Below are positions 1-64,000 of a stretch of 64,000 nucleotides of DNA, piece by piece (positions within the stretch are counted from its first letter, which is position 1; each line of letters begins with the position of its first letter). A program made the translations under genes and the position numbers. Source of the DNA: Streptomyces albireticuli (GTDB lineage Bacteria; Actinomycetota; Actinomycetes; Streptomycetales; Streptomycetaceae); contig NZ_CP021744.1 of assembly GCF_002192455.1 (NCBI RefSeq), forward strand, positions 5,241,501-5,305,500. The letters are read 5' to 3'. Below the pieces are notes generated by a model. It saw only the letters and a list, made by a program, of their open reading frames with translations, made no database searches and was not told where the DNA came from.

Positions 1-21
1 CTGGGACTTGATGTTCGCCAC
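1..21 (-). CDS. rpsT: 30S ribosomal protein S20, first seven codons (partial)
   Basis: On the minus strand a GTG start at 21 reads M-A-N-I-K-S-Q before the window ends. This is the characteristic N-terminus of ribosomal protein S20, a primary 16S rRNA binder of the small subunit. An AAAGG ribosome-binding sequence lies about 10 nt upstream (near 30-35). rpsT divergent from lepA is the usual Streptomyces arrangement. Only the start is present, so the call rests on seven residues plus context. Confidence 0.8.
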
Positions 22-228
22 GAAAAGAGCCTTTACAGGTTCGTTGGATTTCGATGAGTGCCCCGTACGACAGAAGGCGTACAAAGCACAGTGGACCAGG
101 TTACCAGCAGGCGCTCCGGCCTCCCAAACCGGACCGAGGCCGCTACTCATGGGACGATGGGGTGACGTATCACCCGCGACTCCCGACGAGACCGCGTTCA
201 AACGCCGAAGTCACCGAATGGACCTTGC
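22..228. promoter_or_regulatory. Divergent rpsT/lepA intergenic region
   Basis: About 207 bp separate the divergent rpsT and lepA starts, so promoters for both genes must lie here. The rpsT Shine-Dalgarno is visible at its left edge. I see no strong hairpin or clear -35/-10 pair and do not assign exact promoters. Confidence 0.5.
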
Positions 229-2091
229 GTGCCCGCGACCCCTACCCATGTGCCGGAGCCGAGCCGTACCGACCCGGCTCTCATCCGTAACTTCTGCATC
301 ATCGCGCACATCGACCATGGCAAGTCGACGCTCGCCGACCGGATGCTCCAGCTGACCGGTGTGGTCGACTCGCGGCAGATGCGTGCGCAGTACCTCGACC
401 GGATGGACATCGAGCGTGAGCGCGGCATCACGATCAAGTCCCAGGCGGTCCGGCTGCCCTGGGCACCCACCGAGGACAAGGGCAACACCCACATCCTCAA
501 CATGATCGACACCCCGGGCCACGTCGACTTCACCTACGAGGTCTCCCGCTCCCTCGCCGCGTGCGAGGGCTGCATCCTCCTGGTGGACGCCGCCCAGGGC
601 ATCGAGGCCCAGACCCTCGCCAACCTGTACCTGGCGATGGAGAACGACCTCACGATCATCCCGGTCCTCAACAAGATCGACCTGCCGGCCGCGCAGCCCG
701 AGAAGTTCGCCGCCGAGCTGGCGCACCTGATCGGCTGCGACCCCTCCGACGTGCTCAAGGTCTCCGCGAAGACCGGCGTCGGCGTGGACGCGCTGCTCGA
801 CAAGGTCATCGCCGAGGTCCCGGCCCCGGTCGGCGTCAAGGACGCGCCCGCCCGCGCGATGATCTTCGACTCGGTCTACGACTCCTACCGCGGCGTGGTC
901 ACCTACGTCCGAGTCGTCGACGGCGAGCTGAAGAAGCGCGAGCGCATCAAGATGATGTCGACCGGCGCCACGCACGAGCTGCTGGAGATCGGCGTCTCCT
1001 CGCCCGAGATGACGCCCTCCGACGGCCTCGGCGTCGGCGAGGTGGGCTACATCATCACCGGTGTGAAGGACGTCCGGCAGTCCAAGGTCGGTGACACGAT
1101 CACCTCCCAGCAGAACGGCGCCACCGAGGCCCTGGGCGGCTACAAGGACCCCAAGCCGATGGTGTTCTCCGGCCTCTACCCGCTGGACGGCTCGGACTAC
1201 CCGGAGCTCCGCGAGGCCCTGGACAAGCTCCAGCTCAACGACGCCGCGCTGGTCTACGAGCCGGAGACCTCGGCGGCGCTCGGCTTCGGCTTCCGCGTCG
1301 GCTTCCTCGGCCTGCTCCACCTGGACGTGATCCGCGAGCGCCTGGAGCGCGAGTTCGGTCTCGACCTGATCGCCACCGCGCCCAACGTGGTCTACCGGGT
1401 CAAGATGGAGGACGGCGCCGAGCACACCGTCACCAACCCGAGCGAGTTCCCCGAGGGGAAGATCGCGGAGGTGCACGAGCCGGTCGTCAAGGCCACCGTG
1501 CTCGCGCCGAACGAGTTCGTCGGCGCGATCATGGAGCTCTGCCAGTCCCGCCGCGGCTCGCTGCTGGGCATGGACTACCTCTCCGAGGACCGTGTCGAGC
1601 TGCGCTACACCCTCCCGCTCGCCGAGATCGTCTTCGACTTCTTCGACCAGCTGAAGTCCAAGACCCGCGGCTACGCCTCGCTGGACTACGAGCCCACCGG
1701 CGAGCAGCAGGCCAGCCTGGTCAAGGTCGACATCCTGCTGCACGGCGACAAGGTCGACGCCTTCTCCGCGATCACGCACAAGGACAAGGCGTACGCGTAC
1801 GGCGTGCGGCTCGTCGCCAAGCTGCGCGAGCTCATCCCGCGGCAGAACTTCGAGGTGCCGATCCAGGCCGCCATCGGCTCGCGGGTCATCGCCCGTGAGA
1901 CCGTCCGCGCCATCCGCAAGGACGTCCTCGCCAAGTGCTACGGCGGTGACATCTCGCGTAAGCGCAAGCTGCTGGAGAAGCAGAAGGAGGGCAAGAAGCG
2001 GATGAAGATGGTCGGAAACGTCGAGGTTCCGCAGGAGGCCTTCATCGCGGTCCTGTCCTCGGACAGCGAAGGCGGCGAGAAGAAGAAGTAG
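229..2091 (+). CDS. lepA: Elongation factor 4 (LepA), ribosome back-translocating GTPase
   Basis: 620 residues starting at GTG 229, close to the normal LepA length (about 600). The P-loop is in [14 protein letters not shown] (about residues 21-34), the switch II/G3 motif is DTPGHVDF, and the G4 motif is NKID. The C-terminal part carries the LepA-specific domain ending in a lysine-rich tail ([16 protein letters not shown]). LepA is a translational GTPase acting on stalled or mistranslocated ribosomes. No strong ribosome-binding site precedes the GTG, but the reading [12 protein letters not shown] matches the family N-terminus. A strong stem-loop follows 50 nt downstream, so it appears to be a single-gene unit. 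Confidence 0.97.
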
Positions 2092-2141
2092 CCGGAGCCG
2101 CCGAGAGGCGGCAGCCGGAGCCGGCCTCGGCCCGGAACGCG

Positions 2142-2172
2142 GCGCCCGTCCCCTTCACCAGGGGGCGGGCGC
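2142..2172 (+). terminator. Stem-loop terminator after lepA
   Basis: Arms 2142-2153 and 2161-2172 pair over 12 positions (one G-T wobble) around the 7-nt loop ttcacca, starting 50 nt after the lepA stop. There is no T-run, as is usual for actinobacterial terminators. Confidence 0.75.
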
Positions 2173-2375
2173 TTCGCGTACCGGTCCGTACGCGCTGCGT
2201 GCGCGCTCCGGGGGCCCGCCTCCGGCCGGAAACCTGCACTCCACAGCTATCTCCCGGTCACAGCTTCGACAAGCCTTTGAAAGGCTCTTACGCGGGGGCC
2301 CTGTGCGTTCTACTCTGATCACTGCTTGCAGGTTACTCGTGAGTCACCAGTAGGAAATCGGACCGGAGGGACGCC

Positions 2376-4265
<1,890 letters not shown>

Positions 4266-4379
4266 GCGGGCCCGGGCGGAGCCGCCCGGGAGGGCCGGGA
4301 GGTCCGGGCACGGAGGCGCCCGGAGCCGCCCGGTCCGGTCGGCGCCGGGCGACTCCGCCCGATGCCGGACAATGGACCC

Positions 4380-5612
4380 ATGCCTTCCGTACTGCCTGAC
4401 GGCGAACCCATGCCCGAGGACGGGGCGCTGCCCCTCCACGCCCTGCGGGGCGCCGGGCAGCGGCCCCTCGGGTTCTACCTGCACGTGCCGTACTGCGCGA
4501 CACGCTGCGGGTACTGCGACTTCAACACCTACACCGCGAGTGAGCTGCGCGGTTCCGGCGGCGCCCTCGCGTCCCGGGACAACTACGCGGAGACGGTCGC
4601 CGAGGAGATCCGCCTCGCGCGGAAGGTCCTGGGCGACGACCCGCGCCCGGTGGAGACCGTCTTCGTCGGCGGCGGCACGCCCACCCTGCTGCCCGCCGCC
4701 GACCTCGTACGGATGCTGGCCGCGATCCGCGACGAGTTCGGCCTCGCCGACGGCGCGGAGATCACCACCGAGGCCAACCCCGAGTCCGTGGACCCGGCCT
4801 ACCTGGCCGAGCTGCGGGCGGGCGGCTTCAACCGGATCTCCTTCGGCATGCAGAGCGCCCGGCAGCACGTCCTGAAGATCCTCGACCGTACGCACACCCC
4901 GGGCCGCCCGGAGGCCTGCGTCGCCGAGGCACGGGCCGCCGGCTTCGAGCACGTCAACCTCGACCTGATCTACGGCACGCCGGGCGAGACGGACGACGAC
5001 TGGCGGGCCTCCCTGGCCGCCGCGATCGGCGCGGGCCCCGACCACGTCTCCGCCTACGCGCTGATCGTCGAGGAGGGCACCCAGCTCGCCCGCCGCATCC
5101 GCCGCGGCGAGGTCCCCATGACCGACGACGACGTCCACGCCGACCGCTACCTCATCGCCGAGGAGATGCTCACCGCCGCCGGCTTCGGCTGGTACGAGGT
5201 CTCCAACTGGGCGACCACCGAGGCCGGCCGCTGCCGCCACAACGAGCTCTACTGGCGCGGCGCGGACTGGTGGGGCGCGGGCCCCGGGGCGCACTCCCAC
5301 GTCGGGGGCGTGCGGTGGTGGAACGTCAAGCACCCCGGGGCGTACGCCCAGGCCCTGTCCGAGGGCCGCTCCCCGGGCGCGGGCCGCGAGGTCCTGCCGG
5401 ACGAGGACCGGAGGGTGGAGCGGATTCTGCTGGAGCTGCGGCTGATCGACGGGTGCCCGTTGTCGCTGCTGCGGCCGGCCGGGGCGGCGGCTGCCGCGCG
5501 GGCGCTGGCGGACGGGCTGCTCCAGCCGGGGCCGTATGAGGCCGGCCGGGCCGTCCTGACGCTCCAGGGGCGGTTGCTGGCGGACGCGGTGGTCAGGGAC
5601 CTGGTGGATTAG
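4380..5612 (+). CDS. hemW: Radical SAM heme chaperone HemW (coproporphyrinogen oxidase-like)
   Basis: The radical SAM cluster motif CATRCGYC (CxxxCxxC) lies about 40 residues in, after YLHVPYC, followed by the glycine-rich VFVGGGTPT SAM-binding motif. The C-terminal HemN-like domain is present. True HemN has an extra upstream Cys that is not seen, so the heme-inserting chaperone HemW fits better than oxygen-independent coproporphyrinogen oxidase. I chose ATG 4380 over the in-frame ATG 4362. GACAAT at 4368-4373 looks like a -10 element ending 6 nt before 4380, no ribosome-binding site is present, and 4362 would fall upstream of transcription. The protein is then 410 residues. Confidence 0.92.
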   Translation: MPSVLPDGEPMPEDGALPLHALRGAGQRPLGFYLHVPYCATRCGYCDFNTYTASELRGSGGALASRDNYAETVAEEIRLARKVLGDDPRPVETVFVGGGTPTLLPAADLVRMLAAIRDEFGLADGAEITTEANPESVDPAYLAELRAGGFNRISFGMQSARQHVLKILDRTHTPGRPEACVAEARAAGFEHVNLDLIYGTPGETDDDWRASLAAAIGAGPDHVSAYALIVEEGTQLARRIRRGEVPMTDDDVHADRYLIAEEMLTAAGFGWYEVSNWATTEAGRCRHNELYWRGADWWGAGPGAHSHVGGVRWWNVKHPGAYAQALSEGRSPGAGREVLPDEDRRVERILLELRLIDGCPLSLLRPAGAAAAARALADGLLQPGPYEAGRAVLTLQGRLLADAVVRDLVD

Positions 5613-5620
5613 GCGGTTTC

Positions 5621-5864
5621 TTTCCCCACCCCGCCCCTTCCCGCTGCATCCGATGTGCGGCTCCGCCGCGTGCGGGGCTCCGCCCCGGACCCCGGTCCTC
5701 AAACGCCGGACGGGCTGAATTGTCGCCCGGAACCGGGCAAATTCAGCCCGGCTGGGGGCACCTCCCAGCGGTAGCCGGGGGAGTGTGAGGCCACCGCGCG
5801 TCAGCGCGGCCGGGGGGCCCGGGGGCTTGCCCCCGGTTCAGGAAGGGGCGGGTAGGGGACAAAG
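5621..5864. repeat. Mosaic intergenic repeat with terminal inverted repeats, copy A
   Basis: About 244 bp between convergent hemW and DUF3097. The left end (ttccccaccccgcccctt) and right end (aaggggcgggtaggggac) are inverted copies of each other. Inside are GC-rich palindromic blocks, a core with gccggacgggctgaa, and the block ctcccagcggtagccg, all shared with the copies near 32.8, 43.6 and 47.5 kb. It fills almost the whole gap and probably also terminates transcription from both sides. No open reading frame is expected. Confidence 0.8.
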
Positions 5865-5872
5865 CCCCCCGC

Positions 5873-6703
5873 TCACCCCACCGGCACCGTCACGAAGTCG
5901 ATCAACTCCTCCACCCGCCCCAGCAACGCCGGCTCCAGATCCTTGTAAGACCCCACCGCCGACAGGATCCGCTGCCACGCGGCCCCCGTGTTCGACGGCC
6001 ACCCCAGCGCCGCGCACACCCCCGTCTTCCAGTCCTCGCCCCGCGGCACCCGGGGCCACTCCGGGATGCCCACCGACGACGGCTTCACCGCTTCCCACAC
6101 ATCGATGTAGGGGTGCCCCACCACCAGCACGTGCTCCCCGGTCACCTCCGCCGCGATCCGTGACTCCTTCGAGCCCGGTACGAGGTGGTCGACCAGGACG
6201 CCGAGGCGGGCGTCCGGGCCGGGGGAGAAGGAGCGGACGACGGCGGGCAGGTCGTCGACGCCCTCCAGGTACTCGACGACCACGCCCTCGATGCGCAGGT
6301 CGTCGCCCCAGACCCGCTCCACGAGCTCCGCGTCGTGCCGTCCCTCTACGTAGATGCGCCCGGCGCGCGCGACACGCGCACGCGCCCCCGGTACGGCGAG
6401 CGAACCGGACGCCGTCCGCACAGGTCCTTGGGGCGCCCGCGCGGCGGTGGGGCGTACGAGCGTGACGACACGCCCCTCCAGCAGGAAGCCGCGCGGCTCC
6501 AGCGGGAAGACCCGGTGCTTGCCGAAGCGGTCCTCCAGGGTCACCGTGAGGCCCTGGGCCGTCTTCTCGCAGCGGATCACCGCTCCGCAGAAGCCCGTGG
6601 ACACCTCCTCGACGACCAGGCCGGGATCCGCCGGCACCTCGGGCGCGGGCTGCTGACGCTTCCACGGAGGGGTGAGGTCCGGTCCGTATTGTCTGCTGCG
6701 CAT
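5873..6703 (-). CDS. DUF3097 family protein
   Basis: 276 residues from ATG 6703 and recognisable as the actinobacterial DUF3097 family (MRSRQYGPDLTPPWKRQ N-terminus). It has no signal peptide or membrane segment. No function is established for the family and none is inferred. A second ATG at 6712 is possible, but CAGAAT (complement of 6711-6716) forms a -10-like hexamer ending 7 nt before 6703, and there is no ribosome-binding site, so a leaderless start at 6703 fits better. It converges on hemW across repeat copy A. Confidence 0.8.
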   Translation of the reverse strand: MRSRQYGPDLTPPWKRQQPAPEVPADPGLVVEEVSTGFCGAVIRCEKTAQGLTVTLEDRFGKHRVFPLEPRGFLLEGRVVTLVRPTAARAPQGPVRTASGSLAVPGARARVARAGRIYVEGRHDAELVERVWGDDLRIEGVVVEYLEGVDDLPAVVRSFSPGPDARLGVLVDHLVPGSKESRIAAEVTGEHVLVVGHPYIDVWEAVKPSSVGIPEWPRVPRGEDWKTGVCAALGWPSNTGAAWQRILSAVGSYKDLEPALLGRVEELIDFVTVPVG

Positions 6704-6821
6704 GGGTGCCATTCTGCGGGGTGAACCGGGCGGACGGGATCTTGCTGCGCGCCCCGCCCTCCTTCAGGTGAGCCGGGCGGGTCGCACGCCACCGCACACG
6801 ACGTACGCCCCGCCCCTCCCG

Positions 6822-7553
6822 TCACGACACGCCGAACCGCTCCGCCAGCGCGTCCCGTTGCGCGCGGACGAACCGGGCGTCCACGACGGCCCCGTGCCCC
6901 GGCACGTAGACCGCGTCCTCGCCGCCCAGCGCCAGCAGCCGGTCCAGGGCGGCCGGCCACTGGCGGGGCAGCGCGTCCGGCCCGGCCTGCGGTTCGCCGG
7001 ACTCCTCGACCAGGTCGCCGCAGAAGACGACCTCGGGCGCCCCGCCCGCGCCCGCGACGAAGACGGCCAGGTCGTGCGCCGTGTGTCCCGGGCCGATGTT
7101 GGCCAGCAGCACCTGCCGGCCGCCGCCCAGGTCGAGGGTGAGCTCGCCGGAGACCTGGTGGTGGGGGCGTACGAGCAGCTCGGCGGCGCCCGCCGCGGCC
7201 TCCGGCTCCACGCCGTGCCGCACCGCGTCCCGGCGGAGCTCCTCGCGCTCACGCTCCAGCAGATCGGCGAGCCCCACCGCCCCGTACACCTCGGCCCCGG
7301 AGAACGCGGCCGTCCCGAAGACATGATCGAAATGGGGGTGGGTCAGAGCGATATGCGTCACTGCGCGCCCGAAGATCTCGCGCACGTCCCGGCGCACCTC
7401 GGCGCCCTCCAGGACGGTCGCGCCGGTGTCCACGAGCAGCATGCCGTCCGCCCCCGCGACCACGCCGATCGTCGCGTCCCACCCGGGCATTCTGCGGCGC
7501 GCGACCCCTGGCGCGAGCCTCTCCCAACGCGCGGTCGCCTCATCGCTCTCCAT
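6822..7553 (-). CDS. MBL-fold metallo-hydrolase
   Basis: 243 residues. The zinc-binding motif THPHFDH (HxHxDH) lies near residue 75, followed by later metal ligands in IGPGHTAHD and CGDLVEES, the order expected of a metallo-beta-lactamase fold hydrolase with two metals. There is no signal peptide, so it is cytoplasmic, in the glyoxalase II/lactonase-like part of the superfamily. The substrate cannot be told. A TAGCGT hexamer ends 6 nt before the ATG and no ribosome-binding site is seen, so the transcript may be leaderless. It is divergent from hrcA. Confidence 0.85.
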   Translation of the reverse strand: MESDEATARWERLAPGVARRRMPGWDATIGVVAGADGMLLVDTGATVLEGAEVRRDVREIFGRAVTHIALTHPHFDHVFGTAAFSGAEVYGAVGLADLLEREREELRRDAVRHGVEPEAAAGAAELLVRPHHQVSGELTLDLGGGRQVLLANIGPGHTAHDLAVFVAGAGGAPEVVFCGDLVEESGEPQAGPDALPRQWPAALDRLLALGGEDAVYVPGHGAVVDARFVRAQRDALAERFGVS

Positions 7554-7639
7554 ACCCGGACGCTATCCGGAGCGCGGTACGGTTGCCCGCCCGGCGGGCA
7601 TACGGCAGGTGTGCGGCGGGCGCCCGGCGGAGACGGCTC

Positions 7640-7670
7640 TTGCCCTGGCCGTGGTGGACGGCCGTACACT
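7640..7670 (+). promoter_or_regulatory. Probable housekeeping promoter of hrcA-dnaJ
   Basis: TTGCCC (7640-7645) and TACACT (7665-7670) stand 19 bp apart, a reasonable sigma-HrdB-like pair. The predicted start, about 7677, falls just before the CIRCE operator. The assignment is by consensus match only. Confidence 0.5.
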
Positions 7671-7682
7671 GGCTGGAGGTAT

Positions 7683-7709
7683 CTGGCACTCGTGACCATT
7701 GAGTGCCAG
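7683..7709 (+). promoter_or_regulatory. CIRCE operator (HrcA binding site)
   Basis: Perfect inverted repeat ctggcactc - 9 nt - gagtgccag, matching the CIRCE architecture (TTAGCACTC-N9-GAGTGCTAA) with G/C substitutions at the ends. It lies 39 nt upstream of the hrcA start and would let HrcA repress its own operon until heat shock titrates the repressor. Confidence 0.95.
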
Positions 7710-7747
7710 GGACAGAATCCGTAGGACGGCTGGACTGGAGGTGCGCG

Positions 7748-8764
7748 GTGCTGAGCGAACGCAGGCTCGAGGTGTTGCGCGCCATCGTCCAGGACTATGT
7801 GGGCACCGAGGAGCCCGTGGGCTCCAAGGCCCTCACCGAGCGGCACCGCCTGGGCGTCTCCCCGGCGACGGTGCGCAACGACATGGCCGCGCTGGAGGAC
7901 GAGGGCTTCATCGCCCAGCCCCACACGAGCGCGGGCCGCATCCCGACCGACAAGGGCTACCGCCTCTTCGTCGACAAACTGGCGGGCGTCAAGCCCCTGT
8001 CGACGCCGGAGCGGCGGGCCATTCACAACTTCCTCGACGGCGCCGTCGATCTCGACGATGTCGTGGGCCGCACGGTGCGGCTGCTCGCGCAGCTGACCCG
8101 GCAGGTGGCGGTGGTGCAGTATCCGTCGCTGACCCGCTCGACGGTGCGCCATGTGGAGCTGCTCTCGCTCGCTCCCGCCCGCGTCATGCTCGTACTGATC
8201 ACGGACACCGGCCGGGTCGAGCAGCGCATGGTCGACTGCCCGGCGCCGATCGGCGAGACGTCTCTCGCGGACCTGCGGGCGCGGCTGAACAGCCGCGTCG
8301 TCGGACGGCGGTTCGCGGATGTGCCGCAGCTGGTGCAGGACCTCACCGAGTCCTTCGAGCAGGAAGATCGCGGAACCGTTTCCACAGTCCTCGCGACCCT
8401 GCTGGAGACCCTGGTCGAGGAGACCGAGGAACGGCTGATGATCGGCGGCACCGCCAATCTCACCCGCTTCGGCCATGACTTCCCCCTGATGATCCGGCCC
8501 GTGCTGGAGGCGTTGGAGGAGCAGGTCGTGCTGCTCAAGCTGCTCGGCGAGGCCAAGGACTCGGGCATGACGGTGCGAATCGGTCATGAGAACGCTCATG
8601 AGGGACTGAACTCCACATCGGTCGTCGCCGTCGGCTACGGTTCGGGCGACGAGGCAGTCGCCAAACTCGGCGTGGTCGGACCGACCCGCATGGACTACCC
8701 CGGAACGATGGGAGCGGTACGCGCAGTGGCACGTTACGTCGGACAGATCCTGGCGGAGTCGTAA
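7748..8764 (+). CDS. hrcA: Heat-inducible transcription repressor HrcA
   Basis: 338 residues from GTG 7748. The N-terminal winged helix is in [20 protein letters not shown] and [14 protein letters not shown], followed by the HrcA effector domain to the end. An in-frame ATG at 7703 would start inside the CIRCE operator, so it is rejected. GTG 7748 gives the family-standard N-terminus and has a TGGAGG ribosome-binding site at 7735-7740. HrcA represses class I heat-shock genes through CIRCE. dnaJ starts directly after the stop, so the two are co-transcribed. Confidence 0.97.
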
Positions 8765-9904
8765 GTGGCCACGGATTACTACGCGGTCCTGGGCGTACGG
8801 CGCGATGCCTCGCAGGACGAGATCAAGAAGGCCTTCCGCCGGCTCGCCCGTGAGCTGCACCCGGACGTCAATCCGGACCCGAAGACCCAGGAGCGGTTCA
8901 AGGAGATCAACGCCGCTTACGAGGTGCTCTCGGACCCGCAGAAGAAGCAGGTCTACGACCTCGGCGGCGACCCGCTCTCGGCCTCCGGCGGCGCCGGCGG
9001 CGGGGCCGGTGGCTTCGGCGCGGGCTTCGGCAACTTCTCCGACATCATGGACGCCTTCTTCGGCCAGGCCTCGCAGCGCGGACCGCGCTCGCGCACCCGC
9101 CGCGGCCAGGACGCCATGATCCGCCTGGAGATCAGCCTCAACGACGCGACGTTCGGGACGACCAAGGAGATCCAGGTCGACACCGCCGTCGTCTGCACCA
9201 CGTGCAGCGGCGAGGGCGCGGCCCCCGGCACCTCCGCGCAGACCTGTGACATGTGCCGCGGCCGCGGTGAGGTCTCGCAGGTCACCCGCTCCTTCCTCGG
9301 CCAGGTCATGACCTCCCGGCCGTGCCCGCAGTGCCAGGGCTTCGGCACCGTGGTGCCGACCCCGTGCCCGGAGTGCGCCGGCGACGGCCGCGTCCGCTCG
9401 CGCCGCACCCTGACGGTCAAGATCCCCGCCGGTGTCGACAACGGCACCCGCATCCAGCTCGCGGGCGAGGGCGAGGTCGGCCCCGGCGGCGGCCCCGCCG
9501 GCGATCTCTACGTCGAGATCCACGAGACCCCGCACCCCACCTTCCAGCGGCGCGGCGACGACCTGCACTGCACGGTCACCATCCCGATGACGGCCGCGGC
9601 CCTCGGCACCAAGGTGCCGCTGGAGACCCTGGACGGCGTCGAGGAGATCGACATCCGCCCGGGCACCCAGTCCGGCCAGTCGATCCCGCTGCACCAGCGC
9701 GGCGTCACGCACCTGCGCGGCGGCGGGCGCGGTGACCTCATCGTGCACGTCGAGGTGATCACCCCCAGCAAGCTGGACCCGCAGCAGGAGGACCTGCTGC
9801 GCCAGCTCGCGAAGCTGCGCGGCGAGGAGCGCCCGATGGGCGAGTTCAAGCCGGGGCAGCAGGGCCTGTTCTCGCGTCTGAAGGACGCGTTCAACGGCCG
9901 CTAG
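8765..9904 (+). CDS. dnaJ: Chaperone protein DnaJ
   Basis: 379 residues, GTG start immediately after the hrcA TAA. The J-domain (residues 1-70) has the HPD motif in [10 protein letters not shown] Gly/Phe-rich linker (about 75-100) follows, then four zinc-finger repeats of CxxCxGxG type ([32 protein letters not shown]) and the C-terminal substrate-binding domains. It is a co-chaperone that stimulates DnaK ATPase. Pairing with hrcA suggests this is the DnaJ copy under HrcA control. Streptomyces normally has a second dnaJ in the dnaK operon, not seen here. Confidence 0.97.
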
Positions 9905-9975
9905 GCGGTAGTGGGTGACGTCGTCCCGACGTCCCCGTGAGGTTCAGGCGACCGGGCTCCGGCCCGGTCCCACGT

Positions 9976-10016
9976 CCGGCCCCGGTCCGGCAGGTCTCCT
10001 GCCGGACCGGGGCCGG
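9976..10016 (+). terminator. Strong stem-loop terminator after dnaJ
   Basis: Perfect 19-bp stem (9976-9994 with 9998-10016) around the 3-nt loop tct, 71 nt after dnaJ. No T-run follows. It should isolate the heat-shock operon from the next gene. Confidence 0.88.
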
Positions 10017-10110
10017 CGCGTTCCCCGGCTCCCGCCGGGGCGGCGGGTTTCCCCAGGTCTCCTTCCCGGCCGGGGTCGGCGTGCCCGGCCAGGCGTGACA
10101 CGATGTGGTC

Positions 10111-11310
10111 ATGGCCTTTGAATCCAGGGGAGCCACCGCGCTGACCGGTCTGTACCGGCACCCGATCGTGCAGGCCCCCATGGCCGGCGGCCCCTCCTGC
10201 CCGGCGCTCGCGGCGGCCGTCTCCGAGGCCGGCGGCCTCGGCAGCCTGGCGGCCGGCTACAAGACCCCCGCGGCGATGTACGAGGAGATCAAGCAGCTCC
10301 GGGCCCGTACCGCCGCCCCCTTCGGCGTGAACCTCTTCATGCCGCACACCCCCGCCGCCGACCCGGCCGCCGTGGAGGTCTACGCCGAGCAGCTGGCCGG
10401 CGAGGCCGCCTGGTACGGCACGCCCCTCGGCGACACCGATCTGCCGTGCGACGACGCCTACGACGCCAAGCTGGCGATCCTCCTCGACGATCCCGTGCCC
10501 CTGGTCTCCTTCACCTTCGGCTGCCCGGACCGGGCGGTGGTCGAGTCGCTGGCCCGCGTCGGCACGGTGACGGTCGTGACCGTCACCTCCGTCGCCGAGG
10601 CGCGCGCCGCGCACGCGGCGGGCGCCGACGCCCTGTGCGTCCAGGGCACGGAGGCCGGCGGCCACCAGGGCACCCACCGCGACGACCCGCGCCTGGACGG
10701 CACCGGCGCGGGCGTCGGCCTGCTGACCCTGCTGGCCGAGATCGGCGAGTCCGTGGACCTCCCCATGATCGCCGCGGGCGGTCTGATGCGGGGTGCCCAG
10801 ATCGCGGCCGTACTCGCGGCGGGCGCCGTCGCGGCGCAGCTCGGCACGGCCTTCGTGCCCTGCCCCGAGTCGGGCGCGCACGCCCTGCACAAGCGCGCCC
10901 TGACCGACCCCGAACCGGTCTTCACCGGCACCGAACTGACCCGCGCCTTCTCGGGCCGCCCGGCCCGTGGCCTGGTGAACCGTTTCCTCCGGGAGCACGG
11001 CCCGTACGCCCCCGCGGCGTACCCTCAGGTCCACTACCTCACCTCCGGCCTGCGCAAGGCGGCCGCGGCGGCGGGCGACCCGCAGGGGATGAACCTCTGG
11101 GCGGGCCAGGGCCACCGGCTGTCCCGGGAACTCCCGGCGGCGCGGCTGGTGGAGGTGCTCGCCGCCGAACTGGAGGCGGCGCGCGGGCCGTCGGCCCGGG
11201 GCGAGGAGTCCGGAACCGGAGGGTACGGGGTCGCCGGGTCCGGAACCGGAGGGTACGGGGTCGCCGGGCAGGGCGGGCAGAGCAGTGCGAAGCGAGGGAG
11301 CGAGTCATGA
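10111..11310 (+). CDS. NAD(P)H-dependent flavin oxidoreductase / nitronate monooxygenase family
   Basis: 399 residues. The TIM-barrel opening PIVQAPMAGGPSCPALAAAV and the FMN-phosphate motifs GTEAGGHQGTH and AAGGLM are typical of the 2-nitropropane dioxygenase / nitronate monooxygenase family, which oxidises alkyl nitronates or related small molecules with FMN. The start is ATG 10111, preceded by CACGAT ending 6 nt upstream with no ribosome-binding site. The alternative GTG 10105 lies within that spacer. The C-terminus carries two copies of SGTGGYGVAG from a 30-bp DNA duplication. The stop overlaps the rsmE ATG by the ATGA arrangement, so the two are translationally coupled. Confidence 0.88.
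   Translation: MAFESRGATALTGLYRHPIVQAPMAGGPSCPALAAAVSEAGGLGSLAAGYKTPAAMYEEIKQLRARTAAPFGVNLFMPHTPAADPAAVEVYAEQLAGEAAWYGTPLGDTDLPCDDAYDAKLAILLDDPVPLVSFTFGCPDRAVVESLARVGTVTVVTVTSVAEARAAHAAGADALCVQGTEAGGHQGTHRDDPRLDGTGAGVGLLTLLAEIGESVDLPMIAAGGLMRGAQIAAVLAAGAVAAQLGTAFVPCPESGAHALHKRALTDPEPVFTGTELTRAFSGRPARGLVNRFLREHGPYAPAAYPQVHYLTSGLRKAAAAAGDPQGMNLWAGQGHRLSRELPAARLVEVLAAELEAARGPSARGEESGTGGYGVAGSGTGGYGVAGQGGQSSAKRGSES
11208..11267 (+). repeat. Two tandem 30-bp repeats inside the oxidoreductase 3' end
   Basis: Units 11208-11237 and 11238-11267 are identical (beginning gtccggaaccggagggtacg). They keep the frame and encode a Gly-rich decapeptide twice in the tail after the catalytic barrel. Confidence 0.9.
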
Positions 11311-12059
11311 CAGCGCCGGTGTTCCTGGTCGAGGAGGGTGCCCTCACGGGCGTCTTCCCCGGTACCGTCTTCCCGCTCTCCGGCCCCGAGGGCCGGCACG
11401 CCGTGTCGGTCCGCCGGCTGCGCGTCGGCGAGGAGATCGTCCTGACGGACGGCGAGGGCACGGGCGCGTTCGGCACCGTGGCCGCGGTCGAGGGCAAGGA
11501 CCGGCTGGACGTCGCGGTGACCTCCGTCCGCGCCGAGCCGCTGCCGGAGCCGCACATCACGGTCGTCCAGGCGCTGCCGAAGGGCGACCGCGGTGAGCTC
11601 GCGGTGGAGACGATGACGGAGACGGGCGTCGACGCGATCGTCCCGTGGGCGGCGTCGCGCTGCATCACGCAGTGGAAGGGCGAGCGGGCGGCCAAGTCGC
11701 TGGGCAAGTGGCGGGCGACGGCCCGTGAGGCGGGCAAGCAGTCGCGGAGACTGAGGTTCCCGCCGGTCTCCGAGCAATTGACGACCAAGCAGGTCGCCAC
11801 GCTGCTGGCGGACGCCGCGTTCGCCGCCGTCCTGCACGAGGAGGGCTCCAGCGCCCCGCTCGCCACGGCGGAGCTTCCCGCGACGGGGAACATCGTCCTC
11901 GTCGTCGGCCCCGAGGGCGGCGTCTCGCCCGAGGAGCTCGCGGCCTTCGCGGAGGCGGGCGCGAAGCCGTACCGCCTGGGCCCGAGCGTCCTGCGGACCT
12001 CGACGGCGGGCACGGCGGCGACGGCGCTGCTGCTGGGCCGGACGGGCCGCTGGTCGTAG
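11307..12059 (+). CDS. rsmE: 16S rRNA (uracil(1498)-N(3))-methyltransferase
   Basis: 250 residues. ATG 11307 overlaps the upstream TGA (ATGA) and has a GAGGGAG ribosome-binding site at 11294-11300. The N-terminal PUA-like region (GRHAVSVRRLRVGEEI) is followed by the SPOUT knot with ALPKGDRGELAVETMTETGV, VVGPEGGVSPEELAAF and LGPSVLRTSTAGTAA, the RsmE SAM-binding signatures. It methylates U1498 at the decoding end of 16S rRNA. Coupling to a flavin oxidoreductase has no obvious functional reason. Confidence 0.95.
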   Translation: MTAPVFLVEEGALTGVFPGTVFPLSGPEGRHAVSVRRLRVGEEIVLTDGEGTGAFGTVAAVEGKDRLDVAVTSVRAEPLPEPHITVVQALPKGDRGELAVETMTETGVDAIVPWAASRCITQWKGERAAKSLGKWRATAREAGKQSRRLRFPPVSEQLTTKQVATLLADAAFAAVLHEEGSSAPLATAELPATGNIVLVVGPEGGVSPEELAAFAEAGAKPYRLGPSVLRTSTAGTAATALLLGRTGRWS

Positions 12060-12169
12060 GGACGCCGCCGGCCGGGCCGCGCCCCCTGGTGGGGCGGCGT
12101 ACGCGGCAGGAAGCCGTGGGCCTGGCCACATAGGGGCTCCGGACCGCCGTTTCTGGGGATGGACTGTTC

Positions 12170-12994
12170 ATGTCGCACCTTCGTTCCCGGGACTACGAGC
12201 GCATGCTCGACCTCGCCGTCGCCGTACTCGAAAGCCACGAGCCCGAAGCGCTCCAGCACCTGGTGGCGGCGCACCTGCTCGAAACCTTCGGCTGCGGCAC
12301 GGTGATCCTCGCGAAATTCGACGTGACGAGCCCGGTGGGCAGGGGCAGCGGGGCCGACGGCTGGGCACCCACGTCGATCGGCCCCGCCGTGGACGCCCTC
12401 GTCCTGCGCCGGGCGCGCCAGCGGCACCCCCTGGTCGGCTACCTCGCCGCGGGCGGGCGCCGGCCGGTGACCATGGACCGGATCTGCGACGGCTGGCGCA
12501 ACACCCGCTGCTACAGCGAGGCCCGTCACGACTTCGGTACGACGCGTCAGCTGGGCATCCCCCTTCCGGGCGATGGAACCGTGATGCGTGCGGTGTCCCT
12601 GGGGCGCAAGGGGCGGGACTTCAGTGCGCGGGAGCTCGCCTTCGCGGCACGGATCCAGCCGCTGCTGCTGGGCGCGGAGAACCACATCCAGGAACTGGGA
12701 CGGCTGCGGCGGGCGGCGGCGCAGGGTGGCGGGGGTGGGAGCGGGGGCGTCCGAGAGGCGGTCGTCGGTGGCGTCGGCGGCTTGGCACCCGCCGCCGAGC
12801 ACGGCCTGACGCCCCGTGAGCGGACGGTCCTGGGCCTGGTCGCCCAGGGTCTGACGGCGGAGGTGATCGGCCGCCGCCTCACGATCTCGCCGCACACGGT
12901 CAACCGCCATCTGGAGAAGATCTACCGCAAGCTCGGCACGAACAACCGGGTGTCGACGGTGGTGCAGGCGAGACGGGTGGGGCTGGTGCCGTAG
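12170..12994 (+). CDS. LuxR-type helix-turn-helix transcriptional regulator
   Basis: 274 residues, ATG 12170. The C-terminal GerE/LuxR HTH starts at LTPRERTVLGLVAQGLTAEV and ends GTNNRVSTVVQARRVGLVP. The N-terminal ~190 residues have no receiver-domain acidic pocket and look like an uncharacterised sensory/GAF-like region. A Gly-rich linker (about 185-200) joins the parts. It stands alone, and nothing nearby points to its target. It may belong to the small orphan LuxR regulators common in Streptomyces. Confidence 0.8.
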   Translation: MSHLRSRDYERMLDLAVAVLESHEPEALQHLVAAHLLETFGCGTVILAKFDVTSPVGRGSGADGWAPTSIGPAVDALVLRRARQRHPLVGYLAAGGRRPVTMDRICDGWRNTRCYSEARHDFGTTRQLGIPLPGDGTVMRAVSLGRKGRDFSARELAFAARIQPLLLGAENHIQELGRLRRAAAQGGGGGSGGVREAVVGGVGGLAPAAEHGLTPRERTVLGLVAQGLTAEVIGRRLTISPHTVNRHLEKIYRKLGTNNRVSTVVQARRVGLVP

Positions 12995-13115
12995 CAGCGG
13001 GGGCGGAGCGTCCGGGGCGTCCGCGTGGTTCGGAGCCGGGCACTCCGGATGGGCAGTTCTTCCTATGGCGGCCGGACGGCGGTCCCCCTGATGCTGGAAG
13101 AAGAGGCAGGGCGCC

Positions 13116-13148
13116 GGCGCCGACCACGGGGGAGTGGGCGTCGGCGCC
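13116..13148 (+). terminator. Stem-loop terminator after the LuxR regulator
   Basis: GGCGCCGAC (13116-13124) pairs with GTCGGCGCC (13140-13148) around a 15-nt loop, followed by a pyrimidine-rich stretch (ccctcccttttcc). The rest of the 297-bp gap to 13292 holds only a possible promoter around ttgacg 13204-13209, which I cannot pair confidently with a -10. Confidence 0.65.
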
Positions 13149-13291
13149 CCTCCCTTTTCCCGCCTCCCTCCGGGCGTGGCGTGTCCCGGGAAACTCCACC
13201 GAATTGACGTGCGATTATGTGGCGTCGGTGTCGCTCGGTAACGGGTGTCACTCGACGTGACGGACGTGAGACCTCGGCGGGGGAGACGGCG

Positions 13292-13645
13292 ATGGGCGAC
13301 AGCCCTGGCGACGGCAAGGTACTGGACATCAAGACGGCGGACCTGAAGTCCTCGGCGCCGGTCTTCCACGAGCAGGGCCAGAAACTGAGCGAGGCGCTCA
13401 CCAAGCTCGTCACCACCCTGGACGGGCTGGGCAAGCCCTGGGGCAAGGACGACGCCGTCAAGGAGTTCGCGGCCGAGTACCCCAAGCAGCAGACCGCCAT
13501 CGAGAAGGCGACCGGGACCCTCGTCCTGGGCCTGGTCAGCATCCATCAGGCGATGGTCGACATGTCGGACGGTCACGTCGACAACGAGGCACTCATCGCC
13601 GGGATGTTCACCAAGGAGAAGAACAAGGGCAAGGACGGCAAGTGA
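13292..13645 (+). CDS. WXG100-like small helical protein, partner of the RHS toxin
   Basis: 117 residues from ATG 13292, preceded by GGGGGAGAC (13279-13287). The in-frame ATG further up lacks a ribosome-binding site. It is predicted all-helical, with a central hairpin containing LGKPWGKDD, the W-x-G turn expected of WXG100/ESX-type substrates, and a lysine-rich tail (KEKNKGKDGK). The stop overlaps the GTG of the RHS gene (GTGA), so the proteins are made together. By analogy with actinobacterial polymorphic toxins it is probably co-secreted by, or targets the toxin to, a type VII secretion system. No ESX apparatus genes are in the window. The function is inferred from context. Confidence 0.65.
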   Translation: MGDSPGDGKVLDIKTADLKSSAPVFHEQGQKLSEALTKLVTTLDGLGKPWGKDDAVKEFAAEYPKQQTAIEKATGTLVLGLVSIHQAMVDMSDGHVDNEALIAGMFTKEKNKGKDGK

Positions 13646-16600
13646 GCATCGCCGACGAGGCCAAGAACATCCTCGAGAAGCTGGGGCTCGACTGGCCCGA
13701 CGGCGACCCGGGCAAGCTGCGCAAGGCCGCCACCGCCTGGAACACCTTCGCCGACAGCGTCGAAAAGGTGCGTACGCCCGTCAACACCACGGCGCGCTCC
13801 CTCATCCACAACAACAAGGGTGAGGCGATCGAGGCGTTCGAGACCTTCTGGAACCGCTACGCCAACGGCGACAAGGGATGGCTGTACGACGTCCCGAAGG
13901 CGGCCCGCCAGATGGCCAAGGCCCTGGAGAAGGTCGCGGACGCCATCGACGACGCGACCGACAGGCTGTGGACCCAGATCTGGATCGACGCCGGCGTCAT
14001 CGTGGCGGGCGTCGGACTGGCCTTCTTCACCGCCGGTCTCTCGACCGCTGCCTCGGCGACCGCCGCCGCGGCGATCATCGAGCTGGGCACCACCGTGGGC
14101 GTCGCCATCTCCACCGTGGTCGCCGAGGTCGCCGCGACGACGCTGGTCGCGGCCGCGTTCGGCGGGGTGGAGGCCGTCACCGTCGAGCTGGCCGTCGCCC
14201 AGACCCTCAAGATCAGCACCGGCCTCCAGGACGGCGTGAGCCTGGACGACATCAACGCCGCGGCCAAGAACGGCATGATCTACGGCGGCGGCTTCGGCGG
14301 CTTCGGCTCCCTGGCGAAGAACAGCGTCCAGGTCGGCGGCCTGGGCCCGCTGCTCAGGGGCGCGCGCCCCAACCTCCTGGACGTGGGAACGGTCGGCCGT
14401 CCCAAGGCGAACGTCAAGGGGTGCCTGGACCCGATCGACGTCGCGACCGGCGCGATGATGCTGTCCCAGACGGACGTCACGCTGCCCGGCGCCCTGCCGC
14501 TGGTCGTCGAACGCAGCCACCTCTCCTCGTACCGGGCGGGCGGCTGGTTCGGCCCGACGTGGGCCTCGACGCTCGACGAGCGCGTGCAACTGGACGCCGA
14601 AGGCGTGGTCTTCGTCGCGGCCGACGGCATGCGCCTGGTCTATCCGGTGCCGAGGCCGGGCGTCCCCGTCCTGCCGGTCAAGGGCCCCCGCTGGCCCCTG
14701 GAGTGGGACGGCCGCCCCGACGGCCTGATGACCGTCACCGACCCGTTCACCGGAGTCGTCCGTACCTTCGGCAACCCGGCCCCCACGGATGTGCCCGGTG
14801 CGATCCAGCTCCCCCTGGACAGCCTGCACGACCGCAACGACGCGCGCATCGACATCGAACGCACGGCGAAGGGCGTCCCTTTCGGCATCCGTCATTCCGG
14901 CGGGTACTACGTCGCCATCGAGACACAGGGCACCCGGATCACCGGCCTGCGCCTCCTGGACGAGGCGCCGTCGCTGTACGACCCGACGGCACCGGCGGGC
15001 CGGGGGAGGGCCCTGGTCACCTATGGCTACGACGCCGACGGAAACCTTACGGACGTCACCAACTCCAGTGGCAAACCGCTGTCCTTCACCTATGACGCCG
15101 ATGGCCGAATAACGTCCTGGGCCGACCGCAACGCCTCCTCGTACGCCTACTTCTACGACGAGCGCGGGCGTGTCGTCCGTACCGAAGGAAGCGACGGGTT
15201 CCTCTCCGGCAGCCTGGAGTACGACGACGAGACCGGCACGACGAAGGTCACCGACGCGCTGGGGAACGGGCAGACGTACCGGTACAACCCGGATGGTCTC
15301 GTCGTCGAGGAGACCGACGCGCTCGGCAACGCCACGCTGACGGAGTGGGACGAGCGCGGCGAGAACCGGCTCTCCGTGACCGACCCGCTCGGGCGTACGA
15401 CCCGCTACGCCTACGACGAGTCCGGAAACCTCGTCCAGGTCGTCCTCCCCGACGGCAGCGTGGGCACGGCGGTCCACAACGACCTGTGCCGACCCGTCGA
15501 GGTCACCGAACCGGGTGGGGCGGTCTGGCGGCACACGTACGACGAGCGGGGCAATCCGCTCACCACCACGGACCCCGCCGGGGCGGAAACCCGCTACGGC
15601 TATGACGAACTGGGGCATCTGGCCTCGGTCACCGACGCGCTCGGCCAAATCCAGCAGGTCGCCTGCGACCCCGCCGGGCTGCCTCTGGTCCTCACGGACC
15701 CGCTGGGCCACCGCACGACGGTCCGCCGCGACGCCTTCGGCCGGATCGCGGAGGCGACCGATCCGCTCGGCCGCACGACGCTGATGACCTGGACCCCCGA
15801 GGGCAGGCCGAGCCGCCGGGAACACCCCGACGGCACGAGCGAGAGCTGGGTCTGGGACGGCGAGGGCAACCTCCTCTCGCACACGGACCCCGCGGGCAAC
15901 ACCACCACGCACACGCCGGGCCACTTCGACCTCCCGTCGTCCCGCACCGACCCCGACGGGGCGACCTACCTCTTCGGCTACGACACGGGGCTCCGCCTTA
16001 CCCAGGTCACGAACCCGCAGGGGCTGACCTGGTCGTACGAGTACGACGCGGCGGGGCGGCTCACCTCCGAGACGGACTTCAACGGCCGTACGCTCACCTA
16101 CTCCCTCGACGCGGCCGGCGGCCTCGTCGCGCGGACGAACGGCGCGGGCCAGACGGTACGTTTCACGCGCGACCTGCTGGGACGCACGACGGCGCAGAGC
16201 GATGAGACGGACAGGGAGACGACCTTCGAGTACGACGCGTCGGGCAGCCTGGTCCGCGCGGCGAACCCGGACGCCGAGATCGTCTACGAGCGGGACGCAC
16301 TCGGGCGGGTCCTGTCGGAGGCGGTCAACGGGCGCAGGACGGCCTTCACGTACGACGCGCTGGGCCGCCGGACCGGGCGGGTCACTCCGTCCGGCCTCAC
16401 CTCGGAATGGGAGTACGACGCGGTCGGCCGGCCGACGGAGCTGCGCGCCGACGCCGGGACGCTGACCTTCGCCTACGACGCGGCCGGCCGCGAGACGGAG
16501 CGCGGGCTGGGCGAGGGCGTCGCCCTCACCCAGGAATGGGACGCGAACAACCGCCTCACCACCCAGGTGGTGCGGGCCGGTGCCCAGCTCCTCCAGCACC

Positions 16601-17931
16601 GCGCGTACGCGTACCGCGAGGACGGCTACCTGCGGGAGATCCGCGAACTCACCTCCGGAACCCGCCGCTTCGACCTCGACCCCGTCGGCCGCGTCACGAC
16701 GGTCAGGGCCCATGGCTGGACCGAGAGGTACGCGTACGACGCGGCGGGCAACCTCACACGGGCGGTGGCACCGGCACACACCGCGCCCGGCGAGCGGACC
16801 TTCGAAGGAACGCTGATCCGCCGCGCGGGCCGGACCACGTACGAGCACGACGCCCAGGGCCGGCTGACCCGTAAGGTCCGCAAGCTCCTCAACGGCAAGA
16901 AGCACACGTGGACCTACGCCTGGGACGCGGACGACCGCCTGACGGAGGCGGTGACCCCGGAGGGCGAGCGGTGGCGGTACGCGTACGACCCGCTCGGGCG
17001 CCGCATATCCAAGGAGCGCGTCGCCCTGGACGGCGACGCGTCCACGGACCGTACGGACTTCTCCTGGGACGACACGAGGGTCGCCGAGACGGATCGGGAC
17101 GGCGCTGTCACGACCTGGGACTACGCTCCGGGCACCCACCGGCCGCTGACACAGACGAACCACCGGCCGCTGGTCCGCGCGTCGGGCAAGTCGCTGATCG
17201 AGGGCTTCGCCGAGAGCGCGGGTGACGGGTGCGTGCCCCGGTTCCACGCCGTCGTCACGGACGCGGTCGGCACCCCGACGGAGCTGCTGACGCCCGACGG
17301 GACTCTGGCGTGGCAGCACCGCACGGCATTGTGGGGCACCCGGCTGCCGGCGCCGGTGGACGTAGAGATCGACTGCCCTCTCCGATTTCCAGGTCAATAC
17401 CACGATCTGGAACTCGGCCTGAACTATAATTATTTCCGTTATTACGACCCGGAAGTGGCGCGTTACTGCACGCAAGATCCCTTGGGTCTCGGGCCGGCAC
17501 CGAATCCGAGCGCATATGTGCATGCGCCGCATGTATGGGCTGACCCGCTGGGTCTCACTCCTTGCAAGGTGGGTGAGACTCTCGGGGACACCTCCAGGCT
17601 CAAGGGCTGGATTCCCACGGTAGTTCCCGAAGAGTCGAAAGCCGTCCTCAGGGATATTCGGGAATCCGGCGTTGAGGCTCAGGGTGCAGGTCCTCAGCGC
17701 ATGGGACCTTCCGTTCCGGTACGGTTTGAAAACACTGGGAAGAACGGGGCCTTCAAGCTTCCGGAGTTCGATAGTTCCGGTAAACCCATCCGATACCTTG
17801 AATGGGGGACGGTCCAATCCGTCGACAATCCAAAATGGGGTGGAGAGCGAGTCATCACCGGTTCGGACGGATCGGCCTACTACACTCCGACGCACTATCA
17901 GACCTACATCGTGATGGAGGCCGGGAGATGA
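13642..17931 (+). CDS. RHS/YD-repeat polymorphic toxin with guanyl-specific RNase C-terminal tip
   Basis: 1429 residues. Residues 1-110 are helical and WXG/LXG-like, and 110-190 are hydrophobic and Ala/Gly-rich. A DUF6531-type segment starts near 263 (DPIDVATGAMMLSQTDVTLP). About 450-1240 is a long series of RHS/YD repeats (YDADGN, YDERGR and YDEAGR-like units). The RHS core motif GLNYNYFRYYDPEVARYCTQ (about 1255-1275) ends at DPLGLTPC, after which the toxin tip (1309-1429) begins. The tip shows an N1/T1/Sa-type RNase active site: Glu1387 in RYLEWG, Arg1403 in GERVITG and His1418 in PTHYQTY. The next gene is a barstar, which fits. DNA is visibly richer in A+T from about 17385 on, a sign that the tip was exchanged. 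Confidence 0.9.
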   Translation: MSIADEAKNILEKLGLDWPDGDPGKLRKAATAWNTFADSVEKVRTPVNTTARSLIHNNKGEAIEAFETFWNRYANGDKGWLYDVPKAARQMAKALEKVADAIDDATDRLWTQIWIDAGVIVAGVGLAFFTAGLSTAASATAAAAIIELGTTVGVAISTVVAEVAATTLVAAAFGGVEAVTVELAVAQTLKISTGLQDGVSLDDINAAAKNGMIYGGGFGGFGSLAKNSVQVGGLGPLLRGARPNLLDVGTVGRPKANVKGCLDPIDVATGAMMLSQTDVTLPGALPLVVERSHLSSYRAGGWFGPTWASTLDERVQLDAEGVVFVAADGMRLVYPVPRPGVPVLPVKGPRWPLEWDGRPDGLMTVTDPFTGVVRTFGNPAPTDVPGAIQLPLDSLHDRNDARIDIERTAKGVPFGIRHSGGYYVAIETQGTRITGLRLLDEAPSLYDPTAPAGRGRALVTYGYDADGNLTDVTNSSGKPLSFTYDADGRITSWADRNASSYAYFYDERGRVVRTEGSDGFLSGSLEYDDETGTTKVTDALGNGQTYRYNPDGLVVEETDALGNATLTEWDERGENRLSVTDPLGRTTRYAYDESGNLVQVVLPDGSVGTAVHNDLCRPVEVTEPGGAVWRHTYDERGNPLTTTDPAGAETRYGYDELGHLASVTDALGQIQQVACDPAGLPLVLTDPLGHRTTVRRDAFGRIAEATDPLGRTTLMTWTPEGRPSRREHPDGTSESWVWDGEGNLLSHTDPAGNTTTHTPGHFDLPSSRTDPDGATYLFGYDTGLRLTQVTNPQGLTWSYEYDAAGRLTSETDFNGRTLTYSLDAAGGLVARTNGAGQTVRFTRDLLGRTTAQSDETDRETTFEYDASGSLVRAANPDAEIVYERDALGRVLSEAVNGRRTAFTYDALGRRTGRVTPSGLTSEWEYDAVGRPTELRADAGTLTFAYDAAGRETERGLGEGVALTQEWDANNRLTTQVVRAGAQLLQHRAYAYREDGYLREIRELTSGTRRFDLDPVGRVTTVRAHGWTERYAYDAAGNLTRAVAPAHTAPGERTFEGTLIRRAGRTTYEHDAQGRLTRKVRKLLNGKKHTWTYAWDADDRLTEAVTPEGERWRYAYDPLGRRISKERVALDGDASTDRTDFSWDDTRVAETDRDGAVTTWDYAPGTHRPLTQTNHRPLVRASGKSLIEGFAESAGDGCVPRFHAVVTDAVGTPTELLTPDGTLAWQHRTALWGTRLPAPVDVEIDCPLRFPGQYHDLELGLNYNYFRYYDPEVARYCTQDPLGLGPAPNPSAYVHAPHVWADPLGLTPCKVGETLGDTSRLKGWIPTVVPEESKAVLRDIRESGVEAQGAGPQRMGPSVPVRFENTGKNGAFKLPEFDSSGKPIRYLEWGTVQSVDNPKWGGERVITGSDGSAYYTPTHYQTYIVMEAGR

Positions 17932-18407
17932 CGGATACGCTCGATCTTTGGTCCACGGAAGGTGCGTGGCTGCATGTCCAGACGCGAGACGTGACGGCGA
18001 TGGCGGTCGATCTCGTGCCGCCGCCCGGAATTACGTTCACCGGGCGACTGGACGGGGCGAGGATGGGCGATAGTGACGGCGTCTTTGAGCAATTTTGGAA
18101 CCAGTTTCGGTTCCCTGATTACTTCGGCTGGAACTGGCCTGCCCTGTCTGACTGCCTTCGGGACCTCCAGTGGATCAAGGCGGATCGGTATCTCGTCGTG
18201 ATCGAGAACGCTGGATCAGTTCTCGATGGAACCCCGGATGATTGGGAGACGTTCCTCGGAACATTGCATCGCGCCTCGGCGCATTGGGCAAACCCGCATG
18301 AAAAGCCCGCCGGAGTTGGAATTCCGTTCAATGTGCTCCTCGTGTGTGATCCGGAGGAAGTAGCGGAAGTGCGAGAGCGAGTTTCGGTGATGGTGGCCGA
18401 CGTCTAG
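17928..18407 (+). CDS. Barstar-family immunity protein
   Basis: 159 residues, ATG 17928 overlapping the toxin TGA (ATGA), with a GGGAG ribosome-binding site. The barstar signature is FRFPDYFGWNWPALSDCLRD (Phe-Pro-x-Tyr-Phe-Gly-x-Asn-Trp-x-Ala-Leu-x-Asp-x-Leu), the segment that binds the active site of barnase-type RNases. An insert of 30-40 residues enlarges it over the classic 90-residue barstar. It should neutralise the cognate RNase tip in producing and sister cells. Its base composition is A+T-rich like the tip, indicating they were acquired as one cassette. Confidence 0.9.
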   Translation: MTDTLDLWSTEGAWLHVQTRDVTAMAVDLVPPPGITFTGRLDGARMGDSDGVFEQFWNQFRFPDYFGWNWPALSDCLRDLQWIKADRYLVVIENAGSVLDGTPDDWETFLGTLHRASAHWANPHEKPAGVGIPFNVLLVCDPEEVAEVRERVSVMVADV

Positions 18408-18410
18408 ACG

Positions 18411-18875
18411 GTGAATATTGAGCCGTTGGGATCGAGAGTGGACGAATATGCGGAAATTAGACGATGGGCTGACGGGTTTCCCGGAGGAGTTGACCACGTC
18501 GATTTTCTCTCCGCGAACTGCACCCTCGGCATGTGGCTGGCCTTCTCCCACATGATGAACCCGGAGTTCGTCGAGGTCCGCGGCGCCGTCATCCGGCGGC
18601 GTTCGTACCACCCGGACCGCTTCGAGGAATGGCACCGGAAGCTCGGTGGGGACGTCCGCCGCATCGAGTCCGTGCTCAACCGCTTCGTGCCGGGCTACGA
18701 GATCGAGTGCGGCGACAGCGCCGAGGACGAGGCGGCGCTCGGGGATGTCGCCCGGGCGGTCGCCTATTCATGGGAGGCGGCCTTGGCCCGCGCGTTTCCG
18801 GAGCGGCGGTTCGAGGTCAGGGTGGTGGAGACCGACGACGGGCCGACCGTCGTATTCCATCAGGTTCCGGCTTAG
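18411..18875 (+). CDS. Uncharacterised protein downstream of the barstar gene
   Basis: 154 residues, GTG start three bases after the barstar stop, so it belongs to the toxin operon. It is acidic, soluble, without signal or membrane segments. Visible features are RRRSYHPDRFEEWHRKLGGD and a C-terminal FEVRVVETDDG strand. I do not recognise the family. The first 30 codons are A+T-rich like the toxin tip and barstar, while the rest is normal high-GC, so a recombination junction may lie near 18505. It could be a second immunity protein or a resident gene abutting the cassette. Confidence 0.6.
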   Translation: MNIEPLGSRVDEYAEIRRWADGFPGGVDHVDFLSANCTLGMWLAFSHMMNPEFVEVRGAVIRRRSYHPDRFEEWHRKLGGDVRRIESVLNRFVPGYEIECGDSAEDEAALGDVARAVAYSWEAALARAFPERRFEVRVVETDDGPTVVFHQVPA

Positions 18876-18964
18876 TGCTGGTGCTGCCGATGCCGGGAGC
18901 AGTGGATCGGCGGCTGGACGCTCATCGCCGGGGGTTCGGGACGGCCGTCACCGAGTGGCGCCCG

Positions 18965-20044
18965 CTAGGACCGCGTCGCCCTCGCGCACCCGTCCCCGGA
19001 GGACTCGCCCCGCCCGACCGGCGTGCCGCGGTCGTACGGGTCGACCTCCGTGCCGGCCTCGTCCGCCCGGCGGTCCGTGCCGAAGGGCGGGGTGAAGTAG
19101 CCCGTGGGGGCTCCGCAGCCGCCGTTGGTCATGTCGTACTTGTACGAGACGATCGAGAACGTGCCCGGTTCGGTGACCACCTTGCCAGGGTCGTCCCAGT
19201 TCAGGACCAGCTCGCGGCGGACGATCGTGCGTACGATCTCGTCGTCGCCGCCCGCGTCCGCGCGGGTGACCGGGTAGACGAAGGTGACGTCGGCGGTCAC
19301 CTGGAGCGCGCCGCGCTCGCCCTCCCGGTACGTGAGTTGGCCCTGCGTCTTCACGACGTCGCCGACCAGACGGGTACGGGAGGGCTGGAAGCGGCTGAAG
19401 AGGAGGAGAGGGTCGTTCTTCTCGCTCGGGGTGCGGAACGCGGAGGCCAGAAGGTCCTGGACGTCCTTCTGGTGCGGGTTGATCAGCGCGATCGCCTTCT
19501 CGGGGCTCCCGCCCCGCAGCACCCCGGGGTCCAGGCTGGACGCGACGAGGAAGTCCCGGCTGCGGGCGAGGGCCCGCTCGACCTCGGCCGCGCTCATCCA
19601 GCCGACCGCCCCGGCCTTCGGCACGGTGATCCCCGCCGTTCCGCTCGCCCAGCCCGCCGCCGGCGATCCGCGGAACGGCTGGTCCATTGTGGGGCGTTGG
19701 GAGGCTGCCGGGGCCGCCTGGCTCGGGCGGGCCTCCGGCGGGGAGTCGGCGCCGCCGAACAGGTCCACTATTCGCCCCGGCACGAGCGCCACCACCAGCA
19801 GCACCAGCGAGGCCAGCAACCCGACCACGTACCAGCTCGTGCGCCGCTCGGGCCGCGCGGGCGTGTAGCCGCGCCAGCTCTCCGGTTCGCGCGCGGGCTC
19901 CGTGCTCAGCCGCTTCGCCACGTCGCGGGCCCGCGCCGAGGGCTCCTTGGGCGCGTCGGCGGTACCCGCCACCGACTCGCGCAGAAACCGCTCCCACTCC
20001 TCGTCGGACCTGGACGAGCCGTCCGGCTCCGTACCCGCGCCCAT
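18965..20044 (-). CDS. Single-pass membrane protein of unknown function
   Basis: 359 residues from ATG 20044 (a TTG at 20050 is less likely). A cytoplasmic ~70-residue charged head contains DEEWERFLRESVAGT. One transmembrane segment follows (about 69-90, YVVGLLASLVLLVVALVPG), then a Pro/Ala-rich linker and an extracellular domain of about 230 residues. The outer domain has conserved-looking SPEKAIALINPHQKDVQDLL and TVRRELVLNW segments and two Cys in NGGCG and GDGCA that could pair. I do not recognise a named family. It converges on the toxin operon and is divergent from the small genes at 20102. Confidence 0.65.
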   Translation of the reverse strand: MGAGTEPDGSSRSDEEWERFLRESVAGTADAPKEPSARARDVAKRLSTEPAREPESWRGYTPARPERRTSWYVVGLLASLVLLVVALVPGRIVDLFGGADSPPEARPSQAAPAASQRPTMDQPFRGSPAAGWASGTAGITVPKAGAVGWMSAAEVERALARSRDFLVASSLDPGVLRGGSPEKAIALINPHQKDVQDLLASAFRTPSEKNDPLLLFSRFQPSRTRLVGDVVKTQGQLTYREGERGALQVTADVTFVYPVTRADAGGDDEIVRTIVRRELVLNWDDPGKVVTEPGTFSIVSYKYDMTNGGCGAPTGYFTPPFGTDRRADEAGTEVDPYDRGTPVGRGESSGDGCARATRS

Positions 20045-20101
20045 CCCCAACCCCCGGCAATCAGTCGTCCGCGGGCCACTCGCCGGGGACGCGTCCGCAT
20101 A

Positions 20102-20278
20102 ATGACACAGGGCGCTGACAGCGAGATCGGCTGGGCGGACGGTGCGGGTGCGTTGGCGCCTCGGGACGGGCCCACCCGTATCCCGAGCGGCGGTCGAGCC
20201 CGGATGGTGGAGACCGATGACGGACCTAACGCCTGGTTGCGTGCGGCCCTGGAGGACTTCATGGAGTTCGAGAAGTGA
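20102..20278 (+). CDS. Small hypothetical protein, possible immunity-gene remnant
   Basis: 58 residues from ATG 20102, ending WLRAALEDFMEFEK. Its TGA overlaps the next gene's GTG (GTGA), which supports translation. The stretch RMVETDDGPN echoes VVETDDGPT at the end of the 18411-18875 protein, and the DNA match extends over about 22 bases. It may be a fragment of a displaced paralogue. It is weakly supported as a real gene. Confidence 0.4.
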   Translation: MTQGADSEIGWADGAGALAPRDGPTRIPSGGRARMVETDDGPNAWLRAALEDFMEFEK

Positions 20279-20619
20279 CAGATGGCGCTATGGGCTGGCT
20301 CCCCGGGGACGAAGAGGAGTGCGTGCTCGTCAACGCCCGGGAGATGTCGCCCCTGTGGTCCGTTCTGGCCGACTGGACGGGTAGCGAGGACGAGGGGGAG
20401 TGGACTGCTCTCGTGCCCGTCTTCGCTCAGATCGTCGAGCGCTTGGACAAGGCCGGAAGTGTGCACGTCTATCGCGGCGACGCGTGGCCGGCCCATGAGG
20501 GTGGGGAGCGTGTCACGGGAGAGGCGCTTGAGGCTTTGCTTCGACTCTCGTCCGCGTGGGAGTACCGGGAGGGGCCACCGGTTGTCGGGCTTCTCGCGGC
20601 GTTTCCGGGTCAGCCCTGA
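20275..20619 (+). CDS. Hypothetical small acidic protein
   Basis: 114 residues, GTG 20275 overlapping the preceding TGA. It is acidic and soluble with no signal peptide. Segments such as SPLWSVLADWTGSEDEGEW and VERLDKAGSVHVYRGDAW suggest an alpha/beta fold. The family is not recognised. Its location beside an RHS locus, its size and its acidity are typical of immunity-like genes, but that is inference from position only. Confidence 0.5.
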   Translation: MTDGAMGWLPGDEEECVLVNAREMSPLWSVLADWTGSEDEGEWTALVPVFAQIVERLDKAGSVHVYRGDAWPAHEGGERVTGEALEALLRLSSAWEYREGPPVVGLLAAFPGQP

Positions 20620-20807
20620 CTGCGGGTGAGCGTGTCGGATTTTATGCGGGATATGAGGGGGCGGAGTCTGTCCGGGGTCGTGGTGAGGATCGTTTCCGGG
20701 GTTTCGCTTTCGCGGAAGTGGATTGTGCCCGTGGCGGCCGTCGCGACGTGGATGCAGGTGGAACCTGCCTCGCAGTAGGAAGACCTTTGCCAGGTCAGTT
20801 CGGTCAT
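20610..20807 (-). CDS. DUF397 domain protein, cassette 1
   Basis: 65 residues. It starts MTELTWQRSSYCEAGSTCI, the recognised DUF397 opening (W-x-K/R-S-S-x-S/C) followed by an IHFRES and TPDR strand/turn pattern. In Streptomyces these small proteins are encoded beside DUF5753 HTH regulators and are thought to work with them, as in WhiJ/AbaA-like loci. It lies 11 nt behind the HTH stop and slightly overlaps the end of the convergent gene at 20275-20619. Confidence 0.88.
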   Translation of the reverse strand: MTELTWQRSSYCEAGSTCIHVATAATGTIHFRESETPETILTTTPDRLRPLISRIKSDTLTRSQG

Positions 20808-20818
20808 GGCTCATCCCG

Positions 20819-21670
20819 TCAGGTGGATTTGGCGATGTGATGCATGAGCTCGCGTGAGGCGATGACGTCCAGGGCCACCTGCTGCATGCGGTCCAGCATG
20901 AGGCGGTACCTCCGGAGGCTGGCCGCCGCGTCGACCAGCTGACCGCCGTGCGCCGCATCCAGGTGGACCGTGTCCAAGTGCGGGACCGGGCCGTAGCAGT
21001 AGTCGACTCCGTGCCCGGAGATCGGGAACGACGTGACGTTGAAAGGGATCACCGCGATCGCGATGTTCTCCCGCTCGGTCATGGAAATGACATGTGCGAG
21101 CTGGGCTCTCGCCGTCTCCGGTCCGCCGAACTGCATGCGTAGTGCGGCCTCGTGGATGATCGCGGTGTAGCTGGTCGGCTTGTCGCGGAACAGGATCTCT
21201 TGCCGTTTCACGCGATGGGAGACCCGGTGCTCCACCTCGTGAGGCTTGAGCGCGGGGACGAACTCGCGAAAGATCGCGCGTGCGTGTTCGGGCGTCTGGA
21301 GGAGTCCCGGAATGGTGATGGCCTGGGCCACGCGCAGCGCGGTCGCGTGATGCTCGGTTTCCGCGAGGTCGAGGAGGCCGGTGGGGAGCACGTCCTGGTA
21401 GTGGTCCCACCAGCCGCGTCGTCGTTCCTCCGCCATGGTGGTCAACGCCTCGATGAGCGCCTGATCCGTGCAGCGGTAGTTGATGGCCAGCATGCGTACC
21501 CGGTTGGCGCTGACACCTACGCGACCGGTCTCGATGTTGCTGATCTGGGCCTGGCTGGTGCCGAGCAGCCGACCCGCTTCGGTCGAGGAGATCCCCGCCG
21601 CCTCGCGCAGCTTGCGCAGCTCCGCGCCGAGACGGAGTTGGCGAGCGGTTGAGCTGTTCCTGACGGGCAT
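20819..21670 (-). CDS. HTH XRE-family regulator with DUF5753 (WhiJ-like), cassette 1
   Basis: 283 residues from ATG 21670, preceded by GGAG. The N-terminal HTH (about 10-65) contains LGAELRKLREAAGISSTEAG and TSQAQISNIETGR. The DUF5753 domain follows from about 95 (RRRGWWDHYQDVLPTGLLD). Members of this family control development or antibiotic production in Streptomyces together with DUF397 and an ATPase-like protein. It is divergent from the ATPase gene at 21831. Cassette 2 near 53.5 kb encodes an HTH protein of exactly the same length in the same arrangement. Confidence 0.9.
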   Translation of the reverse strand: MPVRNSSTARQLRLGAELRKLREAAGISSTEAGRLLGTSQAQISNIETGRVGVSANRVRMLAINYRCTDQALIEALTTMAEERRRGWWDHYQDVLPTGLLDLAETEHHATALRVAQAITIPGLLQTPEHARAIFREFVPALKPHEVEHRVSHRVKRQEILFRDKPTSYTAIIHEAALRMQFGGPETARAQLAHVISMTERENIAIAVIPFNVTSFPISGHGVDYCYGPVPHLDTVHLDAAHGGQLVDAAASLRRYRLMLDRMQQVALDVIASRELMHHIAKST

Positions 21671-21830
21671 CGGCGGCCACTCCTTGTTCGTACACAGTGA
21701 GCACTTGTCGCCCGAACGAGTACTCAAGTGAGTTATACGCCCCATTCGGCGAATAACTTATACGGCTGGCGATACGGTGTGGCGCACGCCACTGGATGTG
21801 GCTCAACTCACCGCATCGCCAGGAGACTTC

Positions 21831-22445
21831 ATGGCCACCGTATCCGCGCCGCCGCCCTGGACGTACACCCTCGAACTGCCGCACGACCCCCGCGCACCCG
21901 GGATCGCCCGGGCCACCCTGCGGGCCGTCCTCGGCGGGCACGGGATGAGGGAACTCTCCGACACCGCCGAACTGTTGGTCTCCGAGCTCGTCACCAACGC
22001 GTATCAGCACACCGACGGGCCCTCCTCGCTGCGGCTGCGAGGGCTGGCGGAGCGGCGGTTGCGGGTGAGTGTGTGGGACGCGAGCCCCGATGTGCCGGCC
22101 TTCTTCGGGGAGGCCAAGGCCGCGGTGCGGGCGGAATCCGGGCGGGGGCTGCTGCTCCTGCGGCGGTGCGCCAGTACGTGGGGGAGTTACCGCTTCGACC
22201 TCGGGCGGTTCGGGGCCGCCGGGGGGAAGATCCTTTGGTTCGAGCTCTCGGAGTCGGCGCGGGAGGGGCGGGAGTCGTTCGGCCCCTCCGCCTCGCCCCT
22301 CGGGTGCCGTGAGTGCGCCCACCTGGAAGCCGAGCGGCGGCGGCTCGCGGCCTGCGGCAGCGGGGAGAAGGCCGTCGACGCCGGGATCGCCGTACGCCGG
22401 CACTTCCGGAGCGCCCACCTCCTCCCGAAGGGCGCGGTCTGGTGA
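21831..22445 (+). CDS. Anti-sigma-factor-like ATP-binding protein, cassette 1
   Basis: 204 residues from ATG 21831 with an AGGAGAC ribosome-binding site. It has a HATPase_c fold: N-box ELLVSELVTNAYQHT, G1-like VWDASPDVP and G2-like SGRGLLLLRRCA. The C-terminal ~70 residues add a Cys-containing segment (GCRECAHLEAERRR) not found in the second copy. Such RsbW-like kinases bind sigma factors or anti-sigma antagonists. Its place opposite a DUF5753/DUF397 pair marks it as the third element of that cassette. Confidence 0.88.
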   Translation: MATVSAPPPWTYTLELPHDPRAPGIARATLRAVLGGHGMRELSDTAELLVSELVTNAYQHTDGPSSLRLRGLAERRLRVSVWDASPDVPAFFGEAKAAVRAESGRGLLLLRRCASTWGSYRFDLGRFGAAGGKILWFELSESAREGRESFGPSASPLGCRECAHLEAERRRLAACGSGEKAVDAGIAVRRHFRSAHLLPKGAVW

Positions 22446-22478
22446 TCGCTGTCAGCCAGCGGATCGTGCGCAGTTGTG

Positions 22479-22498
22479 TCCACCCGTTCGGGTGGGCA
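22479..22498 (+). terminator. Short stem-loop after the ATPase gene
   Basis: GTCCACCC (22479-22486) pairs with GGGTGGGC (22491-22498) around the loop GTTC, 33 nt past the stop. The rest of the gap up to 22673 shows no gene or other strong signal. Confidence 0.6.
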
Positions 22499-22673
22499 CG
22501 CACCGCCGGAGGTGAGTCGCGATGTGAACGGTGCGACACGCGACGGTTCAGCGATTACGCGGCGCTCCGGATGCCTGAAGCCCCTCAGGTCGTTACCTTG
22601 AGTGCCTCCGAGCGCCACGCCGTCGATCGTGCGGCAGCCCACAGGCTGCTCACCGTCGCCGACCGTCCCACCC

Positions 22674-23186
22674 CTACTCGCAGCCCGACTCGATCTTCCG
22701 GAAATTCGAGTAGTGATCGCCCGTGTACCAGACAGCGTGCGCGCCCTCGTCCCGCACGATCCGTTCCGCGTCCCGGTGCTGCCCGGGCCTTCGCGGATTG
22801 ACGTCGTACTCCCGGTAGGCCCCGTCCGTCGGCAGGTCGCGGCTGAGGTTGCGGTAGACGTTGCTGCCGCGGATGACCAGGGGACGGGACATCGGCACCT
22901 GGTAGTCCTGGGCGCGGGGGGCCTTCGGCCAGCCCAGGCCCTTCCAGATGGCGCACGCCTTCTTCACCTGGGCCGGGAACCTCTCCACCGGCCACGGCGG
23001 GTCGTAGACGTCCGCCGGCCGGGCGGCGGCCCCCGGTGCCGGGGAGACGGCGCTCGCCGGTGACGGTGCGGGAATTCCCGTCGCCGTCAGGAGGGGGATT
23101 CCCGCCACCGATACGAAGAAGGAGGCGCGGGCCACGGGTTTCGATCTCAGGAAAGCTTTCACGTATGGACAACAGCCAGTGAGCAT
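22674..23186 (-). CDS. Secreted guanyl-specific ribonuclease (RNase Sa/N1 family)
   Basis: 170 residues. The N-terminal signal peptide runs about 9-45 (KAFLRSKPVARASFFVSVAG, then an Ala-Pro-rich cleavage zone), so a GTG start at 23162 is also possible. The mature C-terminal domain has the RNase Sa active site in order: Glu126 in YREYD, Arg142 in AERIVRD and His158 in TGDHYSNF. These enzymes cleave RNA after guanosine outside the cell. Unlike the toxin tip at 17.6-17.9 kb it has no adjacent barstar. It is likely a nutritional or defensive exoenzyme. Confidence 0.9.
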   Translation of the reverse strand: MLTGCCPYVKAFLRSKPVARASFFVSVAGIPLLTATGIPAPSPASAVSPAPGAAARPADVYDPPWPVERFPAQVKKACAIWKGLGWPKAPRAQDYQVPMSRPLVIRGSNVYRNLSRDLPTDGAYREYDVNPRRPGQHRDAERIVRDEGAHAVWYTGDHYSNFRKIESGCE

Positions 23187-23240
23187 TCCGCGACACGTTC
23201 CCTCACACGTACGGCCCCACCCCGCGCCCCATGCGTACGG

Positions 23241-23519
23241 CTAACCGGGCAGCGACATCAGCGCGACCGACGCCACGATCATGATCAGGCCGAACGGAAT
23301 CATCACCGCCCCCAGGAACCGCAGATATCCCGCCGTCCCGAAAAGCGGCACGGACACCGGCCCCAGGCGGCCGCTCGCCTGATGCATGAGTTCGAGCTTC
23401 CTGTACGTCCGCTCCACCCGGCGGGTCGTCACACCCCGCACGTTGAAGGCGATCACGACGCCGAACGCCACCGCGGCCACGCCGAACAGGAGGAAGACCA
23501 TCTCGATCAAGGAAGGCAT
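23241..23519 (-). CDS. Small membrane protein with two transmembrane segments
   Basis: 92 residues. Hydrophobic segments lie at about 5-28 (MVFLLFGVAAVAFGVVIAF) and 66-90 (FLGAVMIPFGLIMIVASVAL), with a basic loop (RRVERTYRKLELMHQASGR) between them. The ATG overlaps the stop of the DUF1266 gene (ATGA), so the two are coupled. The family is not recognised. Confidence 0.75.
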   Translation of the reverse strand: MPSLIEMVFLLFGVAAVAFGVVIAFNVRGVTTRRVERTYRKLELMHQASGRLGPVSVPLFGTAGYLRFLGAVMIPFGLIMIVASVALMSLPG

Positions 23520-24724
23520 CAGCGGATCCTAGCCCCTGGGTTCCCGCCCTGCGCCTCGTCCCACCCCACCGTCCGCCAAGGGCTCCCCGGGTCCGTCGTC
23601 AGGAGCCGGTGCGGTTCCAGCACCGCTGTGTACCACTCCCCGAACTCCTCCGTGTCGAAGCGGAGTACGCGCCCCAGGGCGTACCCCGCCGAGAAGTCCT
23701 CCCAGGAGTCGTACGCCTCGCGGCACGCCCCGCCGGCGCGGAGGATCGCGCCCTCGGCCGCCTCCGCCGGGCAGAGTCTGGCGCTCAGCCCCCAGCGGGC
23801 GAAGCCGACCGCGCGGCCGTAGTCGTAGCCGACCGCGCTGCGGACGTAGCCGTCGGGCGCGAGGAGGCCGTCCGCGCGGAAGCGGGCCTCGTAGCGGAGG
23901 ATGCGGCCGATGACGTCCTGGACGGCGGCGTCCGCCTCCGGGATCTCCAGCTCGTCGAGGGCGGCGGCGCAGGCGCGGCGCCAGGCGTCCGCGCCTAGAG
24001 TGGCGGCGTCCCGGGAGAGCTCGCGCCGGACCCGGAGCGCGAGTTCGGGTTCCGGAGGGCTGTTGCGGGCGGCCAGCAGGGCGTTCATCTGGAGCTGCCA
24101 CTCCTGGGGCGTCCCGGTTCCCCAGATGTCCCGGAGCAGGTGGACGTCCCGCTCGTAGTCGCGGTAGACGTCACCGATCTCGTTCCACAGCACGCCGTTG
24201 GTCACCGACAGATGAGCCCCGCAGGCCAGAGCGTGGGCGAGCGGTCCCGACCGCGGGCCCGTCAGCTTGGTGAGCAGGGTCGTGGGACGGTCCGTGCCCG
24301 CCGCCCGTGCCGCCTTCTTCCAGCGGCGGCGGTCCCACGGGCGGGCCCGCAGCCGCATCCCGGACGGGGAGCCCGGATTCACGTAGAGGGAGAAGCGGGC
24401 GTCCGGCCAGTGCTCGGCCAGGTCCTCCAGCGTCCGGCACGAGGCCACCGACCCCGCGTGGCGGGGCAGCCGTTCCCCGGGGGTGCGGACGGCGACGCAC
24501 CAGTTGCCCAGCTCGTCCTCCGTGGTCCGCCAGGACCGGGCGCCGCCCGCGTCGACCTGGTCCTTCGCCAGGTACAGGTACAGATCGGTCTCCGCGAGGA
24601 CGCGCAGATAGCCCTTCTCGTCACCGGCGAGCGCGGCGTCCCGCAGTCGTCGCTCGACCTCGGTCGGGGGCTGCCAGGGCCGGCGGGCCGCCAGCGCGCG
24701 TGTTCTCGGGGATGTCGATGTCAC
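23519..24724 (-). CDS. DUF1266 domain protein with SseB-like N-terminal region
   Basis: 401 residues, GTG start at 24724. The C-terminal half (about 170-375) matches DUF1266 (YbeR/YbeU type), with the aromatic YDYGRAVGFARWGLSA and DSWEDFSAGYALGRVLRFD motifs. The N-terminal ~130 residues resemble the SseB N-terminal domain (GDEKGYLRVLAETDLYLYL, then FSLYVNPGSPSG). Both domains occur in proteins of unknown cytoplasmic function and around toxin or secretion loci. The gene is translationally coupled to the small membrane protein downstream. Confidence 0.75.
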   Translation of the reverse strand: MTSTSPRTRALAARRPWQPPTEVERRLRDAALAGDEKGYLRVLAETDLYLYLAKDQVDAGGARSWRTTEDELGNWCVAVRTPGERLPRHAGSVASCRTLEDLAEHWPDARFSLYVNPGSPSGMRLRARPWDRRRWKKAARAAGTDRPTTLLTKLTGPRSGPLAHALACGAHLSVTNGVLWNEIGDVYRDYERDVHLLRDIWGTGTPQEWQLQMNALLAARNSPPEPELALRVRRELSRDAATLGADAWRRACAAALDELEIPEADAAVQDVIGRILRYEARFRADGLLAPDGYVRSAVGYDYGRAVGFARWGLSARLCPAEAAEGAILRAGGACREAYDSWEDFSAGYALGRVLRFDTEEFGEWYTAVLEPHRLLTTDPGSPWRTVGWDEAQGGNPGARIR

Positions 24725-24820
24725 CGGGACACCCTAGGACGCGGGCACCCCCGGCCTCCGAGGAGGTCCGGGGGTCCGGGGGCCGGGGGTACCCGTGCGA
24801 GGTCGGGTGGCCGTGCGTCG

Positions 24821-24983
24821 CGATCGTTCGCCTGTGCGGAGTCGGCCGCGCGACCGTCCCTTGCGCGGAGTCGGCCGAACGACCGTCCCTTGCGCGAAGC
24901 CGGTCGAACGACCGTCCCTTGCGCGAGGCCGGCCGCACGACCGTTCCTTACGCGAGGCCGGCCGTACGCCCCTCCCTCAGCCG
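24821..24983. repeat. 29-bp tandem repeat (minisatellite), about five copies
   Basis: Consecutive units (24821-24850, 24851-24879, 24880-24908, 24909-24937, 24938-24966, plus a partial) share the core cgaccgtcccttgcgcg followed by a cggccg-containing block. There are no spacers, so it is not a CRISPR. The period is not a multiple of three, so it is not coding. It occupies the gap between the oxidase stop and the DUF1266 start and degenerates towards both ends. Confidence 0.9.
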
Positions 24984-27466
24984 CACGCCCTCCCGTTCCT
25001 GTCGGGATCCAGCCCCAGCGGATCGTCCTTCCCGTTGACCTTCAGATCCTTGTAGCCGTGCGAGGTCAGCCACGCGCAACGCCCCGCCGTCGTCGACGGC
25101 ACCGACTTCGGGAACTTCGTCGGCACGCACACGTTCTCCGTGCCGTAGTGGCGGTCGCAGCCGGCGATCTGGGTGTCGACCGTCTTCGACGTGTGCTTCT
25201 CCTGCGGCTTCTTGGCCGCCGAAGCCGGCATCTTGGACGCGAAGTCGTGGACCATCGGCGCGGCCGCCGGAGCCATGGCCTCCGGGCCGCCCAGGCGGAC
25301 CCAGGTGGCCACCGACGGGACACCGGCCGCGTCGACCGCGTACAGCATGTACCAGCCGGGCGGCGCCAGGTTGGGGTTGCTGGTGACGTTGAGGTCGATG
25401 GTGGTGCCGTCCGCGCCGACCGTCATCGGCAGGTCGACGAAGCGCTGGTTGGGGTCGGAGGAGTGGGTCACGGCCGCCGGGCGGATCAGCTCGGCCTTGA
25501 CGATCGGCCGGTCCACCGTGACGCGCTGCGTGCTCGCGTACTGCCACTTGTCCGTGGCCACGGACGTGATCTGCGGCCGCGCGCCCTTGTAGAGGTACGG
25601 CGGGGTGTAGATCGAGACGTGGTCGTCGAACGAGCCGTTGCCGGGGTTGTCGCCGACCGCCATCACCCTGCCGTCCGGCAGCAGGAACGCGGACGAGTGG
25701 TACGTGCGCGGGATCGGGTCCGTGGCCAGGCCGGACTGGAAGGTGTTCGCCGCCGGGTTGAACATCGACGCCTCGAACACCGGATCCGCCCGGTCGTGCA
25801 GCCCGCCCCCGGTCTCCAGCACCTTGCCGTCGGGCATCAGCACCGCCGACACGTACATCTTGCCCTGCGCGCCCGTCTGCGGCTTCCTCCCCTGGCCCTG
25901 GTCCACGGTGCCCTGGGGGATCAGCGGCCCCGGCGCATACCGCGGAGTGGGCTTCTTGAGGTCGATGATGTCGGTGAAGCGGTTGGCCTCGGGGTTGGTG
26001 TTGACGTTACCGCCGCCCATGGTCAGCACGCGCTGGTCCTGCGCCGGCGGCAGCAGCACGCTCGCCGACTGGTCGCGGTGGTCCTTGTCCTGGAGGCCGG
26101 GGACGTCCGTGACGGTGTTCCGGTCGTAGTCGTAGACCGACGCGCCCGTGCCCGGGGTGCCGTTGCCGAAGACATGGCTGCCGGAGTAGAAGAGCCGCCC
26201 GTCCTGCATGAGGATCATGGACGGGTAGAGGCCCCAGTACGACCAGGTCTGGTTCACCTGGTTCATCGGCAGCCACTTCTGCTGCGCCTGGCTGAACCGC
26301 TCGGCCGTCACGCTGCCCGTCGAGTCCTCGCGCAGGCCGCCGAAGGTGATCACGTCGCCGTTGCCGAGGAGTGTGGCGGAGGGGTACCAGTGGCCGTCGT
26401 TGAGGTCGTTGGTCCTGGTGTACGTCTCGCTCGACGGGTCGAAGAGGTAGCTGTCCTTGAAGCCCTCGTAGCCGTGGCTGCCGTCCGCCGCCGGGTACGC
26501 CTTGTTGCCGCTCATGATCAGCACGCGGCCGTCGGACAACTGGACATGGCCCGCGCAGAACATGTCGACGGGGGTCGGGATCGTCTTCATCCCGCCCGTC
26601 TTCGGGTCGTACACCGCCGAGGTGAAGGTGCCCGCCTTGAAGAGCTCGGGGTCGTTGCCGGAGCCCGCGACGAGCAGCACCTTGCCGTTGTGGAGGACGA
26701 CCGAGTGCATGCTGCGCACCGGGTTCTTGAACGGCATCACCGCCCAACTGCCCTTGGCGCACGCCTCGCCCGCCGTGCAGACGTCGCCGGGCGCCGGCTG
26801 CGTGGCGTCCTCCATGGCGAAGTCGTCGGTGGTGACCGTGCCCGTGCCGTAGACCGAGACGCCCCAGGTGATCTGGTCCGTGCCGGGCGGCACGACGGGC
26901 GTACGGACCTCCGCGCGGGTGTAGCCGGAGCTGACCGGCAGCGTCTTGAGGTCCGTCCAGTACTGCCAGCCGTCCTTCACGTCGTGCCGGAAGACCGTGA
27001 CGGAAGCGTCCGGAGTGGTGCTCTTATACCAGAGCGACAGGTCGTACTGATGGGACGACGTCACATTGGGCGCGCAGGAGGTGTCCTCCAGCATCAGCGC
27101 CTTCCGGTCACCGCTCACCCGCCGGGTCAGGGTGACGGACATGGCCCTCTTCCCGCTGTGCGCGTCGCCCGTCGTCGCGTACGTGAAGTCGTTGTCGCCC
27201 CAGCCGGACTTCTGCCAGCAGGTCGGCTCCCCGTTCGACCGTAAAGCCTCGAAACCGGGGTTGACGACGAGATTCGAACCGGCCTCGGCCGGGACCGGCG
27301 CGGACAGCAGCAGGCCGAAGGAGGCGGAGGAGGCGAGGAGCGTCGCCGCGGCGAGCCGGGCCCTCCTGGCCCGCCGGCCGCGGGCCGTCCGCCGCCCGCC
27401 GGTGAGCGGTGGGGGCGGTGGCGGTGAGGGCGGCTCGGCGGGCGCCGAGGGTGTCAGTGGTGGCAT
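24977..27466 (-). CDS. Secreted copper-radical oxidase (galactose/glyoxal oxidase type) with excalibur-like tail
   Basis: 829 residues, with a GAAGGGA ribosome-binding site. A basic N-terminus and hydrophobic stretch (about 36-62) form a signal peptide. Residues 64-220 look like a carbohydrate-binding jelly-roll (NLVVNPGFEA). Kelch blades run from about 240 to 620, with a C-terminal early-set/DUF1929 domain to about 725. All galactose-oxidase copper/radical residues have counterparts: Cys304 (DMFC) for the Cys-Tyr crosslink, Tyr361 (HWYP), Tyr589-His590 (RTYH) and His668 (VTH). The tail (about 765-829) has a Cys-rich DPLGLDPDRNGRACG excalibur-type end. It closes an operon of three glycosyltransferases, like GlxA next to CslA, but the protein is longer and the partners differ. 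Confidence 0.87.
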   Translation of the reverse strand: MPPLTPSAPAEPPSPPPPPPLTGGRRTARGRRARRARLAAATLLASSASFGLLLSAPVPAEAGSNLVVNPGFEALRSNGEPTCWQKSGWGDNDFTYATTGDAHSGKRAMSVTLTRRVSGDRKALMLEDTSCAPNVTSSHQYDLSLWYKSTTPDASVTVFRHDVKDGWQYWTDLKTLPVSSGYTRAEVRTPVVPPGTDQITWGVSVYGTGTVTTDDFAMEDATQPAPGDVCTAGEACAKGSWAVMPFKNPVRSMHSVVLHNGKVLLVAGSGNDPELFKAGTFTSAVYDPKTGGMKTIPTPVDMFCAGHVQLSDGRVLIMSGNKAYPAADGSHGYEGFKDSYLFDPSSETYTRTNDLNDGHWYPSATLLGNGDVITFGGLREDSTGSVTAERFSQAQQKWLPMNQVNQTWSYWGLYPSMILMQDGRLFYSGSHVFGNGTPGTGASVYDYDRNTVTDVPGLQDKDHRDQSASVLLPPAQDQRVLTMGGGNVNTNPEANRFTDIIDLKKPTPRYAPGPLIPQGTVDQGQGRKPQTGAQGKMYVSAVLMPDGKVLETGGGLHDRADPVFEASMFNPAANTFQSGLATDPIPRTYHSSAFLLPDGRVMAVGDNPGNGSFDDHVSIYTPPYLYKGARPQITSVATDKWQYASTQRVTVDRPIVKAELIRPAAVTHSSDPNQRFVDLPMTVGADGTTIDLNVTSNPNLAPPGWYMLYAVDAAGVPSVATWVRLGGPEAMAPAAAPMVHDFASKMPASAAKKPQEKHTSKTVDTQIAGCDRHYGTENVCVPTKFPKSVPSTTAGRCAWLTSHGYKDLKVNGKDDPLGLDPDRNGRACG

Positions 27467-29040
27467 GTACGGGTCCCTTCCCCACGGTCCCCGGTGCCGG
27501 CGCCCCGGCGCCGTACGGTCCCGTGGCGGTGCTTGCGGTGCTTGTTGTTCCCGGCGCCGGCGCCGCTCTTGCCGGGCGGCGCCGTCTTGCTCTTACGGGG
27601 CAGGTAGACGAGGGCCTCCGTGGCCGCGAAGCGCAGCACGAAGGTGGTGAGCAGAGCGATCACCGTGGCGGTCAGCACCCCGAGGCGGAGGGAGCCCACG
27701 AGGAAGGCGATCAGGGGGATGCGCAGCAGCAGATCGGCGTTGGCCAGCAGCGCGAAGCGGCCGACCCGGTCCGCCCAGTGGCGGTGCCGCCGCCGGTCGC
27801 GGAACAGCAGCACCTCGATGAGCAGGAAGTTCCACAGCACGCCGAACTGGTTGGCGACGATCTCCGCCGGGAGGTAGTGCAGCCCGGCGGTGGTCAGCAG
27901 ATGGAGCCCCAGGAGGTTCGGCAGGAAGCCGGTGAGGCCGATGAGACCGAAGAGGAGCATCCGGGCCACGGAGGACGCCGTGCGCAGCGTGGTCAGGTGG
28001 CCGAGGAAGCGCAGGCCCTCGCGGGCCGTGGACTTCGACTCGCCCGCGAAGCGGTCCTGGAACGCGAACGGCAGCTCGGTGACGGCCGCAGGCCGGCAGC
28101 GTACGGCCAGCTCCAGCAGGACCTTGTAGCCCAGCGGCCGGAGCGCGTCGGCGTCTGCCGCCGCGACGGCCTCGCGGCGGATCGCGAAGAAGCCGCTCAT
28201 CGGGTCGCTGACGCCCTTCAGCAGGCGCGGGAAGGCGCCCTTGGCCAGCCAGGTCGCGGCGCGCGAGACCGCGACGCGGTAGCCGCCCGCCAGCCCGGCG
28301 CGGCTGCCACCGGGGCGGTAGCGGCTGGCGACGACCAGATCGGCGCCCTCCCGGAGGCCCGCCTCGACCAGCTCGGGGACGAGCGCGGGCGGGTGCTGGA
28401 GGTCGGCGTCCATCACCACGAACCAGCCGGGCTCCGGCGCGCCCCCGCGCAGCCCGCCCCGCATGCCCTCGACGACCGCGCCGCCGAGCCCGCCGACGGG
28501 CTCCCGGCGGTGGATGACGGAGACGGGGTACGGGCACGAGCGCGCCGCCTCCCGGACGGCCTCCACGGTGTCGTCCGTGCTGTCGTCGACGAAGAGGACG
28601 TCGCAGGGGAAGCGGGAGGGCAGTGCCTCGGTGAGGCGCCGGAGCAGCTCGCGGACGTTCCCCGACTCGTTGAAGGTCGGCACGATGACGGTGACCGTGG
28701 CGGCCCGGGGGACGGCGGCGGAGGGCGGCGCGGGCGTGGAGGAGGGGGAGGGGGCGGGGAGCGCGGCCGGAAGGCCGGGGCCCGGTGCGAATCCCGAATC
28801 GTCGGGGAAGCCGGACCCCGCGGCGAATCCTGAGCCGTCCGGGAAACCGGCGCCCGCGGCGAATCCGGAACCGTCCGGGAAGCCGGATCCCGGGGCGGAA
28901 CCGGAATCCGGCGGGAAGCCCGTGCCGGCCGGGTGGCACGCCTCCGTAGGCATCCTCGTGCCTGCCGGCCCTTCGGTCGCGCCCGGCACCCCCGCCTCCG
29001 GCGGTCCCACGCGCCGGCCCCGGGGACGGGAGAGCGTCAT
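27454..29040 (-). CDS. Family 2 glycosyltransferase fused to a GtrA-like membrane domain
   Basis: 528 residues, ATG 29040 overlapping the upstream gene's TGA (ATGA). Residues 1-110 are low-complexity, with 12-residue repeats of GSGFPDGSGFAA type. GT2 domain: VIVPTFNESGNVRELL (118-133), VDDSTDD (151-157) and DAD metal site (211-213), of dolichol/polyprenyl-phosphate mannosyltransferase type. The C-terminal GtrA domain (about 365-490) has four hydrophobic segments. Such enzymes load a sugar onto polyprenyl phosphate and help flip it, supplying GT39-type transferases like the next gene. Its 3' end overlaps the oxidase start by 13 nt. Confidence 0.9.
   Translation of the reverse strand: MTLSRPRGRRVGPPEAGVPGATEGPAGTRMPTEACHPAGTGFPPDSGSAPGSGFPDGSGFAAGAGFPDGSGFAAGSGFPDDSGFAPGPGLPAALPAPSPSSTPAPPSAAVPRAATVTVIVPTFNESGNVRELLRRLTEALPSRFPCDVLFVDDSTDDTVEAVREAARSCPYPVSVIHRREPVGGLGGAVVEGMRGGLRGGAPEPGWFVVMDADLQHPPALVPELVEAGLREGADLVVASRYRPGGSRAGLAGGYRVAVSRAATWLAKGAFPRLLKGVSDPMSGFFAIRREAVAAADADALRPLGYKVLLELAVRCRPAAVTELPFAFQDRFAGESKSTAREGLRFLGHLTTLRTASSVARMLLFGLIGLTGFLPNLLGLHLLTTAGLHYLPAEIVANQFGVLWNFLLIEVLLFRDRRRHRHWADRVGRFALLANADLLLRIPLIAFLVGSLRLGVLTATVIALLTTFVLRFAATEALVYLPRKSKTAPPGKSGAGAGNNKHRKHRHGTVRRRGAGTGDRGEGTRTCHH
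28789..28896 (-). repeat. Three 36-bp coding repeats in the glycosyltransferase gene
   Basis: Units 28789-28824, 28825-28860 and 28861-28896, with a partial fourth, encode in-frame Gly-Phe-Pro-Asp-Gly-Ser dodecapeptides in the disordered N-terminus of the GT2-GtrA protein. Confidence 0.85.
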
Positions 29041-30677
29041 CGCGCCGCCCCCGTCCCCGTGATCCGGCGGATCTCGATGCGGTCCGCGCCGCGCCCGAAG
29101 ACCGCGACGGTCCGGGAGTGCTCCAGCGCCCCCTGGACGACCGGCAGATGGGCCGCGTCGCGCCGCACCGTGGGCGAGGCGACCACGTAGTCCAGGTCGC
29201 GCCAGCCGCCGGGCAGGCTGCGGGCGACGGCCGGGTCCAGGTCGGCCTTGTAGAACCAGATGGCGCCCGTCCCCGGGGTGTAGCCGGCGTGCACGAGGTC
29301 GAGCCAGATCGCGTCGTCGGCGAGGACGCGCGTACGGGCCGGGTCCGCGACCCTGTCCCGGTCCCGCAGCCAGGACGTCGCGGCGCGGTACGGGGCGTTG
29401 ACGTCGGTGGTGACGGCGGCGCGGTCGCCGTCGTACCAGCGCGGCACCGTGTACGCGGCCGCCGCCCCGGTGAGCAGGACGACCGCGGTCCAGCGCGCGG
29501 GGTACCAGCGGCGCCGGAAGCCCGGGCGGGTGCGCAGCGTCTTCCCGGTGACGGCCGCGGCGAGCCCGGCCAGGGAGAGGGCCAGGAAGGGCAGCGCCTG
29601 GATGATGTACATCGCCGGCAGATAGCCGGAGGGGCGCAGCGCGACGACCGCGAGGATCAGCGCGGCGATCGCGGGACCGGCCATCGCCCGGGCCGTCACG
29701 GAGCGGCGGGTGAGGGCCATGAGCGCGAGCGCGGCGGCCAGCCCGCCGACCGGCAGCACCCGGTCGTAGTACAGCCAGGCGCTCAGCACTTGGTGGGCGG
29801 CTGAGCCGGGGTCGAGGAGGAAGCCCGAGCCGGCCCGGCTCATCTGGTACGTGACGCCGTCGACGAGCGAGACATGGCCGGGGCCGGGGAACAGCTCGTG
29901 GTTGAGGAGCGCGAGCAGCGGATAGGACAGGCCGATCAGCACGCAGACGGTCACCGCGCCCGTCACCGCGAACTTGCGGGTGTCGCGGTGGGTGTGGCGC
30001 CACATCGTCACCAGCAGCGCCGGCAGGACGACCAGCATGGTCTCCTTCGACAGCACGGCCACGGCGGCCGCGACGCCGGCCCCGAAGTGGTGCCACAGGT
30101 GCCGCCGCGGGGACGCGGCCAGGCAGAAGGCCAGCAGCGTCCACATCACGGCGATGTTGTCGAGGAAGATCTCCCGCTGGAGGACGACCGACAGCGGGGA
30201 CAGCCCGAACAGGGCCGTGCCGAGTCCCGCCGCCCAGAGCGGCAGCCCGAGCCGCCGCCCCAGCGCGTACACCAGCACCGCGCTCACCGCCGTCACCACC
30301 AGCATCGCGGCGCGCATGGGGGCGACCGTGAGGAGGTCGGGCGCGAGGACCGAGGGGAGCCAGGTGAGGGCGGCGATCTGGAGCCAGCCCAGGGGCGGGT
30401 GGTCGTACCAATAGGTGTAGTGGGCCAGGCCCTTGCCCTGCTGGACGGCCCACGCCTGGGCGAGGTACGTGCCCTCGTCGTCGCTGAGGTTGGGGTAGCC
30501 GGTGATGTTCCAGCCCTGGACCAGCAGGATCGCGATCAGCAGCAGCCCGCAGAGCGCCAGGTCGGGGCGGGAGCGGCGCAGCCGCAGCACGGGCCGGAGC
30601 GGGACCGGGGGGCCGGCCGCGGCCGGGCGGTAGAGGGTGTCGGGCCGGGCCTGGGCGGTGGGGAGGGTCGCGGTCAC
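29037..30677 (-). CDS. ArnT/PMT-like (GT39) membrane glycosyltransferase
   Basis: 546 residues from GTG 30677, which overlaps the upstream TGA (GTGA). The first extracytoplasmic loop carries NLSDDEGTYLAQAWAVQ and YWYDHPPLGW, the acidic-plus-DHPP pattern of phospholipid-carrier-dependent glycosyltransferases. About eleven hydrophobic helices follow, with a periplasmic C-terminal domain of about 120 residues (DVNAPYRAATSWLRDRD, LADDAIWLDLVHAG). It would transfer a sugar from polyprenyl phosphate to an acceptor outside the membrane. It acts downstream of the GT2-GtrA enzyme in the same operon. Confidence 0.88.
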   Translation of the reverse strand: MTATLPTAQARPDTLYRPAAAGPPVPLRPVLRLRRSRPDLALCGLLLIAILLVQGWNITGYPNLSDDEGTYLAQAWAVQQGKGLAHYTYWYDHPPLGWLQIAALTWLPSVLAPDLLTVAPMRAAMLVVTAVSAVLVYALGRRLGLPLWAAGLGTALFGLSPLSVVLQREIFLDNIAVMWTLLAFCLAASPRRHLWHHFGAGVAAAVAVLSKETMLVVLPALLVTMWRHTHRDTRKFAVTGAVTVCVLIGLSYPLLALLNHELFPGPGHVSLVDGVTYQMSRAGSGFLLDPGSAAHQVLSAWLYYDRVLPVGGLAAALALMALTRRSVTARAMAGPAIAALILAVVALRPSGYLPAMYIIQALPFLALSLAGLAAAVTGKTLRTRPGFRRRWYPARWTAVVLLTGAAAAYTVPRWYDGDRAAVTTDVNAPYRAATSWLRDRDRVADPARTRVLADDAIWLDLVHAGYTPGTGAIWFYKADLDPAVARSLPGGWRDLDYVVASPTVRRDAAHLPVVQGALEHSRTVAVFGRGADRIEIRRITGTGAAR

Positions 30678-31930
30678 GACGTGACGTCCTCTCGGGTGAG
30701 GTGCGCGCCGACGTGCTGGGTGAGCTCCCACTCGTTGCGGCCCCGCTGCTCCCGCCAGACCGCGCGGACAGCGGCCCCGGCGAGAAGGAACTGGTAGAAC
30801 GGGCCGCCGGCGATGAGCTTGAGGTAGTGGACCAGGCGCACCCGGAACCCGTACTGCTTGCCGAAGTCGTGCAGACCGACGACCTCGAAGACGAAGGTGA
30901 TGAAGGCCGTCACGGCCGGCAGGAACGTCAGCACGGCGATGTGGACGGGGACGTGCAGCAGGAGCGTCACCAGGACGTTGAGCGGGATGACGAGCCCGGT
31001 GAAGGCCTGGAAGAACGGGGTCATCAGGGTGTAGCGGGCGAGCATCCGCTGTCCCACGGTCGGCAGCCGGTGCCAGTCGCGCTTGCGGTAGACCTGGATG
31101 AAGCCCTGGTTCCAGCGGGTGCGCTGCTTGAGCAGGCTCATCAGGGAGCCGGGCGTCTCCTCGCGGGTCACCATCTCCGCGTCGTACGCGACGACGACGC
31201 GCTTGCCCCTGCTGGACAGCCGTACGCCCAGGTCGCAGTCCTCGGCCAGGCAGTCGGGGTCCCAGCCGCCGGCCTCGCGCAGCACGTCGGTGCGGACGAA
31301 GACGGTGTTGCCGCCGAGCGGGATGAAGCCCTTCGCGGCGTGCAGGTGCAGCCGGCTGCGGAACCAGAAGAAGTACTCCAGGCAGTTGCGCAGGCTGTAC
31401 CAGCTGGAGTGGAAGTTGATCAGCTGGACGCCGCCCTGCACCACGTCGGCGCCGGTGCTGCGGAAGGCGTGGTCGACGTGGGTGAGCAGGGCCGGGTGCA
31501 CCTGGTCCTCGGCGTCGAAGACCCCGACGACGTCGCCCAGGCAGTGCGGGAGGGCGGTGTTCAGGGCCTTCGGCTTGTTCTTCGCGGCGTGCGTGTCGGT
31601 GATCACCCGCACCCGGTTGGGCGCGGAGGCCGCGACGCGCTCGGCGACCTCGGCCGTGCCCGGGTCGTCGTGGCCGACGACGACGAGGATCTCGAAGCGG
31701 GCGTGGGTGGAGCGCAGCAGGCGCCTGACGGTGTGTTCGAGTACGGCCTGCTCGTGGCGGGCCGGCACCAGCAGCGAGAAGGACAGCGTGCCGTGGCCGC
31801 TCGGGCGCTCGAAGCGGGTGGCCGCGAGCGTCTCGGGCGTCCGCCAGGCGTGCATCTGCCACCAGAGCGTGAAGGCGGCCATCCAGAAGAGCGTCAGCGA
31901 AACGACGCAGACCAATACGGACGTGAGCAA
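30674..31930 (-). CDS. Processive family 2 glycosyltransferase (cellulose/hyaluronan synthase-like)
   Basis: 418 residues, TTG start at 31930 with an AGGGGGG ribosome-binding site. One N-terminal transmembrane segment (3-25) is followed by a GT2 domain with LLVPARHEQAVLEHTV, the DAED metal site, the EDCDLG acceptor motif and QRTRWNQGF, the Q-x-x-R-W signature of processive synthases. Three or four transmembrane segments close the protein (about 290-390). It has no PilZ domain. It probably polymerises and exports a polysaccharide. It is the first gene of a four-gene overlapping operon ending in a copper-radical oxidase that could modify the polymer. Confidence 0.9.
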   Translation of the reverse strand: MLTSVLVCVVSLTLFWMAAFTLWWQMHAWRTPETLAATRFERPSGHGTLSFSLLVPARHEQAVLEHTVRRLLRSTHARFEILVVVGHDDPGTAEVAERVAASAPNRVRVITDTHAAKNKPKALNTALPHCLGDVVGVFDAEDQVHPALLTHVDHAFRSTGADVVQGGVQLINFHSSWYSLRNCLEYFFWFRSRLHLHAAKGFIPLGGNTVFVRTDVLREAGGWDPDCLAEDCDLGVRLSSRGKRVVVAYDAEMVTREETPGSLMSLLKQRTRWNQGFIQVYRKRDWHRLPTVGQRMLARYTLMTPFFQAFTGLVIPLNVLVTLLLHVPVHIAVLTFLPAVTAFITFVFEVVGLHDFGKQYGFRVRLVHYLKLIAGGPFYQFLLAGAAVRAVWREQRGRNEWELTQHVGAHLTREDVTS

Positions 31931-32284
31931 AGAAGTCCCCCCTAGGACCCACGGATCAGGACGCGCGACAGGGCGCGAGACGGCGCGCTACGGCAGTGCG
32001 AAGCCGGCTGTCGGTCGCACGGCCGTCGAGCCCCCCGGCCGCCGCTGTGTGGCATGCCCCCTCACGCGACTCCCCAGTGCGCGTGTGTCTCCCCTTCGCT
32101 GGAGAGAGTAAGGGGGGAAGATGAAACGCAGGTGCTTAATTGATAAATCCCGTGTTTCCGAACTTACGGTCGAACAGGGGCAGTTGGGTGGTGAAAACGC
32201 CATAGGGGCGCGCCCCGGGGGCGCCCGCGGGCCTGGCCGGGGCCGCCCTTCCGTGCCGGTCCGGGCGGTGGGAAGCTGTCCTCT
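31931..32284. promoter_or_regulatory. 354-bp divergent region upstream of the polysaccharide operon
   Basis: No gene fits here. The segment 32110-32170 is strikingly A+T-rich for this genome (ttaattgataaatc) and is the likely promoter zone, giving the glycosyltransferase operon a 5' leader of about 200 nt on the minus strand. The leader includes purine/pyrimidine blocks and possible short stems, but no riboswitch consensus I can name. Confidence 0.45.
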
Positions 32285-32830
32285 ATGGGTGCATTGAGGC
32301 GCCTACGGGCCCGACAGGTGCTGTACGCCGCGGGGGTGGCCGCCCTCGTGGGCCCGGCCGCCCTGTCGCTCGTCGGCTGCGAACCGGCGGAAGCGGGCGG
32401 TCTCAACTCGGTGGCCGTCGCCGTCACCACCGACAAACGGGCCACCGGCCGGCTCCAGCACGACGGCTATCCGGTGCAGTGGCTGTCCTGCATCGGCACG
32501 GCCGAGGCGGGCGGCTCCACGGACAAGGGCTCGCCGCGCCCGGTGTCGGCCGTGGGGGTCGACTGCGAGGGCCGGACGGGCGGCGGCCAGAAGATCATCG
32601 TCTACGGCCGGGTCACGGGGATCCACGGCGAGACCTGTGTGCGGGGGCGGCTGACGGGCAAGGTGGACGGGAAGACGGCGTTCACGGCGGGGGTGCTGGG
32701 GGAGTGCGAGGGGAGTGGGAGCGGGTCGGGGAGGCCGGATGTCCAGCCGGAGAAGCCGGGTGGGAAGCCGGGTGGGCAGGGGCCGTCGCCGGACTGTACG
32801 GATGAGCACGGGAAGCCGAAGGGGAAGTAG
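32285..32830 (+). CDS. Secreted or lipoprotein-like protein of unknown function
   Basis: 181 residues. The N-terminal basic region and hydrophobic core (about 12-31) end in LSLVGCEPAE, which resembles a lipobox with Cys at about 32. The body (40-145) is Gly/Thr-rich and has paired Cys (LSCIG, VDCEG, ETCVRG, GECEG), suggesting a beta-rich exported domain with disulphides. The tail is a charged Gly-Pro-Lys linker. The family is not recognised. Confidence 0.7.
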   Translation: MGALRRLRARQVLYAAGVAALVGPAALSLVGCEPAEAGGLNSVAVAVTTDKRATGRLQHDGYPVQWLSCIGTAEAGGSTDKGSPRPVSAVGVDCEGRTGGGQKIIVYGRVTGIHGETCVRGRLTGKVDGKTAFTAGVLGECEGSGSGSGRPDVQPEKPGGKPGGQGPSPDCTDEHGKPKGK

Positions 32831-32836
32831 CCGCCG

Positions 32837-33055
32837 CGCGGGGCTCTTTCCCCGGCCCCGCCCCTTCCCGCCGCATCCGATGCGCGGCTCCGCCGCGTGG
32901 CGGGGGCGAGCCCCCGGGCCCCCTTTTCCGCGCTCCGCGCGGTGTCCTCAAGCGCCGGACGGGCTGAAATCAGCCCGTCCGGGGGCACCTCCCAGCGGTA
33001 GCTGGGGGAGCTTGAGGACATTCGGGAAGGGGCGGGGCGGGGACAAAGCCCCGCG
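32837..33055. repeat. Mosaic intergenic repeat, copy B
   Basis: About 219 bp. The ends form a near-perfect inverted repeat of about 33 bp (left cgcggggctctttccccg, right cggggacaaagccccgcg, plus the inner ccgccccttcccg/cgggaaggggcgg). The centre carries gccggacgggctgaa and cccagcggtagctggg, shared with the other copies. It fills the 306-bp gap between two plus-strand genes, leaving about 80 bp of promoter before 33137. Confidence 0.8.
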
Positions 33056-33136
33056 CAGCGGCACCCACCGGCCCCTCCCCACCCCCGCCCCACAACCCCG
33101 CTCCACCCGCCGCGAGCCCCCGCTTAGGCTGGGGGC

Positions 33137-34512
33137 ATGCCCGACGAGTCCCCCCTCATCAAGAGCCTGCGCACCGCCGTGGACGCCGCCCCCGACGACG
33201 TACCCCTGCGCCTTCACCTCGCCCAGCTCCTGCTCGACGCGGGACACGTCCAGGACGCCATCGCCCAGGCCGCCGGAGCGCTCCAGCGGGAACCGGGCAA
33301 CACCGACGCCCAGATGCTCATGGCCCGCGCCGTGGCGCCCGTGGCGCCCGTCGCACCCGCCACGCCCATACCCCCCGTCGCGCCCCCGCCCCGAGCGCCC
33401 CCGCGCGACTCGACGCGCCTCCCGTTGCCGACCCCGCCGCGGCCGCCGGAGCGCCCGCCCCGGCCACGACCGGCGACCCGTACGACTGGAAGCGCGCCGA
33501 GAACGAGCTCGCGGACGTCGTCCCGCCCCGCTTCGTCCAGCAGCCGGCCCCGGACGCCGCGCCCCAGGAGCCGGAGCTCCCCGAGGCCCCGCTCACCGTC
33601 GACGGATCCGGTACCGCCGACGACTCCTCCCTCTGGGAGGTCCAGCCGGGCGACATCACGCTCGCCGACGTCGGCGGCATGCACGAGGTCAAGGACCGGC
33701 TGGAGGCCGCCTTCCTCGCCCCCATGCGCAACCCCGAGCTGCGCAAGCTCTACGGCAAGAGCCTCCGCGGCGGCCTGCTGCTGTACGGTCCGCCCGGCTG
33801 CGGCAAGACGTACATCGCCCGCGCCGTCGCCGGCGAGCTCGGCGCCCGCTTCATGTCCGTCAGCATCAGCGACGTCCTCGACATGTGGATCGGCAACTCC
33901 GAGCGGAACCTCCGCCAGCTCTTCGAGACCGCCCGCCGCAACGCCCCCTGCGTCCTCTTCCTCGACGAGCTGGACGCCCTCGGCGCCAAGCGCAGCCAGA
34001 TCCGCAACACCGGCATGCGCAACACCGTCAACCAGCTGCTCACGGAGCTGGACGGCGTCGACGGCAGCGCCAACGACGGCGTCTTCGTCCTGGCCGCCAC
34101 CAACCACCCCTGGGACGTCGACACCGCGCTGCGCCGCCCGGGCCGCCTCGACCGGATGCTGCTCGTGCTGCCGCCCGACCGGACCGCCCGCGAGGGGATC
34201 ATCCACCACCACCTCAAGGACCGGCCCGTCGCCGGCATCGACCTGGCCAAGCTGGCCAAGCGGACCGAGGGGTTCTCCGGCGCGGACCTGCGGCACCTGT
34301 GCGAGTCGGCCGCCGAGCGGGCGCTCCTGGACTCGGTGCGCACCGGCCGCGCCCGCATGATCGAGATGTCCGACCTGCTCGGCGCTCTCGACCAGCTGCG
34401 GCCCTCCACCGGCCCGTGGTTCGCCTCGGCCCGCAACGTGGCGCAGTTCGCCAACGACGGCGGCGCGTACGACGAACTGCTCGCGTACCTGAAGCGGAAG
34501 AAGATGCTGTGA
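33137..34512 (+). pseudogene. AAA+ ATPase with N-terminal TPR-like region, interrupted by a frameshift
   Basis: The ATG at 33137 (TAGGCT ending 6 nt upstream, no ribosome-binding site) begins a TPR-like segment, SPLIKSLRTAVDAAPDDVPLR. The frame then changes by one base somewhere in the C-rich stretch 33345-33410. The downstream frame continues ATTGDPYDWKRAENELADVV and carries a complete AAA+ module: Walker A GPPGCGKT, Walker B VLFLDELDAL, sensor 1 AATNHPWD, arginine finger RRPGRLDR. Rejoined, it is about 458 residues, a FtsH/Cdc48-like AAA ATPase. Either a natural 1-base deletion or a homopolymer sequencing error explains it. The next gene overlaps its stop (GTGA). Confidence 0.7.
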
Positions 34513-35600
34513 GCGAGACGGTCAACCCGGTCGTCGCCCGTGCCATGGCGCTCATCGACGTCGACCGCTGCACCCAGGCCCAGGAGATCCTCTCGGGCCA
34601 TCTGGCGACGTTCCCGGACGACGCCCGGGCCTGGGAGCGGCTCTCGGTCTGCCGTTTCGAGGCGCGGGACTGGACGGGGGCGGTGCGGGCGGCGGACGAG
34701 GCCCTGCGGCTGAGCCCCGAGTTCGTCGACGCGCACCTGCGCCGCAGCGAGGCCTTCCGCGTCTGCGGCTGGACCAAGCAGGCGGTCGAGGCGGCCCGCG
34801 AGGGCGTCCGGCTGCTGCCCGAGGACCCGGCCCCCAGAGTGGTCCTGTCGCACGCCCTGCGGAAGCTCCCGGAGCAGGAGGGGCTCCAGGAGGCGTACGA
34901 CACCGCCCTGGAGGCGATACGCCTGGACCCGGAGCGCGTGGGCGCGCACTTCGCGCTCTACTTCGCCGCCTACGACATGGGCCGCAAGGACCTCGCGGCC
35001 CAGGCCATGGACCAGGTCCTCTCCTTCGACCCCGGCAACGCCGCCGCCCGCACCAACCTCGCGGCCCTGCGCACGGAGGACCCGAACGGCGACCTGTTCG
35101 CCGCCACCGAGGACCTCGCGGCGGCCCTGACCGTCCAGCCCGACTCCTGGCACGCCCGGCACAACCTCGATGTGGTCGCGCGGAAGCTGCTGAAGCAGGC
35201 GCGCTGGCCGGCGCTGGCCTCCCTGGTCATCGCGATGGCGACGGCGGTGGCCGGCGACACCGCGCCCGAAGGGCAGGGGCTGGGCCCGTCCATCCCGCTC
35301 GGGGCGCAGGCCGTGGGCCTCGGCGCCATCGTGGCGATGTGGGCCTGGTGCGTCCTGCTGACGCTCCGCAAGCTCCCCCGGTCCGTCCGCGGCTACCTGC
35401 TGCGGCTGCCCCGGCGGGTCCCCGCGCTGAAGGTGATGGCCGGCGGCGTCCTCTGGTGCGTGCTGTGCGCGGTGCTGCTGCTGACCTTCCCCTACGGCCC
35501 GCAGTGGTTCGTGGGCGTGTTCCTCAATTCCGGCTGGGTGGGACTGGCGGGGTGCATGATCTACAGCGCCAGGTCCAAGCGCCTCAGGACGCGCGGGTAA
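34509..35600 (+). CDS. TPR-repeat membrane protein
   Basis: 363 residues, GTG 34509 overlapping the ATPase stop (GTGA). The first ~225 residues are tetratricopeptide repeats (for example WERLSVCRFEARDWTGAVRAADEALRLSPE). Three hydrophobic segments follow (about 238-256, 270-292, 310-345). It is probably a membrane-anchored scaffold working with the upstream AAA ATPase, since the two are translationally coupled. No enzyme motif is visible. Confidence 0.8.
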   Translation: MSETVNPVVARAMALIDVDRCTQAQEILSGHLATFPDDARAWERLSVCRFEARDWTGAVRAADEALRLSPEFVDAHLRRSEAFRVCGWTKQAVEAAREGVRLLPEDPAPRVVLSHALRKLPEQEGLQEAYDTALEAIRLDPERVGAHFALYFAAYDMGRKDLAAQAMDQVLSFDPGNAAARTNLAALRTEDPNGDLFAATEDLAAALTVQPDSWHARHNLDVVARKLLKQARWPALASLVIAMATAVAGDTAPEGQGLGPSIPLGAQAVGLGAIVAMWAWCVLLTLRKLPRSVRGYLLRLPRRVPALKVMAGGVLWCVLCAVLLLTFPYGPQWFVGVFLNSGWVGLAGCMIYSARSKRLRTRG

Positions 35601-35645
35601 CATCCGGACCGGACCGTACGAGCCGACGACCCCGAGGAGCCACCG

Positions 35646-36005
35646 GTGGCGGGAGAACCGCAGGCCGACTGCCTGTTCTGCAAGATCGTCGCGGGGGAGG
35701 TGCCCGCGACCGTCGTCCGGGAGACCGACACGACCGTCGCGTTCCGCGACATCAACCCGCAGGCGCCCACGCACGTCCTGGTGATCCCCAAGGTGCACCA
35801 CCCGGACGCCGCGACCCTCGCGGCCGCCGAGCCGCAGATCGCCGCGGACATACTGCGCGAGGCCGGCCACGTCGCCGCGGCGGAGGGTGTGGACGCCTCG
35901 GGCTTCCGCATCGTCTTCAACACGGGCAGCGGCGCCGGACAGACCGTCTTCCACGCGCACGCCCACGTGCTCGGCGGACGCGGCCTCAACTGGCCCCCCG
36001 GCTAG
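35646..36005 (+). CDS. HIT-family nucleotide hydrolase (HINT-like)
   Basis: 119 residues, GTG 35646 with a GAGGAG ribosome-binding site. [13 protein letters not shown] near the N-terminus and the catalytic triad motif HAHAHVLGG (HxHxH) near residue 105 define a HINT-type phosphoramidase/nucleotide hydrolase. The typical length is about 115. RNase Z-like coding starts five bases after the stop, so the two form an operon. Confidence 0.92.
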
Positions 36006-36009
36006 ACCC

Positions 36010-36921
36010 TTGTCCGTACGGGAACTGGTCGTCCTCGGCACCGCCAGCCAGGTGCCGACGCGCCATCGCAACCACAACGGCTACGTCCTGCTCTGGGACG
36101 GCGAGGGCATCCTCTTCGACCCCGGCGAGGGCACCCAGCGGCAGATGCTGCGCGCCGGGGTGGCTGCCCACGACCTGAACCGGATCTGCGTCACCCACTT
36201 CCATGGTGACCACTCCCTCGGGCTCGCGGGCGTCATCCAGCGCATCAACCTCGACCGGGTCCCGCACCCGGTCACCGCGCACTACCCGAGGAGCGGGCAG
36301 CGCTTCTTCGACCGGCTGCGGTACGCCACGGCCTACCGCGAGACGGTGGACCTGGCCCAGGAGCCGGTGACGGGCACCGGCGCGGTGCTCGCGCGCACCC
36401 CGTCGTACGTCCTGGAGGCGCGGCGCCTCTCGCACCCCGTCGAGTCCTACGGCTACCGCCTGACGGAGCCCGACGGGCGCCGGATGCTGCCCGAGCGGCT
36501 GAAGGCGGCCGGCATCGCGGGCCCGGACGTGGGGCGCCTCCAGCGGGAGGGCGCGCTCGGCGACGTCACCCTGGACGACGTCAGCGAGGTGCGCCGCGGG
36601 CAGCGGTTCGCCTTCGTGATGGACACCCGGCTGTGCGAGGGCGTGGAGGCCCTGGCGGAGGGCTGCGACATGCTCGTCATCGAGTCCACGTTCCTGGACG
36701 AGGACGAGTCGCTGGCCGTCGAGCACGGGCACCTGACGGCGGGCCAGGCCGCCCGGGTCGCCGCCGCGGCCGGCGTGCGCCACCTGGTGCTCACGCACTT
36801 CTCGCAGCGCTACGACGACCCCGCCGTCTTCGAGCGGCAGGCACGGGCGGCGGGCTTCACGGGCGAGCTGACCGTCGCCCGCGACCTGCTGCGCGTCCCG
36901 GTCCCCAAGAGGGGGCGCTGA
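36010..36921 (+). CDS. RNase Z-like MBL-fold endoribonuclease
   Basis: 303 residues from TTG 36010, 5 nt after the HIT stop. The motif [10 protein letters not shown] (HxHxDH) near residue 60 and the later FVMDTR Asp, [10 protein letters not shown] and LTHFSQRY His residues match the RNase Z order. The N-terminal [17 protein letters not shown] also fits RNase Z/BN, which trims tRNA 3' ends. No long flexible arm is visible, so a related phosphodiesterase is possible. Confidence 0.85.
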
Positions 36922-36926
36922 GCGGT

Positions 36927-36976
36927 CCGTAAGGACGACACCGGCAGGAACCAAAGTGCCGGTGTCGTCCTTACGG
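36927..36976. terminator. Bidirectional terminator between RNase Z-like and HAD genes
   Basis: Perfect 20-bp stem (36927-36946 with 36957-36976) with a 10-nt loop, centred in the gap between convergent genes. Symmetry and position indicate it stops transcripts from both sides. Confidence 0.9.
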
Positions 36977-37004
36977 CGGCCGTCTCAGGGGGCCTCACGG
37001 CTCC

Positions 37005-37790
37005 TTACGGCAGGTAGTACATCGGGTTCGGCAGCTTGTACGTCCGGTCGGCGTAGCCGCCCTGGAGGTCGCTGTACTGGTCGCCGAAGTTGGCCACGAT
37101 GTCGTAGCCCTGGGACTCGATGTGCTTGCGGGTGCCCGCCTTGTACTCGACCGTCGTGCAGGTGGCACCGCACGGCAGGTAGGCCGGCGGGGTCTTCTTG
37201 TTCTTCAGGAAGAAGTGCGCGGGGTCGGCGGCCGGCTTGTAGCCGACGTTCTTGAGGTTGCGCACGCTCCAGTCGCGCTGGTGCTCGCCGCGCCCGGTCA
37301 CGTAGAAGACCGTCACACCCTTGGACTGGGCCCAGTTGACCAGCTCGGGCATGCCGAAGACCGCCGCCATGTCGGTGGACTTCAGATAGGCGTCCTGCGA
37401 CTCGGGCGTGAAGTGGAAGCCCTGCTGGAGCTCGTAGTGGTAGGTGAGCAGCGTGGTGTCGTCCAGGTCGAGGACGATGGCGGGCTTGGTCTTGGTGTGC
37501 TTGCTGTTGCGCACCGCCCGGTCGATCTGGGCCTTGGCCTTCTTCTCGATGCCCGCGACCTGCTTGGCGTAGTTGCTGTCCGGCGAGGCGTAGTGCTGGC
37601 CCGCCTTGTCGACGGTGTCGCCGTAGTAGGCCTTGATCTTCTCCTGGACCTGCGCGAGGTTCGGGATCTCCTTGTCCGTGCGCGGCGCGGAGTGGTCGGC
37701 CGAGGCCGCACCCGCCGCGTAGAGGCCGGCGCCGGCGGCGAGGGCCGCGGTCACGGCGGCGATACGGATGCGGTTGCGCTTCGAGGGCAC
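37005..37790 (-). CDS. Secreted HAD-superfamily acid phosphatase (class B / IIIB type)
   Basis: 261 residues from GTG 37790 with an AGGAG ribosome-binding site. The upstream in-frame start lacks one. The N-terminal signal peptide (about 4-30) contains RIRIAAVTAALAAGAGLYAA and ends near ASA-DH. The HAD motif I is VLDLDDTTL, motif II Thr is in FYVTGRGEHQ, and later Lys/Asp residues lie in NFGDQYSDL. This is the DDDD/acid phosphatase fold of the HAD IIIB family, which removes phosphate from nucleotides or sugar phosphates outside the cell. Confidence 0.88.
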   Translation of the reverse strand: MPSKRNRIRIAAVTAALAAGAGLYAAGAASADHSAPRTDKEIPNLAQVQEKIKAYYGDTVDKAGQHYASPDSNYAKQVAGIEKKAKAQIDRAVRNSKHTKTKPAIVLDLDDTTLLTYHYELQQGFHFTPESQDAYLKSTDMAAVFGMPELVNWAQSKGVTVFYVTGRGEHQRDWSVRNLKNVGYKPAADPAHFFLKNKKTPPAYLPCGATCTTVEYKAGTRKHIESQGYDIVANFGDQYSDLQGGYADRTYKLPNPMYYLP

Positions 37791-38021
37791 GTCAAACTCC
37801 TGGGTCACACGACGGGTGCAGCGCGAAGCTAGAAGGGCCGGACCTGCCCGGTCAACGACGGACGTCACAGCGGCGCCCCATGAGTAGGTCAAGAAAACCG
37901 CAGGTGGGAAGGGTCGGCGCAGGTCACGCCCCCTGGGCGGGGCCGCAGCCTGCGCCTTCGCCCGCGCCGCGCGGGGGCCCGCACCCGTGGCGTCGCACGG
38001 TCCCGCGCGGCCCCCGGCCCG

Positions 38022-39359
38022 CTACACCGGGAGCGGATACGCCTCGGACCGTGCCAGGATCCGGGCCGCCACCGCGGGGGAGTCGACCAGCGGGTGCAGC
38101 GCCAGCGCCCGCAGCGCCGCGCTCCGGTCGCCCAGCACGGCCGCGTCGATGGCCGCCCGCTCGACCGCCTTGAGCTGGAGCATCAGCCCGAGCTGGTCCT
38201 CCCGCAGCGGCGCGCACGGCAGCGGCCGGGCGCCCTTGGCGCTCACCTCGCACACCGTCTCGATGATCGCCTTGGAGTCCAGCGCGGGCACCGTCGTGCC
38301 GTTGGGGACGTTCAGGACGAGCCGGGTCCGCTCGTCCCCCGAGATCGCCCGCATCAGGGCGAGCGCCACCCGCTCGTAGCCGCCGCCGTCCAGGTCGCAG
38401 GAGTCCCGCTGCCAGCCGCCGCTCGCCGCCCGGCTCTCGGCCATGTACGTCTCCTCGCGGCGGCGCCGGGTCCGCTCCCACAGCTCGTACGCCTTGTCGA
38501 GCGCGGCGGCGGCCGTCGTGAAGAACTGGCCCTGCTGCTGGTCGAGGAACTCGCCCCGGGTCTCCACCGAGTCCAGCACGGAGCGCAGGGTCTCCCGGCG
38601 GAAGTAGTAGTAGTGCAGGTACTCGTTGGGCAGGGCGCCCAGCGCCTGGAGCCACTCCGGGCCGAAGAGCTTGCCCTCCTCGAAGGAGAGCAGCGCCTTC
38701 TCGTCGCCCAGCAGCCCCGGCAGCAGCTCCCGGCCGTCGAGCGTCAACGACCGCAGCCACCCGAGGTGGTTGAGGCCCACGTAGTCGAAGCGCACCTCGT
38801 CCGGATCGGCGTGCACCGCCCGTGCCGCGCGCCTCACCAGCCCCACGGGTGAATCGCAGATGCCGATCACCCGTTCACCCAGGACGGTCTCCATGGCCTC
38901 CGTCACCATCCCCGCGGGGTTGGTGAAGTTGATGACCCAGGCGTCCGGGGCGAGTGCCGCGACCCGCCGGGCGATGTCCACCGCCACCGGGATCGTCCGC
39001 AGCCCGTAGAGCACCCCGCCCGCGCCCACCGTCTCCTGGCCCAGGACCCGCTCGCCCAGCGGAATCCTTTCATCGCGCACGCGTCCCGCCGTGCCGCCCA
39101 CCCGGATCGCGGAGAACACGAAGTCGGCGCCGCGCAGCGCCTCGTCCAGGTCTCTCGCGACCCGCACGACCGGCGCGCCGGGCACGCCGGCCGCCTGCGC
39201 GGACAGCACGGACTCGATCACCTTCAGCCGGATGGGGTCGGTGTCGTACAGGACGAGCTCGGTGCACCGGCCCGGCGCGTCGCGCCGCGCGTCGTCCAAC
39301 AGGGCCCGATGCACAAGAGGAACCCGGAATCCGCCACCGCCGAGAATCGTCAGCCTCAT
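38022..39359 (-). CDS. Glycoside hydrolase family 4 (6-phospho-beta-glucosidase type)
   Basis: 445 residues. The N-terminal Rossmann motif LTILGGGGFRVPLVHRAL binds NAD, FTNPAGM and GICDSPVG carry the metal-binding Cys, and YVGLNHLGW the metal His, as in GH4 enzymes, which cleave phosphorylated glycosides by an NAD/Mn2+ oxidation-elimination route. It is divergent from a PfkB sugar kinase across 71 bp, suggesting joint control and use of a glycoside or phosphoglycoside. No PTS genes are adjacent. The 231-bp gap downstream (37791-38021) shows no gene. Confidence 0.92.
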   Translation of the reverse strand: MRLTILGGGGFRVPLVHRALLDDARRDAPGRCTELVLYDTDPIRLKVIESVLSAQAAGVPGAPVVRVARDLDEALRGADFVFSAIRVGGTAGRVRDERIPLGERVLGQETVGAGGVLYGLRTIPVAVDIARRVAALAPDAWVINFTNPAGMVTEAMETVLGERVIGICDSPVGLVRRAARAVHADPDEVRFDYVGLNHLGWLRSLTLDGRELLPGLLGDEKALLSFEEGKLFGPEWLQALGALPNEYLHYYYFRRETLRSVLDSVETRGEFLDQQQGQFFTTAAAALDKAYELWERTRRRREETYMAESRAASGGWQRDSCDLDGGGYERVALALMRAISGDERTRLVLNVPNGTTVPALDSKAIIETVCEVSAKGARPLPCAPLREDQLGLMLQLKAVERAAIDAAVLGDRSAALRALALHPLVDSPAVAARILARSEAYPLPV

Positions 39360-39430
39360 GGAACGGAACGTATCGCAGCATCGGGCAGACTGTCCGGACC
39401 CGCATCCCCTGAGAGGAGCAGCGAGCGAGC

Positions 39431-40600
39431 ATGACGATCTATTCGCCTCATGCGGTGCCGCCGTCGGCCTTCCGAGGAGAGCGCTTCCCGGGGCCCGCGG
39501 ACCCCGAGGGCCGCTCCGGCCCGGCGCCCGTCCTCGACCCCCTCGCCGAGGTCCGCAGGGAGGGTGACCCGGAGACCGACGTCTATCTGACCGGCACCGT
39601 CTTCCTCGACATCATCTTCACCGGCCTGGACTCCGCCCCCGTGCGCGGCACCGAGTCCTGGGCCCGCGGCATGGGCTCCAGCCCCGGCGGCGTCGCCAAC
39701 ATGGCCACCGCCCTCGCCCGCCTCGGCCTGCGCACCTCGCTCGCCGCCGCCTTCGGCGACGACATGTACGGCGAGTACTGCTGGGACGCCCTCTCGCGCG
39801 GCGAGGGCATCGACCTCGGCCTCTCCCGCACCGTCCCCGGCTGGCACTCCCCGGTCACCGTCTCCATGGCCTACGAGGGCGAGCGCACGATGGTCTCCCA
39901 CGGCCACGAGGCCCCGCCCCCCGAGGAGCCGGCCCCCGAGTGCCCGCCCCCGGCCCGCGCCTGCGTGGCCCTGCTCGTGCCCGGCCGCGAGGAGGAGTGG
40001 ATCGCCACCGCCGCCCGCCGGGGCAGCCGGGTCTTCGCCGACGTCGGCTGGGACGAGACCGGCCGCTGGGACCCCGCCGACCTCGCCGACCTGGAGCACT
40101 GCGAGGCCTTCCTGCCCAACGCCGAGGAGGCCATGCGCTACACCCGCACGGACTGCCCGCGCGCCGCCGCCCGCGCCCTGGCCGAGAAGGTGCCGCTCGC
40201 CGTCGTCACCATGGGCGAGAAGGGCGCCTTCGCCGTCGACAGCCGCACCGGCGAGAGCGCCGAGGTGCCCGCCATCGGCGTCGAGGCGCTCGATCCCACC
40301 GGCGCCGGCGACGTCTTCGTCGCGGGCTTCGTCACCGGCACCCTCGCCGGGTGGCCGCTCGCCGACCGGCTCGCCTTCGCGGGACTCACCGCCGCCCTGT
40401 CCGTGCAGGAGTTCGGGGGGTCACTCTCCGCACCCGGCTGGGTGGAGGTCGCCGCCTGGTGGAAGCACGTGCGGTCCTACGACGACCAGGCCCCGGCCAC
40501 GCTGCGCCGCTACGGCTTCCTCGACGGCCTGCTGCCCGCCGCCGCCCGGCCCTGGCCGCTGCGCCGCGCCGTGCCCACGCTGGGCTTCCGCCAGCCGTAA
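39431..40600 (+). CDS. PfkB-family carbohydrate kinase
   Basis: 389 residues, ATG 39431 with a GAGGAGC ribosome-binding site. A 50-residue leader precedes the kinase core. GGVANMATALARLGL and the C-terminal signature DPTGAGDVFVAGF (with catalytic Asp) define the ribokinase/PfkB fold. It phosphorylates a sugar or nucleoside at the ATP-Mg site. The neighbouring GH4 gene suggests the sugar is released from a glycoside. The exact substrate is not determinable. Confidence 0.9.
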   Translation: MTIYSPHAVPPSAFRGERFPGPADPEGRSGPAPVLDPLAEVRREGDPETDVYLTGTVFLDIIFTGLDSAPVRGTESWARGMGSSPGGVANMATALARLGLRTSLAAAFGDDMYGEYCWDALSRGEGIDLGLSRTVPGWHSPVTVSMAYEGERTMVSHGHEAPPPEEPAPECPPPARACVALLVPGREEEWIATAARRGSRVFADVGWDETGRWDPADLADLEHCEAFLPNAEEAMRYTRTDCPRAAARALAEKVPLAVVTMGEKGAFAVDSRTGESAEVPAIGVEALDPTGAGDVFVAGFVTGTLAGWPLADRLAFAGLTAALSVQEFGGSLSAPGWVEVAAWWKHVRSYDDQAPATLRRYGFLDGLLPAAARPWPLRRAVPTLGFRQP

Positions 40601-40720
40601 AACCCCTCGGGCCCGGCGGCGGACCGTCGTACCCTTGACGTGCAAGGTCAGCGGACGAGATTGCGGCCCGGCGACACGGGCCGGACCGAGAACCGGACGC
40701 AGTGAGACACGGAAAGAGGG

Positions 40721-41737
<1,017 letters not shown>

Positions 41738-41767
41738 TCCCCCCAGAAGCGAGAAGACCCGCGAACC

Positions 41768-42265
41768 ATGGCCATCGACGTCAACAACGAATCCGGCACG
41801 GACATCGACGAGCAGGCGGTCCTCGACGTCGCCCGCTACGCCCTGGCCCGGATGCGCATCCACCCCCTCTCCGAACTCTCGGTCATCGTGGTCGACGAGG
41901 AGGCCATGGAGCAGCTCCACATCCAGTGGATGGACCTCCCCGGTCCGACCGACGTGATGTCCTTCCCCATGGACGAGCTGCGCCCGCCGGCCAAGGACGA
42001 CGACGAGCCGCCGCAGGGCCTGCTCGGTGACATCGTCCTGTGCCCGGAGGTCGCGAAGAAGCAGGGCGAGGAGGCCCCCACGGGCCACTCCATGGACGAG
42101 GAGCTCCAGCTCCTCACCGTCCACGGCATCCTCCACCTGCTCGGCTACGACCACGAGGAGCCCGACGAGAAGGCCGAGATGTTCGGCCTCCAGGCCGCGA
42201 TCGTCGACGGCTGGCGCGCCGAGCGCGGGATCGAGGGGCCCTCCCCGGCTCCCACGATCACGTGA
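41768..42265 (+). CDS. ybeY: Endoribonuclease YbeY
   Basis: 165 residues. The zinc motif [11 protein letters not shown] (H-x3-H-x5-H) near residue 120 is the YbeY signature. LGDIVLC and DVMSFPMD are other conserved blocks. It processes 16S rRNA 3' ends and degrades defective ribosomes with YbeZ. The stop overlaps the next GTG (GTGA). Confidence 0.96.
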
Positions 42266-44046
42266 CCGGGCAGCTCATCGCCGTAGCGGTCCTGCTGCTC
42301 GTCGTCGCCTGGCTCGCCGCCTGCGCCGAGACGGGCCTCGCCCGGACCACCCGCTTCCGGGCCGAGGAGGCCGTGCGGTCCGGGCGGCGCGGCAGCGCCA
42401 AGCTGATGGCCGTCGCGGCCGACCCGACCCGCTATCTCAATGTCGCGCTGCTCGTGCGCGTCGCCTGCGAGATGGCGGCCGGAGTCGTCGTCACCTACGT
42501 CTGCCTGCGCGAGTTCGACACCACCTGGCAGGCGCTGACCGTCGCCATCGCGGTGATGGTCCTCGTCAGCTATGTGGCCGTCGGGGTCTCCCCGCGCACC
42601 ATCGGCCGCCAGCACCCGCTGAACACCGCGACCGCCGCGGCGTACGTCCTGCTGCCCCTGGCCCGGATCATGGGCCCGGTGCCGCAGCTGCTGATCCTCA
42701 TCGGCAACGCCCTCACCCCCGGCAAGGGCTTCCGCAAGGGCCCCTTCGCCTCCGAGGCGGAGCTGCGGGCCATGGTCGACCTGGCCGAGAAGGAGTCGCT
42801 GATCGAGGACGACGAGCGCCGCATGGTGCACTCCGTCTTCGAGCTCGGCGACACGCTCGTACGCGAGGTGATGGTGCCCCGCACCGACCTCGTGGTCATC
42901 GAGCGGGGCAAGACGATCCGGCAGGCGCTGACGCTGGCGCTGCGCTCCGGCTTCTCCCGCATCCCGGTGACCGGCGAGAGCGAGGACGACATCGTCGGCA
43001 TCGTCTATCTGAAGGACCTGGTCCGGAAGACCCACATCAGCCGTGGCGCCGAGTCCGAGCTGGTCTCGACGGCGATGCGGCCCGCGGTCTTCGTGCCGGA
43101 CACCAAGAACGCGGGCGACCTGCTGCGCGAGATGCAGCAGCAGCGCACCCACTGCGCGGTCGTCATCGACGAGTACGGCGGCACGGCCGGCATCGTCACG
43201 ATCGAGGACATCCTCGAGGAGATCGTCGGCGAGATCACGGACGAGTACGACCGCGAACTGCCCCCCGTCGAGGAGCTCGGCGACGGCCGCTACCGCGTCA
43301 CGGCCCGCCTCGACATCGGCGACCTGGGCCAGTTGTACGGCCTGGAGGAGTTCGACGACGAGGACGTCGAGACCGTCGGCGGCCTGCTGGCCAAGTCGCT
43401 CGGCCGGGTCCCGATCGCGGGGGCCACGGCGACGGTGGATCTGGCGGCGTACGGGCTGGCGGACGCGGTGCTTTCGGGATTGCGGCTCACGGCGGAGTCG
43501 GCGGCGGGGCGTCGGAACCGGATTGTGACGGTGCTGGTGGAGCCGTTGCCGACGGAGTCGGCGGGCGCGGGGGCGGACCGGCGTAGGGGGTGGGCCCTGC
43601 GGGCGGCTTTGTCCCCGCCCCGCCCCTTCCCGGACCGGGGGCAAGCCCCCGGGCCCCCTTTTCCGCGCTCCGTGCGGTGCCCTCAAACGCCGGACGGGCT
43701 GAATTTCGCCCGGTTCCGGGCAACGATTCAGCCCGTCCGGGGGCACCTCCCAGCGGTAGCCGGGGGAGTTCGAGGACCGGGGTCCGGGGCGGAGCCCCGC
43801 ACGCGGCGGAGCCGCACATCGGATGCGGCGGGAAGGGGCGGGGCCGGGGAAAGAACCCCGCCGCTCAGGCCCGCCGCCGCAACCCCGCCGCGACGGCCAC
43901 GGCAACCACCGCCACCACCACCGCATCCACCCCGAGCCCCAACCGCACCCCACCCAGCGTCGCCGACGCGAACGAGGACCCCCCGTCCCGCAGCGCGGAA
44001 ACCCGCGCCGACGACACCGCGCTCAGCAGCGGAATCCCCACCGTGA
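42262..44046 (+). CDS. CBS-domain membrane protein (CNNM/CorC, hemolysin family) with read-through tail
   Basis: GTG 42262 overlaps the ybeY TGA. The N-terminal membrane module (DUF21/CNNM, about 1-150) has four hydrophobic segments. A CBS pair follows (about 200-330; [19 protein letters not shown]), then the CorC/HlyC C-terminal domain (about 350-430; [16 protein letters not shown]) ending near 43560. A normal protein would be about 440 residues, but no stop follows. The frame runs through mosaic repeat copy C and 182 nt antisense into the MFS gene, giving 594 residues with a Pro/Arg-rich tail. Family members are proposed Mg2+/Co2+ transporters. The tail is probably an insertion artefact of evolution. 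Confidence 0.85.
43605..43860. repeat. Mosaic intergenic repeat, copy C
   Basis: About 256 bp. The left end ctttgtccccgccccgcccc and right end ggggcggggccggggaaag are inverted repeats. Its outer arms are inverted relative to copy A (the cggatgtgcggc block is at the right end here), while the central gccggacgggctgaa and cccagcggtagccg blocks keep the same orientation. It overlaps the 3' end of the CBS-protein reading frame. Confidence 0.8.
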
Positions 44047-45337
44047 TCCCGATCTGCTGAGAGCTGGTCACCAGACCCGTCGCCAGCCCCTGTTCCCCGT
44101 CGGGCAGACCCGACGTGGCGGTGACGCCGTAGGACACGATCGCCCACAGGTGGCCCACGCAGGCCAGCGTGGCGGCGGTCATGGCCAGCCACGCGCCGCC
44201 GGAGCCGAGGCCGATGCCGAGGAGCGCGGCGGTGAAGACGGCCTGGACGGCCAGTCCGGCGACGAGCGTGTTGCGGGCGCCGACGCGGGCGATGACCTTG
44301 GGTGCGGTGAGGCCGGCGACGGCGGCGAAGACGCCCTGGACGCCGAAGACCAGACCGGTGCGGAAGGCCGAGAGCTCCAGCACCTCCTGGAGGTAGAGGG
44401 TGAGCAGGAAGACGACCGTGCTCATCATCGCGAACGTGGTCAGACCGGCCAGGTTCCCCCAGGCGACCGGGCGCCGGCGCAGCATCGGCAGGGAGACGAG
44501 GGGCTCGGCGGTCCGGGACTCCACGACCACGAAGGCGACGAGCAGCCCGACGCCGGCGACGAGCGTGCAGAGGACGTCCACGCCGCCGAAGCCGCGCTGG
44601 GCCGCCGTCGACAGGGCGTAGATCAGGGCCAGCAGGCCACCGGTGACGGTCACGGCGCCGGGGACGTCGACCCGGGGCCGCCCGGGGTGCCGGGACTCGG
44701 TCAGCAGGCCCGGCGCGACGGCCAGGATGGCGACGCCCGCCACGGCCAGCAGGCCCATCGTGGAGCGCCAGCCGAGGGAGTCGGTCATGACGCCGCCGAG
44801 CACCATGCCGATGGTGAAGCCCAGGGAGAGCAGGGTGCCGCTGATGCCGAGCGCCCGCTCGCGCCGGGGGCCTTCGGTGAAGGTCGTGGTCAGCAGGGAC
44901 ATGCCCGTCGGCACGATGGCGGCGGCGCCCAGCCCCTGGAGGGCGCGGCCCGCGAGGAAGACGGCCGGGTTCCAGGCGAGCGTGGCGAGCACGGAGGCCA
45001 CGGTGAACAGGGCGAGCCCGGAGAGGAAGAGCCGGCGGCGCCCGTGGAGGTCGGCGATCCGGCCGAAGAGCAGCAGGAAGCCGCCGGAGGGCAGCGCGAA
45101 CGCGGTCACGGCCCACTGGAGGTCGGCCTGGCCCATGCCGAGGTCGTCACCGAGGACGGGCAGCGCGACGTTCAGGATCGAGAAGTCGAGCGCGACGATG
45201 AACTGCGCGGCGCACAGCACCAGCAGGATCAGCTTCTCGCGGCCGGACATCCCGGCCGCTTCGGCGGCAACGGGAGACGAGGAGGAGGAAACAGGGGGAA
45301 CAAGGGGAGCTGAGGCAGGGGAGGTGTCGATCGCCAT
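43865..45337 (-). CDS. MFS drug-efflux transporter, DHA2 (14-TMS) type
   Basis: 490 residues from ATG 45337 (GAGGGTGG ribosome-binding site; GTG 45346 is too close to it). About 14 hydrophobic segments are present. The motif A region is GRIADLHGRRRLFLSG, motif D1 is LDFSILNVALPVLG, and the antiporter motif C is LSLGFTIGMVLGG. It is a proton-coupled exporter of drug-like molecules. It is divergent from the XRE regulator at 45421, which probably controls it. Its last 182 nt are overlapped antisense by the extended CBS-protein frame. Confidence 0.93.
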   Translation of the reverse strand: MAIDTSPASAPLVPPVSSSSSPVAAEAAGMSGREKLILLVLCAAQFIVALDFSILNVALPVLGDDLGMGQADLQWAVTAFALPSGGFLLLFGRIADLHGRRRLFLSGLALFTVASVLATLAWNPAVFLAGRALQGLGAAAIVPTGMSLLTTTFTEGPRRERALGISGTLLSLGFTIGMVLGGVMTDSLGWRSTMGLLAVAGVAILAVAPGLLTESRHPGRPRVDVPGAVTVTGGLLALIYALSTAAQRGFGGVDVLCTLVAGVGLLVAFVVVESRTAEPLVSLPMLRRRPVAWGNLAGLTTFAMMSTVVFLLTLYLQEVLELSAFRTGLVFGVQGVFAAVAGLTAPKVIARVGARNTLVAGLAVQAVFTAALLGIGLGSGGAWLAMTAATLACVGHLWAIVSYGVTATSGLPDGEQGLATGLVTSSQQIGITVGIPLLSAVSSARVSALRDGGSSFASATLGGVRLGLGVDAVVVAVVAVAVAAGLRRRA

Positions 45338-45385
45338 GGTCACCACCCTCGGACGCCCGGAATACGCATGGGGAGACAGTGCTTA

Positions 45386-45405
45386 TGGTGGTGCCCGTAC
45401 CACCA
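45386..45405. promoter_or_regulatory. Inverted repeat, candidate operator between MFS and XRE genes
   Basis: Perfect 7-6-7 palindrome (TGGTGGT-gcccgt-ACCACCA) in the 83-bp divergent promoter region, 16 bp before the regulator start. It is a good candidate for binding by the XRE regulator and joint control of both genes. Confidence 0.55.
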
Positions 45406-45420
45406 GGCGAGGGGGAGCCG

Positions 45421-46329
45421 TTGAGTGTCAGCCGGACCGAAGAGCGGGCGGTGCCGGAGCCGCGCGGCGGGAAGTCGCGCCGTCGTCAGGAGCTCAGGGA
45501 GTTCCTGATGAGCCGTCGGGCGCGGGTGAGCCCCGGCGAGGCCGGGCTGCCGGACGGCGGCGCCCGCCGCCGCACCCCGGGCCTGCGCCGCGAGGAGGTC
45601 GCGGTCCTGGCCGGTGTGGGCGCCTCCTGGTACCAGTGGCTGGAGCAGGGGCGTGACATCACCGTCTCCCCGCAGGTCCTCGACGCGGTCGCGCGCGTGC
45701 TGCGGATGGACGGCCCGGAGCGCCGCCACCTGTACGTGCTGGCCGGGCTGAACCCACCGCAGCCGGAGTCCGCGGAGGACCCGGAGTACCTGTGCGAGGG
45801 GCTGCACCGGCTCATCGACGGCTGGATGCCCAACCCGGCGCACATCATGGATCCGTACTGGAACCTGGTCGCCCAGAACGAGTCGGCCGGTCTGGTGCTC
45901 GGCTTCCGCCCGGACGTGAAGCAGAACTGCCTGGTCAACTTCTTCACCGACCCCGTCTACCGCGCCCGCGCCACCAACTGGGACGAGAACGCCCGGCGCC
46001 TCGTCGCGCAGTACCGCGCCGCCTGCTCGGAGCGCCCCGACGACGAGGGCTTCCAGGAGGTCGTGGCGGAGGTGTCGGCCGGGAGCCCCGAGTTCGTCGA
46101 GATGTGGGCGCGCGGCGACGTCCAGCCCGCCGGCCAGCTCGTGAAGGAGTTCGACCACCCGCTCGTCGGCACGCTCTACCTGGAGAGCACCCAGCTGCGC
46201 GTACCGGCCCGGCCGGACCTGGTGATCGTGCTGCACAACCCGGTGCCGGAGTCGGGCACGGCGGCGAAGGTGGCGTGGCTGAACTCGCCGGAGGGGCGGC
46301 GGGGCGGGATGCTCTCGGTGGCGGGCTGA
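45421..46329 (+). CDS. XRE-family regulator, MmyB-like
   Basis: 302 residues from TTG 45421, chosen for its GAGGGGGAG ribosome-binding site. The N-terminal HTH (about 10-85) includes RRRTPGLRREEVAVLAGVGASWY and VSPQVLDAVARVL, and a MmyB-like ligand-binding domain follows (WMPNPAHIMDPYWNLVAQNE ... YRARATNWDENARRLVAQYR). MmyB-type regulators often control adjacent exporter or antibiotic genes. Here the divergent MFS pump is the obvious target. The stop lies inside the first unit of the downstream tandem repeat. Confidence 0.9.
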   Translation: MSVSRTEERAVPEPRGGKSRRRQELREFLMSRRARVSPGEAGLPDGGARRRTPGLRREEVAVLAGVGASWYQWLEQGRDITVSPQVLDAVARVLRMDGPERRHLYVLAGLNPPQPESAEDPEYLCEGLHRLIDGWMPNPAHIMDPYWNLVAQNESAGLVLGFRPDVKQNCLVNFFTDPVYRARATNWDENARRLVAQYRAACSERPDDEGFQEVVAEVSAGSPEFVEMWARGDVQPAGQLVKEFDHPLVGTLYLESTQLRVPARPDLVIVLHNPVPESGTAAKVAWLNSPEGRRGGMLSVAG

Positions 46330-46567
46330 GGCCGTTCGCGGGCGTCTGGGCCCGTGGAGAAGGGTTGGGAGGCCTCCGTGGGGGTGGCCGCCTGGAGCAC
46401 CTCCACGGGCTGAGGCCATCTGCGGCCACCTGGGCCCGTGGAGAACGGTTGGGAGGCCCCGTGGGGGCCCGCCCGGAGCACCTTCACGGGCTGAGGCCGT
46501 CCGTGGCCGCCGTGGCCCGTGGAGAACGCTCGGGCGGCTTCTCCCGGGGCGCCTGCCCGGAGCACCG
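46323..46567 (+). repeat. Three tandem 80-84-bp repeats, each a hairpin
   Basis: Units 46323-46406, 46407-46487 and 46488-46567 start gggctgaggcc and include ggcccgtggag near the left and ctccacgggct at the right, which pair. The array lies 3' of the MmyB gene (its stop is in unit 1) and may form a multi-hairpin terminator or a stable RNA. The rest of the gap to 46681 shows only the promoter of the next gene. Confidence 0.85.
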
Positions 46568-46681
46568 CCGCCACCGCCCCTCCCTCCCCGCCCGCGGCGG
46601 CGCTGCGGGCCGGGCGGGCGCTCTCCACCTCCCGATAACCCTCCCTCCCCGCGCGCGGCGGCGCTGCATATGCTCGCCGCT

Positions 46682-47032
46682 ATGACGGAGACGACACTGG
46701 ACCCCGAAGACCGCAAGATCATCACGCTGGCCCGTTCCACGCGGGCCCGCAACGGCGTCCCCGAGGGCGCCGCCGTGCGTGACGAGACGGGCCGGACGTA
46801 CGTCGCCGGGACCGTCGCTCTCGACTCCCTCCACCTCTCCGCCCTCCGCACGGCCGTCGCCATGGCCGTGGCCAGCGGCGCGAAGTCCCTGGAGGCCGCC
46901 GCCGTCGTCTCCGAGGCGGAGACCCTGCCGGACGAGGACCGCGCCGCCGTACGGGACCTCGGCGGCCCCGCCACGCCCGTCCTGCTCGCGGGCCCCGACG
47001 GCACCGTGCGCACCACGCTCCCGGCGGGCTGA
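46682..47032 (+). CDS. Cytidine deaminase-like protein lacking the catalytic zinc motifs
   Basis: 116 residues from ATG 46682 (TATGCT ending 7 nt upstream, no ribosome-binding site). It aligns by eye with Streptomyces proteins annotated cytidine deaminase beside era: LARSTRARNGVPEGAAV, TYVAGTV and LSALRTAVAMAVASGAKSL. The H/C-A-E and P-C-x-x-C zinc motifs of real deaminases are absent: no His/Cys-Ala-Glu and no paired Cys. Catalytic deamination is therefore unlikely. A structural or regulatory role is possible. Confidence 0.7.
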   Translation: MTETTLDPEDRKIITLARSTRARNGVPEGAAVRDETGRTYVAGTVALDSLHLSALRTAVAMAVASGAKSLEAAAVVSEAETLPDEDRAAVRDLGGPATPVLLAGPDGTVRTTLPAG

Positions 47033-47037
47033 GCGCC

Positions 47038-47468
47038 GTGGAGGAGCCGACGGGGCCGGAGACGGCCCCGGCCCCGGCGCGGGCTGCGGCGCGGGCCTCC
47101 GCCGAGCGCCGGTCGAACGTCATGAGCACCGTGCTGGTGGTCGCGGGGGCGATCCTCACGGCGGGTGTCCTCGTCGAGTGGGTGCGGGGGAGGGCTTCGA
47201 CTGGGCGACTTCCGCCTGGCTGCTCGTCCTGTGGCCGCATGGGATCCGGCAGCTGCTGCTGACACGGGGGCGGGCTCGGGCGGCGGCTCGGGCGGAGGCG
47301 GTGGGGATGTGGACGCCGCTGGCGGCGACGCTCCTGCTGTGGGCGTCCTTGATCATCGGCTGGCGCCGGGGGGAAGGTACGGACTGGCTCGTGTTCGTCG
47401 CCGCGCTGGTGTTGCCGGTGGCGGGGGTGTTCCTGCTGGGGAGTGTGCTGGCGAGGCGGCGGCGCTGA
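47038..47468 (+). pseudogene. Small membrane protein gene with an internal frameshift
   Basis: GTG 47038 begins a frame with EEPTGPETAPAPARAAARAS and a first hydrophobic helix (VLVVAGAILTAGVLVEWVRG). At the G-run near 47185-47195 the sense frame shifts by one base to GEGFDWATSAWLLVLWPHG, with two more helices and a RRRR end at 47468. Rejoined it is about 142 residues with three or four membrane segments. One missing G in cgggggagg explains it. It could be natural decay or a sequencing error. Family unknown. Confidence 0.65.
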
Positions 47469-47486
47469 GGGGTGCGGCCCTGCGGG

Positions 47487-47745
47487 CGGCTTTTTCCCCA
47501 GCCCCGCCCCTTCCCGGAACTGGGGGCTTCGCCCCCAGGCCCCCTGGTTCCGCGCTGACGCGCGGTGGCCTCAATCGCCGGCCGGGCTTGATTTGCCCCC
47601 TGCCCGCGGCCGGCTCTCCGCTGTACCAGTGGCGGCTTTCCCGCCCGGTTCCGGGCAACGATTCAGCCCGTCCGGCGTTTGAGGACCGGGGTCCGGGGCG
47701 GAGCCCCGGTTCGGGAAGGGGCGGGGCTGGGGAAAGGCCCGCCGC
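47487..47745. repeat. Mosaic intergenic repeat, copy D
   Basis: About 259 bp, with ends ctttttccccagccccgccc and ggcggggctggggaaag inverted to each other. It contains attcagcccgtccgg and ggtccggggcggagccccgg as in other copies, but lacks the cccagcggtagc block and instead has a unique central part (47600-47640). It occupies most of the 369-bp gap before era. The remaining 90 bp hold the era promoter. Confidence 0.78.
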
Positions 47746-47837
47746 AGGCGCACCCCGGACCGCCCCCGCCACACCCCGACCCCACCCACCCGCACCACTG
47801 GTCGGCACCCGCCGACGGATCGGGGAGAATACCCCGT

Positions 47838-48779
47838 ATGGACAGTGCTGCCTCCCCCTCCCAGGCCCCTCACCGCGCGGGCTTCGCGTGCTTCGTCGGC
47901 CGCCCCAACGCGGGCAAGTCGACCCTGACCAACGCACTGGTGGGGACGAAGGTCGCGATCACCTCCAACCGGCCGCAGACCACCCGGCACACCGTGCGCG
48001 GCATCGTGCACCGCCCGGACGCCCAGCTCGTGCTGGTGGACACCCCCGGTCTGCACAAGCCGCGCACCCTGCTGGGCGAGCGGCTCAACGACGTCGTGCG
48101 GACCACCTGGGCCGAGGTCGACGTGATCGGCTTCTGCCTGCCCGCCGACCAGAAGCTCGGTCCGGGTGACAAGTTCATCGCCAAGGAACTCGCGGGGATC
48201 AAGAAGACCCCGAAGATCGCGATCGTCACCAAGACGGACCTGGTCGACTCCAAGCAGCTCGCCGAGCAGCTCATCGCCATCCAGCAGCTGGGTGACGAGC
48301 TGGGCATCCAGTGGGCGCAGATCGTCCCGGTCTCGGCCGTCGGCGACAAGCAGGTCTCGCTGCTGGCCGATCTGATCGCCCCGCTGCTGCCGGAGAGCCC
48401 GCCGCTCTACCCCGAGGGCGACCTCACCGACGAGCCCGAGCAGGTCATGGTCGCGGAGCTGATCCGCGAGGCCGCCCTGGAGGGCGTGCGCGACGAGCTG
48501 CCGCACTCCATCGCCGTCGTGGTCGAGGAGATGCTGCCGCGCGAGGACCGCCCGGCCAACAAGCCGCTGCTGGACATCCACGCCAACGTCTACATCGAGC
48601 GCCCCAGCCAGAAGGGCATCATCATCGGCCCCAAGGGCTCCCGGCTGAAGGAGGTCGGCATGAAGTCCCGCAAGCACATCGAGGCGCTCCTCGGTACCCC
48701 GGTCTTCCTCGACCTGCACGTGAAGGTCGCCAAGGACTGGCAGCGCGACCCGAAGCAGCTGCGCAAGCTCGGCTTCTGA
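47838..48779 (+). CDS. era: GTPase Era
   Basis: 313 residues. Walker A GRPNAGKST, G2/G3 TTRHTVRG and DTPG, and G4 TKTD are followed by a C-terminal KH domain (IIIGPKGSRLKEVGMKSRKHI). Era binds the 16S rRNA 3' end and monitors 30S assembly, related in function to YbeY and RsmE elsewhere in the window. GAGAAT ends 7 nt before ATG 47838 with no ribosome-binding site, suggesting a leaderless mRNA. Confidence 0.97.
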   Translation: MDSAASPSQAPHRAGFACFVGRPNAGKSTLTNALVGTKVAITSNRPQTTRHTVRGIVHRPDAQLVLVDTPGLHKPRTLLGERLNDVVRTTWAEVDVIGFCLPADQKLGPGDKFIAKELAGIKKTPKIAIVTKTDLVDSKQLAEQLIAIQQLGDELGIQWAQIVPVSAVGDKQVSLLADLIAPLLPESPPLYPEGDLTDEPEQVMVAELIREAALEGVRDELPHSIAVVVEEMLPREDRPANKPLLDIHANVYIERPSQKGIIIGPKGSRLKEVGMKSRKHIEALLGTPVFLDLHVKVAKDWQRDPKQLRKLGF

Positions 48780-48799
48780 GCACCGCCGCCGCTGCCGAA

Positions 48800-48829
48800 G
48801 GCGCCTGACGCGGATCCGCGTCAGGCGCC
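48800..48829. terminator. Perfect palindromic terminator between era and emfourin
   Basis: A 13-bp stem (48800-48812 with 48817-48829) around GATC. It contains the emfourin stop codon (48821-48823 on the minus strand), so it serves both convergent genes. Confidence 0.88.
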
Positions 48830-49093
48830 CTCCTTCAGCACGAACCGGATCAGTTCCCGCTGCTCATGGGTGAGGTGCGGGTCGGCGCAGTGGATCGTAC
48901 GGCCGTCCACGCTGATCTCGTACCGGAAGCCGTCCGGCACCCCGGTCACCGCCGTGCCCTCCTCGGCGGCCGAGGCGAGCGCCCGGTGCGCCAGGGCCTG
49001 TACGTGGGTCGCGTCGGGCCGGCCGGTGGTGTCCAGCTCGGCCCGCCGCTCGATACCGGCGAAACCGCCGGTACGGGTGATGGCAATCCGCAT
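48821..49093 (-). CDS. Emfourin-type inhibitor of M4 metalloprotease
   Basis: 90 residues. It starts MRIAITRTGGFAGIERRAEL, the recognised opening of the protealysin inhibitor family (emfourin), with the typical RYEISVDGRTI strand. It lies next to an M4 protealysin-like protease on the same strand. Known emfourins bind and inhibit the neighbouring protease inside the producing cell. AAGGAT ends 6 nt before the ATG, so its transcript may be leaderless and separate from the protease transcript. Confidence 0.85.
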   Translation of the reverse strand: MRIAITRTGGFAGIERRAELDTTGRPDATHVQALAHRALASAAEEGTAVTGVPDGFRYEISVDGRTIHCADPHLTHEQRELIRFVLKEGA

Positions 49094-49122
49094 GACGCCA
49101 TCCTTACCCCGTTCGCCCGGCT

Positions 49123-50181
49123 CTACGAGACGGGCACCCCCACCGAGGACCACGCCTTGAGCACGGCCTGGATCTCGTCGCCGTCGCCGAAGAGCCCCCG
49201 GGCCGACGCCGCCGTGAGCCGCGCGAAGTCCGCGAAGTCGGCGTCCGACGCCAGCTCGCCGCCGGTCAGCGTGGCGTACCAGATCTTCCCGGCCCGCTCC
49301 CAGGCGTTGCCCCCGAGGTCGGTGGCCAGCAGGTAGAAGGCGTGGTTGGGGATGCCGGAATTGATGTGCACCCCGCCGTTGTCCCGCGAGGTCCTCACGT
49401 AGTCGTCCATCGTCGCCGGCTGCGGGTCCTTGCCCAGCACGTCGTCGTCGTAGGCCGTGCCCGGCTCCTTCATCGAGCGCAGGGCCACGCCGCGGTCCAC
49501 GTTCGGGCCCAGCAGCCCGGCCCCGATCAGCCAGTCGGCCTGATCGGCGGACTGCCCCAGCGCGTACTGCTTGATCAGCGAGCCGAAGACGTCCGCGACG
49601 GATTCGTTCAGCGCGCCCGACTGGCCGTAGTACTCCAGATTGGCCGTGTGCTGGACGACGCCGTGGGTGAGCTCATGGCCGATGACGTCCACCGGAATGG
49701 TGAAATCCAGGAAGAGGTCGTTGTCCCCGTCACCGAAGACCATCTGGGAGCCGTCCCAGAACGCGTTGTCGTAATTCTCGCCGTAGTGGACGGTGGCATC
49801 CAGCGGCAGCCCGGAATCGTCGATGGAGCGCCGCCCGTACACCTTCAGGTACAGGTCGAACGTGGCGCCGAGACCGGCGTGGGCGCGGTTGACGGTGGCG
49901 TCCTTGGACGGGGCGTCGCCCTCCGCGTGCACCTTGCGGCCGGGTGCGACCTCGCGGTGCTCGGCGTCGTAGATGGTGCGCAGCGGCTTGTCGGACGGGG
50001 TGCCCGCGGGCGCGGCGGCGGCCCGGAGGGTGGTGATCCGGCGCCGGGTGCGCTGGAGGGAGTCGTGCTCCAGGGTGCGCCGCGCGGGCTCGGAGACCGC
50101 CGGGTCCTCCGACCGGGCGAGTTTGTCGAGGACGTGCGGAGGCACGATCGTGCAGAAGACCGGATGGATAGCGCGTTTCAT
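49123..50181 (-). CDS. M4 family metallopeptidase, protealysin-like
   Basis: 352 residues from ATG 50181. The short propeptide carries FCTIVPPHVLDKLA, the PPL motif of protealysin precursors, and there is no Sec signal peptide. The catalytic domain has HELTHGVVQH (HExxH) and NESVADVFGSL for the third zinc ligand, plus NSGIPNHAFYLLA with the substrate-binding His. Proteases of this subgroup are often exported without a classical signal and take part in interactions with other organisms. The paired inhibitor follows 29 nt downstream. Confidence 0.93.
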   Translation of the reverse strand: MKRAIHPVFCTIVPPHVLDKLARSEDPAVSEPARRTLEHDSLQRTRRRITTLRAAAAPAGTPSDKPLRTIYDAEHREVAPGRKVHAEGDAPSKDATVNRAHAGLGATFDLYLKVYGRRSIDDSGLPLDATVHYGENYDNAFWDGSQMVFGDGDNDLFLDFTIPVDVIGHELTHGVVQHTANLEYYGQSGALNESVADVFGSLIKQYALGQSADQADWLIGAGLLGPNVDRGVALRSMKEPGTAYDDDVLGKDPQPATMDDYVRTSRDNGGVHINSGIPNHAFYLLATDLGGNAWERAGKIWYATLTGGELASDADFADFARLTAASARGLFGDGDEIQAVLKAWSSVGVPVS

Positions 50182-50406
50182 GGCGTGCAATGTGGCACCG
50201 CGCCTCCGGCTTGTCACTGCTTGCCGTCGAGCTTAATTAAATCGAGTGGTTGGCTATCATTTGCAGGACAGCGATTCCGCAATTCCTCTCCGCGGTGCCG
50301 CCGGGAGCGCGCGTGCCATCGACGCCACCGCCGCGACCGGGCCGCGTCCCGCATGCTGATACGGGCCTTCCGCATGGCGGCCGCCTCGGTTAGCGTGCTG
50401 GACATC
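50182..50406. promoter_or_regulatory. Divergent promoter region, protease versus leuA leader
   Basis: The region 50230-50260 is unusually A+T-rich (gagcttaattaaatcgag) and likely holds the protease promoter on the minus strand. The leuA transcript should start to its right. I see no gene and cannot assign exact elements. Confidence 0.4.
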
Positions 50407-50454
50407 ATGCGTTACGGGCTGCTTCTCCTTAGCTGCCGCGGTGAGGGCCTGTAG
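50407..50454 (+). CDS. leuA leader peptide
   Basis: A 15-residue reading frame with four consecutive leucine codons (Arg-Tyr-Gly-Leu-Leu-Leu-Leu-Ser-Cys), using four different Leu codons (ctg ctt ctc ctt). It lies 104 nt before leuA. This is the classic leucine attenuation layout known for actinobacterial leuA genes: ribosome stalling at Leu codons when charged Leu-tRNA is scarce would favour read-through into leuA. Confidence 0.85.
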   Translation: MRYGLLLLSCRGEGL

Positions 50455-50459
50455 TCGTA

Positions 50460-52340
<1,881 letters not shown>

Positions 52341-52470
52341 CCCGCCGCGGTCCCTTCCCCACGCGAGTTCCGTCCGGGCGTCAAGCGGCCGTCACCGAAT
52401 CCACCGTATCCGGTGGCCCGGTGGTGTATCCGGCCAACTGGCGCCCGGACTCTGCGCACGGGGTACTGAC

Positions 52471-52489
52471 GCCACATCATCGATGTGGC
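52471..52489. promoter_or_regulatory. Palindrome in the promoter region of the TerB gene
   Basis: Perfect 8-3-8 inverted repeat (GCCACATC-atc-GATGTGGC) immediately before TAACAT (52490-52495), a possible -10. It overlaps where RNA polymerase would bind, so it may be an operator. It could also be a weak terminator of leuA. Confidence 0.45.
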
Positions 52490-52539
52490 TAACATCACGT
52501 CAACGCGGCCATGGGGTCGTGGCGTTATGGAGGTGCGCC

Positions 52540-53283
52540 GTGATGTACGCGCGAGGCCGATCCGGTCCGGACCGGTGCGTGGTGGGCGTGCGCACCGTAT
52601 GGCGGACCGTCGGTGACGGCGAGTTCTACTGCCCCGGATGCGGAGGCGACCGCAACTACCGCCGCCGCACCGGCCGCCGCCGCCTCGTCGCGTTCGGCGT
52701 CCCGCTGCTCCCGCGCGGCCCGGCCGGCCCGATCGTCGAGTGCACCGCCTGCCGCACCCGCTACGGCATGGACGTCCTCGACCACCCCACCACCACCCGC
52801 TTCTCCGCGATGCTCCGCGACGCGGTGCACACCGTCGCCCTCGCCGTCCTCGCCGCGGGCGGCACGGAGGCCCGTACGGTCCGCCGCGCGGCGGTCGGCG
52901 CGGTCCGGGCCGCGGGGTTCGTCGATTGCAGCGAGGAACAGCTGATCACCCTCATCGAGGCCCTCGCGGCGGACACGGGGCGGCTCCCCGGCATGTACGC
53001 GGGCGGCGGCGGCCTCGGCGACGGCACGCCGTGCCGCGACGGCTTCGACCCCCGGGGCACGGCGCTCGCCATCGAGCTCCACGAGGCCCTGGAGCCGCTG
53101 GCTCCGCACCTCGCCCCGGCCGGCCGCGAGACGATCCTGCTCCAGGGGGCGCGGATCGCCCTGGCGGACGGGCCGTACCGGCCGGCCGAGCGGGAGGTTC
53201 TGGCGACGGTGGGGCGGGCGTTGCTGTTGTGTCCGGAGGATACGGATCGGTTGCTGGCGGGGGCGCGGCCGGCGGCGTCTTGA
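52540..53283 (+). CDS. TerB-family tellurite-resistance-like protein with zinc ribbon
   Basis: 247 residues from GTG 52540, with GGAGG 7 nt upstream (ATG 52543 is also possible). The N-terminal zinc ribbon has CPGCGGD and CTACRTRYG (CxxC pairs). A TerB-like helical domain follows (about 75-245; FSAMLRDAVHTVALAVLAAGG, RIALADGPYRPAEREVLATVG). TerB proteins are associated with membrane stress and metal-ion sensing complexes. The fused ribbon is common in Streptomyces. No other ter genes are near. Confidence 0.82.
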   Translation: MMYARGRSGPDRCVVGVRTVWRTVGDGEFYCPGCGGDRNYRRRTGRRRLVAFGVPLLPRGPAGPIVECTACRTRYGMDVLDHPTTTRFSAMLRDAVHTVALAVLAAGGTEARTVRRAAVGAVRAAGFVDCSEEQLITLIEALAADTGRLPGMYAGGGGLGDGTPCRDGFDPRGTALAIELHEALEPLAPHLAPAGRETILLQGARIALADGPYRPAEREVLATVGRALLLCPEDTDRLLAGARPAAS

Positions 53284-53292
53284 TCCGTCCGC

Positions 53293-53472
53293 CTACGGGA
53301 GTCTCCTGACGCGGGTCAGGAAGGCGCGGGCGGTGGCCGGGGTGGTGGAGATGACGACGTCGGGATAGTCGCTCTCCCGGATGCCGACGTGCCCGTCGTC
53401 GCGTCTCAGCTCTACGCAGCTGCCCTCGGCCTCGGAGAACGAGGACTTCTGCCACGTTATGGATCCACTCAT
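53293..53472 (-). CDS. DUF397 domain protein, cassette 2
   Basis: 59 residues. It reads MSGSITWQKSSFSEAEGSCV, then RESDYPDVVIST and AFLTRVRRLP, a clear DUF397 opening and end. It starts 10 nt after the HTH stop, the same spacing as cassette 1. It converges on the TerB gene with only 9 nt between the stops. Confidence 0.9.
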   Translation of the reverse strand: MSGSITWQKSSFSEAEGSCVELRRDDGHVGIRESDYPDVVISTTPATARAFLTRVRRLP

Positions 53473-53482
53473 CGCGTGCCGC

Positions 53483-54334
53483 TCACAGTTCCTTTGCGAT
53501 ACGGGAAATGACGTCTTGGGACTCGCCGACTCCTAGGGATACGCGTTCGAGCGCGTCGTACGTGGCCCGGTAGCCGGCAAGCTGCGACGGGGTGTCCAGG
53601 AGGACCGAACCGTAGGCGGAGTCCAGCTGCACCGTGTCCAGCTGCGGGACGACGCCGCCCGCGTACAGCATGCTCTGGGCGGAGCCGATGAACTCTTCGG
53701 TGGTGAACGGGATGACCCGCACCTCCACGGTGGGCCATTCGGAGACCTCCAGCAAGTAACGCAGCTGTTCGCGGGCTACGTTCCGGCCGCCGTAGAGCGC
53801 GTGCAGGGCGGCCTCGTGGATGATCGCCTCGAAGGGTGGCGGGGCGGGCCGTTCGAAGATGGCGCGTCGACGCATGCGGTGTTCGACCCTGATGTCGAGT
53901 TGGGCGGCGGGCAGCGCAGGAGTGCGGCCACTGAAGATCGTGCGTGCGTAATCCTCGGTCTGGAAGATGCCCGGGACTGTGAGCGTCTGGAAGGCCCGCA
54001 AGTACTGCGCATGATGTTCGAGCTCCGCGATGTCGAGGAACCCCACCGGCAGGGCCGTTCGGTAGCTCTCCCACCAACCCTTGCCGCGTTCATCCGCCAT
54101 GGCGCAGAGAGCGGCGATCAGCTTGGCATCGGTGACCGAATAGATGGCGGCGAATCGTCGAACTCGTTCGGAGCTGACGCCCCAGCGCCCGGACTCGATG
54201 TGGCTGATCTGTGCCTGGTTTCCGCCCAGCAGCTCTCCGGCCGCTCGCGTGAGCAGTCCGGTGGACTCACGCAGCTTGCGGAGCTCGGCACCGAGCCGTG
54301 CTTGCCTCGCGGTTGGGCTGCTCCGGGGTGGCAT
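53483..54334 (-). CDS. HTH XRE-family regulator with DUF5753 (WhiJ-like), cassette 2
   Basis: 283 residues from ATG 54334 with GAGGGAG upstream. The HTH (LGAELRKLRESTGLLTRAAG, NQAQISHIESGRWGVS) and DUF5753 (GKGWWESYRTALPVGFLDIA; RVIPFTTEEFIGS) share the layout and length of the cassette 1 protein, with moderate divergence. It is divergent from an ATPase-like gene at 54583 and followed by DUF397. Confidence 0.9.
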   Translation of the reverse strand: MPPRSSPTARQARLGAELRKLRESTGLLTRAAGELLGGNQAQISHIESGRWGVSSERVRRFAAIYSVTDAKLIAALCAMADERGKGWWESYRTALPVGFLDIAELEHHAQYLRAFQTLTVPGIFQTEDYARTIFSGRTPALPAAQLDIRVEHRMRRRAIFERPAPPPFEAIIHEAALHALYGGRNVAREQLRYLLEVSEWPTVEVRVIPFTTEEFIGSAQSMLYAGGVVPQLDTVQLDSAYGSVLLDTPSQLAGYRATYDALERVSLGVGESQDVISRIAKEL

Positions 54335-54582
54335 GGGCTCCCTCTCTGGTCTGCGTGCCAAGTGTGCAGCGCACAGTCTTGCGGGTCCACCGACGGAGCA
54401 CAGGCGTTGGCCTGCGCTTGAGAGGTTACATACATGTGCCCTATGGTCTGGCTCACACCGCGCGACGCCGCTGGCGAACGCTCGAAGTGCAGCTTCCTGC
54501 ATGCCTGTTGGGGATTCAGGGTGGCCGGGCCACGGGTGTCGGCGAGACGCGGGAGATCGCCATCAGCCTCAAGGGAGATCCC

Positions 54583-55035
54583 ATGCGTATGGCAACGCTC
54601 GACCGTCCCCGCCCCTCCGAAGACGCCGAACCCGAATCCGTCTACCGGTTCACGGCCCCGGCCTGGCCGGGAACCGCCCGCGTCGCACGCGAGTTCGTCG
54701 CGGCAGCACTCGTCGCGACCGGGCGCGACGCCCTCGCCGAGAACGCCTGCGTCTGCGTGTCCGACGTCGTCTCCAACGTCGTGCGGCACGCGCGCGTGAC
54801 CAGCCTCGCCGTCGAGGTGGCCGTGCACCACGACCACGTGGTCGTGGGGGTGAGCGACACCGACCCCGGTCGGATCCCGTGGCGGCGGAAGGTCGCGGCC
54901 GACTCGGAGGGCGGGCGGGGGCTGATGCTCGTGCAGCGGCTGTCGGAGGCGTTCGGGGTGGCGTGGGAGTGGGACGGGCTGACGCTCGTGGGTAAGCGGG
55001 TGTGGTTCGAGCTGCGGGATTCGGCCGTGGGGTGA
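54583..55035 (+). CDS. Anti-sigma-factor-like ATP-binding protein, cassette 2
   Basis: 150 residues, ATG with an AAGGGAGAT ribosome-binding site. HATPase_c motifs: ENACVCVSDVVSNVVRHA (N-box), VGVSDTDPG (G1) and GGRGLMLVQRLSEAFG (G2). It is shorter than the cassette 1 protein because the Cys-rich C-terminal extension is missing. It is a probable serine kinase/anti-sigma-like partner of the divergent HTH regulator. Confidence 0.87.
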   Translation: MRMATLDRPRPSEDAEPESVYRFTAPAWPGTARVAREFVAAALVATGRDALAENACVCVSDVVSNVVRHARVTSLAVEVAVHHDHVVVGVSDTDPGRIPWRRKVAADSEGGRGLMLVQRLSEAFGVAWEWDGLTLVGKRVWFELRDSAVG

Positions 55036-55096
55036 GTGGGGGGGGAGGGGCGGTGGTCAAGCGGCGGCTCTGCCGCCCGGCCGCCGCCCGGCTCGC

Positions 55097-55756
55097 CTAC
55101 TCCGCCCGTACGGCCGCCGTCAGCGTCAGGCTGCCCGGCAGTGCGGCGAACGCGGCGCGCAGGTCCGTCGCGAGGTCGTCGCGGGTGGGGGTGCCCGGCC
55201 GGTTCGTCCACTGCTCGATCGCGCAGTGGGAGGCGGCGATCAGGAGGTCCAGGGCGAGGCGCGGCCGCAGGTCGTCCGGGCCGGCGAAGTGGAACCGGCG
55301 GTGCAGGATGTCGAGAGCCGCACGGCTCGTCCCGTGGCAGAAGTGCAGGCCGTGCGCGTCCATGGACGGGGTCTTCGCCGCCAGCCGCCGGCTGAGCAGG
55401 ACGCGGTGGGCCCAGCCGTCCTCGGTCATGCGTTCAAGCGAGGCGTACAGGGCCTCCTGGAGCATCTCCGCCACCGGGCGGTCGCCCGGCTCGCGGGTCT
55501 CCAGGTCGTCGAGGAACGTGCGCCACAGATCCTGCGTGGGCGCCATGGCGACGTCTTCCTTGCCCGCGAAGTTGCGGAAGAACGTGCGCTTGGAGATCTC
55601 CACCGCGTCGCAGAGCTCGTCGAGGGTCACCCCGCCGAAGCCCCGGGCGGTGAACAGCTCCAGGGCGGTGTCGATCAGCGCCTGCCGGGTGCGCAGCTTC
55701 TTGCGCTCGCGCAGGGGGAGGCGGGCGTCGCCGGACGGCGGGGGCTCAGCGGTCAT
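55097..55756 (-). CDS. TetR-family transcriptional regulator
   Basis: 219 residues from ATG 55756. The N-terminal HTH has LRERKKLRTRQALIDTALEL and GVTLDELCDAVEISKRTFFRNF, a standard TetR DNA-binding domain. The C-terminal ligand domain is of the AcrR/MftR-like type. TACGAT ends 6 nt before the ATG and no ribosome-binding site exists, so the mRNA may be leaderless. It is divergent from a quinone oxidoreductase across a perfect palindrome, the likely operator. Confidence 0.9.
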   Translation of the reverse strand: MTAEPPPSGDARLPLRERKKLRTRQALIDTALELFTARGFGGVTLDELCDAVEISKRTFFRNFAGKEDVAMAPTQDLWRTFLDDLETREPGDRPVAEMLQEALYASLERMTEDGWAHRVLLSRRLAAKTPSMDAHGLHFCHGTSRAALDILHRRFHFAGPDDLRPRLALDLLIAASHCAIEQWTNRPGTPTRDDLATDLRAAFAALPGSLTLTAAVRAE

Positions 55757-55795
55757 GGGGTGATCGTATCCGAGGGGCAAGCGCCACTTGCACGC

Positions 55796-55816
55796 TTATG
55801 CCACCGAGTGGCATAA
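55796..55816. promoter_or_regulatory. TetR operator candidate
   Basis: A 9-3-9 perfect inverted repeat (TTATGCCAC-cga-GTGGCATAA) in the 96-bp divergent region between the TetR gene and the oxidoreductase. It is a typical TetR-class operator by form and location. Confidence 0.75.
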
Positions 55817-55852
55817 CTGGGTTTCTTGATCCTCAATGAAGGGTGCACCGCC

Positions 55853-56782
55853 ATGCGTGCTCTGCTCGTCGACCGTTCCGCCCCCTCAGGACTGCGCCTC
55901 GGACAGGCGCCCGATCCCGAACCGGCGCCGCACCAGGCGCTGATCCGGGTGACGGCGACGTCCCTCAACTACGGCGAGGTGCGGTTCATGCTGCAAGAGG
56001 TGCCGGACGGGGCCGTTCTCGGCTGGGACGCGGCGGGGGTGGTGGAGCGGGCCGCCGCCGACGAGTCCGGGCCGGCGGCCGGTACGCCCGTCGTCACGCT
56101 CGGCGTGGCCGGGGCGTGGGCCGAACTCCGCGCCGTGGACACCGACTGGATCGGTACGGTCCCGGCCGGGGCGGATCCGGGGGCGGTCAGTACGGTGCCC
56201 GTCGCGGGGGCGAGCGCGCTGCGCGCCCTGCACCGGGTCGGCCCGATCCTGGGCAGGCGAATACTGGTCACGGGTGCGACGGGCGGCACCGGCCGGTACG
56301 CGGTGCGGCTCGCCCGCCTCGGGGGAGCGCACGTCATCACGTCCACCGGGGACCCGGACAAGCACGGCGACAGCTTGCGGGCCGCCGGGGCGCACGAGGT
56401 GGTGGCCGGGCCGCACGAGGTGGGGGAGCCGGTGCACGGCGTCGTGGACATGGTGGGCGGGCAGCAACTCGTCGACGCGTACGGGCTGCTGGTCCAGGGT
56501 GGCACGCTGGTCGCGGTCGGGCACTCCGCGCACCAGGGCGAGAACTTCCCCTTCGGCGCGCTCTTCGCCGACAACGGGCGGCACGACCGCTCGATCGTCA
56601 CCTTCTCCCTGCCCGAGTGCGCGGGCCTCTCGTCCGACCTGACCTGGCTCGCCCACCGGGTCGCCGCGGGGGAGCTGGAGCCGCAGATCTCGTGGCGGGG
56701 TGGCTGGGACGTCGCCGGTGAGGCCGTGGACGCGCTTCTTCAGCGGCGGCTGCACGGGAAGGCGGTCCTGGACATCGTCTGA
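55853..56782 (+). CDS. Zinc-type alcohol dehydrogenase-like / quinone oxidoreductase (MDR family)
   Basis: 309 residues from ATG 55853 (an upstream in-frame start at 55826 is less likely). It is a medium-chain dehydrogenase/reductase with a GroES-like N-terminal part ([20 protein letters not shown]) and the NADPH motif [21 protein letters not shown]. There are no structural zinc Cys residues, so it is of the quinone oxidoreductase type. It reduces quinones or alkenals with NADPH and is probably induced through the divergent TetR regulator. Confidence 0.88.
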
Positions 56783-56814
56783 TCGCACGGTTGAGTGGAT
56801 GTTCCGTCCATCGG

Positions 56815-58215
56815 ATGAACTCCGGGGCGAACGGTGATTGGAAACCCGCGCGGACGCGCAGCCTGTTCCGCGTGAGGGGACGCCTGAGGGCAAGGTATGC
56901 GGCGGGTCTGGCCATCACCGCGGTGCTCGTGTGCGCGGGTGAGGCGGCGGCGGTGGACGCGGGGGCGAATGTCGGGGTGGGGGGCGCGCCGGTGGTGGAC
57001 GCGTTGGTCACCGATCTGCCGGATCTGGTGCCTCCGCATCCGCCGTCGCGGGTGAACGCGGATCTGCTCGGCGGGGCGGTCAGAGCCGACCTGGTGGACA
57101 ACGGGCAGGGGTGTCTGGATGTCACGGCGCGGGTGGTGGGGGTGGATGCGAACGCTTGGCTGAAGTGCCGGGGTTCGGCGCCGGAGGAGCCGGCTCCTCC
57201 GGCTCCTGCGCCACCTGCTCCTGCGCCACCTGCTCCTGCCCCTCCTGCTCCTGCGCCACCTGCTCCTGCGCCACCTGCTCCTGCGCCTCCTGCTCCTGCC
57301 CCTCCTGCGCCGGCGCCTCCTGCTCCTGCCCCTCCTGCGCCGGCGCCTCCTGCTCCTGCCCCTCCTGCTCCTGCCCCTCCTGCGCCGGCGCCTCCCGCGC
57401 CTGCCCCGCCGGCTCCGGGGCCTGCGGAACCTGCTCCTCCTGCGCCTGCGCCTCCGGCTCCTGCTCCTCCCGCTCCTGCTCCTCCCGCGCCGGCACCACC
57501 TGCGCCGGCACCACCTGCGCCTGCGCCGCCGGCTCCGGCCCCGCCCGCTGCGGAGCCGCCGGCTCCCGCTCCTCCGGCGCCTGTGCCCGTTCCGCCCGCG
57601 CCTGCTCCTCCGGCGCCCGTTCCGCCCGTGCCCGCGCCGCCCGCTCCGGCACCGCCCGCGCCCGCTCCTGTTCCGCCCGCAGCCGAGGTCCCCGCGCCTG
57701 CCCCACCCGCCCCGCCTGCCGCCGAGGCTCCCGCCCCGGCGCCGCCTCCGGCGCCCGCGCCCGTACCGCCTGCTCCTGTCCCGCCTGTCCCGCCCGTGCC
57801 TCCGGTCCCGCCGGTGCCCGCGCCTCCGGCTCCCGTGCCGCCGCCCGTGCCACCGGCCCCCGTCCCCCCGGATTCCCCTGACGAGCCCGCGCCCGGTCCC
57901 GGTGCGCCCGTACCGCCCGCTCCCGCCGCTCCTGCCGCGCCGCCCGCCCCCGGGCCCGTGCCCATCGGGGACGTGCCCGCGGCTCCTGACGCGCCGTCGG
58001 CGGAGAGGCCGCCGCCGTTCCGTACGGCTCCGCCGCCGGCGGCCGTTCCGCCGAAGTTTCCCTCGCGGCCGAACTACCGGCAGTCGGAGGGGGCTTCGGG
58101 GAAGAAGATGCAGCGGGGGCTGACGTTGGTGACGATGACGTTGCTGGTGACGGCGCCGGCGGTGTTGGCGGCGTTGTTGCTGCGGCCGCGGTCTGGAGGG
58201 CGGGGGAGGCGCTGA
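56815..58215 (+). CDS. Pro/Ala-rich surface protein with signal peptide and C-terminal anchor
   Basis: 466 residues from ATG 56815. The signal region (about 22-46; [20 protein letters not shown]) precedes a ~75-residue N-terminal domain with two Cys ([17 protein letters not shown]). About 125-355 is an almost uninterrupted [12 protein letters not shown] repeat. The C-terminus has one transmembrane helix (about 440-458; [20 protein letters not shown]) and a basic tail, like other Streptomyces wall-spanning proteins. The repeat would form a stiff polyproline stalk lifting the N-terminal domain through the cell wall. Its function is not known. Confidence 0.75.
57181..57870 (+). repeat. Coding microsatellite/minisatellite of cct/gcc triplets
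   Basis: An array of short repeats (cctgctcctgcc, cctgcgccggcg and variants, mostly in 15- to 24-bp higher-order units) encodes the Pro-Ala stalk. It is prone to length change by slippage. The antisense strand shows an uninterrupted Gly-Ala frame that is only a mirror of this composition. Confidence 0.85.
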
Positions 58216-58243
58216 GGGGGCGGGTAGGGGAGAACCCCGTCAC
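58213..58243. repeat. Solo end of the mosaic repeat
   Basis: agggggcgggtaggggagaa between two convergent genes closely matches the right terminus of copy A (gaaggggcgggtaggggac). It is probably a remnant, acting as a short terminator. Confidence 0.5.
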
Positions 58244-58989
58244 TGCGCCAGCGGCTCCGCCGCTGCCCGCGCCCGCCGCGACGGCCGCCGCCGCACTCGC
58301 GCACGCCACAGCATCACCACCAGCACCGGCCCCCCACCCCCCGCCGCCGCCAGGAGCAGGCCCGTCTGGGCCGAGTCCGTGACGAGGGGGGCCATGAAGG
58401 CGGCGGCCGTGAGCCAGGTGCCCGCTACCGCGGGGAGGATCAGTTCGCGGTAGCCGAACGCGGGGGCCGTCGCCGGGCGGCGGGTCCAGCGGAAGGTGAG
58501 GCGGAGGAGGGTGCCGCTCAGGGCGAGCAGGGCCAGGCCGCAGGAGAGCGGGAGGCGGTAGCCGTCCTTCGGCTGGTCGGCCGTGTACTGCCGGACGCCC
58601 TTGAACTCGACGAAGCGGACCTTGCTCCGCCAGGAAGTGATCGTCACCGGGTCGCCGGCCCGGACCGCGCCGAACACCTTCGGCGTGCCGATCATGTCCA
58701 GGCGGTGGGAGGGCCCGTCCTTCTCGGTGACCGTCAGCCAGTGGTGCGCCGACCTGCCCTCGCCCACGGTCGCGGTGTCCCGGACCGTGGCCGCGTCGGG
58801 CCGCCGGCACTCCGTGGACGGGTCGGCCTGGAGGCAGGCCGAGGCCGTCGCGAAGGCGCGGCCGTCGGCGCGCTTGTCCGGCACGGTGACGAACAGGACG
58901 AACGCCGCGATCAGGGCGAGGGCCGCGCCGAGAAGAGCCGCGGGTATCGCCGGCGGCCGCTTCCGGCGACGCGGACGGGCCGTACTCAA
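58240..58989 (-). CDS. Membrane protein of unknown function
   Basis: 249 residues from TTG 58989 (GGGAGC ribosome-binding site); a GTG at 59040 would add 17 residues. It has an N-terminal transmembrane segment (about 16-36; PAALLGAALALIAAFVLFV), then an extracytoplasmic domain of about 110 residues (GEGRSAHHWLTVTEKDG, GDPVTITSWRSKVRFVEFKG) and three more helices with an Arg-rich cytoplasmic tail. It resembles actinobacterial membrane proteins beside recO. No function is assigned. Confidence 0.68.
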   Translation of the reverse strand: MSTARPRRRKRPPAIPAALLGAALALIAAFVLFVTVPDKRADGRAFATASACLQADPSTECRRPDAATVRDTATVGEGRSAHHWLTVTEKDGPSHRLDMIGTPKVFGAVRAGDPVTITSWRSKVRFVEFKGVRQYTADQPKDGYRLPLSCGLALLALSGTLLRLTFRWTRRPATAPAFGYRELILPAVAGTWLTAAAFMAPLVTDSAQTGLLLAAAGGGGPVLVVMLWRARVRRRPSRRARAAAEPLAQ

Positions 58990-59147
58990 CGGGTGCTCCC
59001 GGGTGGTGAGGAGATCGAGGGGGAGATCAACATGGCGCACATTCTGCCTGCGGTTCGGAGTGCCTCCGTCCGTTCTTCCCCCGCCTTTCGCGACGGGCCC
59101 GGACCGCCCCGGTCCGGGCCACCCCGCCCGTACGGGACAATGGCTCC

Positions 59148-59894
59148 ATGAGTCTGTTCCGCGACGACGGCATCGTGCTGCGCACTCAGAAGCTGGGCGA
59201 GGCGGACCGGATCATCACTCTGCTCACCCGGGGCCACGGCCGGGTCCGGGCCGTCGCTCGTGGAGTGCGGCGCACGAAGTCGAAGTTCGGGGCCCGGCTG
59301 GAGCCCTTCTCCCACGTGGACGTGCAGTTCTTCGCGCGCGGGGGCGAGCTGGTCGGGCGCGGGCTGCCGCTCTGCACGCAGAGCGAGACCATCGCCGCGT
59401 ACGGTGGCGCCATCGTCACCGACTACGCGCGCTACACCGCCGGCACCGCCATGCTGGAGACCGCCGAGCGGTTCACCGACCACGAGGGCGAGCCCGCCGT
59501 GCAGCAGTACTTGCTGCTCGTCGGCGGCCTGCGGACGCTCGCCGCGGGCGAGCACGCCCCGCACCTGATCCTGGACGCCTTCCTGCTGCGCTCCCTGGCC
59601 GTCAACGGCTACGCGCCCAGCTTCGACGCCTGCGCGAAGTGCGGTATGCCCGGCCCCAACCGGTTCTTCTCGGTGGCCGCCGGTGGCGTGGTCTGCGGGG
59701 AGTGCCGGGTCGCCGGAAGCGTCGTACCCTCCTCGGAGGCGATCAGGCTGCTCGGTGCGCTGCTGACGGGCGACTGGGCGACGGCGGACGCCTGCGAGCC
59801 ACGCCACGTCAGAGAGGGCAGCGGCCTGGTCGCGGCGTATCTGCACTGGCACCTGGAGCGGGGCCTCCGTTCGCTCCGGTATGTCGAGAAATAG
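59148..59894 (+). CDS. recO: DNA repair protein RecO
   Basis: 248 residues. The N-terminal OB-fold starts LFRDDGIVLRTQKLGEADRI. The C-terminal part has a four-Cys zinc site, CAKCGMPG and CGECRV. It assists RecA loading at gapped DNA in the RecFOR pathway. GACAAT ends 6 nt before ATG 59148 with no ribosome-binding site, a likely leaderless start. uppS follows. Confidence 0.95.
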   Translation: MSLFRDDGIVLRTQKLGEADRIITLLTRGHGRVRAVARGVRRTKSKFGARLEPFSHVDVQFFARGGELVGRGLPLCTQSETIAAYGGAIVTDYARYTAGTAMLETAERFTDHEGEPAVQQYLLLVGGLRTLAAGEHAPHLILDAFLLRSLAVNGYAPSFDACAKCGMPGPNRFFSVAAGGVVCGECRVAGSVVPSSEAIRLLGALLTGDWATADACEPRHVREGSGLVAAYLHWHLERGLRSLRYVEK

Positions 59895-59924
59895 GGAAAC
59901 AGGGACCAAGGAGTAGTGGCACGC

Positions 59925-60758
59925 ATGGCACGACGCGGGATTCTGGGCCGTTCCCGACGCGAGTACCGCACACCCGACCCGCACCCGTCCGGGGCGCGGC
60001 CGCCGAAGATCCCCGGCGAGCTGGTCCCCGAGCACGTGGCGATCGTCATGGACGGCAACGGCCGCTGGGCCAAGGACCGCGGCCTGCCGCGCACCGAGGG
60101 CCACAAGGTCGGCGCCGAGCGCGTGCTGGACGTGCTCCAGGGCGCGATCGAGATGGGCGTCGGGAGCATCTCCCTGTACGCCTTCTCCACCGAGAACTGG
60201 CGGCGCTCGCCCGACGAGGTGCGCTTCCTGATGAACTTCAACCGCGACTTCATCCGCAAGACCCGCGACCAGCTCGACGAGCTCGGCATCCGGGTGCGCT
60301 GGGTGGGCCGCATGCCCAAGCTGTGGCGGTCGGTCGCCAAGGAGCTCCAGATCGCCCAGGAGCAGACCAAGGGCAACGACAAGCTCACGCTGTACTTCTG
60401 CATGAACTACGGCGGGCGCGCGGAGATCGCGGACGCGGCGCAGGCGCTGGCGGAGGACGTGAAGGCGGGCCGCCTCGACCCGTCGAAGGTCTCCGAGAAG
60501 ACCTTCGCGAAGTACCTCTACTACCCGGACATGCCGGACGTGGACCTCTTCCTGCGGCCCTCCGGCGAGCAGCGCACGTCCAACTACCTGATCTGGCAGA
60601 GCGCTTACGCCGAGATGGTCTTCCAGGACGTCCTGTGGCCGGACTTCGACCGCCGCGACCTGTGGCGTGCCTGCCTGGAATACGCCTCCCGGGACCGCCG
60701 GTTCGGCGGGGCGATCCCCAACGAGCAGCAGCAGGCGGAGGAGCAGGGCACCGCGTGA
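59925..60758 (+). CDS. uppS: Isoprenyl transferase (undecaprenyl/decaprenyl diphosphate synthase family)
   Basis: 277 residues from ATG 59925. The in-frame GTG at 59916 is too near the AAGGAG ribosome-binding site. The substrate motif [14 protein letters not shown] contains the catalytic Asp, [11 protein letters not shown] follows, and the C-terminal [20 protein letters not shown] is the cis-prenyltransferase signature. It makes polyprenyl diphosphate, the lipid carrier precursor for peptidoglycan and also for the polyprenyl-linked glycosyltransferases at 27-31 kb. Confidence 0.95.
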
Positions 60759-60773
60759 GGTGAACCTCACGAG

Positions 60774-60820
60774 CGTACGCCGAGGGGCCCCGGGCGATGC
60801 CCGGGGCCCCTCGGCGTACG
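60774..60820. terminator. Perfect 22-bp stem terminator between uppS and zur
   Basis: Arms 60774-60795 and 60799-60820 pair without mismatch around the loop gat, in the short gap between convergent uppS and zur. It is preceded by a small GTGAGGT/ACCTCAC palindrome overlapping the uppS stop. Confidence 0.93.
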
Positions 60821-60831
60821 TACCGGTGGCG

Positions 60832-61242
60832 TCAGCGCTTCGCCGCGCACTCCCCGCACGTACCGAAGATCTCGATGGTGTGCGCGACGTCCACGAAGCC
60901 GTGCTCGGCGGCGATGGAGTCGGCCCACTTCTCCACGGCCGGGCCCTCGACCTCGACGGCCTTGCCGCACTCCCGGCACACCAGGTGGTGGTGGTGCCCG
61001 CTGGAGCAGCGGCGGTAGACCGCCTCGCCCTCGCTGGTGCGGAGCACGTCGACCTCGCCGGCGTCGGCGAGGGACTGGAGCGTGCGGTACACGGTGGTCA
61101 GGCCGACCGAGGCGCCCTGGTGCTTGAGCATGTCATGGAGCTCCTGTGCGCTCCGGAACTCGTCCACCTCGTCGAGCGCGGCCGCGACCGCCGCCCGCTG
61201 CTTGGTGGACCGGCCGCGTACCGGGGGACCCGCGGTCGCCAC
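60832..61242 (-). CDS. zur: Zinc uptake regulator (Fur family)
   Basis: 136 residues from GTG 61242 with GGAGG 6 nt upstream. A TTG at 61254 is too close to the same site. It has the Fur winged helix (TKQRAAVAAALDEVDEFRSAQ ... GLTTVYRTLQSLAD) and two CxxC pairs, CRECGKAVEV and CGECAAKR, plus the SSGHHHHLVC His cluster. It stands next to znuBCA and therefore is Zur rather than an iron Fur: it represses zinc import when zinc is sufficient. Confidence 0.94.
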   Translation of the reverse strand: MATAGPPVRGRSTKQRAAVAAALDEVDEFRSAQELHDMLKHQGASVGLTTVYRTLQSLADAGEVDVLRTSEGEAVYRRCSSGHHHHLVCRECGKAVEVEGPAVEKWADSIAAEHGFVDVAHTIEIFGTCGECAAKR

Positions 61243-61338
61243 AGTTGCCTCCAAAAGCTCGCCTGAACACCCATCCGCACATGTCGCGCCGCCAATTGTG
61301 CCAGCCTCCGCGACCGGGTGGCCAAGTCCGCGCCCGGC

Positions 61339-62229
61339 TCAGACCCGCACGTCGTCCGTGGCGGTGCGCGCCTCGGGCACCTGGAGCGTGCAGCCCTCGG
61401 CGGCCTCGGTGCGCCGTGCGCGCCGCCTCGCCAGGGGTGCGGCGAGGGCGGTCAGGGCGACGAAGACGCCGATCGCGAGGAGCACGATGGTCGCGCCGGA
61501 CGGCACGTCCACGTAGTACGAGGTGGCGGTGCCGGAGACGGCGACCAGCACGCCGATGCCCATGGCCAGGCCGAAGGTCATGGCGAAGCTGCGGGCGATC
61601 TGCTGGGAGGCGGCCACCGGGATGACCATCAGGGCGCTGACGAGCAGCAGGCCGACGACGCGCATCGCGACGGTGACGGTCACCGCGGCGGTGATCGCGA
61701 CCAGCAGGTTGAGCAGCCGCACCGGCAGACCGGTGACGCGGGCGAACTCCTCGTCCTGGCAGATCGCGAAGAGCTGCCGCCGCAGGCCGATGGTGACCAG
61801 GATCACGAAGGCGGCCAGGACGCAGATCGCGACCATGTCGTCCTCGGAGACGGTCGTGATCGAGCCGAAGAGGTACGAGACGAGGTTGGCGTTGGAGCCG
61901 GCGTCGGAGAGGCTCGTCAGCATCACGCCGCCGGCCATGCCGCCGTAGAAGAGCATGGCGAGGGCGATGTCGCCGCGGGCCTTGCCGTAGGAGCGGATCA
62001 GCTCCATCACCACGGCGCCGGCGACGCAGACGGCGGTGGCGATCCAGACCGGGCTGGCGTTGAGCAGGAAACCCAGGCCGACGCCGGTGAGGGCGACGTG
62101 GCCGATGCCGTCGCCCATCAGCGCCTGGCGGCGCTGGACGAGGAAGGTGCCGATGGCGGGGGCCGTGATGCCGACGAGCAGGGCGGCGAGCAGGGCCCGC
62201 TGCATGAATGCGGGTTCGAGGATGTCCAT
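61339..62229 (-). CDS. znuB: Zinc ABC transporter permease ZnuB
   Basis: 296 residues, ATG 62229 overlapping the znuC stop (ATGA). Eight to nine hydrophobic segments (for example LLAALLVGITAPAIGTFLVQ and RRQALMGDGIGHVALTGVG, the ABC3 permease EAA-like region). It carries zinc through the membrane with ZnuC ATP hydrolysis. Confidence 0.95.
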   Translation of the reverse strand: MDILEPAFMQRALLAALLVGITAPAIGTFLVQRRQALMGDGIGHVALTGVGLGFLLNASPVWIATAVCVAGAVVMELIRSYGKARGDIALAMLFYGGMAGGVMLTSLSDAGSNANLVSYLFGSITTVSEDDMVAICVLAAFVILVTIGLRRQLFAICQDEEFARVTGLPVRLLNLLVAITAAVTVTVAMRVVGLLLVSALMVIPVAASQQIARSFAMTFGLAMGIGVLVAVSGTATSYYVDVPSGATIVLLAIGVFVALTALAAPLARRRARRTEAAEGCTLQVPEARTATDDVRV

Positions 62230-63047
62230 CAGGTCAGCAGCCCCGTTCGAATCGGTTCCGCCACCGGGCCGGCGTGCGGGTGTACATGGTCGTGGCCGGG
62301 CAGCGCGTGCTGGCCCACGGCCTCGGGCGGCGGCCCGTCGTGGACGACGCAGCCGTCGCGGAGGACGACCGCGCGGTCGATGAGGGGCTCCAGGGGGCCG
62401 AGCTCGTGCAGCACGACGAGCACGGTGGCGCCCCGGGCGACCTGGGCGCGCAGGGCGTCCGCGAGGACCTCCTGGCTGGCCAGGTCCACGCCGGCCATCG
62501 GCTCGTCCATGATCAGCAGCTCGGGTTCGCCGGCCAGCGCGCGGGCGATCAGCACCCGCTGGTGCTGGCCGCCGGAGAGGGCGTCGACGGAGTCCTTGAT
62601 CCGGTCTGCCATGCCGACGAGCTCCAGGGCCCGTACGACGGCCTCGCGGTCGGCCTTGCGCAGGACGCCGAAGCGGGTGCGGGCCAGCCGCCCGGAGGCG
62701 ACGACCTCGCCCACGGTGGCGGGCACGCCGCCGGCGGCGGTGGTGCGCTGCGGGACGTAGCCGACGCGTGCCCAGTCGCGGAAGCGGCGCCGGGGGCGGC
62801 CGAACAGCTCCAGCTCGCCGCCGGTGAGCGGCACCTGGCCGACGACGGCGCGGACGGCCGTGGACTTGCCGGAGCCGTTGGCGCCGAGCAGCGCCACGAC
62901 CTCGCCGCGCCGCACGGTCAGGTCGACGCCGCGCAGCACCGGGCGCGAGCCGAGAGTCGCCGTCGCGCCGCGCAGGGCTATGACGGGCTCCCCGGCGGTG
63001 TCCGGGGCGGACTCGGTGACGGGCTCTATGGCGGGCTGATCGTCCAT
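62229..63047 (-). CDS. znuC: Zinc ABC transporter ATP-binding protein ZnuC
   Basis: 272 residues, ATG 63047. Walker A LLGANGSGKST, signature LSGGQHQRVLIARAL, Walker B LLIMDEPMAGVD and switch His in VVLHELG. A His-rich C-terminal tail (HALPGHDHVHPHAG) may bind zinc. It is the third element of the znuACB operon, reading leftwards from znuA. Confidence 0.95.
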   Translation of the reverse strand: MDDQPAIEPVTESAPDTAGEPVIALRGATATLGSRPVLRGVDLTVRRGEVVALLGANGSGKSTAVRAVVGQVPLTGGELELFGRPRRRFRDWARVGYVPQRTTAAGGVPATVGEVVASGRLARTRFGVLRKADREAVVRALELVGMADRIKDSVDALSGGQHQRVLIARALAGEPELLIMDEPMAGVDLASQEVLADALRAQVARGATVLVVLHELGPLEPLIDRAVVLRDGCVVHDGPPPEAVGQHALPGHDHVHPHAGPVAEPIRTGLLT

Positions 63048-63061
63048 GGTGTTGACCTCCG

Positions 63062-64000
63062 TCACTTGGTGCCGAGCGCCTTCTGGAGGGCGGCGAGGTT
63101 GGCTTCCATGACCTCGAAGTAGTCGTCGCCCTTGGACTTGTCGCTGATGCCTTCCAGCGGGTCGAGGACGTCCGTCTTCAGGTCGAGATCCTTGGCGAGG
63201 GTCTTGGCCGTGGACGGGTTGGCGATGGTCTCGAAGAAGACCGTGGAGACGTGGTGCTCCTTCGCCAGCTTCTGGAGGTCCTTGATCCGGGCGGCGCTGG
63301 GCTCGGACTCCGGGTCGAGGCCGCTGATGGCCTCCTCGGTGAGGCTGTAGCGGTCGGCGAGGTAGCCGAAGGCGGCGTGGGTGGTGATGAAGGTGTCGGA
63401 GGCGCGGTTCTTCAGGCCGTCCGAGAACTTCTTGTTCAGCCCGTCCAGCCGCTTGGCCAGCGCGTCGGCGTTCTTCTCGAAGTCCGCCCTGTGGTCGGGC
63501 GCGGCCTCGCCGAGGGTCTTGGCGACGCCCTTGGCGACCTCGGCGTACTTCACGGGGTCGAGCCAGATGTGGGGGTCGGCGCCGGCCTCGGAGTGCGAGT
63601 GCGAGTGGTTGTCGCCGGAGGTGTGGTCGTGGCCGTCGACCTCGGTGCCGTGCTCCTCCATGCTGGTCAGGGAGGCCGCGTCGGCGACGTGCTTGTTCTT
63701 GGACTGCTTGACGGCCTCGTCCACGGCGGGCTGGAGGCCCTTGAGGTAGACGATCGCGCCGGCGTCGGTGAGGGAGGCGGTCTGCCGGGGCTTGAGCTCC
63801 AGGTCGTGCGGCTCCTGGCCCGGCTTGGTCAGGTTGGTCACGCTGACGTGGTCGCCGCCGATCTGCTCGGCCAGGAACTGCATCGGATAGAACGACGCCA
63901 CCACCTTGAGCTTGCCGTCCGCCGCCTCGTCCGCGGTGCCGGAGGAGCACGCGGACAGCGTGAGCAGCCCGAGGGCTGCGGCCGTGGCGACGGCGGCCGT
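63062..64000 (-). CDS. znuA: Zinc ABC transporter substrate-binding lipoprotein ZnuA (5' end outside window)
   Basis: The last 312 residues are present, and the start lies beyond position 64000. LLTLSACSSG near the right edge is a lipobox, so it is a lipoprotein. The mature part has the metal-binding FYPMQFLAEQIGGDHV, PHDLELKP, HAAFGYLADRY and FFETIAN segments, and the His-rich loop EEHGTEVDGHDHTSGDNHSH (about 110 residues into the visible part) typical of zinc-specific ZnuA. It captures zinc outside the cell for ZnuBC. Confidence 0.95.
   Translation of the reverse strand, partial: TAAVATAAALGLLTLSACSSGTADEAADGKLKVVASFYPMQFLAEQIGGDHVSVTNLTKPGQEPHDLELKPRQTASLTDAGAIVYLKGLQPAVDEAVKQSKNKHVADAASLTSMEEHGTEVDGHDHTSGDNHSHSHSEAGADPHIWLDPVKYAEVAKGVAKTLGEAAPDHRADFEKNADALAKRLDGLNKKFSDGLKNRASDTFITTHAAFGYLADRYSLTEEAISGLDPESEPSAARIKDLQKLAKEHHVSTVFFETIANPSTAKTLAKDLDLKTDVLDPLEGISDKSKGDDYFEVMEANLAALQKALGTK

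Follow-up and report, generated by a model that had tools for sequence, protein, structure and literature searches.

Organisation of the locus

The window, which is the whole 64,000-nucleotide stretch of Streptomyces albireticuli DNA that was analysed, contains four overlapping genes on the minus strand, running from 31930 to 24977. In order, these encode a GT2 glycosyltransferase (418 aa, TTG start, 30674..31930; Pfam PF13641, 4.6e-44), a GT39/PMT-like GT-C glycosyltransferase (546 aa, GTG start, 29037..30677; PF13231 and PF02366, both above cut-off), a DPMS-like GT2 enzyme with a C-terminal GtrA membrane domain (GT2-GtrA; 528 aa, ATG start, 27454..29040; PF00535 and PF04138), and a secreted AA5-like copper-radical oxidase (829 aa, 24977..27466; PF09118, PF07250 and Kelch). 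Neighbouring genes overlap by 4 nt (GT2/GT39), 4 nt (GT39/GT2-GtrA) and 13 nt (GT2-GtrA/oxidase). An earlier reading of the DNA letters without database searches, hereafter the sequence-only reading, had proposed a four-gene operon with an overlap at every junction, and the coordinates, overlaps and Pfam matches bear this out.

The intergenic region 5' of the operon (31931..32284) separates it from a divergent gene at 32285. A G-rich stretch resembling a ribosome site lies just 5' of the TTG start of GT2, and the GT2 start codon is TTG or GTG in the orthologs inspected. A promoter and terminator scan gave no signal exceeding chance, its consensus search finding no sigma-70-like promoter in 31931..32284.

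A copper-radical oxidase related to, and distinct from, GlxA

The sequence-only reading had matched four sites of the oxidase to the copper and radical residues of galactose oxidase. This match held: Cys304, Tyr361, Tyr589-His590 and His668 align with the copper/radical residues of GlxA, and Trp360 aligns with GlxA Trp288, giving a GlxA-type Trp-Tyr active site. All six residues (Cys304, Trp360, Tyr361, Tyr589, His590 and His668) are invariant in 81/81 oxidase orthologs. A Kelch propeller and a galactose-oxidase early-set domain are both present, and a comparison of residues 233-727 of the structure model with GlxA (4unm) aligned 465 residues at Z 42.5 and rmsd 2.3. In its residues and domains, the protein is predicted to be an AA5-like copper-radical oxidase.

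Two accessory domains flank this catalytic part, a CBM_4_9-like front domain (residues about 61-230; 26777..27286, minus strand) and a tail domain (residues about 767-829; 24980..25168, minus strand), each with four invariant cysteines in the ortholog alignment. The suggestion that the front is carbohydrate-binding-like and the tail excalibur-like was upheld for some orthologs, with CBM_4_9 matching the front in 9/27 (best E 3e-5) and excalibur the tail in 4/27 (best E 0.006), but the window oxidase on its own scores with neither model. The tail domain also occurs as a separate protein in genome G029 and in the loci of the f20 family.

The same genome carries a true CslA-GlxA pair elsewhere (L043:8110-12011), where CslA adjoins GlxA; the operon oxidase is not adjacent to cslA. 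Phylogenetically, the operon oxidase falls in a sister clade to GlxA (support 100/99). It scores 390.4 bits against the GlxA equivalog model NF052501, short of the curated cut-off of 800, and lacks the GlxA beta-barrel PF21110, which is found at 1.3e-42 in the own-genome GlxA; in the alignment, the insertion corresponding to this barrel is missing. Judged from tree and domains, the operon oxidase is a separate cousin of GlxA with its own ancestry, which agrees with the earlier proposal that the operon differs from the CslA-GlxA locus.

Extra cslA-glxA copies have been reported in 3/28 genomes, namely S. griseus, S. albus and S. roseosporus (Liman et al., PMC3543389). The operon might thus be merely another duplicated cslA-glxA locus, which we consider extremely improbable: the oxidase tree, the domain content and the comparison of the operon GT2 with CslA, from which it is distinct, rule this candidate out. 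Genome G018 has two GlxA-type genes besides the operon, which suit the reported type of duplication better than the operon does. For S. coelicolor, Liman et al. describe just one oxidase gene, SCO2837.

Conservation and linkage among relatives

We identified 80 ortholog loci, of which 63 contained all four genes in order, 10 lacked only the GtrA gene and 7 were cut by contig ends, so that the GtrA gene was missing in 10/73 informative loci. The GT2-GT39 junction was -4 nt in 71/73 orthologous loci and the GT39-GtrA junction -4 nt in 54/66, a conservation which indicates that the operon arrangement exceeds chance. Among 31 relatives, oxidase, GT2 and GT39 were found together in 11 genomes and were all absent from 19; the oxidase co-occurred with GT2 and GT39 in 11/12 genomes versus 0/19. 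About half of the sampled Streptomyces genomes carry the operon oxidase (10/19 in one sample, 4/8 in another); S. glaucescens and S. noursei are among the carriers. Estimates of dN/dS for GT2, GT39 and the oxidase were 0.13-0.45, including in lineages without GtrA, and operon linkage survives rearrangement in genome G016.

GT2-GT39 genes without a linked oxidase were seen in four other genomes. Because GtrA was lost in 10/73 loci and the oxidase is missing in these four genomes, GT2-GT39 is the core, with the oxidase and the GtrA protein as add-ons. Repeated loss also implies that the GtrA product is either non-essential or replaced by another polyprenyl-phosphate sugar synthase. The four families, treated as one unit in the sequence-only reading, therefore proved to be a conserved module, but one from which GtrA and the oxidase can separate.

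Operon neighbours in Streptomyces included PEPCK, DUF255 thioredoxin, HlyIII, MFS and Mut7-C genes, and no functional partner gene was found in this neighbourhood. In the window and in verticillate relatives, the operon sits at a different place with other neighbours. More distantly, an actinobacterial family has all four families clustered in another order (three genomes) together with a SCO1/SenC copper chaperone, and G029 and three f20 genomes have a SCO1/SenC gene next to the oxidase gene. In two genomes without the oxidase (G107 and G138), a single-copy GH8 gene lies within 5 kb of GT2-GT39; no GH8 gene was found in the window's own genome. GH8 is the family of BcsZ (PMC9693552).

The three glycosyltransferases

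The GT2 motifs DD88-89, DAED139-142, ED230-231 and QRTRW269-273 are invariant in 74/74 orthologs, and the top PDB relative of the GT2 profile is BcsA (5ej1, 1.5e-11). The operon GT2 is 21% identical to the own-genome CslA. It gave no Pfam match to PilZ, the 418 aa protein stopping after its C-terminal membrane part, and no FxVTxK gating loop was seen, a motif that the own-genome CslA has as FVVTPK. Given this low identity and a GT2 with neither the loop motif nor a PilZ match, cellulose chemistry is not transferable to it. The proposed product is a beta-glycan, perhaps cellulose-like; a beta-glucan is favoured by BcsA as top PDB relative, the GH8 linkage in G107/G138 and the CBM_4_9 front of the oxidase.

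Partial matches of the GT2 to the HpnI and XrtP-associated GT2 models of NCBIfam, all far under cut-off, would fit a different route in which GT2 makes a glycolipid or short oligosaccharide that GT39 and the oxidase then modify, as in HpnI- or ArnT-like lipid modification. ArnT as the top fold match of GT39 (below) is also consistent with this; the invariant QxxRW, the BcsA relationship and the GH8 linkage in relatives all argue against it, and we regard it as quite improbable.

GT39 scored 33.7 bits with PF13231 (cut-off 26.1) and 35.2 with PF02366 (cut-off 22.7), and its acidic DDE66-68, in the first outer loop, is invariant among orthologs. A PDB sequence search with GT39 returned no matches. 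Its predicted fold, from a model of moderate confidence (pLDDT 73), was nearest to ArnT (5f15), ahead of Pmt1/Pmt4, with other GT-C enzymes also matching. This model-based ranking is compatible with transfer to protein Ser/Thr or to another acceptor. GT2-GtrA matches the P. furiosus DPMS (5mlz) at 1.7e-72 and has D211 and D213 (DxD) conserved in orthologs; a second polyprenyl-phosphate sugar synthase in the same genome is 37% identical to it. The DPMS match and the ArnT-like fold point to a lipid-linked sugar donor.

A polyprenyl-phosphate-mannose/PMT pathway is present in Streptomyces. The operon could serve protein O-glycosylation, with DPMS-GtrA making polyprenyl-phosphate-mannose, GT39 mannosylating secreted proteins, perhaps including the oxidase or its linker, GT2 extending the sugar chain and the oxidase modifying the sugar of the glycoprotein. 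The protein-linked glycan named as an option in the sequence-only reading thus becomes one of several competing readings. Membership of GT39 in the PMT_2/PMT Pfam families and the strong DPMS match favour this. However, the GT39 fold fits ArnT first, QxxRW is a motif of polymerising enzymes, and the GH8 and CBM_4_9 links favour a polymer, so we think it unlikely.

A candidate surface-glycan assembly module

Our main reading is that the operon is a surface-glycan assembly module, in which GT2 makes a polymer that is decorated with lipid-carried sugar and then acted on by the oxidase (probability about 0.5). GT2 would polymerise and extrude a beta-linked glycan, most likely beta-1,4-glucan or a related polymer. 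From their families, DPMS-GtrA would load one hexose, probably mannose, onto polyprenyl phosphate, with the GtrA domain aiding membrane crossing, and GT39 would move this sugar onto the nascent glycan outside the cell, as side groups or a cap. The CBM_4_9-like front may anchor the exported oxidase to the glycan, and the oxidase would receive copper from a Sco protein and form the Cys304-Tyr361 cofactor. It would release H2O2 by oxidising an alcohol or aldehyde group, either on the glycan itself or on a small product of it. The copper steps are suggested by the residues invariant in 81/81 orthologs, by SCO1/SenC beside the oxidase and by the need for Sco in GlxA maturation (PMC4736821).

The oxidase may also be required for synthase activity, given that CslA activity depends on GlxA (PMC11022532). 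It might even be mainly a partner protein that stabilises or activates GT2, or an H2O2 source that feeds a peroxidase from small aldehydes, the polymer itself not being oxidised. GlxA turns over glycolaldehyde and not galactose (PMC4736821), and Trp360-Tyr361 are arranged as in GlxA. Against such a role stand the GT2-GT39 relatives without a linked oxidase and the CBM-like front, which suggests polymer binding; we judge it unlikely. An extended form of the assembly-module reading is doubtful: in Gram-positive bacteria, another type of glycan system coupled to an oxidase, with a decorated beta-glucan-like polymer whose sugars, attached extracellularly from polyprenyl phosphate, would be converted to aldehydes by a polymer-riding, Sco-loaded copper oxidase. 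The result would be a chemically crosslinked sheath made by carrier Streptomyces in addition to CslA cellulose.

The three- to four-gene block is kept in many Streptomyces species and is apparently undescribed: in line with the earlier suggestion of an undescribed system, no description of the operon was found in the open-access literature searched. Current explanations of copper-dependent development in Streptomyces rely mainly on a single oxidase, GlxA. With a second, separately inherited oxidase that has its own glycosyltransferases, phenotypes involving copper, Sco and H2O2 may divide between two glycan systems. For surface glycans that have yet to be assigned, the operon provides a defined locus that can be deleted, and finding related oxidases beside synthases that are unrelated helps in asking what role the oxidase really has.

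Comparison with known systems

The nearest known system is CslA-GlxA (SCO2836-SCO2837), which shares a QxxRW membrane GT2 beside a secreted AA5-like copper-radical oxidase, the GlxA-type Cys, Trp-Tyr, Tyr-His and His active site, and a Sco gene linked in relatives. In contrast, the operon GT2 shares only 21% identity with CslA and is without FxVTxK or a PilZ match, the oxidase is 37-41% identical to GlxA, lacks the PF21110 barrel and adds a CBM-like front and Cys-rich tail, and the operon adds two glycosyltransferases. With the Bcs cellulose locus (BcsA, BcsZ), the operon family shares BcsA as best PDB match and GH8 near GT2-GT39 in two relatives, but no BcsB was seen and no PilZ match obtained, and it has GT39, DPMS-GtrA and, in many loci, the oxidase. 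The DPMS profile with a GtrA domain, and the GT-C fold with conserved acidic residues, are shared with the P. furiosus DPMS and ArnT systems, whereas in the operon the GT2-GtrA is a fusion and is accompanied by an oxidase and a polymer-type GT2. Like other AA5 enzymes (fungal galactose and glyoxal oxidases, and the bacterial galactose oxidase 9g43), the operon oxidase has a Kelch propeller, an early-set domain and all copper/radical residues, but it is closer to GlxA (Z 42.5) than to the galactose oxidases (Z about 37), and its accessory domains differ.

Structure and conservation of the operon

The 8.14-Mb chromosome is Streptomyces-like. The operon runs on the minus strand in the order GT2 (30674–31930, TTG start; PF13641), GT39 (29037–30677; PF13231/PF02366), GT2-GtrA (27454–29040; PF00535 and PF04138; hereafter the GtrA gene) and oxidase (24977–27466; PF09118 and PF07250). 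These coordinates bear out the sequence-only reading of a four-gene operon overlapping at every junction (4, 4 and 13 nt, in gene order). A 36-nt tandem repeat (28787–28920), absent from aligned orthologs, encodes GFPDGSGFAAG-like repeats at the N-terminus of the GtrA protein, and a 29-nt repeat (24836–24977, 4.9 copies) directly follows the oxidase stop. Immediately downstream of the operon is a DUF1266 protein (23519–24724), not found near the operon in ten other genomes mapped; a barnase-like ribonuclease (PF00545, 2.4e-11) lies at 22674–23186.

Scanning 84,980 species genomes yielded 337 oxidase relatives, the best 80 of which were examined as loci. All 80 were from Streptomycetaceae, bar one contig labelled just 'Actinobacteria bacterium', the nearest loci being those of S. 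albireticuli and S. eurocidicus. The four genes were complete, ordered and on the same strand in 63 of these 80 loci; the GtrA gene was the sole absentee in 10, and contig ends cut 7. The GT2-GT39 junction was −4 nt in 71/73 loci and the GT39-GtrA junction in 54/66. PEPCK adjoins the operon in most loci, and the window and its verticillate relatives carry the operon at a different place, so it was either relocated whole or acquired twice.

Among 31 relatives, including the window's own genome, oxidase orthologs (61–85% identity) occurred in 11, own genome among them, and GT2 and GT39 orthologs in the same 11 plus one other (G023); 19 lacked all three (oxidase v GT2, P ~ 1.4e-7, hand-calculated Fisher test ignoring kinship). 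An internal rearrangement in G016 left GtrA-GT2 divergent from GT39-oxidase, with all four genes still adjacent. The oxidase always accompanied GT2 and GT39 in sampled Streptomyces loci whose contig is long enough to tell. The sequence-only reading had taken separation of the genes in relatives as evidence against it, and such separation is partly seen: the GtrA gene and oxidase are separable, and the GT2-GT39 pair is the constant core.

The GT2-GT39 core and its sugar supply

In G023, G107, G138 and G103 the GT2-GT39 pair has no oxidase linked to it. The only GH8 gene of G107 and of G138 lies <5 kb from the pair; BcsZ, encoded in cellulose loci, is of this family (PMC9693552). Given this linkage, BcsA as the best PDB relative of GT2 and the CBM_4_9-like oxidase front, our best guess is a beta-1,4-glucan-like backbone. 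It stays a guess because GH8 is absent from the window's own genome and because GT2 has neither the FxVTxK motif nor a PilZ match and shares 21% identity with the own-genome CslA. In G107 a sortase-like gene comes straight after the GH8 gene, near GT2-GT39 (L168:4125-5911). In G023 the pair is followed by another PMT_2-type transferase and is divergent from a large ASH/lectin-like protein (L138:1646-10503).

The GtrA protein profile matched P. furiosus DPMS (1.7e-72), and the predicted GT39 fold (pLDDT 73) matched ArnT best, with oligosaccharyltransferases and ALG enzymes second and Pmt third. GT39 is under purifying selection in GtrA-less lineages (dN/dS 0.27–0.45, similar to GtrA carriers), and the window's own genome encodes a second synthase 37% identical to the GtrA protein. 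The simplest reading is that in GtrA-less lineages another synthase would provide the GT39 donor; as polyprenyl-phosphate-mannose synthase is general in Streptomyces, we infer mannose as the likeliest sugar.

Copper-radical site and copper supply of the oxidase

Cys304, Tyr361, Tyr589-His590 and His668, correctly picked out beforehand as copper/radical residues, align with those of GlxA, as does Trp360 with GlxA Trp288, and all six were invariant in 81/81 orthologs. The oxidase model superposed on GlxA with Z 42.5 (rmsd 2.3, 465 residues aligned), v Z ~37 for galactose oxidases. GlxA oxidises glycolaldehyde, not galactose (PMC4736821), and the operon oxidase shows the GlxA-type Trp-Tyr arrangement, so chemistry of the galactose type should not be taken for granted. 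Since CslA activity needs GlxA (PMC11022532), the oxidase could by analogy have a structural role. A Met/His-rich stretch in the G016 oxidase linker, DDMSGMDGMDGMAHGSAHRHH, may bind copper (L041:9906-12254).

Outside the family, three genomes of a distant actinobacterial family, f20 (G047, G067, G085), cluster all four families as GtrA, oxidase, [tail-like protein, SCO1], GT2, GT39, with a second set in G047 apparently at the ends of contigs C188 and C189. In G029, from another family of the same taxonomic order, GT2-GT39-GtrA-oxidase is followed by a small secreted tail-domain protein, whose ATG overlaps the oxidase stop, and then by an SCO1/SenC gene overlapping the tail-protein gene. Thus, the Cys-rich oxidase tail is a partner that some lineages encode as a separate protein and Streptomyces as a fusion. 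SCO1 was present in 8/8 genomes tested, with 2–4 copies in those having one inside the cluster. In S. lividans, GlxA depends on Sco to mature (PMC4736821); the dedicated adjoining SCO1 gene supports real copper dependence of the oxidase. Two CslA-GlxA-like loci of f20 (L175:9102-12504 and L178:5308-10870) also have their own SCO1/SenC gene.

Relationship to CslA-GlxA

Of 28 Streptomyces genomes, Liman et al. reported a single oxidase in each except three, which held extra cslA-glxA copies (PMC3543389). The two GlxA-type genes of G018 (L140, L141), which with the operon make three copper-radical oxidases, would fit such copies. Three genomes of the genus (G003, G008, G013), two rated 100% complete, had no GlxA-like match at E 0.001.

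We found no published account of the operon in the open-access papers searched, and the module is apparently undescribed so far. We rejected the operon as an extra cslA-glxA copy, given its sister-clade oxidase and the 21% identity of GT2 to CslA. The oxidase scored 390 bits against the GlxA equivalog cut-off of 800 and has no PF21110 domain, unlike the own-genome GlxA (locus L043:8110-12011). In the tree, its clade and that of the CslA-paired oxidases are sisters (each 100/99), and f20 members fall in each, so the two systems split before the families did, unless genes were transferred. The operon is a real, conserved glycan module of the synthase-oxidase kind.
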